The notes below the pieces were generated by a model. The model worked only from the letters and a program-made list of their open reading frames with translations. It was not told the DNA's origin and searched no databases. The position numbers and the translations under genes were made by a program. DNA of 53,442 nucleotides from Oscillospiraceae bacterium (GTDB lineage Bacteria; Bacillota; Clostridia; Oscillospirales; Oscillospiraceae). This document shows positions 1 to 53,442 of the stretch, piece after piece. Every line of letters starts with the position of its first letter. The stretch's first letter is position 1. The stretch lies in contig JAJPYE010000025.1 in NCBI GenBank assembly GCA_021205095.1, forward strand, positions 1-53,442, read 5' to 3'.

Positions 1-29
1 TTGCACTGATACAAGAAACTTTAACAAGT

Positions 30-272
30 TTACACAAAACTATTGACACAATCCTCTGTAATGCGAATGGACACCCGGGAACGGTCAATATCATAATACT
101 TCCCGTTATGCTCATCGTCCTCCACCAACCGGCAGAGGTCAGGGTGCTTGTTGCTGAAACCCTCCAGCCGCTTAATCAGCCGAAGGTCGTGTGTGCGGAT
201 GTGGGCGACAGGGTCGGCGGCATTGTAAAACAGCTCCGTGTCCTTCTCCCGTTTGGATAAGCCTTTTATCAT
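30..272 (-). CDS. Small hypothetical protein of the mobile element
   Basis: This encodes 80 residues, starting at an ATG preceded by AGGAGG at a spacing of about 7. The longer in-frame start upstream has no such site, so I rejected it. The protein is charged and soluble, with no signal peptide or membrane segment, and I recognise no domain. It lies downstream of the relaxase gene on the same strand, so it is probably cargo or an accessory gene of the integrative element. No function is proposed. Confidence 0.6.
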   Translation of the reverse strand: MIKGLSKREKDTELFYNAADPVAHIRTHDLRLIKRLEGFSNKHPDLCRLVEDDEHNGKYYDIDRSRVSIRITEDCVNSFV

Positions 273-360
273 TGGATTTACCTCCTGATTTCTAAAAAGT
301 TTGTAAGTGTGGCATTTTGGGGGATATTTCCCCGATTCAAGAATTGGCATTTTCGGGATT

Positions 361-419
361 TTTCAAATAGGAGCAGCCTCAATGAAGCGGAGTTCATTTC
401 GGGGCTGCTCCATTTGAAA
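361..419. repeat. Long imperfect hairpin downstream of the relaxase gene
   Basis: Two arms of about 17 bp (361-378 and 403-419) are complementary apart from a one-base bulge, with a 24-base loop. The hairpin sits between the relaxase stop and the next small gene. It could be a terminator or RNA stabiliser for the relaxase transcript, but no strong T-run follows on either strand. Confidence 0.5.
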
Positions 420-450
420 TTTGGGGATTTTCCCAATTCAAGCGTGAGTC

Positions 451-1773
451 TTACCGTTCCATGCTGCGTTGGTGTGTCCTAGTGGGCTGACGCCGCTGGG
501 GGATGTCCCTTTCCTGAATCACCCTCCGCAGGAAGTCCGCCACCCGTTCCGGAGCCTTCTTTACAGCGGTGAGATAGTCCTGCACCTGGTCGAGCAGCTT
601 TTCATACCGCCGTTTCCAGATACCGGCGTCCTTCTGGGCACGAGCCACCTTTTCCTCTAGCTCTGAAACCCTACGATCAGCTGTCACGCCTTTTTTGGCA
701 AGTTCCTTGAGTTCCCTGGCCTCATCGGGTGCAAAGGCAATGTTGCCGGTCAGCGTTTTCTTCCCCATTGAGTCGATCTTCATGAAGGTCATTGACTGCG
801 TGCGGAGCGCCCGTTCAGCCTGGGTCATTTTCTTTTCAGCGGCATCGGCGGCTTTCTCCGCCTTGCGGGTGTCGCTCTCCATCTGTTGAATGGCATCATG
901 CCCGGAAGTAAGCTGCTGCTGTACCTGTGCCAGTTCTGTTCCACTCTGCTGAATCCGTTCTGTCAGACCTTCAAGCCGCTTCTCCTCCTGCATGACCTTG
1001 AACTGGGTCACGGTCAGATGTGCCTCGTTGCTGCCACGTTCGCCCCGTTCCACATCGGTATAACCGGCGGCTCTCATGTGCTGAAAAAAGTCGTCCTGCA
1101 ATACGGAGTAGGACTTCTTCAATACGGGCTTGCCGTTTCTCTGGAGAATAGGATTCCCAGCCTCGTCCAGCGCAGGCTTGGACAGCCACTTCTTACTGCT
1201 GCTGACCTGCATGATCATTTCTTTGACGGTACCGACCAGCGCCTTGTCCTTACAGCGCTTCGACCAGAGAATTTGCTTCTCCACCACCGGAATGTAAACG
1301 ACGTGGAGATGGTAGTGATACACGTCCTGCCCAAGTGCCTCAGACATGGCTCGGTTGCGCTCATCGGCGTGCATGACGGCGGAGAGGATATATTGCTCAC
1401 CGCCCACAATGTCCACGGCGGCTCGATAGGCGTCTGCGTAAAATTGTCTGGCGTATTCGTAGCCGCCGTGATTGTGGAAATAGGCGGAGTTGACATCGAA
1501 GATCAACTCCCCAAAAAGATGGGCATCCGATTTCAGCCCACGGGTGGAGATGGTCTTTTCCTCGACCATTGCATCAAAAATTTCCTGATAGGAGCCGGAC
1601 GGTGTTTTGAAGTGTACGTTTAACGGCGTGCGCTCCGGGATGATGTCCTGGTTAACGTAGGATTCCTTTTCCCGTTCGTTGTGCCGCTGGACGTTGCCAA
1701 TTTGATTTTTTGTCAGGTTAGCATTCCTGACTGTGGTGCGATGCACCCCATCGTTTCTTGCGATAAATATCAC
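451..1773 (-). CDS. MobV-type relaxase (plasmid recombination/mobilization enzyme)
   Basis: The gene encodes about 440 residues with a GTG start and a weak AAAGG upstream. The N-terminal half matches the MobV (Pre/Mob) relaxase family: an early HNERE motif (residues 31-35) and a histidine-rich metal-binding motif near residues 135-155 (MHADE followed by YHYHLHVVYIP). Relaxases of this family nick one strand at oriT and covalently hold the DNA during mobilization. The C-terminal third (about residues 260-420) is a long charged coiled coil, as in other MobV proteins. No coupling protein or secretion genes are visible, so the element is probably mobilizable by a helper element rather than self-transmissible. 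The repeat-rich sequence just upstream is the likely oriT region. Confidence 0.88.
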   Translation of the reverse strand: MIFIARNDGVHRTTVRNANLTKNQIGNVQRHNEREKESYVNQDIIPERTPLNVHFKTPSGSYQEIFDAMVEEKTISTRGLKSDAHLFGELIFDVNSAYFHNHGGYEYARQFYADAYRAAVDIVGGEQYILSAVMHADERNRAMSEALGQDVYHYHLHVVYIPVVEKQILWSKRCKDKALVGTVKEMIMQVSSSKKWLSKPALDEAGNPILQRNGKPVLKKSYSVLQDDFFQHMRAAGYTDVERGERGSNEAHLTVTQFKVMQEEKRLEGLTERIQQSGTELAQVQQQLTSGHDAIQQMESDTRKAEKAADAAEKKMTQAERALRTQSMTFMKIDSMGKKTLTGNIAFAPDEARELKELAKKGVTADRRVSELEEKVARAQKDAGIWKRRYEKLLDQVQDYLTAVKKAPERVADFLRRVIQERDIPQRRQPTRTHQRSMER

Positions 1774-1816
1774 CTTAACCTTTCGTAAATTTCATATTTG
1801 TGGCCACACGGGGAGG

Positions 1817-2062
1817 CACTTCTGCGGAAGTGTAATAACCCACTAATAACACTTTCAGACCGGCGGTCTGCAAAGTGCCGTGGGCTCTCCCGAGGGGGTG
1901 AGGTGCTTTGCCCCTGTTGTCTGCGGACAACACCCCAGCAAAAGGCTTACCACCCTCTGCACTCCCCGCCCAAAGGTTTCACCTCTGGACTCCGGCACAA
2001 AGGGCCTACCCGCCCTCTGTACTCCTGGCCGGAGAAACCACCTTCTCAATTCTGCGGAATTG
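1817..2062. repeat. Family of hairpins sharing a TGCG loop
   Basis: Three perfect hairpins share the same four-base loop TGCG: 1817-1832 (6 bp arms, CACTTC), 1915-1932 (7 bp arms, TGTTGTC) and 2047-2062 (6 bp arms, CAATTC). A fourth hairpin at 1856-1870 has 6 bp arms (CAGACC) and a GGC loop. Different stems with an identical loop suggest a shared recognition structure, for example for the relaxase or a replication protein, rather than chance. Confidence 0.6.
1954..2025. repeat. Three direct repeats CCTCTGNACTCC
   Basis: The copies are at 1954-1965, 1982-1993 and 2014-2025, and differ only at the central base (C, G, T). The starts are 28 and 32 bases apart, roughly three helical turns, so the copies would lie on about the same DNA face. 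This suggests a binding array within the oriT-like region. Confidence 0.6.
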
Positions 2063-2083
2063 GTCAGGCAGTTCCACCGGTTT

Positions 2084-2152
2084 TGGTACGTGTCAAAATG
2101 ACACGCACCACTTTTCCCTGTCTGCCTGCACAGGAGCGTGGCACGCTCCTGT
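2084..2152. repeat. Two strong inverted repeats at the edge of the oriT-like region
   Basis: The first (2084-2110) has 12 bp arms around AAA with one mismatch. The second (2130-2152) has perfect 11 bp arms (ACAGGAGCGTG) around a single G and touches the stop codon of the neighbouring small gene. The second may act as a terminator-like structure for that gene. The pair together could form part of oriT. Confidence 0.55.
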
Positions 2153-2406
2153 CACAGCTCCCAGGGAGGAACAGTCCAACGGAAGCTCTGCGGAACGCCC
2201 CGACGGTCAAGGTATTCCTGTCGGGCACGTTCCCTCTGTTCCTCGGTGGGTGCGGTTTTGTACTGCGAATAGAGCTGTCGGTTCAGCATGGCGTCCAGCT
2301 TTCGCTCTAGCCCCTGTTGAATTTCGTTGTCAACATCGTCCTCGCCTTTCAGATGGAACAGAACCAGATCAACGAACAGCTCATAGGGTATTTGCACGTT
2401 CTTCAT
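2152..2406 (-). CDS. Small conserved-type element protein (84 residues)
   Basis: The start is supported by AAGGAGATG about 8 bases upstream. The product is small, acidic in the middle and rich in Glu, Arg and Gln (a likely helical segment at residues 25-70), without membrane segments. It lies between the primase and relaxase genes of the mobile element, where such elements often carry a short accessory gene. I do not recognise a named family and propose no function. Confidence 0.7.
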   Translation of the reverse strand: MKNVQIPYELFVDLVLFHLKGEDDVDNEIQQGLERKLDAMLNRQLYSQYKTAPTEEQRERARQEYLDRRGVPQSFRWTVPPWEL

Positions 2407-2466
2407 GGTTTACATCTCCTTCCATGTTGAAGCCACATTTGATGCATTAAAAAGGAACTTCAATTT

Positions 2467-2595
2467 GTTGCGTGTATTGCGTGTTGCGTGTTACGTGGCG
2501 CTAAAAGTGGGAAATAGTGCTTCTTATTGCCCAAAGCTGTGATAAACTAAGCACTAATCGCAGAGCATATGACACGCAACCACGCAACACGCAAC
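2467..2595. repeat. Iteron-like cluster TTGCGTGT / ACACGCAA
   Basis: Direct copies of TTGCGTGT begin at 2468, 2477 and 2484, with a degenerate copy (TTACGTGG) at 2491. On the other side of an AT-richer spacer (about 2500-2570) inverted copies ACACGCAA or CCACGCAA begin at 2572, 2580 and 2587. The array lies immediately 3' of the primase/helicase gene. Clustered iterons around an AT-rich core next to a replication gene are typical of a replication origin, so this is a candidate origin for the excised element. Confidence 0.55.
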
Positions 2596-2608
2596 TTTTC
2601 TGATTGGG

Positions 2609-3916
2609 TTACGCCTCCGTATACCGGAGTGCAATACCTACTCCTTCATACCCCCGACACTTCTTCCCATCAGGAAGCCGGATGCTGTCGGTGTCCGTGA
2701 GATTGTAGGCGCTGTAAATCTGAGCCATGCGGTTGGCGAAGGACTTGCTTCCAAGCGGCTTTTCAGCGTTGTCCTCACACCACAGATGATAGGCGTCGTA
2801 CAGCTTGCACGTGGGAGCTTCCAGGTCTGCCTGGAATCGGATATAGCCCTCCGAGTCCAAAAAGTCCATAATGTTGTTGGCATTTCGTGCGATTTGTGAA
2901 AGATTTTCCCCTGCCCTATCGCTGATGGTAAACTTGTAGTTGTTGGCGATTAGCCGGTTCAGACCCTCCAGCATCCAGAGGAAGATGCCCTCCTTCTCAG
3001 ACACCAGCTTCTCTACCAAAAAAGGATCATCCTCCCGTCCGGCGGGCTTGTCCTTCGTGGTCAGGACGATTTGACGGCGGAAGAAGCCATCCGTGTGGTC
3101 ATGGAGCGCTGTAAGTGCTCCGTTTCCGAAGCATAGAAAGCGGGCATAGATTTGGACTTGCTGGCTCTGGACACCCTTGCGCTCCACATCCATCTTGCAC
3201 TCGGAGGTGACGATGGATTTGATGTGGTTCGTCTTGGGCAGAGCATTCATGTCCATATCATCGTCCACCATCAGCAGCTTGCTCTCCAGGTCAGCACGGG
3301 CGAAGCGGTTTGTCTCCACCTTCTGAATGCTTGTGGTGTTCATGCTGCTTCCGAAGATAGCATTCATCATCAGACCGATGCGGCTCTTACCCTCGCCGCC
3401 CTTACCGATGAGCATGAGCATCTTCTGCCCCTTGGTGGTGGGTAGTAGGCAGTAGCCCAGGTACTCTTGCACAGTGGGGATGTCCTCCTCGTACAGAAGC
3501 TCAGACAGGAATTGCAGCCACTTGGTGGGCGCCGGGGCATCCGGTACATACCCGACTGCCAGCCGATTCATGCAGAACTCCTTGTCCTCGGCAAACGTGC
3601 CGTCCATGTGATAGGTGCCGTTGGCCACATGGATACGGTCTGTTTGCAGGGGCATAGGTTCTGAGTACGCCGCCATTTTCAGAGCATTGAACAGGTGATC
3701 CACCTTCCGGGCGACCCCGGTATCCAGATATTCGTTGATCTCGTAGAAGATGTCCCTCTTGATACGGCTCTCATCTGTCACCAGGCCGTCCACGGTATAG
3801 AAGTGATCGTGGATGCAGCGCATGGGGAAGGCCTCCAGGAAACAGTAACAAAACAGCGGCTCGATGATGTGCTTGTCCTTGTCCACCCATTCGGGTGCGT
3901 CTAGCAACTCAGGCAT
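2609..3916 (-). CDS. Phage/plasmid primase-helicase, P4 (D5-like) family
   Basis: The product is about 435 residues. I chose the ATG at 3916 because GGAGGGG lies upstream, whereas the longer TTG start does not fit. The C-terminal half is a superfamily 3 helicase: Walker A GKGGEGKS (about residues 170-177), Walker B LLMVDDD and a downstream sensor region (FLCFGNG). The N-terminal part resembles the D5-N module that precedes the helicase in phage P4-type primases. It would drive replication or initial melting of the excised element, and the iteron-like cluster immediately downstream is its probable target. The archaeo-eukaryotic primase domain of full-length family members is not evident, so this may be the helicase-only form. 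Confidence 0.85.
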   Translation of the reverse strand: MPELLDAPEWVDKDKHIIEPLFCYCFLEAFPMRCIHDHFYTVDGLVTDESRIKRDIFYEINEYLDTGVARKVDHLFNALKMAAYSEPMPLQTDRIHVANGTYHMDGTFAEDKEFCMNRLAVGYVPDAPAPTKWLQFLSELLYEEDIPTVQEYLGYCLLPTTKGQKMLMLIGKGGEGKSRIGLMMNAIFGSSMNTTSIQKVETNRFARADLESKLLMVDDDMDMNALPKTNHIKSIVTSECKMDVERKGVQSQQVQIYARFLCFGNGALTALHDHTDGFFRRQIVLTTKDKPAGREDDPFLVEKLVSEKEGIFLWMLEGLNRLIANNYKFTISDRAGENLSQIARNANNIMDFLDSEGYIRFQADLEAPTCKLYDAYHLWCEDNAEKPLGSKSFANRMAQIYSAYNLTDTDSIRLPDGKKCRGYEGVGIALRYTEA

Positions 3917-4112
3917 AGTGCGGAACCCCTCCTCTCTCTGCCGCAAGGAGCGGCATCTTGTAAACGTTTCTGTCCAAATTTCCCTTCAAAGGGTTGATTT
4001 TATGGCCATTTTCGGGTATACTGTATTTGGTTGAATTTGAGAACGGCTGCCCTCCATCTGCGCCAACAGATGGGATGAGGGCGGTCGTTTTTTCATTTGT
4101 TCCCATCGACAT
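3909..4112 (-). CDS. Short hypothetical protein between HTH gene and primase
   Basis: An ATG at 4112 follows GGGAGGTG closely. The 67-residue frame overlaps the end of the HTH gene by about 20 bases and the start of the primase by 8, so it looks translationally coupled within one transcript. No domain is recognised. It could also be a leader frame rather than a functional protein. Confidence 0.5.
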   Translation of the reverse strand: MSMGTNEKTTALIPSVGADGGQPFSNSTKYSIPENGHKINPLKGNLDRNVYKMPLLAAERGGVPHYA

Positions 4113-4302
4113 ACTCACCTCCCGGAATCTGGAACCCGTAGAACTTCTGCTTGAAATACTGGATAGGGCATTTACCGGCTATGGTGAGATAGCCCTGCTC
4201 CTTCAGTTCCTGGTTCATCTGCCGGACGAGCTGATAGGCCTTGCTGCGGCTGATGCCCATAATCTCAGCCACCTCTGCTGCTGTAATAAACTGTGACCTC
4301 AT
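4093..4302 (-). CDS. Excisionase-like helix-turn-helix protein
   Basis: The start at 4302 is set by AGGAGG four bases upstream. The longer frame begins inside the promoter and is rejected. The 69-residue product has a MerR/Xis-like winged helix (ITAAEVAEIMGISRSKAYQL, residues 5-24). Proteins of this size and position commonly assist the tyrosine integrase in excision. It is the first gene of the leftward element operon and is transcribed from a near-perfect promoter. It could alternatively be a transcriptional activator of the replication genes. Confidence 0.75.
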   Translation of the reverse strand: MRSQFITAAEVAEIMGISRSKAYQLVRQMNQELKEQGYLTIAGKCPIQYFKQKFYGFQIPGGEYVDGNK

Positions 4303-4390
4303 GGTACCTCCTGAAATAAATAGATTTTCCGTAGAACGCATTTCCTGTTCGTCGTCCTCCTTTCTGGTTCTTTGAAATATGCACTCTTGA

Positions 4391-4453
4391 TGCGTATTTA
4401 TTATAGCGTATACCCGGTGCGTTGTCAACACCTAAAAAAACAAAAAATACGCA
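4391..4453. promoter_or_regulatory. Candidate operator pair between divergent promoters
   Basis: The 9 bp element TGCGTATTT (4391-4399) occurs again inverted as AAATACGCA (4445-4453). One copy abuts the -10 of the leftward promoter and the other sits just upstream of the -35 of the repressor promoter. The arrangement fits binding by the adjacent XRE-family protein at both sites. Confidence 0.6.
4400..4428 (-). promoter_or_regulatory. Consensus promoter of the excisionase-primase operon
   Basis: On the minus strand TTGACA (4423-4428) and TATAAT (4400-4405) are separated by exactly 17 bases. Both hexamers are perfect sigma-70/sigma-A consensus, which makes this a strong promoter that needs tight repression. 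Confidence 0.85.
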
Positions 4454-4454
4454 C

Positions 4455-4483
4455 TTGCAATTCATTTTCTTTTCTGCTATACT
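4455..4483 (+). promoter_or_regulatory. Promoter of the XRE repressor gene
   Basis: TTGCAA (4455-4460) and TATACT (4478-4483) have a 17-base spacer, 20 bases upstream of the repressor start codon. Confidence 0.75.
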
Positions 4484-4503
4484 ATGGACGAGGTGAATCA
4501 GAC

Positions 4504-5106
4504 ATGGACAATTTTGATTATCCCGCAATCGGGCAGCGCATCAAACTGCTCAGAAAAAGAAAAGGGCTGAACCAGACAGAGCTGGCGCATCGGCTGAACA
4601 AATCCCTCCGCACCGTGCAGAAGTACGAGACAGGAGAGATCGAGGTTTCAGTCGCCGTTGTCAACCAGATTGCTGACATTCTGGATACGACCCCCACCTA
4701 TATCCTGGGCTATGAAGCCAGTAACGCACAGATCAAGACCCTTTCCGACATCATGGATTTCCTGTTCAAGCTGGAAACTGTCGGGGGCATCGACTTCAGA
4801 ATTGATGTGAAGAAGCCGCCCCGCAGCAAACAGTGGGAGTGCTCCATTTCCTTTGATGGAAAGAGCATGGCGGACTTCAACGCTGATATGTGCCTGTTTC
4901 TGGAACAGTGGGAGCAGGAGCGAGACGAGCTTCGTACCTACGCTTCTACCCAGGAGGCTTATCGGAAATGGAAGGAGCAGACCCTGGCCTACTATGCGGC
5001 CACCGCTGTCCAGTGCGTGGAGCCGGAGGAGCTTGACCCAGACACCCGGCTGCAAAAGCGAAACGAATACCTGGAGCGCATTTACGCAAACCCTAAGAGC
5101 GAATGA
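4504..5106 (+). CDS. XRE-family transcriptional repressor of the element
   Basis: The start at 4504 has GAGGTG about 9 bases upstream and is preferred to the longer frame, which reads through the promoter. The 200-residue protein has a Cro/CI-type helix-turn-helix at residues 8-62 (IGQRIKLLRKRKGLNQTELA, then the recognition helix with TVQKYE). A C-terminal region of no known fold follows. Divergent placement opposite the excisionase-primase operon, with shared inverted elements, indicates a lysogeny-type switch that keeps the element integrated. No protease-like self-cleavage domain is seen, so the inducing signal is unclear. Confidence 0.85.
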   Translation: MDNFDYPAIGQRIKLLRKRKGLNQTELAHRLNKSLRTVQKYETGEIEVSVAVVNQIADILDTTPTYILGYEASNAQIKTLSDIMDFLFKLETVGGIDFRIDVKKPPRSKQWECSISFDGKSMADFNADMCLFLEQWEQERDELRTYASTQEAYRKWKEQTLAYYAATAVQCVEPEELDPDTRLQKRNEYLERIYANPKSE

Positions 5107-5144
5107 CCTAGGCAAAGCCTGATTCTGGAGGGAAGGAGGTACAA

Positions 5145-6218
5145 ATGTCAGTCACAAAAGATGGAAACACGAACCGATGGATGTCCCAGATCCGGGTAAC
5201 GGACTGGACGGGCAAGACCATCCACAAGAAGAAGCGGGGCTTCGCCACCAAACGGGAGGCCCTGCAATGGGAACGGGACTTTATCAGCCAGTCCACGGGA
5301 AGCCTGGGCATGACCTTTCAGGACTTCATCGAGCTCTATATGAAGGACATGGAGCAGAGGCTGAAGCCGTCCACCGTTGCCAACAAGCGGTTCCTCATCG
5401 ACCTGAAGATCACGCCCTATTTCGGCAAGATTCCGCTGAGCGAGATCAAGCCCACGGATGTCCGAAAGTGGCAGAACTCCCTGACGAGCTATCGGGACGA
5501 GAAGGGACAGCCCTATTCCCAGACCTATCTCAAGACCATCAACAACCAGCTTACCGCCATCTTCAACTATGCCGTAAAGTATTACGGCCTAAAAGAAAAT
5601 CCCTGCCATAAGGCAGGGAGCATGGGGAAGAAAAAAGCGGACGAGATGCTGTTTTGGACGAAGGATGAGTTTCAGACGTTCATTGACGCTATCCAGGACA
5701 GACCGGTGAGCTACACCGTTTTTATGACCCTGTATTATACAGGCATCCGTGAGGGCGAGCTCCTGGCTCTGACCCCGGCAGACATCGACCTTACGAAGAA
5801 GACGCTGACGGTCAGCAAGAGCTATCAGCGGCTAAACGGGAAGGATGTCATTACCCCGCCCAAGACGCCCAAGAGCAACCGCATCGTTCCCATTCCTGAC
5901 GGGCTGTGCGACTGCTTGCAGGAATATATGTCCCATTGCTATGACTTGCAGCCTAATGACCGGCTCTTTCCCTACACCAAGAACTTTCTGTACCACGAAA
6001 TGGAGCATGGGTGCAAGGTGTCCGGAGTGAAACGGATCAGGGTACACGACATCCGGCACAGCCATGCAAGTCTGCTGGTGGAGATGGGCTGCTCCCCGCT
6101 GCTGATCGCAGAGCGGCTCGGCCACGAAAAGGTGCAGACCACCATGGACACCTACAGCCACCTGTACCCCAACAAGCAGGTGGAGGTAGCCAGACAGCTC
6201 GACGGTATCATGCCGTGA
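5145..6218 (+). CDS. Tyrosine recombinase/integrase
   Basis: 357 residues with GGAAGGAGG upstream of the ATG. It contains an N-terminal arm-type DNA-binding segment (AP2-like, about residues 1-50), a SAM-like core-binding domain (about 55-160) and a catalytic domain. Visible catalytic residues are Arg in TGIREGE, the HDIRHSH box (His and Arg), His in LGHEK and the tyrosine nucleophile in DTYSHLY near residue 342. It integrates and excises the element by site-specific recombination. It is the last gene before guaA and reads toward it, as expected if its target is the 3' end of guaA. Confidence 0.93.
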   Translation: MSVTKDGNTNRWMSQIRVTDWTGKTIHKKKRGFATKREALQWERDFISQSTGSLGMTFQDFIELYMKDMEQRLKPSTVANKRFLIDLKITPYFGKIPLSEIKPTDVRKWQNSLTSYRDEKGQPYSQTYLKTINNQLTAIFNYAVKYYGLKENPCHKAGSMGKKKADEMLFWTKDEFQTFIDAIQDRPVSYTVFMTLYYTGIREGELLALTPADIDLTKKTLTVSKSYQRLNGKDVITPPKTPKSNRIVPIPDGLCDCLQEYMSHCYDLQPNDRLFPYTKNFLYHEMEHGCKVSGVKRIRVHDIRHSHASLLVEMGCSPLLIAERLGHEKVQTTMDTYSHLYPNKQVEVARQLDGIMP

Positions 6219-6279
6219 GCGTCTGGCTACAAAAAAGACTTCAAATGTAGCCAGTTTGTAGCCAGTAAAAATGACAAAT

Positions 6280-6313
6280 CCCGAAAAACGCTGTAATTTC
6301 AACGTTTTTCGGG
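6280..6313. terminator. Bidirectional terminator between integrase and guaA
   Basis: Perfect 11 bp arms (CCCGAAAAACG at 6280-6290 and its complement at 6303-6313) enclose a 12-base loop. The A/T-rich arms supply short runs on both strands, serving the convergent integrase and guaA transcripts. Confidence 0.65.
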
Positions 6314-6333
6314 ACTCGGAAACTAAGATTTTA

Positions 6334-6355
6334 TTATTCCCACTCAATCGTCGCC
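6334..6355. other. guaA: Probable attachment site at the guaA 3' end
   Basis: The guaA stop and last codons (IEWE) lie here, 115 bases past the integrase stop. The 3' end of guaA is a known integration target for genomic islands with tyrosine integrases. The matching repeat at the other element end is not in this window, so the exact core cannot be defined. Confidence 0.55.
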
Positions 6356-7875
6356 GGTGGCTTAGAGGTTATATCGTATACGATCCGATTGATTCCCGAC
6401 ACTTCGTTTACTATACGGACGGAGATGGCGTCCAGGACGTCGTAGGGGATACGGGCCCAGTCGGCGGTCATGAAGTCGGTTGTGGTTACGCTGCGGAGGG
6501 CCAGGGTGTAGTCGTAGGTGCGGCCATCGCCCATAACGCCTACGGAGCGCATGTTGGTCAGAACGGCAAAATACTGGTTCATGGTTCCCTCTAAATGGGC
6601 CTTGGCAATCTCATCCCGGAAGATGAAATCCGCCTGGCGAAGGGTGTCCAGCTTTTCCTTGGTCACGTCGCCCAGCACGCGGATGGCGAGACCGGGGCCG
6701 GGGAAGGGCTGGCGCATGACCAGGTACTCCGGCAGCTTCAGCTCCCGGCCAAGCTGGCGCACCTCGTCCTTGAACAACAGGCGCAGCGGCTCCAGAATTT
6801 CCTTGAAATCCACATAATCCGGCAGGCCGCCCACGTTGTGATGGCTTTTGATAACGGCGGCGTCGCCAGTGCCGGATTCCACCACGTCAGGATAAATGGT
6901 ACCCTGCACCAGGTAGTCCACCTGGCCGATTTTTTTGGCCTCTTCTTCAAATACGCGAATGAACTCTTCGCCGATAATTTTGCGCTTTCTTTCCGGCTCA
7001 GAAACACCGGCAAGCTTTGACAGGAAGCGCTGCTCGGCGTCTACCCGTATGAAACGGATGGGCCATTTGGCGAAGGCGGCCTCTACCTCGTCCCCCTCGT
7101 TTAGACGCATCAGGCCGTGGTCAACAAAAACGCAGGTGAGCTGGCTGCCAACTGCTTCCGCAAGCAATGCCGCGGCCACGGATGAATCCACGCCGCCGGA
7201 CAGGGCCAGAAGCACTTTACCGTCGCCAACCTTCTCCCGAATGGCGGTGATAGACGAACGCATATAATCGCCCATCGTCCAGTCTCCGTTGGCGTGGCAA
7301 ATCTCATACAGGAAGTTGCGAAGCATCTGCTGCCCGTATTCGGTGTGATTCACCTCCGGGTGGAATTGAACGCCGTAGAAGCCCTTTTCCTCGTCGCAAA
7401 TGGCGGCGGTAGGACAGCCGTCGCTGTGAGCGGCCAAACGGAAGCTGTCAGGAATCCTTTCCATATAATCTCCGTGGCTCATCCAGGTGACGCTCTCTGT
7501 GGGCAGACCCTTAAACAGCTTGCAGTCGGTGTTGAAATAAGTATGGGTCTTTCCGTATTCCCGCGCGGTATCGGCCTGGGCCGCTGTGACGGAGCCGCCC
7601 AGCGTATAGGCCATAAGCTGACAGCCGTAGCATATGCCCAGGATAGGAACGCCCAGATCAAATATCGCCGGGTCAACATGAGGAGCGGAGGGGTCGTATA
7701 CGCTTCGGGGGCCGCCGGTGAAGATGATGCCGATGGGATCGAAGGCTTTTATCTCCTCCAGGGTGATGGTATAGGGCTTCAGCTCGCAGTACACGTTACA
7801 TTCCCGCACTCTGCGGGCAATGAGCTGATTATACTGGCCGCCGAAGTCGATGATAAGGACAGATTGGTGGTTCAT
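6334..7875 (-). CDS. guaA: GMP synthase (glutamine-hydrolysing)
   Basis: A full-length 513-residue enzyme that converts XMP, ATP and glutamine to GMP in the cytosol. The N-terminal class I glutamine amidotransferase domain shows the catalytic cysteine in GICYGCQLM (about residue 83) and the FHPEVNHT histidine/glutamate site. The ATP pyrophosphatase P-loop is SGGVDSS near residue 226. The C-terminal dimerization domain ends in the conserved KPPATIEWE. The last codons remain intact beside the mobile element, so insertion preserved the gene. It lies 78 bases downstream of the ANTAR gene, with no clear promoter of its own in the gap, and may be cotranscribed with it. Confidence 0.97.
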
Positions 7876-7953
7876 GGAGATATAATTCCTTTCTCTTCTC
7901 TGTTGTATTGCGGAGGTGGCGGGGGAGAGGGTCTTCCTTGGAGGCGGACATAT

Positions 7954-8541
7954 TCATATCTGATATGTGCGGATGATGTTCTCTGCGATGACCCGGCGCT
8001 TGACACAGCGATCCATGGCGTTTTTCTCGATGAACCGATGGGCGTCCTTCTCCGTCATCTTAAACTGCTGAATCAGGATGAGCTTGGCCCGGTTCACCAG
8101 ACGCATTTCCTCCATCTTGGCCTCCAAACTCTCCGCCTTGGATTCAAGCTGGTGCAGCCGGTCGGAAACAGCAGCCATCATGTTCAGACTTTGCCGCAGG
8201 AGAACGGGATCCGCCGGACTTTTCAGGGCCATAAAGCCGTGGGCTTCCGCATAGCGGGAGGTGGTCTCAAACAGATCCGGCCCAGCCAGAAAAAGCACCC
8301 CGGCAGCACCGCTTTTTGCGGCCTCCATTCCCAGCCTTGCGCCGTCGTCAGAGGGAACGGATTCGTCTATGACTACCACATCAAAAGCTGTTTCACCCAG
8401 AACATAAGAAGCCTCGCGGGGAGCGCAGACGCTCAGCTCCGGGGCGAATCGATCAGCCGGAAGAAGCCCCGCAAATTGGGCAGCCGTTTCGTTGGAGTTC
8501 GTGATAAGCAGCAACGAAGCGTAGTGATGAGACTGAACCAT
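7954..8541 (-). CDS. ANTAR-domain RNA-binding response regulator (antiterminator)
   Basis: 195 residues with GAGGAGGG just upstream of the ATG. The N-terminal 120 residues form a receiver-like domain (VVVIDES resembles the phosphoacceptor strand). A coiled-coil linker (about 125-150) leads to a C-terminal ANTAR domain (AKLILIQQFKMTEKDAHRFI and following). ANTAR proteins bind tandem RNA hairpins with A1/G4 hexaloops and prevent terminator formation. The gene is divergent from glnA; in Clostridia ANTAR regulators beside glutamine synthetase genes control nitrogen genes. Its own leader contains an ANTAR-type hexaloop overlapping a terminator, suggesting autoregulation. No cognate histidine kinase is visible in the window. 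Confidence 0.88.
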   Translation of the reverse strand: MVQSHHYASLLLITNSNETAAQFAGLLPADRFAPELSVCAPREASYVLGETAFDVVVIDESVPSDDGARLGMEAAKSGAAGVLFLAGPDLFETTSRYAEAHGFMALKSPADPVLLRQSLNMMAAVSDRLHQLESKAESLEAKMEEMRLVNRAKLILIQQFKMTEKDAHRFIEKNAMDRCVKRRVIAENIIRTYQI

Positions 8542-8591
8542 TTTGACCCTCCTCTCATAATATGTATATACAGCCTAGCCGCCGGGCAGAT

Positions 8592-8636
8592 AAAACGAAA
8601 ACGCCCCCGGAACCGGCAAGGAGGCGCTCTCCTCCT
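8592..8636 (-). promoter_or_regulatory. Leader attenuator with ANTAR-type hexaloop
   Basis: In the minus-strand transcript, AGGAGG-AGAGCG-CCTCCT (8619-8636) is a 6 bp stem with a hexaloop that has A at position 1 and G at position 4, the ANTAR signature. Its 3' arm overlaps the 5' arm of a terminator (CGCCTCC pairing with GGGGGCG, 8602-8626) followed by TTTTCGTTTT. The two structures are mutually exclusive, as expected for ANTAR antitermination. I did not find a convincing second A1/G4 hairpin upstream. Confidence 0.6.
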
Positions 8637-8691
8637 GTCAGAACCGGCGAACGTCCCTGCTCACCTATAATGTATATGATGATACATATAA

Positions 8692-8720
8692 AGTATAACC
8701 TACCCTTTGCGGTTTGTCAA
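8692..8720 (-). promoter_or_regulatory. Promoter of the ANTAR regulator gene
   Basis: On the minus strand, TTGACA (8715-8720) and TATACT (8692-8697) have a 17-base spacer. This gives a leader of roughly 140 bases that contains the attenuator. Confidence 0.75.
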
Positions 8721-8800
8721 CCGGGCCTTAGCTATGTTTTGTGTTCATTTTCGGGGATGTGGTAAGTAATATTTTGTGAGTTTTACCTATGTTCTGGGAC

Positions 8801-8829
8801 TTGACAAACGGAAGAACAAAGTGTAAAAT
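8801..8829 (+). promoter_or_regulatory. Promoter of glnA
   Basis: TTGACA (8801-8806) and TAAAAT (8824-8829) are separated by 17 bases. Confidence 0.78.
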
Positions 8830-8834
8830 GCAAG

Positions 8835-8892
8835 AAAGAAACGGCAAAGGCGTCGCGGATTGGTTTCCGCATGCCCTGCCGTTTCTTTTGTC
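8835..8892 (+). terminator. Leader terminator (attenuator) upstream of glnA
   Basis: 11-12 bp complementary arms (core AAGAAACGGCA at 8836-8846 and its complement at 8877-8887) flank a 30-base loop that itself holds a GCGGA/TCCGC hairpin. TTTT follows. It lies between the glnA promoter and its ribosome binding site, so it should control readthrough. The inner hexaloop TTGGTT has G at position 4 but not A at position 1, so direct ANTAR binding is uncertain. Confidence 0.65.
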
Positions 8893-8940
8893 TGTAATGA
8901 CATATTCATAATTCATACTATATTGTAAAGGAGAGGCAAT

Positions 8941-11034
8941 ATGAGTAACGTAAGCGAAACATTTGGTTCCATGGTGTTTTCACCGGCGGTCATGCAGGCC
9001 CGTCTGCCCCATGACGTTTATAAAAAGGTGATGCACGCCATTAAGCATGACGAACGCCTGACCCCGGAAATTGCCGGCGTTGTGGCCAACGCCATGAAGG
9101 ATTGGGCCATTGAAAAGGGTGCTACACATTTTACACACTGGTTCCAGCCTATGACGGGTGTTACGGCGGAGAAGCACGACGGCTTCATTCACGCCACTGA
9201 CGACGGACGGGCGATTATGGAATTTTCCGGGAAAGAGCTTATCCAGGGCGAGCCGGATGCCTCCAGCTTCCCCTCCGGCGGTCTGCGCTCTACCTTTGAG
9301 GCCCGCGGCTATACGGCCTGGGATCCCACCAGCTACGCCTTTGTGAAGGACGGGGTGCTGTGTATTCCCACTGCCTTTGCCTCTTATACCGGCGAGGCGC
9401 TGGATAAAAAGACCCCGCTGCTCCGCTCTATGCAGGCGCTGAGCAAGCAGGCGGTTCGAATCCTGCGGCTGTTCGGCAACACGGAGGTTGGAAATGTAAG
9501 AGCTACCGCAGGCGCTGAGCAGGAATATTTCCTGATTGATAAATCTGTCTACGACAAGCGAGAGGATTTGATTTATACGGGCCGCACTTTGTTTGGCGCC
9601 CGTCCTCCAAAAGGACAGGAGTTGGATGACCATTATTTTGGCGCCATTAAGCCCCGCGTGTCTGCGTTTATGAAGGATCTGAACGAGGAGCTGTGGAAGC
9701 TGGGCGTGGTGGCCAAAACCGAGCATAACGAGGTGGCCCCCGCACAGCATGAGCTGGCGCCCGTGTTCAGCACGGTGAACATTGCCGCTGACCACAACCA
9801 GCTTACCATGGAGCTGATGCGCACCGTGGCCAAGCGTCATGGCATGGAGTGCCTGCTCCATGAAAAGCCCTTTGCCGGTGTGAATGGCAGCGGCAAGCAC
9901 AACAACTGGTCTATGTCCACGGATACCGGGGAGAACCTGCTGGAGCCGGGCGACACGCCGGGTCAGAATGCTCAGTTCCTGCTGTTTTTGTGCGCAGTGC
10001 TGAAAGCGGTCAATGATTATCAGGATCTGCTGCGCATTTCTGTTGCCACTGCCGGTAACGACCATCGACTGGGAGCCAACGAGGCGCCTCCCGCCATCCT
10101 GTCTGTCTATGTGGGCGACGAGCTGGCAGCCGTGCTGGACGCTATCCAGCATGAGGAACAGTATTTAGGCAGCGGCAAGGAACCGTTTAAAATCGGCGTC
10201 AGCGTTTTGCCGCGTTTCCCCAAGGATTCCACCGATCGGAACCGTACTTCCTCCTTTGCGTTCACCGGCAATAAGTTTGAGTTCCGTATGCCCGGCTCCT
10301 CTCAGTCCATTTCCGGGGCCAACATCACCCTGAATACCGCTGTGGCCGAGTCCCTGCGTATATTTGCCGACCGTCTGGAGGCGGCGGAGGATATGGACGC
10401 TGAGCTTCGTCAGCTCATCCACGATGTAGTGTGTGAGAACAGCCGTATTGTTTTCAACGGCAACGGTTATGACGACGCATGGGTGGCAGAGGCTGAGAAA
10501 CGGGGACTGCTGAACCTGCGTACCACCCCGGAGGCGCTGCCTTACTATATTAAGGATAAGAACATCAAGCTGTTCGAAACCCACAAGGTTCTGACTGGCA
10601 CTGAGGTACACTCCCGCTATGAGATCATGCAGGAGAACTACGCCAAGACCATTAAGATCGAGGCCATGACCATGGCGGATATGGTGCGGAAGGATATTTT
10701 GCCCGCCGTCAGCGCCTATACCGGCGACCTGGCCGGAGACGCTGCCGCCAAGAAGGCCGTTTCCGATGCGGTGGACATCTCCTATGAGACCATGACCATC
10801 TCCCGTTTGTCTGAGCTGCTGGCCCTTGCCACCAAGACCGTGGGCGTTCTGGATGCCGCCATCGTGGAGTCCGGCACCATCGCCGGGGTAGAGGAGCTTA
10901 GCAACTACTGCCGCGATAAGCTGTTTGCCACCATGAACGAGCTTCGCATCTATGTTGACGAGATGGAAACCATCACCAGCGCGGAGTATTGGCCCTATCC
11001 TTCCTACGGCGAAATGCTGTTTAGCGTGAGATAA
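8941..11034 (+). CDS. glnA: Glutamine synthetase type III (GlnN-like)
   Basis: 697 residues with AAAGGAGAGG upstream of the ATG. The length and the N-terminal [11 protein letters not shown] segment are typical of GSIII, which is much longer than the 440-470 residue GSI. The [12 protein letters not shown] motif carries ammonium/ATP site residues, and AGAEQEYF carries catalytic-domain metal ligands. It makes glutamine from glutamate, ammonium and ATP in the cytosol. Control is probably by leader termination together with the divergent ANTAR protein. asnA follows after a terminator and its own promoter, so the two nitrogen genes are separate units. Confidence 0.96.
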
Positions 11035-11053
11035 GAAAATAATATACCGAGCG

Positions 11054-11095
11054 GGTCTTTTGTCCTGTGATACCGGGACAAAAGACCTTGCTTTG
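11054..11095 (+). terminator. Terminator of glnA
   Basis: Perfect 12 bp arms (GGTCTTTTGTCC at 11054-11065 and its complement at 11076-11087) are followed by a T-rich tail (TTGCTTTG). Confidence 0.8.
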
Positions 11096-11140
11096 CGTAA
11101 TTCGTGACGCCGGGATGCCTGATTTTCTGTGAATTTTACA

Positions 11141-11169
11141 TTGACACCGCTGGGAATTAGGGTTATCCT
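11141..11169 (+). promoter_or_regulatory. Promoter of asnA
   Basis: TTGACA (11141-11146) and TATCCT (11164-11169) have a 17-base spacer, about 40 bases upstream of the asnA start. Confidence 0.7.
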
Positions 11170-11210
11170 AGATACACAAATAATTTACGATGGAACTGGA
11201 GGTAAACCCC

Positions 11211-12218
11211 ATGCTCACCATCCCAGAGGGCTATAAGACCGTCCTCGATGTATATGATACACAGCGCTGTATTGAGTTTATCAAATCCCGCTTCCAGAAG
11301 AATTTGGGGGCGGCGCTTAATCTGAAACGGGTATCCGCCCCGCTGTTTGTCCGGGCCGACACTGGCCTGAACGACAACCTGAACGGCGTGGAGCGCCCGG
11401 TTTCCTTTGAGGTTCCCGCCACAGGGACGGGGGAGTACCAGATCGTGCAGTCCCTGGCCAAGTGGAAGCGCTGGGCCTTGCGGGAGTACGATTTCCGGGA
11501 GGGCAACGGCCTTTACACGGACATGAACGCCATCCGGCGGGACGAGCCGGTGCTGGATAATCTTCACTCCGTCTATGTTGACCAGTGGGACTGGGAGAAG
11601 GTCATATCTCCGGCGGATCGGAATATGGACTATCTCCAGGACACGGTGGAGCGCATTGTCAGCGCCATTGTGATGACCAGTGAGGAGGTTCACTGGGAGT
11701 TCCCGCAGATTAAAACGGTTTTGACCAAAAAGGTGGCCTTCATCACCACCCAGGCACTGGAGGATATGTACCCCGACCTGACCCCGGCGGAGCGGGAGAA
11801 CGAATACACCCGGAACCACGAGACGGTGTTCCTGATGAAAATCGGCAAAAAGCTCCACTCCGGCACCGTCCACGATGGCCGCGCCCCTGACTATGACGAC
11901 TGGGAGCTGAACGGCGACATTCTGATGCGTAACCATGTGCTTGACCGGGCCTTTGAGGTTTCTTCTATGGGCATCCGGGTTGACCCGGAGACCCTGGATC
12001 GTCAGCTCACCATTGCCGGGTGCGACGACCGGCGGGAGCTGCCCTTCCACAAGGCGCTGCTGGCCGGAGAGCTTCCCCAGACCATCGGCGGGGGCATCGG
12101 CCAGTCCCGGCTGTGCATGCTCCTGATGGGCTGCGCCCATATCGGCGAAGTGCAGTCCGGCGTATGGGACGATGTCACCAGAGCTGCCTGCCGTGCCGCA
12201 GGCATCAGACTGCTGTAA
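11211..12218 (+). CDS. asnA: Aspartate-ammonia ligase
   Basis: 335 residues. The start at 11211 is chosen because TGGAGGT lies about 7 bases upstream; the ATG seven codons earlier has no site. It matches the ammonia-dependent, AMP-forming asparagine synthetase family related to class II tRNA synthetases: the N-terminal LKRVSAPLFV segment and the C-terminal GGGIGQSRLCM motif that closes the ATP site. It makes asparagine from aspartate, ammonium and ATP. It lies between glutamine synthetase and the citrate-to-2-oxoglutarate genes, consistent with an ammonium-assimilation neighbourhood. Confidence 0.96.
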   Translation: MLTIPEGYKTVLDVYDTQRCIEFIKSRFQKNLGAALNLKRVSAPLFVRADTGLNDNLNGVERPVSFEVPATGTGEYQIVQSLAKWKRWALREYDFREGNGLYTDMNAIRRDEPVLDNLHSVYVDQWDWEKVISPADRNMDYLQDTVERIVSAIVMTSEEVHWEFPQIKTVLTKKVAFITTQALEDMYPDLTPAERENEYTRNHETVFLMKIGKKLHSGTVHDGRAPDYDDWELNGDILMRNHVLDRAFEVSSMGIRVDPETLDRQLTIAGCDDRRELPFHKALLAGELPQTIGGGIGQSRLCMLLMGCAHIGEVQSGVWDDVTRAACRAAGIRLL

Positions 12219-12235
12219 TATAGGAAAATATAAAA

Positions 12236-12273
12236 CAGGGCAAGACAAACCGCAGCGGGTCTGTCTTGCCCTG
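12236..12273. terminator. Convergent terminator between asnA and icd
   Basis: Perfect 12 bp arms (CAGGGCAAGACA at 12236-12247 and its complement at 12262-12273) enclose a 14-base loop, serving the facing asnA and icd genes. Confidence 0.75.
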
Positions 12274-12303
12274 AATTTCTTGATTCGAGCCTGTCCGTCC
12301 CCG

Positions 12304-13485
12304 TCAGCCAAGGCGGGCGCGGACGGCGGAGAGGAAGGTTTCGGTGTCCACGCTGGTCTCCGCGCCGGTGAGGGCGGCCATGTCCTTGGTGACGATTCCG
12401 TCCCCGATGGCCTGGAGGCTGGCCTGCTCCAGCCGGTCTCCGAAGGCTTGCAGGTCAGCCAGTCCGTCCAGCTCCCCCCGCTTCCGCAGGGCCCCGGCCC
12501 AGGCGAAGATGGTGGCCATGGGGTCGGTGGAGGTCTTTTCCCCCTGCTGGCGGCGATACCAGTGGCGGGTGACTGTTCCGTGGGCTGCCTCATAGACATA
12601 CCGCCCCGACGGGGAAATCAGCACGCTGCTCATCAGGGCCAAGGCCCCGAAGGCCGCGCCGATCATGTCGCTCATCACGTCCCCGTCATAGTTTTTCAGC
12701 GCCCAGACAAATCCCCCCTGGGAGCGCATACAGCGGGCCACCGCGTCGTCTATCAGGGTATAGAAATAAGTAATGCCCGCCCCGGCGAAGCGGTCTTTAT
12801 ATTCCCCGTCGTACACCTCCTGGAAGATGTCCCGGAAGCGGCCATCGTAGGTCTGGGAGATGGTATCCTTGCAGGAAAACCACAAGTCCTGGCCCTTGTC
12901 CAGGGCGCAGGCAAAGCAGCTTCTGGCGAAGGAGCGGATGCTGTCGTCCGTGTTGTACATCCCCATCACCACGCCGGGGCCTTTGAAATCGAAAATGGTC
13001 TTGTCCGCGCCGTTGCCCGTCAGCTTCACCGTGCCGGGGCCGGGAACCCGGTACTCCGTACCCTTATACAAATCCCCGTAGCTGTGGCGGGCGATGGTGA
13101 TCGGCTCCTTCCAGCAGGACACCAGGGGTACGGCTCCCGGCAGAAGGATGGGGGCGCGGAAGGTGGTGCCGTCCAGATAGGCCCGGATGGTGCCGTTGGG
13201 GCTGGGGTACATCCGGGAGAGGTGGTATTCCTCCATCCGCTTGGCGTTGGGGGTGATGGTGGCGCACTTCACGCCCACGCCCCATTGTTCCACCGCCCTG
13301 GCTGCGTCCATGGTCACGCCGTCGTCCGTCCGCTCCCGCTCCGGCAGGCCCAGGTCATAATACTCCGTTTTCAAATCCACGAAGGGAGCGATAAGCTCCT
13401 CTTTGATCTGCGCCCACATCAGGCGGGTCATCTCGTCCCCGTCCATCTCCACGATGGGGGTCTGCATGGTAATCTTCTCAGCCAT
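12304..13485 (-). CDS. icd: Isocitrate dehydrogenase (NADP type)
   Basis: 393 residues with AAGGAGG six bases before the ATG. It oxidatively decarboxylates isocitrate to 2-oxoglutarate. The eukaryote-like homodimeric IDH group is indicated by the N-terminus (TPIVEMDGDEMTR), the isocitrate-binding SPNGTIRAYLDGT region, the metal-binding NYDGDVMSD segment and EAAHGTVTRHWYRR near the NADP site. The gene starts inside the last codons of the aconitase gene (8-base overlap), so the two are cotranscribed and coupled. With citrate synthase diverging upstream they form the oxidative half-cycle that supplies 2-oxoglutarate for glutamate. Confidence 0.95.
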   Translation of the reverse strand: MAEKITMQTPIVEMDGDEMTRLMWAQIKEELIAPFVDLKTEYYDLGLPERERTDDGVTMDAARAVEQWGVGVKCATITPNAKRMEEYHLSRMYPSPNGTIRAYLDGTTFRAPILLPGAVPLVSCWKEPITIARHSYGDLYKGTEYRVPGPGTVKLTGNGADKTIFDFKGPGVVMGMYNTDDSIRSFARSCFACALDKGQDLWFSCKDTISQTYDGRFRDIFQEVYDGEYKDRFAGAGITYFYTLIDDAVARCMRSQGGFVWALKNYDGDVMSDMIGAAFGALALMSSVLISPSGRYVYEAAHGTVTRHWYRRQQGEKTSTDPMATIFAWAGALRKRGELDGLADLQAFGDRLEQASLQAIGDGIVTKDMAALTGAETSVDTETFLSAVRARLG

Positions 13486-15496
13486 TTTGCGCCTCCTTAC
13501 GCAGCCGGTACCAGTTCATCAGGCACCCGGCCAGCAGAATCTCCCGCTCCTTGGGGGAGAGGGTTCCCAGGCCCAGGGTAATTTCCCTGCCCCGGAAAAG
13601 GCCCGTCACCTGCTCCGCCCCGGAGGCGATGGCCTCCCGGATGCCGGGAACGGTGAGAACCTCCCCCGGCTCGGCCTCAAAGGGGCCGTCATACAGGAAG
13701 GGCAGGATGCCCCAGTTGATCAGGTTCGAGCGGTAGCGCTTGGTGGCGTATTCCTGGGCCACGTTGGCCGCGCCCCCCAGCACCCGCTGGCAGGAGGCTG
13801 CCTGTTCCCGTGCCGAGCCGTCCCCCGGCTTCACGGCGTATATGGCGCTGGCCTTCCCCTGGGCCTGCAAGGTCTGACAGCGTGACACATACTCCGGCAC
13901 CCGGCGGGACAGGGCGAAGGAGGCCAGCTTGATGGGGTCGGAGCGATAGCTGGACGTCTCCCCGGAGGGAATCAGCTCGTCCGTGGTGGTGACAGGGTCC
14001 TGAATCACCGCCGTGAAGGTGACTTCCAAATCTTCCGGCATGGGCGGTATCTCCGGCCAGGGGCGGATGCCGGGGCCATAGCGCAGCTCCTCCGCAGGCT
14101 GAGGGTTCCCGAAGCCGTGATACACCCGGCTGGCGTAGGGGGCGGGGTCGTAGCAGTCCTCCACCACGGGAGGTTCATAGTCGATCTCCGTGGCCGGGGT
14201 GATAATGCCGCCGTTCGCGGCAGTGGCGGCAATGGAGCGGGCGTCCATCAAAATCACCTCCGCCCGCTGGCCCTGGCCAGGCTGACTCCCCTCCCGGTTG
14301 GGGAAGTTCCGGGTGGTATGGCGCAGGCTGACGCTGTCGTTGGCCGGAACGTCCCCTGCCCCGAAGCACGGCCCGCAGAAGGAGGGCTTCAGCACCGCTC
14401 CGGCCTCCAAAAGCCGCTGGACAGAGCCGTTTTGGATGGCCGCCATATTCACCGGCACGCTGGCGGGATAGACGGACAGGTCAAAGTACCCGTTCCCGGT
14501 CTGGCGGCCCTTCAAAATGGCGGCGGCCTCTGCGATATTCTCTAGAAGCCCCCCGGCGCAGCCGGCAATGATGCCCTGGCCCGCCCGGCGGCCCGCGATC
14601 TCCGACACCGGCACCGCCTTGGAGGGGTGGAAGGGCATGGCCGCCATCGGCACGATAGTGGACAAATCCAGCTCCACCATGCCGTCGTACAAGGCCCCGT
14701 CCGCCGGAGCCATGGAGCGATACGCCTCCCCCCGGCCCCGGAGGGCCAGCCAGGCTTGGGTCTTTTCATCCGTTTGCCAGAGGCTGGAGAGACAGGCAGT
14801 CTCCGTGGTCATCACATCCACGCCCATGCGCCAGTCCATCGAAAGTCCCGCTATTCCGGGGCCTGCAAACTCCAGCACCGCGTTTTTCACAAAACCGTTG
14901 GGGAACACTGCCCCGCAAAGGGCCAGCGCCGCGTCGTGGGGCCCAACGCCCTGCCGGGGTTTCCCTGTCACATAGACCAGTACTACCTTATGCTCCGGCA
15001 CCTCATAGGGATCGCCCAGAAGCTGCTTCACAAGCTCCGGGCCGCCCTCCCCGATGCCCATGGTGCCAAGGGCGCCGTAGCGGGTGTGGCTGTCGGAGCC
15101 GAGAATCATGCCCCCGCAGCGGGCCAGGGCCTCTCTCGCATACTGATGTATCACCGCCATGTTGGCCGGGACGTACTCCCCGCCGAATTTTTTCGCGGCA
15201 GACAGGCCGAACACATGGTCATCCGCGTTGATGGTTCCCCCCACGGCGCACAGGCTGTTGTGGCAGTTTGTCAGCACATAGGGGATGTGAAACCGCTCCA
15301 GGCCGGAGGCCAGGGCCGTCTGTATCACGCCCACATAGGTTATGTCATGGCTTATAAGCGCGTCAAAGCGCACCTGCCGCCCCCCGTGGGCGGCCAGCAC
15401 CCCGGCGGACATGGTTTTGCCCGTATCCCCGGCGGGCGTAGGCTCCGTCGGCGCTCCCTTTTGCCACATGACCGGCTTATCTGTCAGCTTTATCAT
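13478..15496 (-). CDS. acn: Aconitate hydratase
   Basis: 672 residues with GGGGGATGAG upstream of the ATG. It isomerises citrate to isocitrate using a [4Fe-4S] cluster. The cluster-ligand regions TACLSS and FCGPCFGAGD are visible, as are the substrate-site motif GSDSHTRYGALG and the C-terminal swivel domain (about residues 480-672) with NWGILPF. The length fits the shorter, AcnA/mitochondrial-like forms found in Clostridia. It is the first gene of a two-gene operon with icd and diverges from citrate synthase. Confidence 0.95.
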   Translation of the reverse strand: MIKLTDKPVMWQKGAPTEPTPAGDTGKTMSAGVLAAHGGRQVRFDALISHDITYVGVIQTALASGLERFHIPYVLTNCHNSLCAVGGTINADDHVFGLSAAKKFGGEYVPANMAVIHQYAREALARCGGMILGSDSHTRYGALGTMGIGEGGPELVKQLLGDPYEVPEHKVVLVYVTGKPRQGVGPHDAALALCGAVFPNGFVKNAVLEFAGPGIAGLSMDWRMGVDVMTTETACLSSLWQTDEKTQAWLALRGRGEAYRSMAPADGALYDGMVELDLSTIVPMAAMPFHPSKAVPVSEIAGRRAGQGIIAGCAGGLLENIAEAAAILKGRQTGNGYFDLSVYPASVPVNMAAIQNGSVQRLLEAGAVLKPSFCGPCFGAGDVPANDSVSLRHTTRNFPNREGSQPGQGQRAEVILMDARSIAATAANGGIITPATEIDYEPPVVEDCYDPAPYASRVYHGFGNPQPAEELRYGPGIRPWPEIPPMPEDLEVTFTAVIQDPVTTTDELIPSGETSSYRSDPIKLASFALSRRVPEYVSRCQTLQAQGKASAIYAVKPGDGSAREQAASCQRVLGGAANVAQEYATKRYRSNLINWGILPFLYDGPFEAEPGEVLTVPGIREAIASGAEQVTGLFRGREITLGLGTLSPKEREILLAGCLMNWYRLRKEAQNG

Positions 15497-15531
15497 GCTC
15501 TCATCCCCCTGTTTGCCTTTATTCTCCGCCT

Positions 15532-15560
15532 ATTATACAACGTCCCACCCCGGTTCGTAA
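15532..15560 (-). promoter_or_regulatory. Promoter of acn-icd
   Basis: On the minus strand, a perfect TATAAT (15532-15537) lies 17 bases from a weak -35 TTACGA (15555-15560), a pattern suggesting help from an activator. Confidence 0.55.
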
Positions 15561-15698
15561 ACAGTTTTTCTACTGTGAAACATTACAAAAAATACATACT
15601 CTTTGGCGCTTATATTGTGATAAATTGCAAAAACATCCTCACAAACCCCACCTTTTCCCGGCTTTCAAAGCCAATTTTGAATTTTTTGAAATTAAAAC

Positions 15699-15727
15699 TT
15701 GCAAAACCAAAAATAAGGGCCTATAAT
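15699..15727 (+). promoter_or_regulatory. Promoter of citrate synthase
   Basis: TTGCAA (15699-15704) and TATAAT (15722-15727) have a 17-base spacer. The AT-rich 15560-15700 stretch between the divergent promoters could hold shared operators; I see no clear palindrome. Confidence 0.7.
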
Positions 15728-15762
15728 AGAGGCATGATTCGGGAAAGGGGAAGAGGAATCCT

Positions 15763-17121
15763 ATGGAAGCTCAGGAACACATACTCACCAAATATATGCC
15801 CGCCCTGTGCGCCGACGCGGCGGACAGGTACGCCATCGACCCGGCCTATTTCACCCGCGTCCACCGGGGCCTGCGCAATGACGACGGCACCGGCGTAATG
15901 ATCGGCGCTACTCGCATTGGCAGCGTCCGCGGCTATACCATGGATGAAGGCGAACGGATTCCCATGGACGGCCAGCTCTACTATCGGGGCATATCCGTTT
16001 CAGACCTGGTGCAGAGCCATTGGGAAAACGACACCTTCGGCTATGAGGAGGTGGCCTATCTTCTCCTGCTGGGCAAGCTCCCGAACCAGAAGCAGCTCGA
16101 CCTGTTTTCCGCCATGCTGGCGGATGTGCGGCCCCTGCCTCCCGGCTTTTTCGAGGATATGATTCTGAAAAATCCCAGCCCGGACGTGATGAACGGCCTG
16201 GCCAGGGGCGTTCTGGCCCTATATGCCTATGACCCCAGCCCGGAGGACAGATCGGTGGAAAAGCTGATGTGCCAGTGCGTCAGCCTGATCGCCCGGCTGC
16301 CGGTTATCGTGGCCCATACCTACGCCGTGAAGCGCCACGTATACGACGGCAAAAGCCTTTATATCCACCACCCCAAGGATGAACTGTCCTTGGCGGAAAA
16401 TTTCCTGCGTCTGGCCAGAACAGACAAAAACTATACGGACGCAGAGGCAAAGCTCCTTGACCTGATGCTTATCCTCCACGCGGAGCATGGCGGCGGCAAC
16501 AACTCCGCCTTCGTCTGCCGCGCCCTGTCCTCCTCTGGGACAGACACCTATTCCGCTATTGCCGGGGCCATCAGCTCCCTGAAAGGCCCGCTCCACGGCG
16601 GCGCGAACGCCAAGGTTATGGAGATGTTCGAGTACATCCGCCAGTATGTGGATGAGGACAGCAGCGACACCCAGATTCGGGACTGCCTTCTGACCCTTCT
16701 CAGCGGCGAGGGAGGCGACCGCTCCGGCAAGCTTTATGGTCTGGGCCACGCGGTCTATACAAAATCCGACCCGCGGGCCGTTATCATCAAAAAATACGCC
16801 CGAAACATGGCGCGGGAAAAGGGCCTTTTAGGCGACATGGAGCTGCGGGAGCGGGTGGAACGCATAGGCGTGGCGCTTTTGCAGGAAAAGAAAAAAGAGG
16901 GCTTTCCCATGTGCGCCAACGTGGATTTCTATTCCGGCTTCGTATACAGTATGCTGGGGATTCCCGCCGACCTGTATACGCCGCTGTTCGCCATTGCCCG
17001 TATTGCCGGCTGGTGCGCTCACAGAATCGAGGAGGTTCTGACCGGGGGCCGCATTATGCGCCCTGCCTATCGGGCCGTTATGGATCGCAGCGGGTATGTA
17101 CCCATGTATCAGCGGACATAA
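15763..17121 (+). CDS. gltA: Citrate synthase
   Basis: 452 residues with GGGGAAGAGG upstream. It condenses oxaloacetate and acetyl-CoA to citrate. Active-site elements are visible: histidines in HAEHGGGNNSAFV and LHGGANAK, the GLGHAVYTKSDPRA segment and the catalytic aspartate in CANVDFYSGF. The N-terminus is longer than in the minimal family, typical of clostridial si-type citrate synthases. It diverges from acn-icd with a shared intergenic region, so the three enzymes probably respond together to glutamate demand. Confidence 0.95.
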   Translation: MEAQEHILTKYMPALCADAADRYAIDPAYFTRVHRGLRNDDGTGVMIGATRIGSVRGYTMDEGERIPMDGQLYYRGISVSDLVQSHWENDTFGYEEVAYLLLLGKLPNQKQLDLFSAMLADVRPLPPGFFEDMILKNPSPDVMNGLARGVLALYAYDPSPEDRSVEKLMCQCVSLIARLPVIVAHTYAVKRHVYDGKSLYIHHPKDELSLAENFLRLARTDKNYTDAEAKLLDLMLILHAEHGGGNNSAFVCRALSSSGTDTYSAIAGAISSLKGPLHGGANAKVMEMFEYIRQYVDEDSSDTQIRDCLLTLLSGEGGDRSGKLYGLGHAVYTKSDPRAVIIKKYARNMAREKGLLGDMELRERVERIGVALLQEKKKEGFPMCANVDFYSGFVYSMLGIPADLYTPLFAIARIAGWCAHRIEEVLTGGRIMRPAYRAVMDRSGYVPMYQRT

Positions 17122-17161
17122 TTTGTTTTAAAAAACTTCATAATATAGATTTGAAAATCAG

Positions 17162-17190
17162 TTGACAGACTATAGGAAACCTGCTATGAT
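17162..17190 (+). promoter_or_regulatory. Promoter of degV
   Basis: TTGACA (17162-17167) and TATGAT (17185-17190) are 17 bases apart. Confidence 0.7.
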
Positions 17191-17247
17191 ACAGATAATC
17201 TGGTTTTTAAAAACAGGTAATGCCATTTTGCATGGGAGGTTTTGCCT

Positions 17248-18082
17248 ATGAAACGCAGAATTGTGTCGGATTCCTCTGCCAATATGCTGGCGTGGAAGGG
17301 AATGGATTTTGACTCTGTTCCGCTGAAAATCATTGCGGGGGAGAGGGAGTATGTGGACGACGCCCGCCTTGATCTGACGGGAATGTTGGATTACCTGAGT
17401 GATTACAAGGGAAAATCCGGCACCTCCTGTCCCAATGTGGCGGACTGGCTGGACGCCTTTCAGGGGGCAGATGAGATTTTTGCGCTCACGATTACAAGCT
17501 CCCTGTCTGGCAGTTATGCCATGGCGGTGCAGGCGCAGGAGGAGTATAAGGAGCTGCACCCGGAAGCCAAGGTCATGGTGCTGGACACCCTGTCCACCGG
17601 GCCTGAGATGGTGCTGATTATGGAAAAAATACAGGAACTGACCGAGGCGGGGCAGAGCTTTGAGGAGACAGAGGCCGCCGTGCGGGAATACAGCCATCAT
17701 ACTCATCTGTTTTTTTGCTCTGGAATCCATGAAAAACCTGGCGAACAATGGCCGGGTCAGTCATACGGTGGCGGCTTTGGCGGGCCTTTTGAGTATTCGT
17801 GCGCTGGGCGTGGCCAGCGAGGAGGGAACCCTTCAAATGCTCCACAATGGCCGGGGCTGGAAGCGAACCTTCCGCGCGATTATAGAGGAGCTGGAAAAAT
17901 ACGGCTTCACCGGCGGAAAGCTTCGCATTGCACACTGCCAGAACCCGTCGGCGGCGGAGGAGCTGGCGGAGCAGATTACCAGGCACTTTGGAAAATGTGA
18001 CCTCTCTATCCATCCTTGCACTGCGCTGTGCAGCTTTTATGCCGAGCGGGGCGGGCTGATGGTCGGCTTTGAGGGAGCGTAA
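17248..18082 (+). pseudogene. DegV-family fatty-acid-binding protein, frameshifted
   Basis: The DegV family binds fatty acids and serves as the FakB subunit for fatty acid kinase. The ATG at 17248 follows GGGAGG. Frame 1 encodes the N-terminal half (RIVSDSSANM, the TSCPNVADW segment, ITSSLSGSY). It runs out of homology inside seven T residues at 17710-17716. The C-terminal half (FFALESMKNLANNGRVS to the end at 18082) continues in another frame. Reading six T instead of seven gives a continuous protein of about 278 residues, the normal DegV length. The rest of the sequence is well preserved, so this is a very recent mutation, phase variation or slippage, or a sequencing error. The family assignment is firm; whether the gene is functional is not. 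Confidence 0.85.
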
Positions 18083-18093
18083 GAAAAGGATAT

Positions 18094-18118
18094 GCGCGGG
18101 CGGGGCCCGCGCTTTTTT
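18094..18118 (+). terminator. Terminator of degV
   Basis: Perfect 8 bp GC-only arms (GCGCGGGC) with a GGG loop are followed by six T residues. Confidence 0.9.
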
Positions 18119-18138
18119 ATGGTTTGCGTAAATAACGG

Positions 18139-18167
18139 TTGCCATTTTTGGAAAAACCGACTAAAAT
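18139..18167 (+). promoter_or_regulatory. Promoter of the DUF4430-ECF operon
   Basis: TTGCCA (18139-18144) and TAAAAT (18162-18167) have a 17-base spacer. The leader is only about 45 bases, too short for a cobalamin riboswitch. Confidence 0.65.
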
Positions 18168-18216
18168 AGAGACTGCGACGATTGGAGCCGCAAATTTTTG
18201 TAATCGGAGAGAGAAC

Positions 18217-18627
18217 ATGGAAAACAAAAAGAGTAACCAGAAAAAAACAACCCTTATCGTGCTGGCTGTCTGCATCGTGGTGGTGCTGGCCGTGGTGATC
18301 TGCTGGGCGTCCTTTGGCCCCAAGGCCCTGGAGGGCGTGAAGGACATCACCATCAACGTGGAACATTCCGACGGTACGGTAGCGACCTTCGACGTGGATA
18401 CCCAGGAGGAGTACCTGTATGCCGCCGTGGAGGACATGGGCCTCCTGGAGGGCGAGGACAGCGACTATGGTCTGTTTGTCACTGTGGTGGACGGCGAGGA
18501 GGCGGACTCCTCTGTTGGAGAGTACTGGATGTACAACTGCAACGGGGAAATGGCCCTTTATGGCGTAGAATCCCAGCCCATTGCGGACGGGGACGTATAC
18601 GACTTCTACCTCTATATATATGAGTAA
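18217..18627 (+). CDS. DUF4430 (transcobalamin C-terminal-like) membrane-anchored protein
   Basis: 136 residues. The ATG at 18217 has GGAGAG upstream. A short basic N-terminus precedes one hydrophobic segment (residues 11-32), an uncleaved anchor. The extracytoplasmic part (about 40-136) matches the DUF4430 fold, related to the C-terminal domain of transcobalamin and intrinsic factor (ITINVEHSDG, YLYAAVEDMGLL, YWMYNCNGEMA). Members of this family are inferred to bind a cofactor at the cell surface. The stop overlaps the start of an ECF S component, so I infer that it hands a ligand, possibly a corrinoid or other vitamin, to that transporter. The ligand is not established by the sequence. Confidence 0.8.
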   Translation: MENKKSNQKKTTLIVLAVCIVVVLAVVICWASFGPKALEGVKDITINVEHSDGTVATFDVDTQEEYLYAAVEDMGLLEGEDSDYGLFVTVVDGEEADSSVGEYWMYNCNGEMALYGVESQPIADGDVYDFYLYIYE

Positions 18628-19132
18628 GCTCTCCCTGCGGGAGCTTGTGCCCCTGAGCCTGATTGGGGCGTTGCTGGTGGTCAGCAAGCAGCTTATGACC
18701 TTTTTGCCGAACATCGAGCCTGTCACCATGCTGCTGATATGTACAACCATGGTATATGGGCTGAAGGCCCTTTACCCCTGCTGCATCTTCGTACTGCTCC
18801 AGGGGCTGCTGTACGGCCTGGGAATGTGGTTTATCAGCTACCTTTACATATGGCCTCTGCTGGTGCTGGCGGTATACCTGCTGCGGCGGAATACCTCCTG
18901 GATCCTCTGGACGGTGGTGGGGGCCATGTATGGGCTGTGCTTTGGGGCGCTGTGCGCCATTCCGTATTTTTTCATCGGTGGCTGGCAGATGGCTTTTGCC
19001 TATTGGATTGCGGGGATTCCCTATGACCTGCTCCACCTGGTCGGCAATGCCCTGATGTGCGGTATATTTTTAAAGCCCCTGACCGGGCTTTTGCGGCGTC
19101 TGGCCAGGGGACAGTATCCCCCAGTGCCCTGA
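18620..19132 (+). CDS. ECF transporter S component (substrate-specific membrane subunit)
   Basis: 170 residues. The start ATG lies within the last codons of the preceding gene (8-base overlap). About five or six hydrophobic segments and a short basic end are seen, typical of small ECF S components. These capture vitamins or their precursors and use a shared EcfT/EcfA module, which is not encoded in this window. Tight coupling with a DUF4430 protein suggests a common ligand. The substrate cannot be read from the sequence; a corrinoid is a guess based on the partner fold. Confidence 0.78.
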   Translation: MSKLSLRELVPLSLIGALLVVSKQLMTFLPNIEPVTMLLICTTMVYGLKALYPCCIFVLLQGLLYGLGMWFISYLYIWPLLVLAVYLLRRNTSWILWTVVGAMYGLCFGALCAIPYFFIGGWQMAFAYWIAGIPYDLLHLVGNALMCGIFLKPLTGLLRRLARGQYPPVP

Positions 19133-19154
19133 CGCGGAATAGGAGGCATGGAAT

Positions 19155-19712
19155 ATGACAGAAATCGAGGAATATAAGGCCCAGGCGGCGGAAGCGATGA
19201 AGGAGCTTGTACAGGCGGCGCGGCTGACCCCAGGCCAGATCGTGGTGGTGGGGTGCAGCACCAGCGAGGTGACAGGCCACCGTATCGGCAGCTTTTCCGC
19301 GCCGGAGATTGGTCAGGCCCTTTTTGAGGGAGTGCAGTCGGTGCTGACCCCGCTGGGGCTGTTTCTAGCCGCCCAGTGCTGCGAGCATTTGAATCGGGCC
19401 ATTGTTATTGACCGTCCCACGACAGGGTTGTCTCATCTGCCGATGGTGAACGTGGTGCCGCAGCCCAAGGCGGGGGGGAGCTTTGCAACTGCTGCCTACC
19501 ATGGATTTGAAAATCCTGTGGTTTTGGAGCATATACATGCCGATGCCGGATTGGACATTGGCGGCACGCTGATCGGGATGCACCTGCGCGAGGTGGCTGT
19601 CCCTGTGCGTCTGACCCAGAACCATATCGGCCAGGCATCCGTTCTTGCTGCGCGCGTCCGTCCCAAATTCATTGGAGGCGAACGGGCGATATATGATGAG
19701 AGAATGAAGTAA
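19155..19712 (+). CDS. YwlG/TIGR01440 family protein
   Basis: 185 residues with AGGAGG eight bases before the ATG. It matches the widely conserved Firmicutes family called YwlG or DUF436 (VVVGCSTSEVTGHRIG near residues 31-46; GGSFATAAYHGFENPVV). The molecular function is not established. It lies 22 bases after the ECF S component and probably shares its transcript, ending at the bidirectional terminator at 19750. Confidence 0.9.
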   Translation: MTEIEEYKAQAAEAMKELVQAARLTPGQIVVVGCSTSEVTGHRIGSFSAPEIGQALFEGVQSVLTPLGLFLAAQCCEHLNRAIVIDRPTTGLSHLPMVNVVPQPKAGGSFATAAYHGFENPVVLEHIHADAGLDIGGTLIGMHLREVAVPVRLTQNHIGQASVLAARVRPKFIGGERAIYDERMK

Positions 19713-19749
19713 TACGAATCAACAAGTTTGTTGGAAGGCCATTTACCAA

Positions 19750-19797
19750 AAAAAAGAGGAATTTCTGCGGTGTTTCCCACAGAAATTCCTCTTTTTT
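19750..19797. terminator. Strong bidirectional terminator
   Basis: Arms of 18 bp (AAAAAAGAGGAATTTCTG at 19750-19767 and its complement at 19780-19797) give A and T runs on both sides. It closes the YwlG operon and marks the left border of the accessory island. Confidence 0.85.
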
Positions 19798-20495
19798 GCT
19801 GTCATTCATTACTCTGGCCATTACAGCATTAATGACAGCATCTTCAATAGGAACCTTTCGGACACTCTTGCGTTTGGCAGTGCAGGTTTTATTCTTCTTG
19901 CTGTTTACACAGCGGTAATAATGGTATCTTCGCCCATTGCTGCCGCTTGTACCACACTCACCCACCATCATAGCTCTGCAAGTGCCACAGATGAGCTTAG
20001 TGGTCAGAAGATAATCGTCCTCGGCCTTGTGCCTGGCAGGGGCCTTGCTTGGATCTATTTGATAATGCCGATCTTCATCGATGATATAGCCAAATGTAGG
20101 TGTTCCTCCATTAAACTTGCATTTCAGCGCGTTTTCTGTGTGACCCCTGAGTACATTCTCCGATAGTTCGGCAGAATAGTATTCCGCCATTCCCTCCAAT
20201 AGGGATTCAAGAATGATGCCCTCCGGCCCGTCCGAGATGTTCTCTGTGGCAGACAACACCTTTACGTTGTGCTTGCGGAGCATGGCTTTGTAGTGGGCGC
20301 TGTCGTAGCAGTTTCGTGCAAATCTATCTAGTTTCCACACTACGATGACATCAAATGAACCTTTAGCGGAATCCGCTATCATACGCTGAAAATCAGGGCG
20401 ATGGTCTGTCCTGGCGGATACTGCGCGGTCGATATAGTGCCGCACGATGGTTATATCGTTTTTCTCACAGTATGCAGTACATTCGCGAAGCTGTC
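19798..20495 (-). pseudogene. Remnant of a large serine recombinase
   Basis: The minus-strand frame shows part of a resolvase catalytic domain (VVWKLDRFARN, then SLLEGMAEYYSAELSENV) and the zinc-ribbon segment (LICGTCRAMMVGECG). The N-terminal strand carrying the nucleophilic serine is missing: homology starts at about 20495 with a segment corresponding to residue 30 or later. The central recombinase domain is deleted between PSKAPARHKA and the zinc ribbon. The C-terminus runs into the terminator. The protein is therefore inactive and marks an old large-serine-recombinase element. The stretch 20496-20675 upstream holds no gene. Confidence 0.85.
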
Positions 20496-20675
20496 ACTAT
20501 TGTAGAGCATTTGATTAGGTGGCTCAAATGTTCATTGTCATTTTTGCTTTAGTGGCTCAAGTCCATTTTAGCATTCACAACTGTAATATCACAAAAGAAG
20601 ATATATGTAAATACTGTATTTATGGATGCTCCTGAAATTTTCCCTAGTCTGAGAAGCAGAAAAACAATAATTTCC

Positions 20676-20704
20676 TTGACATGGCTCCAATTGTGCGCTA
20701 TACT
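20676..20704 (+). promoter_or_regulatory. Promoter of the HgdB-type operon
   Basis: TTGACA (20676-20681) and TATACT (20699-20704) have a 17-base spacer. The strong promoter is immediately followed by palindromes that could repress it. Confidence 0.8.
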
Positions 20705-20730
20705 AACAATAGTTAGTTTTGACTGACTAA
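20702..20730 (+). promoter_or_regulatory. Overlapping palindromes, candidate metal-regulator operator
   Basis: ACTAAC-AATA-GTTAGT (20702-20717) overlaps the -10 box, and TTAGT-N8-ACTAA (20713-20730) follows, sharing bases. The TTAGTT/ACTAA half-sites resemble DtxR/IdeR-family boxes (TTAGGTTAGCCTAACCTAA), and the first gene downstream is an iron-complex-type binding protein. A TetR or MarR regulator would also fit. Confidence 0.5.
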
Positions 20731-20757
20731 TTTATTTTTAATAGAAGAGGTTTTCAT

Positions 20758-21939
20758 ATGAAGAAGCTGCTCGCACTTTTACTGGCATTGGTCATGGTGC
20801 TGTCCCTGACAGCCTGTGGTAGCTCCACTGACTCCGATGATTCCGCTGCAGAGGATGGCGAATCGGGCACGAATGAAACAATAGAGGAAACGACTGAGGT
20901 GGAATCGGAGATTTCCGCAGATGTCGAGGATGAAACTGTCTATCCTATCGAGATAGAGAGCGACTGGGGAACTGCAGTTATTGAATCTGAGGTAAATGCT
21001 ATTGCAGTTTTTGACATAGGAATGCTGGACATTTTGGACACCTTGGGCTTCGGTGACCGCGTAGTGGCTGTTACTAGCGGCCTGGCTATGCCCGACTATC
21101 TTTCCGACTATTCTGGTGACAGCTATGTTGATTTGGGTGGTTTTAAAGATTGGGATCAGGATGCACTGGCTGAGAGTAATCCCGACCTGATTCTGGCTGG
21201 CTTCCGTCAGACTAAGAGCGTTGATGTTGTAGACGCTATCGCTCCCGTTATCTATTTCGGTACTACTGATGCAGATACTGCAGAGGCTTATATGGCGTGG
21301 CTGGGGGATCGCGTAGGCGCTATCACGACCCTATTTGGCGGTGTGGATGAGGCTCAGGAGTATCTGGATCAAATTCAGGAAATGATCGACGCCATTCAGG
21401 GCTATACTGCCGAAAATGAGATCACGTTTATCAGCGTAACCTGCGAGGATGGCGGCCTGTCTATCGGCGGCAACAATTCCAGTTCCTTGTTGGGCGGTGT
21501 TTTAGGGCTGGTTTCCGCTTATGAAGAAGAGGAAGGTTCTGACCAAGGACGGGGCGGCGACACAGGCAGCGAGGCTGAGAGTGCCTCTGCAGAAGCCGCC
21601 GATGGGGAGATCCGCAGCGAGGGCCGTGTTGAGGACGAGTCCTCCTCCGATGAGCTGGAAACTGCTGATGTGACTGAACAAAATGCTACAGTTGCCAACA
21701 CAATTATCGAAACCGCGCCCACCTATGTCTTTGTATTCGATAAGGATGCCGGGGAGAATATGACAGATGTAGAGACTGCGCAGGAAGCTGTGGAATCGAC
21801 CGAGCTTGTAAACTCTGATCTCTATCAGGAAGGACGCATCGTCTACATGGACGAGGCCCTTTGGTACAGCGCTGACGGCGGCCTGACCTCCACGATCATG
21901 CAGCTCGAACAGATCATGGAGCTGCTTGGCATCTCTTGA
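20758..21939 (+). CDS. Iron-siderophore-type substrate-binding lipoprotein with acidic insertion
   Basis: 393 residues. Signal peptide with lipobox LTAC (Cys20), then an acidic Ser/Thr linker (21-60). Residues 70-240 match the YclQ/FatB-like class III (siderophore) binding-protein fold (MLDILDTLGFGDRVVAV, ESNPDLILAGFRQ, DAIAPVIYFG). After SIGGNNSSSLLGG the usual region is replaced by a long acidic, Ser/Gly/Glu-rich insertion (about 256-308). Then PTYVFVFDKD resumes the fold. It is therefore an extracytoplasmic lipoprotein that probably binds a metal chelate. No ABC permease or ATPase follows; HgdB-type redox genes do. It may deliver its ligand to the redox membrane proteins or to a permease encoded elsewhere. 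Confidence 0.82.
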   Translation: MKKLLALLLALVMVLSLTACGSSTDSDDSAAEDGESGTNETIEETTEVESEISADVEDETVYPIEIESDWGTAVIESEVNAIAVFDIGMLDILDTLGFGDRVVAVTSGLAMPDYLSDYSGDSYVDLGGFKDWDQDALAESNPDLILAGFRQTKSVDVVDAIAPVIYFGTTDADTAEAYMAWLGDRVGAITTLFGGVDEAQEYLDQIQEMIDAIQGYTAENEITFISVTCEDGGLSIGGNNSSSLLGGVLGLVSAYEEEEGSDQGRGGDTGSEAESASAEAADGEIRSEGRVEDESSSDELETADVTEQNATVANTIIETAPTYVFVFDKDAGENMTDVETAQEAVESTELVNSDLYQEGRIVYMDEALWYSADGGLTSTIMQLEQIMELLGIS

Positions 21940-21948
21940 TTGCCTGGT

Positions 21949-23160
21949 ATGTCAGCAATTGCATCAGAGCTGGAAAAAGGATTTGGAATACTCCGGGAAT
22001 GTTGTCCCATTCCCGGAGCTCTTGATTATTTCTTCTCCCTGACAGAAAAATATTTTGACCCGGAACCACGGCGGCATGAGCGGGAAGTGATGATTTTAGG
22101 CCCAAGCTTCCCGGAGGAGCTTCTGATGGCCTATCATATTTATCCTCATTGGGTTCCCGGTGGCGGACTTGCTGTGGGAGATTCCGTGGACAGTATGGTG
22201 CCGCGTGACGCGGATGCGACCTCGCGCTCCATCTTCGGATATTTGAACGCATATCAGGATAAGACCGGGAAGAAACTGCCGGTCATTGTCCCTATCACAG
22301 GAGATAATCTGCGAAAGCTGTGTTATCTTTTGGAAGAGGATGGATGGAAGGTTTATCCTCTGGATATTATGCCTTATGCATCTTCCGGCAGCCTTTATTT
22401 TTCCATCGCCACTCAATTAGATAACATTATGGATTCTCTGACTCTGCGGTGGCAGATACCGGGAACAGCCAAGGGGCTGCGGCGAGCTGCGCAGAAAACG
22501 ACTCAAGCAAAGACTGTCCTTTACAGGCTGTTTCATGATCCTGACATACATCTGAACGGTATCATAAGGCATTATTTGGCGACCACCTATTTTTATGCCG
22601 ACGATCTGACAGAATGGACAAAAGAGCTGGAATGCCTGGGAAGCACTCTTAGAACTACGAACCATTCAACGGACTCGAATCGTCCCGGCGTCTTAATTAT
22701 CGGCTCGCCTGTCCTATTCCCTAACTACAAGGTTCCGCTTTTGCTGGAAGAATGTGGGCTTGAAATAGTGGATTTTTGCAGTTGGATAACGGGAAAGACT
22801 CAGTTTGTGGAAAATATGCCTCCGCTCCCGATGTTTAGTAGGCAAAAGGCTCTTCGGCAGCTTGTCGCTGGCTCCTACAGCCAGGAAAGCTCCGGTGCAT
22901 TTGTCCAGAACCAGGGCTTGTATACCCAGGCTGTCCAGCGGCTGGAAAGGACTGATCTGTGCGGCGTTATTCTTCATATTCTTAAAGGACAAATTGAATA
23001 CGATTTTGAAGCTGACCGTCTGGAAAGTCTTTTCGCCAAGAGAAATCTTCCTGTATTTCGCCTGGAGACCGATTACCACGACAACGACGTGGAGCAGCTT
23101 CGCATTCGGCTGGAGGCTTTTTCTGAGCTTTTAAAACAAGATATGACATCCAGGACATGA
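21949..23160 (+). CDS. HgdB-superfamily protein lacking the cluster cysteines
   Basis: About 403 residues from the ATG at 21949. A TTG directly after the upstream stop is an alternative start. There is no clear ribosome binding site, so translation is probably coupled to the gene before it. It is homologous to the 2-hydroxyacyl-CoA dehydratase component B/D family and to the second HgdB gene of this operon, best at the C-terminus (LPVFRLETDYHDNDVEQLRI). At the positions where that paralogue has cysteines it has other residues: MVPRDADATS for TPRDACPLVK, VPITGDNL for VPTTCDCK, LKGQIEYD for LRGCLVYD. It therefore should not hold the Fe-S cluster in the usual way. It may be a structural partner in a heterodimer. 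This is inference from local alignment by eye. Confidence 0.8.
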   Translation: MSAIASELEKGFGILRECCPIPGALDYFFSLTEKYFDPEPRRHEREVMILGPSFPEELLMAYHIYPHWVPGGGLAVGDSVDSMVPRDADATSRSIFGYLNAYQDKTGKKLPVIVPITGDNLRKLCYLLEEDGWKVYPLDIMPYASSGSLYFSIATQLDNIMDSLTLRWQIPGTAKGLRRAAQKTTQAKTVLYRLFHDPDIHLNGIIRHYLATTYFYADDLTEWTKELECLGSTLRTTNHSTDSNRPGVLIIGSPVLFPNYKVPLLLEECGLEIVDFCSWITGKTQFVENMPPLPMFSRQKALRQLVAGSYSQESSGAFVQNQGLYTQAVQRLERTDLCGVILHILKGQIEYDFEADRLESLFAKRNLPVFRLETDYHDNDVEQLRIRLEAFSELLKQDMTSRT

Positions 23161-23164
23161 TTTT

Positions 23165-24925
23165 ATGAAGTCAATTATCAAAACGATACTAAAACATTGG
23201 AAGCTTTTGATCTTCTGCGTTCTTCTGGGAGTGTTCGCCTATTATTCCTGGAAATTCCCCTTCTATGAGTTCTCCGATGATACCACAGATTACACACTGA
23301 GCATGGTAGAGACAGACGACGGGGATTACGGCATGTACTTCACCTATGATAACACAGATTTAACCCTGGTGCTGGAGAAAGGCATCGACACAGGTGATAT
23401 TCAATTCTATGGGCTTACCACATCTGGCATTGCTGTTATGAGTGAGGAACACATAGCCAGCCTGACCGGGGATTATACAGGCAGCTTTTTGGCCGTTTCC
23501 AAGCTGCAGTATAGCGACTACAACGGCGATGGCCAGAGAGACAGGCTACATATAGCGACTCGAACCGATATGGAGATCCTGCTTAGCAATGACACAGAGG
23601 GAGAAAAATACAGTGCTGAGGCTTTCCTGCTGGATGTGGTTCTGAATTATCGCCGGGAAGTACAACTATATTATAACGATGAGCCTCTGGCCGAAACACA
23701 GGTACAGGTAACAACAGCGGATGGCAGTGTTATTAACCAGACTACGGACGAGAACGGTGTCCTGGCCGCTTTGGGGGCAAGGGATGCCTGGAAGGGCTTC
23801 ACAGTGGCCTATTCCGAAAATCAGGTTGATTTTTATATTCTGACCTATCGAGCGGAACACAATACTATTTTCACCGCACGGCATTTCGCTGCGCTGACAC
23901 CGCTGCTGCTGATTATTGCTATCTCTGCACTGGGCATCCTGTTATGCTTATTCGCCCGCTGGTATTTAGAACGCAGGGCATATGGGAAGGATTATGTTCG
24001 GCGGTGGCGTCAAAAGCGGCCCCATGGCGGCATCACTTTTTCTCTGTTTGGGTTTATTCGCTGGTGCTGTATGCTGGCAGCCTGGGTGATCATCTTTTAT
24101 GGGGCCTACATATTCGGCGTCTGGTTTGACAATATTTCCCTGCCAGTATTTGCCTGCGGACTGTACAACGAAAATCAGTTCATCAGTGGCGGCTGTTATT
24201 ATCTGGCAAACCTGGATCTTCTGTTTGGTCTCTCCCTTGGCGAAATATTAGCCTATTGCTTCTCCATGCTGGCTTCTATGGTATTGTTGGGGCGGCTGAT
24301 TTGCGGCTTTTTATGCCCGATGGGTCTTTTGCAGGATGTAATACACCAGGTGCGCCTAGGACTGAAGGTGGATGGTATCGCCGTTGACGAAAAAATATAT
24401 GATGGTCTGAAGCTGATAAAGTGGGTATTTGTTATCCTGATGCTGAGCCTCTGTTTTGCAGGGGGAAAATTTTGCGATTTTTGCCCGGTTCAAACGCTGT
24501 CGCCAGCTTTCAGCGGTTTCAAGGTCAGCTTGTATGCAGGAGCGTTCGTCATGATTGGCGTCATGATCGGAAGCTTCTTCAAACATCGGTTTTGGTGTAC
24601 CATTTGTCCCCTTGGTTTTCTGATTGGTATTACACATAAAATATCCCCCGTCCAGTTAAAGAAACAATGCGAGGCGTGCACAAGCTGCGGAGCCTGCTAT
24701 GAAGCCTGTCCTATGGGAATCAAAACTATATATACAGAGCAGGAAAAAATAAAGGTTACAGACTGGGACTGCATTTTCTGCGGTGAATGTGTTCGAAACT
24801 GTCCGGAGGATAAGGCTTTGAGTATCACGTTTTTTGGCCTGCCGATTTATACCTCATCCAGAAAAAGGCTTATGAAACGCTATAACAAGAGCGATGAGAT
24901 GGTGGAAAAGGAAGGAAAGTTATGA
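23165..24925 (+). CDS. Membrane polyferredoxin (NapH/NosR-like) with extracytoplasmic domain
   Basis: 586 residues. One N-terminal membrane segment (about 14-32) and an extracytoplasmic domain (about 35-230) with an Ig-like or carboxypeptidase-regulatory-like stretch (QVQVTTADGSVINQTTDENG). Then about five more membrane helices carrying FLCPMGLLQD and CPLGFLIG, the paired CxxxCP-like motifs of NapH/NosR/CcoG proteins. The C-terminus (about 500-550) holds two [4Fe-4S] motifs, CEACTSCGACYEACP and CIFCGECVRNCP. It should move electrons between cytosolic donors and the membrane or outer face. The stop overlaps the next HgdB gene by 4 bases (ATGA), implying stoichiometric expression with it. The N-terminal domain is unlike ordinary NapH. 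Confidence 0.85.
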   Translation: MKSIIKTILKHWKLLIFCVLLGVFAYYSWKFPFYEFSDDTTDYTLSMVETDDGDYGMYFTYDNTDLTLVLEKGIDTGDIQFYGLTTSGIAVMSEEHIASLTGDYTGSFLAVSKLQYSDYNGDGQRDRLHIATRTDMEILLSNDTEGEKYSAEAFLLDVVLNYRREVQLYYNDEPLAETQVQVTTADGSVINQTTDENGVLAALGARDAWKGFTVAYSENQVDFYILTYRAEHNTIFTARHFAALTPLLLIIAISALGILLCLFARWYLERRAYGKDYVRRWRQKRPHGGITFSLFGFIRWCCMLAAWVIIFYGAYIFGVWFDNISLPVFACGLYNENQFISGGCYYLANLDLLFGLSLGEILAYCFSMLASMVLLGRLICGFLCPMGLLQDVIHQVRLGLKVDGIAVDEKIYDGLKLIKWVFVILMLSLCFAGGKFCDFCPVQTLSPAFSGFKVSLYAGAFVMIGVMIGSFFKHRFWCTICPLGFLIGITHKISPVQLKKQCEACTSCGACYEACPMGIKTIYTEQEKIKVTDWDCIFCGECVRNCPEDKALSITFFGLPIYTSSRKRLMKRYNKSDEMVEKEGKL

Positions 24926-26232
24926 CGGTTATATCGGAGCAGGAACGCGCTATCCTGAACCGCCGGGAAGAACGTTTTTTCCGGCGATCTTCCCACACCG
25001 CAGCGCGGTATCTCCGGGATATGGAAGCTTTGCCGGGATTGCCGAACGCTATGGAACCGTTTCTGACGGCCCTTCGCCATATTTATGTCGATCACAAGGG
25101 CATTGTGACAAGCAGGCCCTGCATCGGCACGTATTGCGCAATGGTTCCACAGGAACTGATCTATGCCGCAGGGGGAATGCCGGTCAAGTTGTGTAGCGGT
25201 CATTATACTGCATTTCAGATCGGGGACGACAGCACACCACGAGACGCCTGCCCCCTGGTAAAAGCGGTGGCGGGTTTTCGTGAAATGAAAACGATGCCGA
25301 TCTATGAGAACTGCAAGTTGATGGTCGTCCCTACAACCTGTGACTGCAAGAAAAAAATGGCAGATATGCTCAGTCAGGAAGCCAACGTTCATGTGATGAA
25401 TCTTCCTCTCAATCGCATCGACGATGGCGCAATCTCCGGCTGTGTGATCGAATATCATCGGCTTATTGAAATCCTGGAAGCAGTAACGAATCAGTCAGTT
25501 ACATGGAGCCGCCTGTATGACAGCATTCAAATGGTGGGAGTCTCCCAGCAGGAGTTGTCGCGTTTTCTGGAATTTAAACGGCAGGATCGAGCGCTGATAT
25601 ACGGCACTCATGTCATGGCCATGATGAATGCCGCCTCCTATATGTCATTGGAACAATGGACAGCTCACCTTCGGACTCTGAACGATGAACTCTCGGAACG
25701 ACAGGAAAAAGGTGAATATGTAGCAAAAGCAAACCGGCCTCGCATCATGCTGACAGGATCGCCCATAATCTTTCCCAACATAAAGCTGCCGCTTCTCATT
25801 GAACAGATGGGCGGGGTTTTGGCAGCAGATGAGACCTGCATGGGTGAGCGTTTTATGTATGACCCGGTGGTTCCTGTAGATATGAGCTTTAACGGATTGC
25901 TCCGGGCGTTGGCCAATCGGTATGTGCGGGCCTGCACCTGCCCGGTGTTTTCGGAGAATCGACAACGAATAAACCGCGTTCTTCATATGGTGCATGAGTA
26001 TAAAATACAGGGCGTTATCTATCATGTGCTGCGCGGCTGCCTGGTCTATGATTATGAGTTCTCACTGCTGGAGCAGGCGCTGGAAAAGGAAAATATTCCC
26101 GTCATCCGTGTGGAAAGCGATTACAATGAAGAGGATGTGGAGCAGCTTCGCATCCGCATTGAGGCATTTATTGAGCTTATAAAGCTAAAGGAGCTTAAGG
26201 AAAAAGGGATAAGGAGCATTCATGACGAGTAA
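24922..26232 (+). CDS. HgdB/double-cubane-type Fe-S reductase subunit (cysteine-rich)
   Basis: 436 residues of the 2-hydroxyacyl-CoA dehydratase component family (HgdB, BcrB/BcrC, double-cubane cluster proteins). Family-typical cysteines are Cys72 in GTYCAMVPQELIYAAGGMP, Cys110 in TPRDACPLV and Cys140/142 in TTCDCKKKM. Further candidates are Cys306, Cys338/340 (ACTCPV) and Cys373 (RGCLVYDYE); the C-terminus has the usual IPVIRVESDYN and LRIRIEAF. Having both N- and C-terminal cysteine sets resembles double-cubane proteins more than classical HgdB. There is no CoA-transferase or acyl-CoA gene nearby, so the substrate need not be an acyl-CoA. The partner activase follows and overlaps by 11 bases. 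Confidence 0.85.
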   Translation: MTVISEQERAILNRREERFFRRSSHTAARYLRDMEALPGLPNAMEPFLTALRHIYVDHKGIVTSRPCIGTYCAMVPQELIYAAGGMPVKLCSGHYTAFQIGDDSTPRDACPLVKAVAGFREMKTMPIYENCKLMVVPTTCDCKKKMADMLSQEANVHVMNLPLNRIDDGAISGCVIEYHRLIEILEAVTNQSVTWSRLYDSIQMVGVSQQELSRFLEFKRQDRALIYGTHVMAMMNAASYMSLEQWTAHLRTLNDELSERQEKGEYVAKANRPRIMLTGSPIIFPNIKLPLLIEQMGGVLAADETCMGERFMYDPVVPVDMSFNGLLRALANRYVRACTCPVFSENRQRINRVLHMVHEYKIQGVIYHVLRGCLVYDYEFSLLEQALEKENIPVIRVESDYNEEDVEQLRIRIEAFIELIKLKELKEKGIRSIHDE

Positions 26233-27016
26233 ATATTATGCGGGCATTGACGGCGGCTCTACTTACATAAAAGCCGCGCTTATCCAGGGCGATAGGGTTG
26301 CAGGAACCAAGGTTGCAGGCGCAGGCATCGACAATAGCGGCGCTGCGGAAAAGCTTTTGCAGGCGCTGTGCCAGGAACAGGGCATCAGCAGGGAGTCCAT
26401 TGCCTATACCATCGCCACAGGATACAGCCGTAAGATCATGGACGTAGCGGATGACGACATTTCTGAAATCACTGCCCACGCCTTTGGCGTTCGTCTGACT
26501 GCCCCGGAGGGTTATCGTCCCGGCCTGATTATCGACATCGGCGGTCAGGACAGCAAAATCATTTATCTGGATGAAAACTATGCCGTAAAAAACTTTACCA
26601 TGAATGACAAATGTGCCGCCGGGACGGGGAAATTTATGGAGGTCATCGCTCAGATTTTGGACACGACTATTGATCAGGTGGGAGAGCTTGCTATGCAAAG
26701 CACCGCTCCCTGCGACATCAACAGTACCTGTGTTGTGTTTGCCCAGTCGGAGGTCATTTCTCTCATTGCCCGGAAATTTGACCGCAGCGATATTTTAGCC
26801 GGGGTACATGCGTCTATCGCCAAACGTATTATTAAAATGATACGCCGCAGTGAGAAAAACGGCGATATTCTGATGACTGGTGGGGGAGCGATGAACATTG
26901 GCATTCGAGCCGCCTTCGAGGAGGAATTGATGCGAGATGTCTATGTAGCTAACTATCCGCAGTTCAACGGTGCTATCGGCGCAGCCGTAATTGCCAGGGA
27001 GCGAGATAATGCTTAG
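26222..27016 (+). CDS. HgdC/BadF-type activase ATPase
   Basis: 264 residues, with a start inside the preceding gene. It belongs to the ASKHA ATPases that activate 2-hydroxyacyl-CoA dehydratases: the phosphate-1 loop GIDGGSTYIKAAL, the IDIGGQDSKI loop, and the two cysteines that hold one [4Fe-4S] at the homodimer interface (NDKCAAGTGKF and NSTCVVFAQSE). It uses ATP to push one electron at very low potential into its HgdB partner. Its presence shows that the operon performs ATP-driven reduction. The electron donor is probably a ferredoxin; the membrane polyferredoxin could be a donor or acceptor. Confidence 0.93.
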   Translation: MTSKYYAGIDGGSTYIKAALIQGDRVAGTKVAGAGIDNSGAAEKLLQALCQEQGISRESIAYTIATGYSRKIMDVADDDISEITAHAFGVRLTAPEGYRPGLIIDIGGQDSKIIYLDENYAVKNFTMNDKCAAGTGKFMEVIAQILDTTIDQVGELAMQSTAPCDINSTCVVFAQSEVISLIARKFDRSDILAGVHASIAKRIIKMIRRSEKNGDILMTGGGAMNIGIRAAFEEELMRDVYVANYPQFNGAIGAAVIARERDNA

Positions 27017-27680
27017 CCAGCTTTTTCAGGTCATTCTCTCCGCTGTGTCCATGGGCAGTACATGCAGCCTCTGCGGCGCGTCTGCCAGTTCTGCCTTCCT
27101 GTCCTCTTATATTATTACCCATGAGCGCATTGCCGCACCATGTGTGTGCTTTCTGACAGGAAAAGCCTGCATGACCATGCTGCTATGCGGCCTGTCTTCC
27201 GCTTTGGGTAGAGTTATCATAGATAGTGTTGGCAAGGCCTCTGATTTGAATATCTACCTGACAGCTCAGATTTTTGTCCTTGTCGTATGCGTTATTATGA
27301 TTGCCAGGTGGATACACAGTGCATGGGAGGGCCGACGTCCCTGCACCGGCAACTGCGCTCATAACCAGATCCAGCGGGAGCCATCCGGCGCAGTGGCGCT
27401 TCTATTCAGTGGCATAGCCTGTGGAGCGACCCCCTGCACGCCGCTTCTGCTAGTGCTTGGTCAATGCGTGGCATTGTCCCTTCCTCTTTCTTTAATTTCC
27501 GGAGCCGTATTTGCTGTTACAGGCTTTCTATCCCCCGTAATATTCTGGCTCGTAATCTCCAGGATACTGGCAGGCAAATTACGTCAGGATGTGGCGCAGT
27601 ACCTGAGATGGTTTCAACTGGGATGCTATGTCCTGCTTATGCTGGTTACAGTTTATACGATCGTTGTCTATATATGCTGA
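27009..27680 (+). CDS. CcdA/DsbD- or TauE-like membrane protein
   Basis: 223 residues from the ATG at 27009, 8 bases inside the activase gene. About six hydrophobic helices arranged as two halves, with paired cysteines (STCSLCGAS near residue 20 and GIACGATPCTPLLL near residue 140). A proline-cysteine motif repeated in each half is typical of CcdA/DsbD-type proteins that pass reducing equivalents across the membrane; sulfite exporter/TauE-like proteins are the main alternative. A cysteine-rich cytosolic loop (CTGNCAH) lies between the halves. In this operon it could carry thiol-based electrons to the extracytoplasmic side. Confidence 0.65.
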   Translation: MLSQLFQVILSAVSMGSTCSLCGASASSAFLSSYIITHERIAAPCVCFLTGKACMTMLLCGLSSALGRVIIDSVGKASDLNIYLTAQIFVLVVCVIMIARWIHSAWEGRRPCTGNCAHNQIQREPSGAVALLFSGIACGATPCTPLLLVLGQCVALSLPLSLISGAVFAVTGFLSPVIFWLVISRILAGKLRQDVAQYLRWFQLGCYVLLMLVTVYTIVVYIC

Positions 27681-27696
27681 AGGAGACTCAAAATAT

Positions 27697-28146
27697 ATGG
27701 AATATTCTGCAAAATATCCTAAGCTCATATCGGAAGAACAGAAGGATGCAAACGTAAAAAAGACTGTTCTTCGTCTGTTTTCAGGTATCACGCTGGCAGT
27801 CTGCATCGCCTATGGCAGCGGTGTCGTCATTTCGAGCCATATCAAGGCCATGAATACAGAGGAAGCAGAAACTCCGCGTTTGGTCATCCTCGGCAAGGAG
27901 GATGAGGAAACAGTAGCAATCATTGCGGAGGAAATATCTCATGATGACGGAAGCGTTATGTCACTGGAGGATTTTTTAAGCAAATTGATTTGCGGTGCTT
28001 GTAGCCGCCGGTGTCCTTTACTTTCCCCACGATGCACGCGGGGAAAATCCAAGGCCGAAACTCAAACTGCCTATTATGAGCAGGCGGTTGATCTTCTGTC
28101 TGGTGAAGGAGATGGCATATCCTATAATGATCTAAGCTTTGAATAA
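27697..28146 (+). CDS. Small membrane-anchored protein with a cysteine cluster
   Basis: 149 residues with AAGGAGA about 10 bases before the ATG. One hydrophobic segment (about residues 27-48) separates a short cytosolic N-terminus from an acidic outer part. That part ends in a motif with cysteines in CGACSRRCPLLSPRC (about 103-117). I recognise no family. Four cysteines in that spacing could bind a metal or Fe-S cluster or act as a thiol relay. As the last gene of the redox operon it is a plausible acceptor for electrons from the CcdA-like neighbour, which is inference. Confidence 0.7.
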   Translation: MEYSAKYPKLISEEQKDANVKKTVLRLFSGITLAVCIAYGSGVVISSHIKAMNTEEAETPRLVILGKEDEETVAIIAEEISHDDGSVMSLEDFLSKLICGACSRRCPLLSPRCTRGKSKAETQTAYYEQAVDLLSGEGDGISYNDLSFE

Positions 28147-28239
28147 TGATTATGTAGGTGTCAATTTGACAGACAGTACAAATAGATGGACGATGTGTTA
28201 CCATGAATTTTTAGGTTTGTTGTTCAATTTAAAAGGTTA

Positions 28240-28268
28240 TTGACATATATAGATATAATTGGTGTAAT
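28240..28268 (+). promoter_or_regulatory. Promoter of the putative structured RNA
   Basis: TTGACA (28240-28245) and TGTAAT (28263-28268) have a 17-base spacer, and transcription would begin right at the first stem of the structured region. Confidence 0.65.
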
Positions 28269-28271
28269 TTA

Positions 28272-28620
28272 AATACATGGGAGGGAGGCATACCCATCTA
28301 TGTATTATTTATGGTTGCCACACTGCGTGGTAGCCGCCCTAGAGCGATTTTCGGATCTAAGATCGCTTTCATCATCGGATGTCCATGGGGCAACTAGACC
28401 CGAACACCATTGACCCTAGTGAAGCGCCGAATACGAGATAAGAGAGAGCTAGTTCGGTGCAAGCGCAATCGGCTTCGGTCGATATAGGCCACAATAGATC
28501 TGCTGGATTGGATGCTGGAATGCACCAGCTAGGCCACCAATAGCACCAGTCATTTAGTTTTAAGCTTGGCCAGCACCGACAAGGGGGTATTATACCCTTT
28601 GGCCGGATACCGTACATAAG
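28272..28620 (+). ncRNA. Putative large structured non-coding RNA
   Basis: About 350 bases without a plausible gene, directly after a promoter. Stems seen: AATACAT with ATGTATT (28272-28306); GGTTGCCAC with GTGGTAGCC with two wobble pairs (about 28313-28335); AGCGAT with ATCGCT (about 28343-28368); ATCGGC-TTCG-GTCGAT; GCTGG-AATGCA-CCAGC. A repeated unit resembling TAGGCCAC(C)AATAG occurs twice. The density of stems and a UUCG tetraloop argue for a folded RNA. It could be a member of a known large class such as raiA, or new; I cannot assign it. The 3' end is unclear and no T-run terminator is seen. Confidence 0.5.
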
Positions 28621-28626
28621 GCGATC

Positions 28627-28911
28627 GTGTCCCAGGTTACAAGCTACCTTTCCACCATGGCCAGGCAGGGCCGGGCATTTGGAATACACCTTGTCCTGGC
28701 GACGCAGCGGCCTGACGCGACCATCATACCGGGTCAGATTCGCAACAACATAGACTTTAGGATTTGTGGCAGGGCAGATGACGTGTTGTCCCAGATTATC
28801 CTGGACTCCACTGATGCCGCTGACCAGATACCCAAGGCCGCAAGAGGCCGCTTCATCACCGGCGATGGTACTGTGTTTCAAGCCTACATCTTCGATGAAG
28901 ATGACCTGTAA
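28627..28911 (+). pseudogene. C-terminal fragment of an FtsK/SpoIIIE-like ICE coupling protein
   Basis: About 94 residues matching the end of the FtsK motor domain of conjugative elements (MARQGRAFGIHLVLATQRPD, then IPGQIRNNIDFRICGRADD and GRFITGDG). The Walker motifs and everything N-terminal to them are absent, so it cannot pump DNA. It marks the remains of a conjugative element at the right side of the redox operon. Confidence 0.85.
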
Positions 28912-28925
28912 AGGGGGGCTGACGC

Positions 28926-29096
28926 ATGGCGCAGAAGAAGCCCAACGATTACGGCACTGGTATCCACTACCACGAAGTAGAAGCTCTGGCCCGCATCCTG
29001 CTCCCAGAAATTCAGGCCTTTTTCAATACGGAAGAAGGACAGCGTGAGTTTGCCGAATGGAAAGCACAGGCAGCAGAGACAGCAAAAGACACCTAA
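28926..29096 (+). CDS. Small element-associated protein (56 residues)
   Basis: The ATG at 28926 has AAGGGGGG seven bases upstream. The product is small and charged (NDYGTGIHYHEVEALARI near the start), with no known domain. It follows the FtsK fragment by 14 bases, as in conjugative elements where a short gene follows the coupling protein. It appears intact, unlike its neighbour. Confidence 0.6.
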   Translation: MAQKKPNDYGTGIHYHEVEALARILLPEIQAFFNTEEGQREFAEWKAQAAETAKDT

Positions 29097-29113
29097 TCGA
29101 ATCTTATACGCAC

Positions 29114-29144
29114 AGCGGTCAGCAATTTTTCGTTGCTGACCGCT
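29114..29144. terminator. Hairpin after the island remnant
   Basis: Perfect 12 bp arms (AGCGGTCAGCAA) with a TTTTTCG loop. No long T-run follows, so terminator function is moderately supported. Confidence 0.55.
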
Positions 29145-29197
29145 TCACTTGTTCCACAAGCGCTTAGATATTATGAAAGTACACTTTCAATGGAAAT

Positions 29198-29238
29198 AAA
29201 AAACCGAACCCATTACCAACTTGGATAATGCAGTTCGG
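29198..29238 (-). terminator. Terminator of the tRNA operon
   Basis: The minus-strand transcript folds CCGAAC and CATTA against TAATG and GTTCGG, followed by TTTTTTATTT, just after tRNA-Glu. Confidence 0.8.
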
Positions 29239-29250
29239 ATTATCATGAAA

Positions 29251-29325
29251 TGGTGACCCGTACGGGACTCGAACCCATGTTACCGCCGTGAAAGGGCGGT
29301 GTCTTAACCACTTGACCAACGGGCC
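29251..29325 (-). tRNA. tRNA-Glu (anticodon TTC)
   Basis: 75 bases including an encoded CCA. The acceptor stem GGCCCGT pairs with ACGGGTC. The anticodon stem CCGCC/GGCGG holds the loop CTTTCAC, giving anticodon TTC. Last gene of a three-tRNA operon. Confidence 0.95.
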
Positions 29326-29331
29326 GAAATG

Positions 29332-29408
29332 TGGTGGAGACTGCGCGACTCGAACGCGCGACCTCATGCGTGTGAAGCATGCGCTCTAACCTGCTGAGCT
29401 AAGCCTCC
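29332..29408 (-). tRNA. tRNA-Val (anticodon CAC)
   Basis: 77 bases with encoded CCA. Acceptor GGAGGCT pairs with AGTCTCC. Anticodon stem CATGC/GCATG with loop TTCACAC gives anticodon CAC. Confidence 0.95.
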
Positions 29409-29434
29409 ACATCGGGGGCATGGCCCCCGGAATC

Positions 29435-29511
29435 TGGTAGCGGCGACTGGATTCGAACCGGTGACACCGCGGGTATGAACCGCGTGCTCTAGCCAACTGA
29501 GCTACGCCGCC
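29435..29511 (-). tRNA. tRNA-Met (anticodon CAT)
   Basis: 77 bases with encoded CCA. Anticodon stem CGCGG/CCGCG with loop TTCATAC. The body resembles elongator tRNA-Met of Firmicutes. An Ile2 identity (modified CAT) is possible but less likely. Confidence 0.9.
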
Positions 29512-29523
29512 ACAGCAAGGGAT

Positions 29524-29552
29524 ATAATACCATAAAACATGATTCCTGTCAA
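29524..29552 (-). promoter_or_regulatory. Promoter of the Met-Val-Glu tRNA operon
   Basis: On the minus strand, TTGACA (29547-29552) and TATTAT (29524-29529) have a 17-base spacer, about 12 bases before tRNA-Met. Confidence 0.8.
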
Positions 29553-29642
29553 GAGATTTCTGTTCAAAATTATTCGTTTTTTGTTATGGTATTTTTAAAG
29601 AACCTATGGGCTGTGTGCGGCCCTTGGGGACTGTTCTGGTGT

Positions 29643-30524
29643 TTATGCCTCGCCTGATTTAAGCCCCATATCCGCCAGCAGACGCTGGACGAATTTGTTC
29701 ACCGCAACGGAATTTTGCTCCTTCCGCAGCCAGGAAACGCCCAGTCGCCGGTAATAAGGCGGATCCGACGGCTGAATATAAAGCTTATAGGGCGTACGTT
29801 GGAGCATTAGCTCCGGCAGCAGGCTGACGCCAAGACCGCTTTCCACCATGGACATCACCGTGTAATCATCCTTCACGGTGTATTGCCGCTTGGGACGAAC
29901 ACCGGCGTCCTGGAGCATTTTATCCGTAATTTGACTGTAGCCGGATTCCAGAAGAACAAAGGTCTCGTCCTTCAAATCAGACAGATGAATCTTTTCCCCG
30001 GCCAGGGGATGCTCCATCGGCAGGACAATATTCATTCTGTCCTCCATCAATTCCTGAAAGACGAACTCCTCCGACTCAGGCTTGGTCATAAAGCCGATGT
30101 CCACCATGCCGTTTCGCAGCCAGTCGCATATTTGCACCGTATCTCCCTGGAGAAGCTCAAAATCTATGTTCGGATAGGTGGCGCGAAAGCGTTTCAGATG
30201 GGGGGGAAGCCATTGGCAAGAGAGACTGGTGAATATACCAATGCGAATCAGGCCGGCATTCATGTTTTGCAGCTCCAGGGATTTTTCAAACACGCTTCGC
30301 TCGCCGTTGACGATTTGACGCATGCTGGGCAGCAAATACTCGCCCTCGGCTGTTAAACGAACGCCGCCCTTGCTGCGAACCAGCAATGCAACGCCCAAAT
30401 CTGTCTCCATGGCGCGGACAAGCTGACTGACTGCCGACTGGGTGCAGCCGAAGTAAGCCGCCGTCCGGGTCAGGCTTTGGGTTTCCACGATTTTCAAAAA
30501 TATTTCATAACGGGACGTCTTCAC
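29643..30524 (-). CDS. LysR-family transcriptional regulator
   Basis: About 293 residues from a GTG at 30524, which has GAGGTG eight bases upstream; ATG at 30539 is the alternative. The N-terminal winged helix (IFLKIVETQSLTRTAAYFGC, then TQSAVSQLVRAME) is typical of LysR. The rest is the PBP2-type effector domain with two lobes (about residues 90-290). LysR regulators usually act on a divergent or adjacent gene. Its neighbours are tRNAs and small coat genes, so the target is unclear. The effector is unknown. Confidence 0.93.
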   Translation of the reverse strand: MKTSRYEIFLKIVETQSLTRTAAYFGCTQSAVSQLVRAMETDLGVALLVRSKGGVRLTAEGEYLLPSMRQIVNGERSVFEKSLELQNMNAGLIRIGIFTSLSCQWLPPHLKRFRATYPNIDFELLQGDTVQICDWLRNGMVDIGFMTKPESEEFVFQELMEDRMNIVLPMEHPLAGEKIHLSDLKDETFVLLESGYSQITDKMLQDAGVRPKRQYTVKDDYTVMSMVESGLGVSLLPELMLQRTPYKLYIQPSDPPYYRRLGVSWLRKEQNSVAVNKFVQRLLADMGLKSGEA

Positions 30525-30589
30525 TGTATAGCACCTCATAAGGTATTCTGATTTTTCCGTCAACAAAAGCTAAAGAGATTTCCTGTGCT

Positions 30590-30618
30590 ATTATATACTT
30601 TCCGGCTCGATTCAACAA
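30590..30618 (-). promoter_or_regulatory. Promoter of the LysR gene
   Basis: On the minus strand, TTGTTG (30613-30618) and a perfect TATAAT (30590-30595) have a 17-base spacer. To the right (30680-30780), a CATACTTTT near 30743 resembles a sporulation-sigma -10 for the coat genes, but this is weak. Confidence 0.6.
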
Positions 30619-30789
30619 GTCCTTTCTTATTAAATTTTATTAAATTCCCTGTCATTCTTTGGAAAACCGAGGCGTTGAACGGCAGCGCAGGCCGGGAACT
30701 CCATGCCGTGCGGAATCCAAACAGATTATGCAAATCTGTAGCATACTTTTCCTCCTTTTGGGAAATACTTGCTGTGAGGTGATTAAAAC

Positions 30790-30963
30790 ATGACGACCAA
30801 GGAACTTCTTTATGTGGACGATGCACTGTCCCACGCTCAATTTCTCGTGACGCAGTGCCAGAACGCGGCCAGCACGCTTCAGGATGCATCTCTGAAGCTT
30901 CAGGTGCAGCAGATGGCCGACCGCCACCGCCAGACCTATCAAAACTTCTACAAGCTCGTGTAA
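30790..30963 (+). CDS. Small spore-coat-like protein (57 residues)
   Basis: The ATG at 30790 has GAGGTG about nine bases upstream. The product is helical and rich in Gln, with the pattern LLYVDDALSHAQFL, seen in short clostridial coat proteins related to CotF. It is followed 12 bases later by a second coat-like gene. Sporulation-specific expression is inferred from the family. Confidence 0.65.
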   Translation: MTTKELLYVDDALSHAQFLVTQCQNAASTLQDASLKLQVQQMADRHRQTYQNFYKLV

Positions 30964-30975
30964 AGGAGACAAGTA

Positions 30976-31224
30976 ATGGACGACAAATGTATCATGGAAA
31001 ACCTGCTGCTGACGACAAAGGGTGTTATAGACCTGTATATGCACGGCGCCATCGAGTCCAGCACCAATAACGTCCACCAGACGTTTTCCTGCGCCTTTGA
31101 CGACGCTCTTTCCATCCAGGACAATATTTATAAGCAGATGACTGCAAAGGGCTGGTATCAGACCAATAACGCCCCGCAGCAGGACATTCAGCAGGTCAGG
31201 CAAAAGTTCACGCCCACCTGCTGA
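30976..31224 (+). CDS. CotF-like small spore coat protein (82 residues)
   Basis: The ATG at 30976 has AAGGAGA upstream. The sequence (ENLLLTTKGVIDLYMHGAIE, then NVHQTFSCAFDDALSIQ, with a YQTNNAPQQ tail) matches the short CotF-type coat proteins of Clostridia. These have alternating helices and a Gln/Pro-rich end. Together with the previous gene it indicates that the host forms endospores. Confidence 0.8.
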   Translation: MDDKCIMENLLLTTKGVIDLYMHGAIESSTNNVHQTFSCAFDDALSIQDNIYKQMTAKGWYQTNNAPQQDIQQVRQKFTPTC

Positions 31225-31247
31225 ATACTTCCGGCGCTTCGGAAATC

Positions 31248-31290
31248 AGGAAGCCATGGCTGCTGCATAAGACAGTCGCCATGGCTTCCT
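31248..31290. terminator. Convergent terminator between coat gene and argH
   Basis: Perfect 13 bp arms (AGGAAGCCATGGC at 31248-31260 and its complement at 31278-31290) with a 17-base loop are followed by CTTTT. Confidence 0.8.
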
Positions 31291-31346
31291 CTTTTCATAT
31301 TTATTCAGGTGAGAACGTCTTTACATCGCCGGGGAGCATCTCTGAT

Positions 31347-32681
31347 TCAGTCGTTCCCAAGAAACTCATCCAAAAATGCGATTTCCTCCGCTACGGGCAG
31401 ATTCCTGCGGCGGACGCAGTTGTCCAGGTCTACGGCGTCGTAGATGGTTTCATCGAAGGCGGGGCAGGCGGCCTGATAGGTTTCCAGGGGAACGTCCTCC
31501 AAGGGTGTTCCCGCGTGGACAAGACCGGCGGCAATGCCGTAGGCCTCCCGGAAGGGGACGCCGTGGGCCACCAGCCAGTCGGCGCAGTCCGTGGCGTTTA
31601 TAAAGCCGGTTCCGGCGGCGCGGCGCATGGCCTCCGGGTGGGGGGTCATACCGGCCACCATGGGGGCCATGACGGACAGGCACAGCTTCACCGTGTCCAC
31701 CGCGTCAAAGACGGCTTGCTTGTCCTCCTGCATATCCTTGTTATAGGCAAGGGGCAGACCCTTTAAAACAGTCAGCAGGGCGGTCAGGTCGCCGTAGACC
31801 CGGCCCGTCTTGCCCCGAATCAGCTCCGCCATGTCCGGGTTTTTCTTCTGGGGCATGATGGAGGAGCCGGTGACAAAGCCCTCCGGCAGGGTGACAAAGC
31901 CAAATTCCAGGCTGGACCACAGCACCAGCTCCTCGGAAAGACGGCTCAGGTGGGTCATAATAAGGCTGCAGGCGCTCATAAGCTCCACGCAGAAGTCCCG
32001 GTCAGAGACCGCGTCCATGCTGTTCAGACAGGGGCCGTCAAAGCCAAGGGCGGCGGCGGTCATGGCCCTGTCCGTGGGAAAGGTGGTACCTGCCAGCGCG
32101 CAGGCCCCCAGGGGGCATTGATTCAGGCGGACTCTTGCGTCCTTCACCCGCCCGGCGTCGCGGGTCAGCATCATGGCGTAGGCGCACAGGTAATGGCCCA
32201 GGGTGACGGGCTGCGCTCGCTGGAGGTGAGTGTACCCCGGCATCACCGCATCCGCGTACTCCGCCGCCTTGTCCCGCAGGGCCTTTATCACGTCATGGAT
32301 AAGGGAGACCAGCTCGTCCTCCTGATTGCGGAGGTAGAGGCGCAGGTCTGTGGCCACCTGGTCGTTCCGGCTGCGGGCGGTGTGCAGGCGCTTGCCCGCG
32401 TCCCCAATACGGGCGGTCAGCTCCATTTCCACAAAGGTGTGGATGTCCTCCGCGCCCATGTCGATTTGCAGCGCGCCGCTTTCAATGTCATTCAGTATGC
32501 CGGTAAGCCCCGCCTGGATGGCCTCGCCGTCCTCCTGGGAGAGAATACCCTGGGCCGTCAGCATGGCGCTGTGGGCCAGGGAACCCTGGATGTCCTCCCG
32601 CCACATACGGCTGTCCACGGCAATGGAGGAATTCAGGGCCTTAGCGGCCTCGGCTACCGCGCCGCCCCAGAGATTATTCAT
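31347..32681 (-). CDS. argH: Argininosuccinate lyase
   Basis: 444 residues. The start at 32681 overlaps the argG end by 8 bases and gives the conserved N-terminus (MNNLWGG). It cleaves argininosuccinate to arginine and fumarate. The fumarase/aspartase superfamily signature [12 protein letters not shown] and the [13 protein letters not shown] motif are present. It is coupled to argG in a two-gene arginine operon. Other arginine genes are not in the window. Confidence 0.96.
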
Positions 32682-33891
32682 GGTTTTGGGCGTCCACCAT
32701 GGCCTGCACCTGGATGGGAAGACCATAGAGGTTAATGAAGCCCTGGGCGTCGGCCTGGTTGTAATCGGACTCGCCGAAGGTAGCGATCTTCTCGGAATAC
32801 AGGCTGTAGGGGCTGGTGACGCCGGCGTTTATCATATTGCCTTTGTAGAGCTTCAGCCGCACAGTGCCGGTGACTTTCTCCTGGGTCTTGTCCACAAAGG
32901 CGGAAAGAGCCTCCCGCAGGGGGGTGAACCACTGGCCGTTATACACAAGCTCCGCGAAGGTGATGGACAGCTTCTGCTTCTCGTGGGCGGTCATTTTGTC
33001 CAGGCAGATGCTCTCCAGGACGCTGTGGGCCTTGTACAAAATCGCGCCGCCCGGCGTTTCGTAAACGCCCCGGCACTTCATGCCGACCAGCCGGTTCTCC
33101 ACGATGTCCAGCAGGCCGATGCCGTTGGCGCCGCCGATGGCGTTGAGCTGATAGATGATGTTTTTGGCGCTCATTTTTACGCCGTCCAGAGCCACGGGAA
33201 CGCCCTTTTCGAAGTCGATGGTCACATAGGTGGGCTTATCCGGAGCCTGGATGGGGGAGACGCCCATTTCCAAAAAGCCCTCCTTCTCATACTGGGGCTC
33301 GTTGGCGGGATCCTCCAGGTCGAGGCCCTCATGGGACAGGTGCCAGAGGTTCTTGTCCTTGGAATAGTTGGTCTCCCGGCTGATGCGCAGGGGAATGTGA
33401 TGGGCCTCGGCGTAGTCGATTTCCTCGTCACGGCTCTTGATGTCCCACTCCCGCCAGGGGGCGATGATCTTCATGTTGGGAGCGAAGTGCTTGATGGCCA
33501 GTTCAAAACGTACCTGGTCGTTGCCCTTGCCGGTGCAGCCGTGGGCGATGGCGTCCGCGCCCTCCTTGAGGGCAACCTCCACCAGAGCCTTGCCGATGCA
33601 GGGCCGGGCGTGGCTGGTACCAAGGAGGTATTCCTCGTAAATGGCCCCGGCCTTCATGGTGGGGATGATGTAATTATCCACATAGTCGTCCGTCAGATCC
33701 AGCACATACAGCTTGGAAGCGCCGGTCTTGATGGCTTTTTCCTCCAGGCCCTCCAGTTCGTCGCCCTGGCCCACGTTCGCGGCTACGGCAATGACCTCGC
33801 AGTTATTATAATGCTCCTTCAGCCAGGGGATGATGATGGATGTATCCAGGCCGCCGGAATAGGCAAGAACTACTTTCTTGATGTCAGACAT
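32674..33891 (-). CDS. argG: Argininosuccinate synthase
   Basis: 405 residues. The ATG at 33891 is preceded by GGAGG. It joins citrulline and aspartate using ATP. The N-type ATP pyrophosphatase loop AYSGGLDTS (about residues 9-17) is clear, as is the conserved [13 protein letters not shown] segment. Upstream TGAATATTTTCA-type sequences suggest ArgR control. Confidence 0.97.
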
Positions 33892-33926
33892 TGATTTGTT
33901 TCCTCCGTATTCAATAAAATTCAATA

Positions 33927-34010
33927 GAATATTTTCATCAACGAACGTATGGTACGCCTAAAGGCGATGAATATCAATAGTTTTATTCACGGAAATGATG
34001 AATATTTTCA
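33927..34010 (-). promoter_or_regulatory. argG promoter with ArgR-like boxes
   Basis: On the minus strand, TTGATA (33972-33977) and TACCAT (33949-33954) have a 17-base spacer. Half-palindromes resembling ARG boxes occur at 33999-34010 (TGAATATTTTCA), 33966-33978 and 33927-33939, flanking or overlapping the promoter. No argR gene is seen here. Confidence 0.5.
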
Positions 34011-34013
34011 AAA

Positions 34014-35423
34014 TTATTTATTTAACATCATTTCCGCTGCCGCCAGACGGCCCCCGGCAAGAGAGAAGCCAAAGGCATGGCCGGAAAGGGTGACGCTGTA
34101 GTCCCCGGAGTCCACGCCGGAAATGTCAATCCCTGCGGCATAAAGACCGGGGATGGGCTGGCCGGACGGCTGGATGACCTGCATACGCTCATTCACGGCA
34201 ATGCCCCCGTGGGTGGTTATCATGTCCATGCCTGCCCGAACAGCGTAATAGGGGGCCTTGTCTATGGGCTTTAAGTACCGTCTGTCCTTAGCAAACAGTC
34301 CGTCGTGGCCCTGGGCGCAGGCGGCGTTATAATCCGTAACCTCCTGGGTCAGTGTTTGCGGGTCGATTCCGGCGGCCTGGGCCAGATCTTCCAGGCTGTC
34401 TCCCTGAAAAATGCTCCCGGCGGCAAGCTCCTTTTCCAGCGCCGTATATAGCTCGGTCATGCCGTTTTCCGTGATAGCGGGGTCTGCCATCATGGGAGGC
34501 AGGCCCTCATAGGCCCGGCGGAGAGATTCGCTGTCCAGAATGGCCCAGCACATTTTCCCCGGCTGGCGGGCCACGGCGTTTTGGCCCAGAATGAAGTTCT
34601 GGCAGATGCACTCATCGCAGAAGCGGCGACCCAGGGCATTGACCCACAGGCTGTCCTCCCGGCGTATCAGGCCGGTAATCTCACCCCGACCCTTGAATAC
34701 CGGGGCGCAGCCCTCGATGGCGATGTCCTTCACGATAGAGGCCCCGGCTCCTTCCGCAAGGGTCAGGCCGTCCCCGGCCATGCGGATGCCCTTTAAATGC
34801 ATATAAGCCTCCGGCTCACAGCCGGGAATCATGGCCCGCATTTTGTCCGGGTCTCCGGCAAAGCCCCCGGTGGCGATGAGTACGCCGTCGGCCTGGAACG
34901 CGACGCGATTACCGTCTATCTCTGCTTCCGCACCTGTGATGGCGCCGTTTTCCATGGTCAGGGAAAGGCACCGGGCGTTCAGACGGATGTCCACCTTCAA
35001 GGTGGCGCATTGGGTTTTCAGCACCTCCATGACCCGCGCCCCGGTGGGCGCGGGGTAAGCCATGTGGAACACCTCCGGCGACTGGTTCGGCATATGGTGA
35101 AGCACTCGCGTAAAAGGGACGCCCATGTCCGCCAGCCAGTCCACAGTAGGGCCGGAGGCGTCTATCAGCGCCCTGGTCAGTCGTCCGTCCGCCTTCCAGT
35201 GGGAAAACTCCATGGCCTCCCGGAACAAAACATCCGGGTCGGCGTCGATATTATTCCGCTTTTGCAGGCGGCTGCCCGCGCCGAACACACCCTCGGCATA
35301 GCGTCCATTGCCCCCGGCGGAGCTGCGCTTTTCCAGCACCGTCACCCCGGCCCCGGCTTGGGCCGCCGCCACGGCGCAGGCGAGGCCCGCTGCACCACCG
35401 CCGATGATAAGAATTTGTTTCAA
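34014..35423 (-). CDS. FAD-dependent reductase/dehydrogenase of the fumarate reductase flavoprotein family
   Basis: 469 residues starting at TTG, with AGGAGG eight bases upstream. The N-terminal dinucleotide-binding motif IIGGGAAGLACAVAAAQAG holds FAD. The capping domain is in the middle and the C-terminal end (GLYAAGIDISGVDSGDYSVT) closes the FAD site. No signal peptide and no FMN or heme domain are present, so it is cytosolic and uses reduced flavin from another source. The gene lies 24 bases after an MFS permease in one operon. Gut Clostridia often use such enzymes on unsaturated carboxylates, steroids or plant compounds; the substrate is not evident. Confidence 0.85.
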   Translation of the reverse strand: MKQILIIGGGAAGLACAVAAAQAGAGVTVLEKRSSAGGNGRYAEGVFGAGSRLQKRNNIDADPDVLFREAMEFSHWKADGRLTRALIDASGPTVDWLADMGVPFTRVLHHMPNQSPEVFHMAYPAPTGARVMEVLKTQCATLKVDIRLNARCLSLTMENGAITGAEAEIDGNRVAFQADGVLIATGGFAGDPDKMRAMIPGCEPEAYMHLKGIRMAGDGLTLAEGAGASIVKDIAIEGCAPVFKGRGEITGLIRREDSLWVNALGRRFCDECICQNFILGQNAVARQPGKMCWAILDSESLRRAYEGLPPMMADPAITENGMTELYTALEKELAAGSIFQGDSLEDLAQAAGIDPQTLTQEVTDYNAACAQGHDGLFAKDRRYLKPIDKAPYYAVRAGMDMITTHGGIAVNERMQVIQPSGQPIPGLYAAGIDISGVDSGDYSVTLSGHAFGFSLAGGRLAAAEMMLNK

Positions 35424-35447
35424 GGAAATGACCTCCTAATATTAATT

Positions 35448-36668
35448 TTAATTGGAAATTGCGTCCGTCTTATCTTTTTTCATGCCCAGCAAAAGAACTG
35501 CCGCGCCCGCGATGGTGCAGGCGGCTGCCACGGCCAGCGCAATCTTCAGGCCCGCGCCGTCGATAAGGAAGCCGCCCACGGCGGAGACGCAGATGTTGCC
35601 AATGGTTATCATGGCTGTAAGAAGGGACTGGGATTTGTTCATGTCCTTCAGATCCATATGTTCCCCCACATAGCGCACGGAGGCGGGGATGAACAGGGGA
35701 TAGGACAGGGCCTGGAAAAAGGTAGCACCATACAGCCCCAGCATGGAACCGGCGGCGAATATCAGCGTATTTTTCACCGCGAAAAATACGCCGGCAAATT
35801 TCAGCATTCCGGTGCAGGAATACTTCCGTCGCAGCCGGTCAAACATCCACATTCCCGGAAGCTCCAGCACCGCAATATAGGCATTTAAAACGCCCATGTC
35901 AGCGCTGTTTCCGCCTACGCCGTTTACGATTTGGATGGTGAAATTCAAAAAGAAGGAGTGGCCGAAAAATATCAGCGCCATCCCGCCCAGTAGAAACAGA
36001 AAGCTGCGGTACCGCTTGGCATAGGCCGCAAGGCCCCGCTTTTCTCCGTCACTCTCCGTCCACTTGGGCTTCTGGGGCGGCGCGGGAGGGATTCCGGCCC
36101 GGCAGAACAGAAGCATTAAAAACAGAAACAGGGCTGCCACGATAAGCCCCGCCGCCGGGATGGACAGGATACCCACCCGAACTGTCAGCAGGCCCATGAC
36201 GGCGGACAGCGCCGCATAGGACGCGGAGCCAACGCCCCGGCACAGGCCGAAGGGGATTTCCGTCCCGAACCGCTCCAGATAAAAGGTGAAGGCGTTTACC
36301 AACGGTTGAATGGAGACCACCAGCGCTATCAGCACGGTGAATGTCGCTGTCAGAAAAAAGCCCTTCTCCGGCGAATGCATCAGAACCAGCAGGGTCAGGG
36401 CAATTCCGGCGGCTTCCACCGTCATGACCGCCACCGGGGCGCGGCCCGCCCGGTCGGCCAGCGGCGCGGCGGCGGATTGCAGCAGCAGACCCAGCACATA
36501 ACCCGCCGCGATGATTGCGCCAATCTGGCTGCTGGAATAGCTCTTATCCAGTAAAAATACGCCTGCGTAGCTCACCGCCACGCAGTACAGCATCCAATAC
36601 GCTCCATTCAGCGCCCCGTAAGCCACGCTGCGGGACTTTCCGCCCTGAAGCACTCTCTCCTTGGACAT
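35448..36668 (-). CDS. MFS transporter
   Basis: 406 residues with GGGAGG before the ATG. About twelve hydrophobic segments and the loop PLADRAGRAPVAV (about 70-82), matching the MFS signature between helices 2 and 3. The pattern resembles the MFS_1-like/nucleoside-H+ symporter group. It is cotranscribed with the flavoprotein gene that follows, so I infer it imports that enzyme's substrate or exports its product. Confidence 0.85.
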   Translation of the reverse strand: MSKERVLQGGKSRSVAYGALNGAYWMLYCVAVSYAGVFLLDKSYSSSQIGAIIAAGYVLGLLLQSAAAPLADRAGRAPVAVMTVEAAGIALTLLVLMHSPEKGFFLTATFTVLIALVVSIQPLVNAFTFYLERFGTEIPFGLCRGVGSASYAALSAVMGLLTVRVGILSIPAAGLIVAALFLFLMLLFCRAGIPPAPPQKPKWTESDGEKRGLAAYAKRYRSFLFLLGGMALIFFGHSFFLNFTIQIVNGVGGNSADMGVLNAYIAVLELPGMWMFDRLRRKYSCTGMLKFAGVFFAVKNTLIFAAGSMLGLYGATFFQALSYPLFIPASVRYVGEHMDLKDMNKSQSLLTAMITIGNICVSAVGGFLIDGAGLKIALAVAAACTIAGAAVLLLGMKKDKTDAISN

Positions 36669-36724
36669 TGTCGGCCTCCCAATATAAATTACACGAATTC
36701 TAAAAAAAGGCGACGCTTCAGCGA

Positions 36725-37354
36725 TTATTTGGTTCCAAAGATTCTGTCTCCCGCGTCGCCGAGGCCGGGGACGATGTAGCCATGCTCGTTCAGGTGGTCG
36801 TCCAGAGCGGCGACAAAGATGTCCACGTCCGGGTGGGCGGCCTGCATAGCCTCCACGCCCTCCGGCGCGCCGATGATGGACATGAGCTTGATGTTCTTCA
36901 CACCCACCTCCTTCAAAAACGTGGCCGCCGCCGAAGCGCTGCCGCCGGTCGCCAGCATGGGGTCAACGATGATAACGTCCCGCTCCGCGATGTCGGGAGG
37001 CATTTTGAAGTAATACTTCACCGGCTCCAGCGTCTCCGGATCGCGGAACAGGCCGATGTGGCCAACCTTGACGTTTGGCATCATGGCCACCATGCCGTCT
37101 ACCATGCCGAGACCGGCCCGCAGAATCGGCACCACGGCCAGCTTTTTTCCCGCAATACGGTGGCAGGTCGCCACGTCCACGGGGGTCTGTACCTGAACCT
37201 CCTCCAGGGGCAGGTCGCGGGTAGCCTCATAGCACATAAGCTGGGCAATCTCGCTCACAAGCTCGCGAAACTCCTTGACGCTGGTCTTCTCATCCCGCAG
37301 GATGGACAGCTTGTGCTGAATGAGAGGGTGGTCAAAAACCATTACGTTGCTCAT
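36725..37354 (-). CDS. upp: Uracil phosphoribosyltransferase
   Basis: 209 residues, the usual length, with AAAGGAGCG before the ATG. It makes UMP from uracil and PRPP. The PRPP-binding motif [11 protein letters not shown] and the uracil-binding C-terminus ([16 protein letters not shown]) are present. It lies between the lipoprotein and the MFS gene; a short GC hairpin plus T-run at about 36700-36722 may end its transcript. Confidence 0.97.
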
Positions 37355-37396
37355 ATCTTTTCGCTCCTTTTATTTATATATGGTAATGCCGTCTTT

Positions 37397-38839
37397 TTAT
37401 TGCAGATACAGCCAAATTCCCGCTTCAATGGTCAGGTAGATCATGCAGGTATAGTCCCCCACGGAAACGCCCATGGTGTAATCCGTCCAGCCGACTTGGC
37501 CCAGAAGCGGCGCAATTTCCTCCGCCGTGAAACCGAATACCTCGCTTTGCAGCATGGCGTCCTTCGCCGCATACCATACGCCGGTACCGATACTGTTTTC
37601 CTGCTCGCTGATGCGGATGTCCGTGGGCCGCCCGGCCTCTGAATCCCAGTAAAGGGTTAAGGTCAGGGTATCGCTGTCAAAGCTGGTGTAATATATCCCG
37701 TCCGTGTCGTCCAGAATATTCACGCCGTCCGCTGCAAAGGTGGTGCCAGCCGCCGCGTCAATCTCCTCTACAAAGGCGATCATGTCCGCCGAGGCGTCGG
37801 AGACCTCCCGCTCGTAGCCCTCCGGCGGTTCGCGCTCCTCCCAGTCCTGGCCCCCGGTTTCGAGATAATGACGCAGATTCGTGTAATCCGTCACGGTTTC
37901 CGTCACATCGTATCCATCCCAGTCGGTGTATTCTATGTCGAAATAGCACAGCGCCCGCTCGCCCACGGAATCGTAAAACGCCTCTGCGCTGGAGGTATCA
38001 CTGCTTTCCAGCACGTCATACAGGGAGAGGGTCTGAATTTGCAGCGGCTCTGCAATGCTCAGCAGTTCGTTCATCTCCGTCTGCGATCTGTTCCAGTATG
38101 GAACGGTCGCATACTCATAGGTAAAGGTGTCATGGCCACCCAGCTTGGCCACCAGAGTATAGGTCGGTCCATAGGTGGCCTGATTTTCCGAGTACATATG
38201 CCCAAAAAGATAGTAGTCGTCTCCCACCTTTTCCAGGCCGATGGAGATATTACCCCAGCCGTCGGTCGGCAAGACCATATACTGGTCAAAACTGCTTTGG
38301 GAGATCTCCCCGTCCTTTGAATCATAATAGAGGACGTGGATAATAAAGGCCCGCTCATACACTTCGTCGTCGATGTCAACGCCAGTCTCCGTATCATACA
38401 GCCAGGGGGCAAAATAGGTGTCCAGCCGCATACAGTTCGCCAGGTACAGCACGATCATTTCCAAACTTCCGTCTCCGTCATAATCGTGGATCTCCGCGCC
38501 GATGATGCCGGTCTCTCCCTGTACCCAAAGCGGCTCTTCAAAGAGCTTTCCGGCACCCAGCGAAATCGCCACCGGGTCTGTTGTTGCCAGGTTGTATTTG
38601 GTCAGAATGTCACTCTGGATATAGGTGTAGTAGTCTGCCGCGGTGGGGAAATCCTCTTCCGGCTCTGCGGTTTCTTCCGTTTCCGGCTCTGTCGCTTCCT
38701 CCGCCGTCTCAGCCGCGTCCTCGACCGTCACGGCTTCGTCGTCGGCTGCATCCTCCTCGTCCTCCGTCTGCACGCAGCCGCCGCAAACGAGCAGCGCTAC
38801 CGCCAAAAGCAGCGCCAGCAGCTTCTTTGTGAGCTTCAT
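37397..38839 (-). CDS. Lipoprotein of unknown function
   Basis: 480 residues with a signal peptide ending at Cys22 (VCGGC), then a very acidic Glu/Asp/Ala-rich linker (about 25-62). The folded part contains an EF-hand-like stretch (HDYDGDGSLEMIV) of the type that often binds calcium, and many aromatic residues. I know no named family for the rest. It lies 25 bases after tsaB and is likely part of that operon, although a cell-surface protein has no obvious link to tRNA modification. Confidence 0.75.
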   Translation of the reverse strand: MKLTKKLLALLLAVALLVCGGCVQTEDEEDAADDEAVTVEDAAETAEEATEPETEETAEPEEDFPTAADYYTYIQSDILTKYNLATTDPVAISLGAGKLFEEPLWVQGETGIIGAEIHDYDGDGSLEMIVLYLANCMRLDTYFAPWLYDTETGVDIDDEVYERAFIIHVLYYDSKDGEISQSSFDQYMVLPTDGWGNISIGLEKVGDDYYLFGHMYSENQATYGPTYTLVAKLGGHDTFTYEYATVPYWNRSQTEMNELLSIAEPLQIQTLSLYDVLESSDTSSAEAFYDSVGERALCYFDIEYTDWDGYDVTETVTDYTNLRHYLETGGQDWEEREPPEGYEREVSDASADMIAFVEEIDAAAGTTFAADGVNILDDTDGIYYTSFDSDTLTLTLYWDSEAGRPTDIRISEQENSIGTGVWYAAKDAMLQSEVFGFTAEEIAPLLGQVGWTDYTMGVSVGDYTCMIYLTIEAGIWLYLQ

Positions 38840-38864
38840 GTTTTCTCTCCTCTGAAATTGTTGT

Positions 38865-39572
38865 TTATTCCTTTGCCGGTTCCTTCATCTTTGCCTGACG
38901 CTCCCGCTCCGCCTGGCTCAGGCGCAGGTAGACAGGCAGCAGTTCCTCCGGCGGAACAGGGGCTTTGTCCCTGGCCGCAAGGCCCACGCCGCGGGCGCTT
39001 TGGATACGCAGCGGTTCCGGGGCCAGATGGAGGGCCAGATCCGGCTCTCCGCTGAGGATATTATAGCACAGAGCGGCTCCGTCTCCAAGCAGAATCCAGG
39101 GCTTGTGATATGCTTTTAGCTCGTTTTTCAGCTCCTCAACGGCAATGGCCCGATCGGGCGTCAGCCGCCGTGGACAGCCGTTTTCCACTGTGAACAGGGC
39201 GTTATACACCTGGCTGCGGCGGGCGTCCATGGCGCAGCAGAGCATGGCTCCCTCTCTGTCCGGCCCGCCCCAGGCCATCGCCTCCAGCGTGGAAACGCCA
39301 ATGGCGGGGATTTCCAGCGCCCAGCAAAGGCCCTTGGCCTCAGACAGGCCAATACGCAGGCCCGTGAAGGAACCTGGCCCCTGGGCTACGGCCACCGCGT
39401 CCAGGTCGGGCAGCGTCTTATCCAGGTTTTTCAGCAGCGCCTCCGCCATCGGCAGCAGGGTGCGGCTGTGGGTCAGCCCGGCGTTCGCCACGGACAGACC
39501 CAGCATGCCCCCGTCCTCGAATATGGCTGCGGAGGCGGCCTTGGCAGAGCTTTCCAGCGCCAGTATCAGCAT
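38865..39572 (-). CDS. tsaB: tRNA t6A biosynthesis protein TsaB
   Basis: 235 residues. It is the ASKHA-fold partner of TsaD in the threonylcarbamoyl transfer complex that modifies A37 of ANN-decoding tRNAs. The N-terminal LALESSAKAAS and the GPGSFTGLRIG motif near residue 65 identify it. The start overlaps the end of tsaE by 7 bases. The C-terminal extension ends in a charged tail. Confidence 0.94.
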   Translation of the reverse strand: MLILALESSAKAASAAIFEDGGMLGLSVANAGLTHSRTLLPMAEALLKNLDKTLPDLDAVAVAQGPGSFTGLRIGLSEAKGLCWALEIPAIGVSTLEAMAWGGPDREGAMLCCAMDARRSQVYNALFTVENGCPRRLTPDRAIAVEELKNELKAYHKPWILLGDGAALCYNILSGEPDLALHLAPEPLRIQSARGVGLAARDKAPVPPEELLPVYLRLSQAERERQAKMKEPAKE

Positions 39573-39991
39573 TTCTGCGGCCCCCCCTCAATCGAAATTT
39601 CCCGCTGTGTATCAGACAGCTTGGAAAAGCGTATCACATACTCGTCCCCCTCAAAGGCCCCGGAGACGTTCTCGCTCCACTCCACGGCGCACACGCCGTT
39701 TCGGCCCAGATAGTCCTCCCAGCCGATGTCATAAAGCTCCTCCGCGTCGGATAGGCGGTACATATCAAAATGGAACAGGCTCCGGGAGCCTATGTACTCG
39801 TTTACAATGGTGAAGGTAGGGCTTGTGACCGGCACGTCCAGGCCCATGCCCCTGGCCATGCCCCGGACAAAGGCGGTCTTGCCGCAACCCAAATCGCCGT
39901 ACAGCGCGGCCACAGAACCGTCCGTCACCGCCGCGCCGAACCGCTCTCCCAGCGCCTCTGTCTCCCGTTCAGAATTTGTTATATAGACCAT
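39566..39991 (-). CDS. tsaE: tRNA t6A biosynthesis ATPase TsaE
   Basis: 141 residues with Walker A GDLGCGKTAF and the conserved SPTFTIVNEY and FDMYRL motifs. It hydrolyses ATP to reset the TsaBD complex. It lies three bases after tsaD and overlaps tsaB, so the three genes are coupled. Confidence 0.95.
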   Translation of the reverse strand: MVYITNSERETEALGERFGAAVTDGSVAALYGDLGCGKTAFVRGMARGMGLDVPVTSPTFTIVNEYIGSRSLFHFDMYRLSDAEELYDIGWEDYLGRNGVCAVEWSENVSGAFEGDEYVIRFSKLSDTQREISIEGGPQKC

Positions 39992-39994
39992 ATC

Positions 39995-40996
39995 TCACAG
40001 CTCCATTGTGGCGTAGGCATTCAAGTCGCTGCCGGCCCGCGTCCCCGCCAGGTATTCATAATAGCCCTGGGCGCCGATCATGGCCCCGTTGTCTCCGCAG
40101 AGACGCATGGGCGGGGTATACAGGGCCTTGCCAGCTTCCTCGCACGCCGTCTGAAAATCCCGGCGTATGCGGGAATTGGCCGCCACGCCTCCGGCCACGG
40201 CGATATGCTGATAGCCCAGCATTTTGGCCGCCTCCATGGTGCGGTCCACCAGAGATTCTGACACAGCCCGGCAAAGGCTTGCTGCGAGGCCCGGCTTATC
40301 CAGCGGCTCCCCGGTCTGCTCGCAGTGGTGGACGATGTTCACGACGCTGGTTTTCAGGCCGGAAAAGCTCATGTCAAAGGGATTGTCCCCTACATAGGGC
40401 CGCGGCAGGTCATAGCGGTGATCGTCCCCGGTCTGGGAAAGGTCGTCGATGGGCTTGCCGCCGGGATAGCCCAGACCCATGACGCGGGCGGATTTATCGA
40501 AGCACTCTCCCGCCGCGTCGTCCCGCGTCCGGCCCAGAACCCGCATATCCGTATACCCCTGCACGTCCACCAGCATGGTGTTGCCCCCGGAGATGGCAAG
40601 ACATAAAAAGGGCGGCTCCAGCTCCGGGTAGGCGATATAGTTGGCTGCGATATGGCCCCGGATATGGTGGACGGGTATCAGCGGCACGTCCAGGGCCAGG
40701 GCTGCGCTTTTCGCGAAATTCACCCCCACCAGCACCGCGCCGATAAGGCCAGGGGCATAGGTGCAGGCCACTGCGTCGATGTTCCGGCGGGATACCCCCG
40801 CCTCCTTTAAGGCCCGGTCAGCCAATTGGACGATGACCTCCAAATGACTGCGGGCCGCAATCTCCGGCACCACGCCGCCGTATATTTTGTGCAGCGCCAC
40901 CTGGGAGAATATCTGGTCGGTCAGCACCCGCCGCCCGTCCTCCACCAGCGCCACCGCCGTCTCATCACAGGACGATTCCACGGATAAAATAAGCAT
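39995..40996 (-). CDS. tsaD: tRNA t6A threonylcarbamoyltransferase TsaD
   Basis: 333 residues, normal length. ESSCDETAVAL begins the ASKHA fold, and the metal-binding histidines are in PVHHIRGH. It transfers the threonylcarbamoyl group from its AMP carrier to tRNA with TsaB and TsaE. TsaC, which makes the carrier, is not in this window. Confidence 0.96.
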   Translation of the reverse strand: MLILSVESSCDETAVALVEDGRRVLTDQIFSQVALHKIYGGVVPEIAARSHLEVIVQLADRALKEAGVSRRNIDAVACTYAPGLIGAVLVGVNFAKSAALALDVPLIPVHHIRGHIAANYIAYPELEPPFLCLAISGGNTMLVDVQGYTDMRVLGRTRDDAAGECFDKSARVMGLGYPGGKPIDDLSQTGDDHRYDLPRPYVGDNPFDMSFSGLKTSVVNIVHHCEQTGEPLDKPGLAASLCRAVSESLVDRTMEAAKMLGYQHIAVAGGVAANSRIRRDFQTACEEAGKALYTPPMRLCGDNGAMIGAQGYYEYLAGTRAGSDLNAYATMEL

Positions 40997-40997
40997 A

Positions 40998-41420
40998 TCA
41001 CATCACCAACGTCATAATCATGGCGTCCTCTCTGGGTTTTTCATAGTAATTATTCCGGCGGCCCACTGGGGCGAAGCGGGCGTTTTCGTATAGGGCGATG
41101 GCCGCCTGGTTGGAGGCGCGCACCTCCAGGGTCAGGGTGGCCATGCCCTGCGCCCGGCAGCGGGCGATAACCGCGTCCAGCAGGGCCTTGCCTATCCCCT
41201 GGCGGCGGCTGGCCGGGGCCACGGCTATCTTATCCAGGCTCGCCTCGTCCAGCACCGTGGACAGTGCGGCATAGCCCAGCACCGCGTCTCCCTCCGCTGC
41301 CACGATGAATCGCTCCCGCAGGCGGGAAATCATATCCGGCGGCCAGGGAGCCTCGAAGCAAAGGGCCTCCAGGGCTGCAATCTGGCCAATATGCTCCGGC
41401 AGAGCGTTTATGATCTCCAT
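40998..41420 (-). CDS. rimI: Ribosomal-protein-alanine N-acetyltransferase RimI
   Basis: 140 residues of the GNAT family. The acetyl-CoA-binding loop is ASRRQGIGKALL (about 71-82) and the C-terminal YENARFAPVGRRNNYY matches RimI. The family acetylates the N-terminus of ribosomal protein S18. In Firmicutes it is frequently next to tsaB/tsaD, as here with a one-base gap. Confidence 0.92.
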   Translation of the reverse strand: MEIINALPEHIGQIAALEALCFEAPWPPDMISRLRERFIVAAEGDAVLGYAALSTVLDEASLDKIAVAPASRRQGIGKALLDAVIARCRAQGMATLTLEVRASNQAAIALYENARFAPVGRRNNYYEKPREDAMIMTLVM

Positions 41421-41424
41421 AGCG

Positions 41425-43977
41425 TCAATGGGCGTCCGCCCAGCTTGTCCCGGCGCCGGTGTCCGCCGTCAAGGGAACAGGGTAGTGGATGACGTTTTCC
41501 ATTTCCTCGTCCAATATCACGGCGGCCTGCTCCGCCATATCTGCGGGACACTCCACAATAAGCTCGTCATGCACCTGGAGCAGAAGCCTTGCCTGGGGCA
41601 GCTCTTTTTTCAGTCGGTTATACACCCGAATCATGGCGAGCTTGATAATATCCGCCGCCGTGCCCTGGATGGGCATATTCCGGGCCACCCGCTGCCCAAA
41701 GGAGCGGACGTTGAAGTTCGAGGCCTTCAGCTCCGGCATATACCGGCGGCGACCAAAGAGGGTGGACACATAGCCCTGCTCCGTCCCCTGCTGAATGACG
41801 CTCTCCATGTACTCCCTGACCCCGTGGTATTTTTCCATATAGGTGTCGATATAGATTTTAGCCTCGGCAGTGGAAACGCCAATATCATCCGCCAGAGAAA
41901 AAGCGGATATGCCGTAAACAATGCCGAAGTTCACCGCCTTGGCCTGGGAGCGGAGCTGGCTCGTCACCTGCTCCAGAGGGACGCCGAACACCTGACTTGC
42001 CGTGACGGCGTGGATGTCCTCGCCGGACAGGAAGGCGCTGGTCATGGTTTCGTCCCCGGAGATGTTCGCCAGGATGCGCAGCTCTATCTGGCTGTAATCC
42101 GCATCCACCAGCACGTTCCCCGGCCCGGCCACAAACATCCGTCTAATGCCGGAGCCAAGCTGACGGCGAATGGGGATATTCTGCAAATTCGGGTCGCGGG
42201 AGGACAGCCGCCCCGTGTCTGTGGCGGTCATCTGGAAGGTGGTGTGTATCCGCCCGTCCGGGCCGATGGTCTTCATAAGCCCGTCCGTATAGGTGCTTTT
42301 CAGCTTGGTCAGCTCCCGGTATTCCAGCACCTGCCCCACGATGGGGTGCTTGTCCCGCAGCCGTTCCAGCACGTCTGCGTTGGTACTCCAGCCCCGATGA
42401 TTTTTCTTTCCCGTGGGCAGGCCCAGCCGCTCGAACAGCACCTCCCCCAGTTGCTTGGGGGAATTGATGTTGAACTCGCTGCCCGCCTGACGCCAAATCT
42501 CCTGCTGTAATGCCGTGATGCCCTCCGTCAGACTCTGGCCGAACGCATACAGCGCGGCTCTGTCTACCAGAAAGCCCGTTCGTTCCATATCTGCCAGCAC
42601 GGGACACAGGGGCAGCTCTATCTCATAATACAGCGTATGCATCCCCAGCTCTTCCAGTCTGCCCGGCAAGACCTGGTACAGCGCATATATGGCTTCCGCC
42701 TTGTCAAGCTCCCAATTCAGATACTGCCGGGAGAGCTTTGGCAGCGCGTAATCCGACGCCGTAGCGTCCAGCAGATACCCGGCCAGAGCCGTGTCGAACA
42801 CAAAGCCCTCTGTTTCCAGGCCGTCGGCCAGCAAAAGAGACATCAGCTCCTTGACGTTGTGGCCCAGCTTTTTTACCTTGGCGGAAAACAGTGTCCTGAG
42901 AAAATCGTTATATTCAAGTCCCGCCTGCGTCCAGCTCACCTGGAAAACGGCCTGCCCGTCGCAAAGGGTGAGAACGTCCAGTCCGTCCTCCGGCCAGACG
43001 GCGATATACGCCGCCGACTCCAGCACCGCAAACAGCTCCCGGCCCGTATATTCCTTGTGCGGCAGGGCCTCCGCCTGCTGCACTGCAACCGTTTCCGCGC
43101 CTGGCTCCAGGCCCCATTTTTTGATGAACCGCCCAAAGCCCAGACGGGTGCATATATCATACAGCGCCGCGTCCGGCTTCAGCGACCAGAGATTTTCCTC
43201 CGGCACAAAATCTATCGGGGCGTCCCGCCGTATAGTTGCCAGGGTATAGGACAGACGGGCGCTGGCCTCGCCCTCCGTCAGCTTTTTCCGCTGTCCGGGC
43301 TTGATAGCGGCGTCCTCAATATTCTCATACACTCCGTCCAGGGTTCCGAACTGGTGCAGCAGGGTCAGGGCGGACTTCTCCCCAATGCCCGGCACGCCGG
43401 GTATATTGTCCGAGGAATCCCCCATCAGGGCCTTTAAATCCACCATCCGCAGCGGATCGAAGCCATATTCCTCCCGGAAGCGGGCGGGGTCGTACTCAAT
43501 GGTTTCCGTCTGCCCCTGGCGGGTCTTGATGTGAACGACGTGGGTCGTGTCCGTGATGAGCTGGAAGGAGTCCTTGTCTCCCGTCACCAGAAGGCATTTC
43601 CACCCCACGCTCTCGCAGGAGGCCGCTATCGTTCCCAGAAGGTCGTCGGCCTCCCATCCGGCCAGCTCGTACCGGCGGATACCCATGGCGTCCAGCAGCT
43701 CCTTCAGTATCGGTATCTGCGTCTGCAAATCCTCCGGCATGGGCTTGCGGGTGGCCTTATAGGCGTCGCTCATCTCGTGGCGGAAGGTAGGGGCGTGAAC
43801 GTCAAAGGTCACGCACACCCCATCCGGCGATTCCAGCTCCAGCAGCCGCTCCAATATGGCCACAAAACCGTATACTCCGTTGGTAGGCGTCCCATCCGGG
43901 GCGTTGAGCATATGGATCCCATAATAAGCCCGGTTCACAATGGAGTTGCCGTCCAGAACCATCAATGTTTTTCCCAT
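41425..43977 (-). CDS. polA: DNA polymerase I lacking a proofreading motif
   Basis: 850 residues. The 5'-3' exonuclease domain (about 1-270) has DGNSIVNRAYYG and the helix-hairpin-helix DNIPGVPGIGEKSA. The middle (about 290-460) corresponds to the 3'-5' exonuclease fold, but no DTET-type metal site is seen, so proofreading is probably absent. The polymerase domain has motif A (VDADYSQIELR), motif B (RSQAKAVNFGIVYG) and motif C (LQVHDELIVE). It fills gaps in repair and removes Okazaki primers. It is the first gene of the polA-rimI-tsaDEB operon. Confidence 0.96.
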   Translation of the reverse strand: MGKTLMVLDGNSIVNRAYYGIHMLNAPDGTPTNGVYGFVAILERLLELESPDGVCVTFDVHAPTFRHEMSDAYKATRKPMPEDLQTQIPILKELLDAMGIRRYELAGWEADDLLGTIAASCESVGWKCLLVTGDKDSFQLITDTTHVVHIKTRQGQTETIEYDPARFREEYGFDPLRMVDLKALMGDSSDNIPGVPGIGEKSALTLLHQFGTLDGVYENIEDAAIKPGQRKKLTEGEASARLSYTLATIRRDAPIDFVPEENLWSLKPDAALYDICTRLGFGRFIKKWGLEPGAETVAVQQAEALPHKEYTGRELFAVLESAAYIAVWPEDGLDVLTLCDGQAVFQVSWTQAGLEYNDFLRTLFSAKVKKLGHNVKELMSLLLADGLETEGFVFDTALAGYLLDATASDYALPKLSRQYLNWELDKAEAIYALYQVLPGRLEELGMHTLYYEIELPLCPVLADMERTGFLVDRAALYAFGQSLTEGITALQQEIWRQAGSEFNINSPKQLGEVLFERLGLPTGKKNHRGWSTNADVLERLRDKHPIVGQVLEYRELTKLKSTYTDGLMKTIGPDGRIHTTFQMTATDTGRLSSRDPNLQNIPIRRQLGSGIRRMFVAGPGNVLVDADYSQIELRILANISGDETMTSAFLSGEDIHAVTASQVFGVPLEQVTSQLRSQAKAVNFGIVYGISAFSLADDIGVSTAEAKIYIDTYMEKYHGVREYMESVIQQGTEQGYVSTLFGRRRYMPELKASNFNVRSFGQRVARNMPIQGTAADIIKLAMIRVYNRLKKELPQARLLLQVHDELIVECPADMAEQAAVILDEEMENVIHYPVPLTADTGAGTSWADAH

Positions 43978-44016
43978 ATGCTACAGCCCCCAGCCTTGAC
44001 GTTGTTATTATATAAT

Positions 44017-44045
44017 GATATACCATGATTAACCAAAATAGTCAA
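44017..44045 (-). promoter_or_regulatory. Promoter of the polA operon
   Basis: On the minus strand, TTGACT (44040-44045) and TATATC (44017-44022) have a 17-base spacer, about 40 bases from the polA start. Confidence 0.7.
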
Positions 44046-44419
44046 CTGATTCGACGTCCTAAAACCTGCACAATATATTGATATATCTCGCTCTTTTATT
44101 TTTTCGGCGCGGATGCGATCGTGCCGATGCAAATCGCTTTTCGAGTCATTTTTTCGCCGGGGACAAATGTGTCAGAGCGAATTCAGACGCTTTTTTCCAA
44201 GTACTATAGAATTTTAGGTTGATTTCGTGTAATATAAAGGCGAAGAGAGTTCTTTTCCTGCCGAACTTTTATATACTGCAAAGGGCGGGGGAGAGCTGAC
44301 GGATATATTTGGACGCAGAGGCTCACGGCCTTTTTTAGCAGCCCAGGCGGCAAGATGCCCCGTGCCTGGGTCTGGGTGCAGCATAGTAAGGGGCAAATAT
44401 GGAATAACAGGAGCCAGCG
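44046..44419 (+). promoter_or_regulatory. Long structured leader region before the molybdo/tungstoenzyme
   Basis: This gap of over 370 bases holds no gene. Near the downstream gene a strong hairpin has perfect 7 bp arms (CCCAGGC at 44342-44348 and GCCTGGG at 44364-44370) with further pairing inside (GGCaagatGCC). The sequence between 44250 and 44400 has several GC blocks separated by short AT stretches, suggesting a folded leader. A molybdenum or tungsten cofactor riboswitch would make sense in front of this enzyme, but I could not match its conserved core. No clear promoter was found. Confidence 0.4.
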
Positions 44420-46591
44420 ATGCCGGAGTATATAACTTCCTGCCGGGGGTGCCATGGCGGGTGTATGCACATTCTTACGGTGCAGGATGGACGGGTCACG
44501 AAGGTGCGTCCAGATCCAAATGGGCCGCTGAATCAAGGGCGCGCCTGCCCGAAAGGAATGTCGATCATAGAGCAGATGTATCACCCCGATCGGCTTCTCT
44601 ATCCAATGCGCCGCCTTGGGCCAAAGCGCAGCGGAAAGTGGGAGCGCATATCCTGGGACGAGGCATATGACGAGGTCGGAGACAGGCTTACCCATTATCG
44701 GGAGACCTACGGCCCGGAGTGCATTGCGCTGACGACCGGCACCGGGCGGCATCACCTGGCGCAGTACTGGCGGTTTGCAAATATTTTGGGAACGCCGAAC
44801 GCGACGTCCTCCGGGGCGCTGATATGCCTTGGCCCCCGAAAAAACGCCGGAGAATATACCACCGGGGTGTTTGCTGGAGTGGATTATTATGGGAGCGTAA
44901 AGCCCGGAGGCATTTTAATTTGGGGCGCGAATCCGGCTGTCAGCGGCGCGGACGGGGAGCTGCAATGGCACGTCAAGGATGCGGCCCGCGCGGGAACGCC
45001 GCTTATCATTATTGACCCGCTGCCCACGGAGCTGACGCCGAAGGCCCGGTTATGGCTGCGTCCCCGGCCAGGGACGGATGGAGCGCTGGCGCTGGGCTTG
45101 CTGAATATTTTGATTGAAAACGGCTGGTATGACCGGGATTTTGTGGAGCGCTGGACGGTTGGATTTTCGGAGCTGAAAGCAAGATGCGCCGAGTATCCGG
45201 CGGAGAGGGTATCTCAAATCACATGGGTGCCGACGCCGGATATGGTGGAGGCGGCGCGTCTGATCGCGACCATAAAGCCTCTGGCGCTGGAATGGGGCTG
45301 CGCTGTAGAACAGACCAGCAATTCCTTTCAGACCTGCCGGGCCATTTATATGCTGCCGCTGCTGACCGGGAACTGGGATGTGCCGGGTGGCTTCGTGCCG
45401 AGCAAGGAGATCGCCCCTGCCGCCGATCCGCTGTTCGACCGGCTTTCTCCTGCCCAGGGGAAGAAGATCATATCCGGGGACTTTCCGCTAAACGACGGCA
45501 CCGCCTCGCCGAAGATGTTTGCCCACCCCTGGCTGACGCTGGAGGCCATGCGCACAGGAAAGCCCTATCCTATCCGGGCGCTGCTGTCCCATGCGAACAA
45601 CTCTCTGCTGTCTATGCCGGACGCAAGGCACACGTTTGAGAGCCTCAGCAAGCTTGAATTTTTCGTCTATATGGATTTTTTCAAAACGCCGACGGCGGAG
45701 CTTGCCGATATTCTTCTGCCTGCGGCGCTGTGGCCGGAGCTGGACTCTCTGTATCCGTTTCCTGAATTTGGCGACCAGGCGCTGCTTTGCCAGCAAAAGG
45801 TGGCGCAGGTGGGGGAGTGCAAGCCGGACGAGGAATTTTTCCTTGAGCTTTGCCGCCGTATGGGACTGGACTACGGCGCGGACTCGCAGCGGGAAATACT
45901 GGACGGGTGCCTGGAGGAAATGGGCCGCCGCTACCCCCAGTATGCGGGAATGGATTTTGACGCGCTGAAGCAGGCCGCCTATGTGGTGCCGCCGCGCAAC
46001 TATTATCAATATAAAACCCATGGCTTTAACACCCCGTCCGGCAAGGCGGAGCTGTATTCCCAGCGCTTGAAGGACAGCGGCGGAGATCCGTTGCCGTTCT
46101 GGAGGGAGGATCAGGAAACGCCGGTCAGTCGGCCAGATCTTGCGGAACGCTTTCCCTTGATTCTTACCACCGGCGGACGCAGACAGCCTTATTTTATTTC
46201 CAATAACCGGCAGATAAAGTCGCTGCGGAAGCAGTGGCCGTTTCCCCGCGCCAGCCTGCATCCTGAAACCGCCGCCAAATATGGTATTCGGGACGGAGAA
46301 TGGATCTGGATTGAAAACCAGCGGGGGCGTATTACCCAGAAAGCCTGGCTGAGGCCGGAAATGGATCCGCGGGTGATAAATTGTGAGATGGGCTGGTGGT
46401 ATCCGGAGGCCGGCCCGCCGGACTATGGGTGGGAGGAGTCCAACATTAACCTGCTGACGCGGGGCGAGCCGCCCGGAGACCCTTTCAGCGGCGCTTATCC
46501 TTTGCGAGGGCTTCTGTGCCGGGTATACCCCAATACAAACTGCGAAATAGAAGCCAGGTACCGCCGCTGGATGGATGCGGAACAGCTGTGA
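44420..46591 (+). CDS. Molybdo/tungstopterin oxidoreductase-family enzyme, acetylene hydratase-like
   Basis: 723 residues of the DMSO reductase superfamily. An N-terminal [4Fe-4S] site (CRGCHGGC, then ACPKG), DRLLYPMRRLG and WERISWDEA lead into the bis-pterin folds. The conserved cysteine in GALICLG (about residue 138) is placed like the metal-ligand Cys in acetylene hydratase (MCIGN context), and several neighbouring segments agree (LYP, WERISWD, PTAQLAD-like PTAELADILLP). There is no Tat signal and no electron-transfer or membrane subunit nearby, so it is a single-subunit cytosolic enzyme. It might catalyse a hydration or hydroxyl transfer rather than a respiratory reaction. The substrate is unknown. 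Confidence 0.85.
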   Translation: MPEYITSCRGCHGGCMHILTVQDGRVTKVRPDPNGPLNQGRACPKGMSIIEQMYHPDRLLYPMRRLGPKRSGKWERISWDEAYDEVGDRLTHYRETYGPECIALTTGTGRHHLAQYWRFANILGTPNATSSGALICLGPRKNAGEYTTGVFAGVDYYGSVKPGGILIWGANPAVSGADGELQWHVKDAARAGTPLIIIDPLPTELTPKARLWLRPRPGTDGALALGLLNILIENGWYDRDFVERWTVGFSELKARCAEYPAERVSQITWVPTPDMVEAARLIATIKPLALEWGCAVEQTSNSFQTCRAIYMLPLLTGNWDVPGGFVPSKEIAPAADPLFDRLSPAQGKKIISGDFPLNDGTASPKMFAHPWLTLEAMRTGKPYPIRALLSHANNSLLSMPDARHTFESLSKLEFFVYMDFFKTPTAELADILLPAALWPELDSLYPFPEFGDQALLCQQKVAQVGECKPDEEFFLELCRRMGLDYGADSQREILDGCLEEMGRRYPQYAGMDFDALKQAAYVVPPRNYYQYKTHGFNTPSGKAELYSQRLKDSGGDPLPFWREDQETPVSRPDLAERFPLILTTGGRRQPYFISNNRQIKSLRKQWPFPRASLHPETAAKYGIRDGEWIWIENQRGRITQKAWLRPEMDPRVINCEMGWWYPEAGPPDYGWEESNINLLTRGEPPGDPFSGAYPLRGLLCRVYPNTNCEIEARYRRWMDAEQL

Positions 46592-46608
46592 GCGTTGATT
46601 TCCAGGTA

Positions 46609-46638
46609 TTGACAAACGTGCCACAAAAGGAATAAAAT
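46609..46638 (+). promoter_or_regulatory. Promoter of the MarR gene
   Basis: TTGACA (46609-46614) and TAAAAT (46633-46638) have an 18-base spacer. Confidence 0.65.
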
Positions 46639-46669
46639 AATAATCTATCTGTAACGGGAGAGTAAAGTT

Positions 46670-47089
46670 ATGCTTTATCAGGAAATCAAAACGCTTTATG
46701 AAAAGCTTCGGCTCAAGCACTATCACGAGCTGTTCAGCCGCGTCAAGGAGCGGGACGGCTCTCTGAGCGCCACGGAGGCTTACGCCGCCGACGTCATCTA
46801 TCTGCTGAAAAATCCTACCGTCAGCACCTTTGCGGACACGCTGGGCATTTCCCAGCCCAACGCGACCTATAAAATCAACAACCTGGTCTCCAAGGGCTAT
46901 GCCATGCGCTCCACCTCTGAGGAGGATCGGCGGGAGTGCCACGTGACAGTGGGGGATCGGTTCTATTCTTATTACAATACCGACTATCCCTTCATTGCCA
47001 ACGGCGTGGAGGAGCTGAAGCAGTCCTATACCCCGGAGGAGCTGGAACTGTTCGAGCGGATTCTCAGCGACCTGAACAAGGTGCTGTAA
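46670..47089 (+). CDS. MarR-family transcriptional regulator
   Basis: 139 residues with GGGAGAG eight bases before the ATG. The winged helix is at about 40-95 (TVSTFADTLGISQPNATYKI, followed by VSKGYAMRSTSEEDRRE, a MarR wing). It follows the molybdoenzyme gene by 80 bases on the same strand but has its own promoter, so it may regulate that gene or itself in response to a small molecule. Confidence 0.9.
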   Translation: MLYQEIKTLYEKLRLKHYHELFSRVKERDGSLSATEAYAADVIYLLKNPTVSTFADTLGISQPNATYKINNLVSKGYAMRSTSEEDRRECHVTVGDRFYSYYNTDYPFIANGVEELKQSYTPEELELFERILSDLNKVL

Positions 47090-47118
47090 AAAAATTCCCC
47101 TTGACTTGAAAAAAGTTG

Positions 47119-47146
47119 TTGACAGATCGAAAAAAAGGTGTTAAGA
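47119..47146 (+). promoter_or_regulatory. Promoter of tRNA-Ala
   Basis: TTGACA (47119-47124) and TAAGAT (47141-47146) have a 16-base spacer. The GGTGTT/AACACC inverted repeat overlaps the -10. About 100 bases of leader precede the tRNA. Confidence 0.6.
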
Positions 47147-47255
47147 TAACACCTGTTGCGAGGGAGTGGTTCCCAATCGCACGGTCTGCCAGGGGTTCAA
47201 ACAAATCGTTTTCACACCCCGGCTTTTCAATTCAATATATAATCATAGCCCATCT

Positions 47256-47331
<76 letters not shown>

Positions 47332-47475
47332 AATTTCAGGCTATGATATATATAAACCGTCTTCTTCGGAAGGCGGTTTTCTTATGCATATGAACACATT
47401 ACGGTAGGCCGCCCAAAGGTATGAGAAAGCCCCCCAGCAGGGCTGGGCAACGATTTGGAAAAGGAGGAACGGACA

Positions 47476-47817
47476 GTGGAAAAAGAGTATTTCTATGTGG
47501 TATGGAACGACTGGGGTATCCGCCTGAGCCATCTGAACACGGTCGGAGCCAGATTCATTGACTACATCCGGGACGAGGCGGGGACACCCATCGGCATCAA
47601 GATGTCCTATGACGGCGGTCAGGGCTACGGCTTTGACTACAGTGACAGCCGGGTAGAGCTGTATCCCGGCCCGGAAGTGAATCTGCCCTACACGTATTCC
47701 ATCGACATAGATGACGACGACTGGGTCGACAGCGGGGGATTCATCACTGTGGAACTGCGCCCCCTCAAGGAGCCGCTGGACTTCGAGGAGGAGCAGGGCA
47801 AAACGGAAAAGCATTGA
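47476..47817 (+). CDS. Hypothetical protein (113 residues)
   Basis: GTG start with AAGGAGG eight bases upstream; the longer frame begins inside that site. The protein is acidic, with several aromatic residues and likely beta strands (EYFYVVWNDWGIRLSHL, then YGFDYSDSRVELYPG), and has no signal peptide or membrane segment. I do not recognise it. It ends shortly before a strong terminator and stands alone on this strand. Confidence 0.65.
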   Translation: MEKEYFYVVWNDWGIRLSHLNTVGARFIDYIRDEAGTPIGIKMSYDGGQGYGFDYSDSRVELYPGPEVNLPYTYSIDIDDDDWVDSGGFITVELRPLKEPLDFEEEQGKTEKH

Positions 47818-47907
47818 GAAGCGTGAGATTTTGCAGTTCAGGCCGGAGAGCGAGCGGTATCTCCCCGGCCCCCGGCCTGCTGCGCCGGATTGACGGAATC
47901 GTGGCAT

Positions 47908-47953
47908 AAAAATACCAGGCTGAACCTCAAAGGAAGTCCAGCCTGGTATTTTT
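47908..47953. terminator. Bidirectional terminator
   Basis: 15 bp perfect arms (AAAAATACCAGGCTG and its complement) around a 16-base loop, serving the small gene on the left and the SGNH operon on the right. Confidence 0.88.
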
Positions 47954-48052
47954 GCGTTGATTTGATGCTGTGATCGGCGCTTTTAGTCCGTCATTCCAGG
48001 CGTCCCGGTCATATCCCTGACGTATTGAGCCAGTTCGCCGGAGCAGGGAATA

Positions 48053-49585
48053 CTATTCAATGGAGATCCTGTCGTTATAGTTCCCCCAGAAATAATCCGC
48101 GATAAAGGAGCCGTAGTTTTCTTGGGAGACGTATATCCTGGCGCGGCTGGGCGCGCCGTCCAGCAGGCCCGTCCAGGGAACAAGGATGCCGCCGCCCTGG
48201 GCATCGATGTAGATGCCCGTCAGGCTGGTGGTTGTGCCGAACGCGCCGGCCATAATGCGCTCGATATTGGACTGAATATAGATGCTCTTGACCTGGCAGC
48301 CGTCAAAGCAGCCCTCGTCGATGGCCAGCACCTTTTCCCCGTCGATTTCCCAGGGAACCTCCAGGGTGTCCTGCTGCTTGCCCTCGTCGGTCACGCCGGT
48401 AAGGATCAGGCCGTCCCCGCCGGAATAGGCTTCCGCGATGAAGTATTCCGCGTCCTCGTTGGAGCCGGTTTCCTCCACCTCCGGGGTGGGGGTGGGAGTT
48501 GCCTCGGTGTCTTCCGTCTCCTCGGTCTCCGTATCCTCTGTTTCCACAGTGTCCTCGTCCTCGATCTCGCCGGTAGGCTCGCCGGAGCCGTCGCCCCGCT
48601 GGGGCGGTGCGGGCTGCTCGATGGAAACAAGCTCGCCGTCGGAGATGACGTTAATTAAATCCTGTATCAGCCGGGTGGTGTGGACGATAGCGCCCCGGTC
48701 TGTGAGGTGGTAGTTGGTGTCATAGAAATATCCGGCGTCCATAATATAGTCCGTAATGTCGGAGATGACCTGGCAGTTGATATTTTCCCGGATATAGGTG
48801 GCAAAGGCCAGCACGCCCTCCTCGTCCTGCTGGACGGCCAGCTCGTTCATGGGCGGCCAAGAGTAATATACCGTGGCCCCCTGGCTCTCGCAGTAGGCGA
48901 TGTATTCGTTCACATAGTCGATGAACTCATCCTCCACAATGGAGGGATCCAGGTCAACCAGCACCTCCGTGTCGTACCAGTCGTCCATAATAGGCTCCTC
49001 GCGGGTGTAGATGAGGTCTCCGTATTCGTTGAAGGAGTCGTGGTCATATACGCCGTCCGGCTCCGGCTTGCCGAAGCGGTAGAAATTCAGCTTCTGCGTG
49101 GCGTATGACCAGAAGCTGCCCAGCATATCGCCCCAGTTGTGGGGGCGAATCTTGAAGAGCATGGTGAAATCGCTGTCTATGCACTCCCACGTGATCTCGC
49201 CGTTGAAGTACATGGACATGGTCTGGGAATCGGTCTCCGGGGCCAGAACAATAATGTCCCCCTCGTTTATATAGCCGCGGGTCAGATCCATCATAACCGT
49301 GGTGCCAAGCGGCCCGTACAGGCCGAAGTTCACCACCGGCATACCCAGATATTCCTCCATAAGCTGACTGTTGATGCCAAAGGCCACGCTGCTGCCGCCG
49401 ATGACGATGACCTTGTTTTCCTCCGTCGCGTCCACCGTGCGGAGGCGAAGGTATTTATCCGCCAGCTCGCCGAGGTAGAGGTGGTCGAACTGCTCCGGCA
49501 GAATCAGAACGGTTGCCACCACCACGAAAAGACCCAACGCCAGCACCAGGAGGACGGCGATCATGATTTTCAGTGTTTTGCTCAT
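48053..49585 (-). CDS. SGNH/DltD-like acyl-handling protein with C-terminal BspA-type domain
   Basis: 510 residues. N-terminal membrane anchor (about 5-29). The SGNH-like domain starts with GGSSVAFG (serine at 65/66, the nucleophile position) and ends with DTNYHLTDRGA (the Asp-x-x-His region) near residue 295. This resembles the AlgX/AlgJ/DltD proteins that pass or remove acyl groups outside the membrane beside an MBOAT. A Glu/Thr/Pro-rich linker (about 335-385) leads to a C-terminal LRR_5/BspA-like segment (VLAIDEGCFDGCQVKSIYI). It follows the MBOAT gene by 15 bases and is the last gene of the operon. Confidence 0.82.
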   Translation of the reverse strand: MSKTLKIMIAVLLVLALGLFVVVATVLILPEQFDHLYLGELADKYLRLRTVDATEENKVIVIGGSSVAFGINSQLMEEYLGMPVVNFGLYGPLGTTVMMDLTRGYINEGDIIVLAPETDSQTMSMYFNGEITWECIDSDFTMLFKIRPHNWGDMLGSFWSYATQKLNFYRFGKPEPDGVYDHDSFNEYGDLIYTREEPIMDDWYDTEVLVDLDPSIVEDEFIDYVNEYIAYCESQGATVYYSWPPMNELAVQQDEEGVLAFATYIRENINCQVISDITDYIMDAGYFYDTNYHLTDRGAIVHTTRLIQDLINVISDGELVSIEQPAPPQRGDGSGEPTGEIEDEDTVETEDTETEETEDTEATPTPTPEVEETGSNEDAEYFIAEAYSGGDGLILTGVTDEGKQQDTLEVPWEIDGEKVLAIDEGCFDGCQVKSIYIQSNIERIMAGAFGTTTSLTGIYIDAQGGGILVPWTGLLDGAPSRARIYVSQENYGSFIADYFWGNYNDRISIE

Positions 49586-49600
49586 TCGTTCTCCTTAGCG

Positions 49601-51112
49601 TCAGAATTGGAAATAGATGAAGGCGGAGGCTCCGTCCCCGGCCAGAAGCAGGAGCCAGGATGCGGCCACAGCCAGCAGCAGAAATGCGCTGACCTCTGCC
49701 GTCACGAGGGAGCCGCCCGCCGGGCGGCGGACAGGCCAGTCGTGGACGAAAATGCGGTCTATCAGGGTCATGATAACAAGGCTTGCGATGGTGATGCCCG
49801 CGTCCACCCAGTCCATGCCCAAAAGGCCGAAGGTACCCCGGAACATCCAGTTGGTGAACAGGTTTTTCAGCAGGATGCCCAGGTCAGATACGGAGTTTGC
49901 CCGGAAGAATATCAGCGCGAAGCTACACAGGACGAATACCACCGCCATCTGCCAGAAGGCGAAAAGCCTGCTTTCTCGGTTTATATGGAGCTTGTCCTGA
50001 AGTCGCTCCCGACCCCGCTCGGTGACGCGCTCAATGACCTGATACAGCCCGTGGATAGCGCCCCACAGCACATATGTCCATGCCGCCCCGTGCCACAGGC
50101 CGGAGAGGAGGAAGGTGATGAACAGGGCCACGCAGGGCGGAAACATGGAGCCGAAGCGGGGCTTTTTGAGCTTCTTGCCAATCTTGCGGGCGAAGCGGGT
50201 CAGCTTTTTGTTCATGGCCAGGGGATAGAACACATAGTCCTGGAACCAGCTTGTGAGGCTGATGTGCCAGCGCTCCCAAAATTCATGGCAACTCCGGGAG
50301 GAGTAGGGGAGGTTGAAGTTCTGCGTCAGCTTCACGCCCATAATGCGGGCGCAGCCCACGGCGATGTCCGTATAGCCGGAGAAATCGCAGTATACCTGGA
50401 ACGAGAACATGACCGTCGCCAGGATGATGGCCGGGGCTGTGGCGGTGGAGGGGTCTGAATACACCGCCACCACGAAGGTGGCAAGTTGGTCGGCCACCAC
50501 CACCTTTTTGAAAAAGCCCGCGATGAGCGTTTTCATTCCGGCGTGGAAGTTGTCCTTTTGAAAATGATGCTCCGCCTTGAGCTGGGGCAGAAGGTTCTGC
50601 GGCCGCTCGATAGGCCCCGCCACAAGCTGGGGGAAGTAGGAGACGAACAGCGCGTAATATCCGAAATGGTGCTCAGCCTGGATAGTGCCGCGGTATACGT
50701 CGATGACGTAGGACAGCGTCTGGAAGGTATAGAAGGAGATGCCCACCGGCAAAATCAAATCCAGCAGGAAATCGTCCACATTCAGGGACACGGCCCGGAG
50801 AATCGCCGTCACTGTGGAGGAGAGGAAGTTAAAATACTTGAAGAAGAACAGCACGCCCAGACAGGCACAAAGCGCGATCGCCAGGCACAGCTTTTTCTTC
50901 TTTTTGCTCTCGCAATGCTCCATGGCGCGGGCGGCGGTATAGCTGACCACGGTGGTGAACAGGATGAGGAACACCAGCCGGGGATTCCAGCTCATATAGA
51001 AATAGTAGCTGGCCGCCAGCAGAAGCATCCAGCGGAATCGGTGGGGCAGCAGGAAGTACAGCAGCGATACCACCGGGAAGAAGATAAGAAATTGAATGGA
51101 GTTAAAGGTCAT
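49601..51112 (-). CDS. MBOAT O-acyltransferase (AlgI/DltB-like)
   Basis: 503 residues from the ATG at 51112, which overlaps the preceding small gene by 4 bases; the longer frame upstream reads through that gene. About eleven membrane helices. Family motifs: FNSIQFLIFFPVV at the start, LPVGISFYTFQTLSYV, the GPIERPQ loop and the active-site histidine in GLWHGAAWTYVLWG. It takes an acyl group, probably acetyl, from a cytosolic donor and exports it to a surface polymer. Lack of dltA/dltC makes D-alanylation less likely than polysaccharide O-acetylation. Confidence 0.93.
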   Translation of the reverse strand: MTFNSIQFLIFFPVVSLLYFLLPHRFRWMLLLAASYYFYMSWNPRLVFLILFTTVVSYTAARAMEHCESKKKKKLCLAIALCACLGVLFFFKYFNFLSSTVTAILRAVSLNVDDFLLDLILPVGISFYTFQTLSYVIDVYRGTIQAEHHFGYYALFVSYFPQLVAGPIERPQNLLPQLKAEHHFQKDNFHAGMKTLIAGFFKKVVVADQLATFVVAVYSDPSTATAPAIILATVMFSFQVYCDFSGYTDIAVGCARIMGVKLTQNFNLPYSSRSCHEFWERWHISLTSWFQDYVFYPLAMNKKLTRFARKIGKKLKKPRFGSMFPPCVALFITFLLSGLWHGAAWTYVLWGAIHGLYQVIERVTERGRERLQDKLHINRESRLFAFWQMAVVFVLCSFALIFFRANSVSDLGILLKNLFTNWMFRGTFGLLGMDWVDAGITIASLVIMTLIDRIFVHDWPVRRPAGGSLVTAEVSAFLLLAVAASWLLLLAGDGASAFIYFQF

Positions 51113-51345
51113 GAGCGCCGCCCTCCAAACAGAAACAGAAGTCCGAAAGCGCCGGAGATGAGGTAAAACAGCAGCACATAGCGCCAGGTATAGGTCAGGA
51201 AGAACAGCACCGGCAGCGCCGCGCCCATCCACAGCAGACTGAGGACGGAAAAGGGCTTTGCCAGGGGCCGCACGAAGGCGGCCAGCGCCAACAGTAGCAC
51301 AGACACCCCGCAAAGGGCCAGGAAAATGTAGTCAGATGATGTCAT
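51109..51345 (-). CDS. Small membrane protein in the acylation operon (78 residues)
   Basis: Two or three hydrophobic segments cover most of the protein (DYIFLALCGVSVLLLALAAF, then LLWMGAALPVLFFLTY, then YVLLFYLISGAFGLLFLF) with a short basic tail. It overlaps the MBOAT start by 4 bases, so it is translated with it. It is an analogue in position of DltX, the small membrane partner in Dlt systems, but I see no sequence motif proving that. Confidence 0.7.
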   Translation of the reverse strand: MTSSDYIFLALCGVSVLLLALAAFVRPLAKPFSVLSLLWMGAALPVLFFLTYTWRYVLLFYLISGAFGLLFLFGGRRS

Positions 51346-51390
51346 GAAAAAGCGAATACCCTTCTGATGTATTGCCCCGGAAGGGCTGGC

Positions 51391-53253
51391 TTAGTCCGCG
51401 GCCTCCTCAGAGAGGGAGGCGAAATACTCGTTCAAATCCTCCGCAAGCTGGGTGGTGTATATCTCCCGGCCATCGGCGGAAAGGTGGTAGTCGTCGTCAA
51501 AGAAGATCTCCGGCTCGAAGATGTTCTCCTGCAAATCGCTGATGATGGTGATGTTCAGCACCTCGTCCAGATAGTCCTCAAAGTCCTCCATGGCCTCGTC
51601 AGTCTGATAGCTGTAGAGGGAGTTTTCGTTGAGCGGGGTGAACGCCATGGCGTAGGTCACGCCCATATCGTCCAGCCGGGAATACTGCCGGTTTAAGTAA
51701 TAGACCATGTAGCTATACAGCCAGTCGCCGCTGAAATAAATGCTCCGGCCTGTGTGGAAGTCCGCGCTGCCGTTTGCCTTCGCGATGATCTTCAGGGTGC
51801 CCTGGATGTCATAATAGCCGTTGGGGGCCAGGGTACTTTGGTAATCCTCATAGGTCATATCCGTCATGCTGGCGCGGGAGGTTAGATAGGTGCAGAAGGA
51901 GTTAAAAAACTCCGTGTACTGCCCCGCGTCCACCCAACTGAACACGTTGTAGCAGCTCTCAAAGGAACGGAAGCTCTCCCACCGGCACTGGACGCCGCCG
52001 AGCTGCCAGAAGCTGTATTCCGTGATTTGCAGGAGCATATCGCCTTCCCGCAAAAAGTGCATGGCCCACTCGCTGGTCATGTTGAACAGGTTCGCCCCGT
52101 TGGAGCCGCAGTTGAGGACGATGTAGTCCTCGTCTATCAGTTCCTGCAAAAGCTGGGCGTCCAGGGCATAGGCCGTGGAGGAGCCGCCCAGGCATATCAT
52201 GATGGGGTCGTCGGTCTCCTGTGTCCAATAGGCCATCAGCTCTACCTTCTTGGAGTGGTTATTGAACCAGTTGGAGAACTTCGGGTTCGTGGCCGCGCTG
52301 AAATACACGGTGGTCAGGCTCTCGTCGTTGTCAAAGGAATCGTCGGAAATATAGGTCAGGGAGTCGTATACATATACGGTGGTAAGGTTTGCGCACTCAT
52401 TGAAGGAATAGTCCTCGATGACCTGGAGGCAGGAGGGCAGCACCAGCGTGGTCATTTCGGCCCCGGTCAAGGCTCCCTCGGCCACGCCCACGACAGGCTC
52501 GCCGTTGAAGGTGGTGGGGATGCTGACCTCGTCAAAATCGCCTACATAGCCGGATACCATCCAGCCCTCGTAGTCGTAGCTGTAGTCAAAGCTGAAATAG
52601 CGGCTGGGGGTCTGCTCGCTCCAGACGCAGTAAAGCTCGATGACCTCGTCTGTGTCCTCGAAGGCCTTGCCGCCCACGTTATAGAACTCGCCGGAGCCGT
52701 CCGGCTCGGTGTTGTAGCCAATCAGCGTATAGCCCTCGTATTCGAAATATCCCATGTCCGCCAGTGTGTTGGGATAGAGATAATAGGCGAGGGAGAACTC
52801 GTCCCAAAGCGTGTCGTTCCCGGTCTCCACAACGGTGCCGCCGTTTGCGTGATACAGCACGAGGGCGGTGTCGTCAGAGCGGAAGTTGCCGTATATATAG
52901 GTGTCCTCCTCCAGCGTGAAGGTGTAGTCCTTGTCATAGCTCAGCACGGTGCCCCTGTTTTCCAGGGTGTCGCCCAGTGTCCAGCAATAAAAGGCCGCGT
53001 CGTCCCCCCAGGTGGCGTGGATAGTGATTTCCGTACCCGGCTCATAATAGCCCTCAGAGTTGGCGCTGTAGACGTTTCCCTGGTCGTCCTCGCAGCGCAG
53101 GGAAAAGATATAGCCGGTGTCCACGGCGGAGGTCTCGCTCTTGGCGCCGAAGCTGATGGCCAGCGCCGCGCCGGAGCAGGCGCACAAAAGCGCCAGTCCC
53201 GCCACTGTAAGGGCGATGATAAGTACACGAACAGTCTTTTTCACATTATCCAC
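51391..53253 (-). CDS. Surface SGNH protein with N-terminal repeat and LRR domains
   Basis: 620 residues, first gene of the operon. An N-terminal hydrophobic segment (about 9-30) is a signal or anchor. Next come a beta-repeat region like the Listeria/Bacteroides InlB B-repeat (YHANGGTVVETGND, then EYEGYTLIGYNTEPDGSG; about 130-215), an LRR_5/BspA region (about 235-330), and an SGNH-like domain from LGGSSTAYAL (serine near 358) to DDYHLSADGREIY near residue 597. The domain order is the reverse of the last gene of the operon. It probably acts on the same acylated surface polymer. Confidence 0.8.
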   Translation of the reverse strand: MDNVKKTVRVLIIALTVAGLALLCACSGAALAISFGAKSETSAVDTGYIFSLRCEDDQGNVYSANSEGYYEPGTEITIHATWGDDAAFYCWTLGDTLENRGTVLSYDKDYTFTLEEDTYIYGNFRSDDTALVLYHANGGTVVETGNDTLWDEFSLAYYLYPNTLADMGYFEYEGYTLIGYNTEPDGSGEFYNVGGKAFEDTDEVIELYCVWSEQTPSRYFSFDYSYDYEGWMVSGYVGDFDEVSIPTTFNGEPVVGVAEGALTGAEMTTLVLPSCLQVIEDYSFNECANLTTVYVYDSLTYISDDSFDNDESLTTVYFSAATNPKFSNWFNNHSKKVELMAYWTQETDDPIMICLGGSSTAYALDAQLLQELIDEDYIVLNCGSNGANLFNMTSEWAMHFLREGDMLLQITEYSFWQLGGVQCRWESFRSFESCYNVFSWVDAGQYTEFFNSFCTYLTSRASMTDMTYEDYQSTLAPNGYYDIQGTLKIIAKANGSADFHTGRSIYFSGDWLYSYMVYYLNRQYSRLDDMGVTYAMAFTPLNENSLYSYQTDEAMEDFEDYLDEVLNITIISDLQENIFEPEIFFDDDYHLSADGREIYTTQLAEDLNEYFASLSEEAAD

Positions 53254-53330
53254 CTTCCTGCGGTCAAAGACCGCCTGGCTGCAAGAGTGTTGGATGTCAT
53301 TCTGTCGCCTGAATGAAACAACTATCTTAT

Positions 53331-53359
53331 AGCATACGTCAAAAGAGTTACATTTTCAA
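53331..53359 (-). promoter_or_regulatory. Promoter of the acylation operon
   Basis: On the minus strand, TTGAAA (53354-53359) and TATGCT (53331-53336) have a 17-base spacer. The remaining 53360-53442 is AT-rich with no gene visible. Confidence 0.55.
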
Positions 53360-53442
53360 CCTCAAAACCCTTTAAATTTGTTAAATCTTCAAATAAAAAT
53401 TTTATACCTTCCATATATATTTATATATAAGCCCAGACTTTG

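Follow-up and report, generated by a model that had tools for sequence, protein, structure and literature searches.

The window, a 53,442-nucleotide stretch of DNA from an Oscillospiraceae bacterium, carries seven plus-strand open reading frames at positions 20758–28146, in which adjacent genes overlap or lie 0–16 nt apart. The seven proteins were assigned to families by Pfam and NCBIfam profile searches. Upstream lies a sigma-70-like promoter, TTGACA-17-TATACT (20676..20704, plus strand), which agrees with the consensus at 11 of 12 positions and is the best of 16 promoter-like sites found by consensus scan in the region, a designation that refers to the consensus match only. Just after its −10 box is a DtxR/IdeR-type palindromic operator, GTTAGTTTTGACTGAC (20712..20727, plus strand). 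A tightly packed, one-strand operon of seven genes behind one strong promoter, as proposed in an earlier note on this DNA, is thus confirmed. A high-identity plasmid search with the whole operon returned zero matches.

Two of the genes encode HGD-D (HgdB-like) proteins. P0002 (21940..23160, plus strand) starts with a TTG directly after the preceding stop, with an alternative ATG possible 9 nt later, and matches HGD-D with 97 bits. The cluster cysteines are missing from it, and in the 87 sequences of its family no column holds Cys in half or more, so that no conserved column is left for the three-Cys ligation of a catalytic [4Fe-4S] cluster by this second subunit. P0004 (24922..26232, plus strand) matches HGD-D with 298 bits, and 10 of its Cys columns are conserved across 71 sequences; against the double-cubane model NF040772 it scores 333.6 bits, just under the cut-off of 350. 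Its nearest solved structures are 7yyl and 6eno, and alignment with 7yyl places Cys at the corresponding positions. The HgdB pair of the earlier note therefore stands in that both genes are HGD-D genes, but the note missed that the pair is unequal and its first member clusterless. P0005 (26222..27016, plus strand) is an HgdC/DCCR-type ATP-dependent activase, matching CoA_E_activ with 231 bits, above the cut-off, and TIGR00241 with 230.6 bits against a cut-off of 125.4. The clusterless gene shares one operon with its double-cubane partner, and the grouping is more than chance: partners are kept in 41 of 42 testable relatives, all loci that were located via the clusterless HGD-D gene itself.

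The presence of HGD-D and activase families would also suit a fermentative acyl-CoA dehydratase or arene reductase, but such an enzyme is very improbable here. P0004 scores far better with the double-cubane model than with the HadC or Bcr/Bzd models, and its partner lacks the ligands of a catalytic cluster. From 256 candidate neighbours at 73 loci (193 after dereplication), 127 proteins drawn from 150 of the 193 were scanned, and the 25 commonest of their 132 families include no CoA-transferase or acyl-CoA family. Consistent acyl-CoA neighbours, which the note had named as evidence against its own proposal, are not seen among these commonest families.

The membrane polyferredoxin P0003 (23165..24925, plus strand) combines Fer4_5 with a dicluster ferredoxin. 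NapH is its best NCBIfam match (TIGR02163, 72.5 bits, below the cut-off of 213), and when aligned with Escherichia coli NapH it shares the transmembrane helices with CxxxCP motifs and the C-terminal dicluster ferredoxin, which would hold two [4Fe-4S] clusters. The predicted topology comprises an anchor, an extracytoplasmic domain (about residues 44–230) and five further transmembrane helices, with an inner Cys quartet (380, 384, 478, 481) and an outer one (331, 344, 437, 440). The outer quartet is absent from E. coli NapH and is kept in 76 of 78 polyferredoxins of the type found here (type A). The extracytoplasmic domain has the beta-sandwich fold of DUF4198/Zcp metal-binding proteins; judged by length, 42 of the 78 polyferredoxins are without it. 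Its solved relatives use His ligands, and no His stands in an invariant or nearly invariant column among 31 sequences of the domain. With regard to NapH-type polyferredoxins, CcoG is reported as a cupric reductase.

Two further membrane proteins complete the operon. P0006 (27009..27680, plus strand) is CcdA/DsbD_2-like: its DsbD_2 score of 19.8 bits is below the cut-off of 24.9, while the family is matched at E ≤ 0.001 by 16 of 24 homologues, among them the window protein. Conserved cysteines lie at positions 19, 22, 60, 112, 116 and 143. P0007 (27697..28146, plus strand), a small signal-anchored membrane protein, ends in a CxxC-x3-C-x6-C domain whose four cysteines are invariant in 38 sequences; Pfam and NCBIfam gave scattered weak matches and no convincing family assignment.

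The first gene, P0001 (20758..21939, plus strand), encodes a siderophore-type substrate-binding lipoprotein with an acidic insertion. It matches Peripla_BP_2 with 40 bits, and its nearest solved structure is YclQ (3gfv), followed by siderophore and enterochelin binders. The lipoprotein might simply feed a separate ABC permease while the double-cubane pair frees iron inside the cell. Reduction in the cytoplasm is a common route for siderophores, and the window's genome holds a single FecCD permease, on another contig, that the lipoprotein could serve. Such ordinary uptake is nonetheless improbable. The seven operon genes include neither a FecCD permease nor an ABC ATPase, in keeping with the note's remark that a permease is lacking; the 9118 bp around the distant permease gene contain no TTAG-N6-CTAA palindrome; and the scheme leaves no evident role for the outer-quartet polyferredoxin, P0006 or P0007. 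A binding-protein homologue lies directly upstream of the cassette in loci L081–L085 and adjoins it only in the window and these 5 of 80 relatives, and it was accordingly rejected as a general cassette part. P0001-like matches at other loci are attributed to a permissive E-value and, by judgement, to signal peptides. A secreted protein of 721–732 amino acids in L128 and L154 had looked binding-protein-like at its N-terminus, and the Pfam scan, run on the L154 protein only, did not confirm this.

The operator differs by one mismatch from GTTAGTNNNNACTAAC. In the window's genome the pattern occurs at two places, the window promoter and upstream of feoAB, and a backward control pattern at one; only 5 of 20000 dinucleotide shuffles of positions 20658–20757 yield such a site. 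Over seven genomes the palindrome is not enriched (31 places against 30 for the backward control, which is the commoner in G930, G933 and G095), so that the argument from the operator rests on where the sites lie. Operators of this type are also present at feo genes. Among cassettes, an operator at or next to the −10 box that is shared with iron genes is confined to the lipoprotein clade. In a set of 74 promoters, the window's and those of 73 loci, the palindrome with at most one mismatch appears only in the window and L082–L085; the L081 promoter has it too, and was left out of the count as the gene starts within 150 bp of a contig end. None of the 69 other cassette promoters has such a site, compared with 1 in 370 control stretches. 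Fur-like boxes, with three mismatches allowed, occur at 6 of 74 promoters and at 17 of 370 controls, which is no clear enrichment. Iron boxes as a feature of all cassettes were therefore rejected. For the window cassette itself, the candidate operator resembles that of feoAB and would suit DtxR/IdeR-type control.

The same transmembrane reductase could act on another metal, reducing or releasing a nickel, cobalt or corrinoid complex. DUF4198 and Zcp structures contain Ni, Zn, Co or Cu, and one solved DUF4198 protein prefers Ni according to the available part of its description (PMC12537917). This variant is nevertheless rather improbable: feoB lies near 4 of 80 related cassettes, the operator is one also found at feo genes, and among the cassette neighbours listed no cobalamin or nickel gene was recognized by reading. 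The analysis likewise gave no support to corrinoid or heme, which the note had offered as substrates.

Cassettes occur in gut and rumen Lachnospiraceae, Ruminococcus and Acetobacterium. Many relatives, particularly in Lachnospiraceae, have LysR regulator, flavodoxin or aldo-keto reductase genes as neighbours. The loci of a simpler type B cassette, whose polyferredoxin is a short NapH without the outer quartet, have hcp nearby in 4 of 5 cases and Crp-type regulator genes alongside, both identified by reading. These neighbourhoods are compatible with a cytoplasmic enzyme in which P0002/P0004 reduces a small stress compound or a nitrogen oxide, with the polyferredoxin doing no more than feeding in electrons from quinol or from the cell exterior. 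The characterized double-cubane cluster protein (DCCP) also reduces small molecules, namely acetylene, hydrazine and azide, in the available part of the report (PMC11971306). Even so, the explanation is unlikely for the window, given the near-universal outer quartet of type A polyferredoxins, the extracytoplasmic parts P0001, P0006 and P0007, and the likeness of the window operator to that of feoAB.

Judged from the genes and their arrangement, this set, conserved among gut bacteria and other anaerobes, seems to link a very powerful ATP-driven electron donor to a membrane iron-sulfur protein. Its probable purpose is to strip iron from tight extracellular complexes. The reading of the operon as an ATP-powered transmembrane reductase for iron acquisition is given roughly even odds (about 0.5). 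By analogy with DCCP and its reductase DCCR and with benzoyl-CoA reductase, P0005 would take electrons from ferredoxin and drive them into P0004 at the expense of ATP. The clusterless P0002 would form a heterodimer with P0004 that relays the electrons rather than spending them on a bound substrate, probably through docking to the membrane partner. Electrons could then travel via the clusters on the cytoplasmic side of P0003 to a metal or Fe-S site at the predicted outer cysteines, and from there to the iron(III) of a siderophore held by P0001, with the DUF4198-fold domain assisting and P0006 and P0007 possibly acting as a thiol or metal relay. Released iron(II) may be imported by FeoB, a proposal prompted by the operators of the same kind at feo genes. 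So low a potential would help with iron(III)-siderophore couples, which extend down to −750 mV, beyond the range of NAD(P)H.

The note's central idea, ATP-driven reduction tied to an extracytoplasmic metal complex, is upheld in part. The DUF4198/Zcp fold, the outer quartet, the feo-type operator, the nearby feoB genes and TonB receptors in Sulfurovum favor it, but most relatives have neither the lipoprotein nor the iron operator. A more general form is a little less probable than even: an ATP-driven transmembrane electron pump, in which the double-cubane protein might lift electrons to about −700 mV and a membrane Fe-S wire export them to the cell surface, for substrates beyond NAD(P)H-, quinol- and flavin-based reductases, ferric catecholate siderophores first.

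ATP-driven reduction at ultra-low potential is familiar from nitrogenase and from cytoplasmic members of the benzoyl-CoA reductase family; export of such electrons from the cell would, if true, be new. It would explain how anaerobes could reductively extract iron even from very tight siderophores, would provide a first physiological function for double-cubane proteins and would make their role directly testable. Given the spread of the cassette through gut and rumen Lachnospiraceae, Ruminococcus and Acetobacterium, cultured hosts exist.

No earlier description of the cassette was found in the open-licence PMC literature, and the cyanobacterial HgdB/HgdC described there are unrelated. P0004 and P0005 are relatives of DCCP/DCCR (Carboxydothermus; E. 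coli YjiM) with retained cluster cysteines. The available text on DCCP describes a soluble homodimer and calls its biological role unknown (PMC11971306), whereas the operon encodes a clusterless second HGD-D subunit and membrane electron carriers. Class I benzoyl-CoA reductases and 2-hydroxyacyl-CoA dehydratases (BzdNO, HadBC) are similar in their heterodimeric HGD-D proteins, ATP activase and loss of clusters from one subunit; P0002, by contrast, keeps none of the ligands, and CoA chemistry is not indicated. The core of P0003, with CxxxCP motifs on the inner side and a pair of ferredoxin clusters, is shared with NapH-type polyferredoxins and the flavinylated NapH-like systems among them, which often carry an extracytoplasmic N-terminal domain as well, in the portion of the source available (PMC8238504). 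In P0003 a DUF4198-fold domain replaces the FMN domain, and an ATP-driven reductase is encoded alongside. The PepSY/DUF2271/DUF4198 ferric-reduction systems (VciB; Caulobacter CCNA_03155-03159) resemble the operon in their DUF4198 component, iron control and proposed extracytoplasmic iron(III) reduction; unlike it, they are flavin-linked and, in the available parts of their descriptions, have no ATP input, HGD-D protein or activase. Siderophore ABC importers (YclQ, CeuE type) use a lipoprotein of the P0001 family together with the operon-encoded FecCD permease and ATPase.

The analysis also defines two families without a name in Pfam or NCBIfam, one of clusterless HGD-D subunits and the other of surface domains with the CxxC-x3-C-x6-C motif. 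The latter was rejected as cassette-specific: a search of 398 genomes gave strong matches in eight besides the window's, with no cassette in the 16–18 kb around each gene. Weaker matches in that search look like low-complexity sequence. Outside cassettes the domain forms the terminal part of longer membrane proteins, and the three of these eight that were scanned all match DUF4405 above the cut-off.

The seven ORFs of the cassette (20758–28146) all lie on the plus strand of contig C46, which the window spans entirely and which belongs to an assembly of 66 contigs with 97% completeness (genome G000). Neighbouring ORFs overlap or are 0–16 nt apart, and upstream of them lies a promoter matching 11 of 12 consensus positions (20676–20704), bearing out the earlier note's description of closely packed genes on one strand behind a strong promoter. 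The family assignments made there are upheld overall, except that the first HGD-D protein (P0002, 21940–23160) contains no cluster cysteines. The P0002 family has lost these ligands; across its 87 sequences, no alignment column reaches 50% Cys. The second HGD-D protein (P0004) has 10 conserved Cys columns among 71 sequences and aligns with a double-cubane cluster protein (DCCP) of known structure.

Searches for P0002-type genes covered 200 family, 394 order and 391 class genomes and showed them to be uncommon: scores of more than 350 bits with the P0002 profile occur in 3/394 and 4/391 genomes, G000 included. A search of 84,980 species genomes with P0002 found 148 stretches containing a relative, of which the best 80 were kept. 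Among these best 80 of 148, 42 loci extend at least 6.5 kb downstream, and 41 of them encode homologues of the polyferredoxin P0003, P0004, the activase P0005 and the CcdA/DsbD_2-like P0006 within 9 kb. All of these loci were found through P0002, so the count describes the companions of P0002, the query, and not the frequency of such partners for DCCP proteins. DCCP-like genes without a P0002-type gene do exist (loci L029 and L030). In the sole exception (L097), the genes that follow are different ones, a recombinase gene among them. The small signal-anchored protein P0007 has a homologue in 20 of the 42 loci, and near the cassette in 34/80 overall. Hosts include Lachnospiraceae, Ruminococcus (including R. 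albus), several Acetobacterium and two bins (L128 and L154) that we take to be of termite-gut origin.

A simpler cassette, type B (L077–L080, and in part L022), consists of an HGD-D protein without the usual Cys, a small membrane protein, a short NapH, a DCCP and an activase. In these loci NapH has no outer Cys quartet, and homologues of P0006 and P0007 are absent. This cassette adjoins Crp-type regulator genes, with hcp a few kb away in four of the five loci (names assigned by reading). Such content and neighbours suggest that the core may have had a cytoplasmic function originally. No description of the seven-gene set was found in the open-licence literature. Its parts come from known families and their coupling is new as far as we have seen; a categorically new machine would be the bold reading.

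Judged by their families, an activase and a DCCP-type protein can together supply electrons of very low potential. In benzoyl-CoA reductase, a relative of this pair, transfer of the second and third electrons requires a potential below −600 mV (PMC11971306). Iron(III)-siderophore couples span −350 to −750 mV, beyond the reach of NAD(P)H (PMC9727729). Among solved structures, the lipoprotein P0001 is closest to YclQ and to binders of siderophores or enterochelin. On these grounds, we propose that the system would drive electrons outward at the expense of ATP to a siderophore complex, with Fe2+ then being imported by FeoB. The analysis shows the gene content, its conservation, the missing ligands of P0002, the fold match of the outer domain of P0003 and the operators at the cassette and feo promoters, and we infer the direction of electrons, the role of each membrane part, the substrate and FeoB as importer. 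Against this proposal stands the one FecCD permease of G000, encoded on another contig, which the lipoprotein could serve.

The remaining membrane parts also carry conserved cysteines. P0006 belongs to a divergent family that matches DsbD_2 in 16 of 24 members and has a conserved CxxC close to the start and Cys in later segments, a pattern expected for a putative thiol electron carrier. Four Cys are invariant in the C-terminal part of P0007 (38 sequences), which gives only scattered weak matches to Pfam and NCBIfam (best E 0.0048 and 0.0023), each family being matched by at most 6 of 24 members. In eight other Firmicutes genomes (L215–L222), this CxxC-x3-C-x6-C domain occurs without the cassette, as the C-terminal end of longer membrane proteins and in one case (L215) twice; the three proteins scanned are DUF4405-like. 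This occurrence suggests a surface redox module.

In the five closest relatives (L081–L085, P0002 63–64% identical), a binding-protein gene lies directly upstream of the cassette, and the promoters contain a perfect palindrome, GTTAGT-N4-ACTAAC. The window promoter has it with one mismatch (20712–20727), as do 5 of 20000 dinucleotide shuffles of that promoter. Outside this clade, the operator is found in 0 of 69 promoters. Seven whole genomes were searched with at most one mismatch, using the pattern read backwards as control. Together they hold 31 palindrome places against 30 for the control, which is commoner in three genomes, so abundance says nothing; the operator argument is the location of the sites, and it stands. 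G000 has two places, the window promoter and a site upstream of feoA-feoB (L167), against one for the control. Each of the five related genomes carries a one-mismatch palindrome before feoA-feoA-feoB (L169, L176, L177, L178 and L179), with FeoB confirmed on all five contigs; in L176–L179 the site is divergent from a gene read as DtxR-type. The single place in genome G095 is also upstream of feo, and several further palindromes in these genomes show no obvious connection with iron. The feo promoter of G000 additionally carries TTAGG-AATA-CCTAA, the half site described for IdeR (PMC10317159). One DtxR-family regulator of G000 scores above cut-off, and operators are present at both the cassette and feo promoters. 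In L175 (G929:C37), two DtxR-type palindromes precede genes presumed to be DUF2325-, DUF3793- and flavodoxin-like, possibly another iron-starvation operon.

Independent neighbours point to iron in a few cases. Feo queries match 4 of the 80 loci. Two related MAGs (L020 and L021, whose records are those of L089 and L101) have a P0007-type gene oriented divergently to the cassette, with a FeoA-FeoB fusion gene behind it, Pfam-supported in L020; the L021 cassette spans two contigs. Directly upstream of the cassette in L154 are feoB and genes for a small secreted protein, a DUF4198 protein and a secreted protein of 732 aa; L128 has homologues (65–72% identical), but three additional called genes separate feoB from the others. 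A simpler relative in the Gram-negative Sulfurovum mangrovi comprises a TauE/SafE-DsbD_2 protein, a 4Fe-4S protein that matches DUF4198 below cut-off, a polyferredoxin that has the outer quartet, one DCCP and an activase. It is flanked by annotated TonB-dependent receptor genes, and the downstream receptor is annotated for siderophore transport. The majority of relatives have different neighbours, among which LysR regulators, two-component systems and flavodoxins are frequent. In part of L086–L160, a divergent LysR regulator is common (20 members of its family lie at position −1, on the opposite strand), and a flavodoxin, an aldo-keto reductase and a small conserved protein of 75–109 aa are encoded nearby.

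The cassette is flanked by a serine recombinase gene (19669–20445) and an FtsK-like fragment (28627–28911), both named by reading. The G+C of its region is 0.45–0.52 compared with 0.51–0.66 in the surroundings, and a congeneric MAG (L023) carries the cassette at 94–98% identity. These flanks, the low G+C and the near-identical copy are consistent with transfer of the cassette. Elsewhere in the window are three tRNA genes (29251–29511) and what we take to be a DegV-like gene, apparently split into two frames (17242–18082). The stretch at 18139–19132 begins with a DUF4430 lipoprotein gene, followed by a gene without a Pfam match that presumably encodes an ECF transporter S component. A second HGD-D/activase locus of G000, with different gene content, lies on another contig (L025, G000:C36, 10841–13812).
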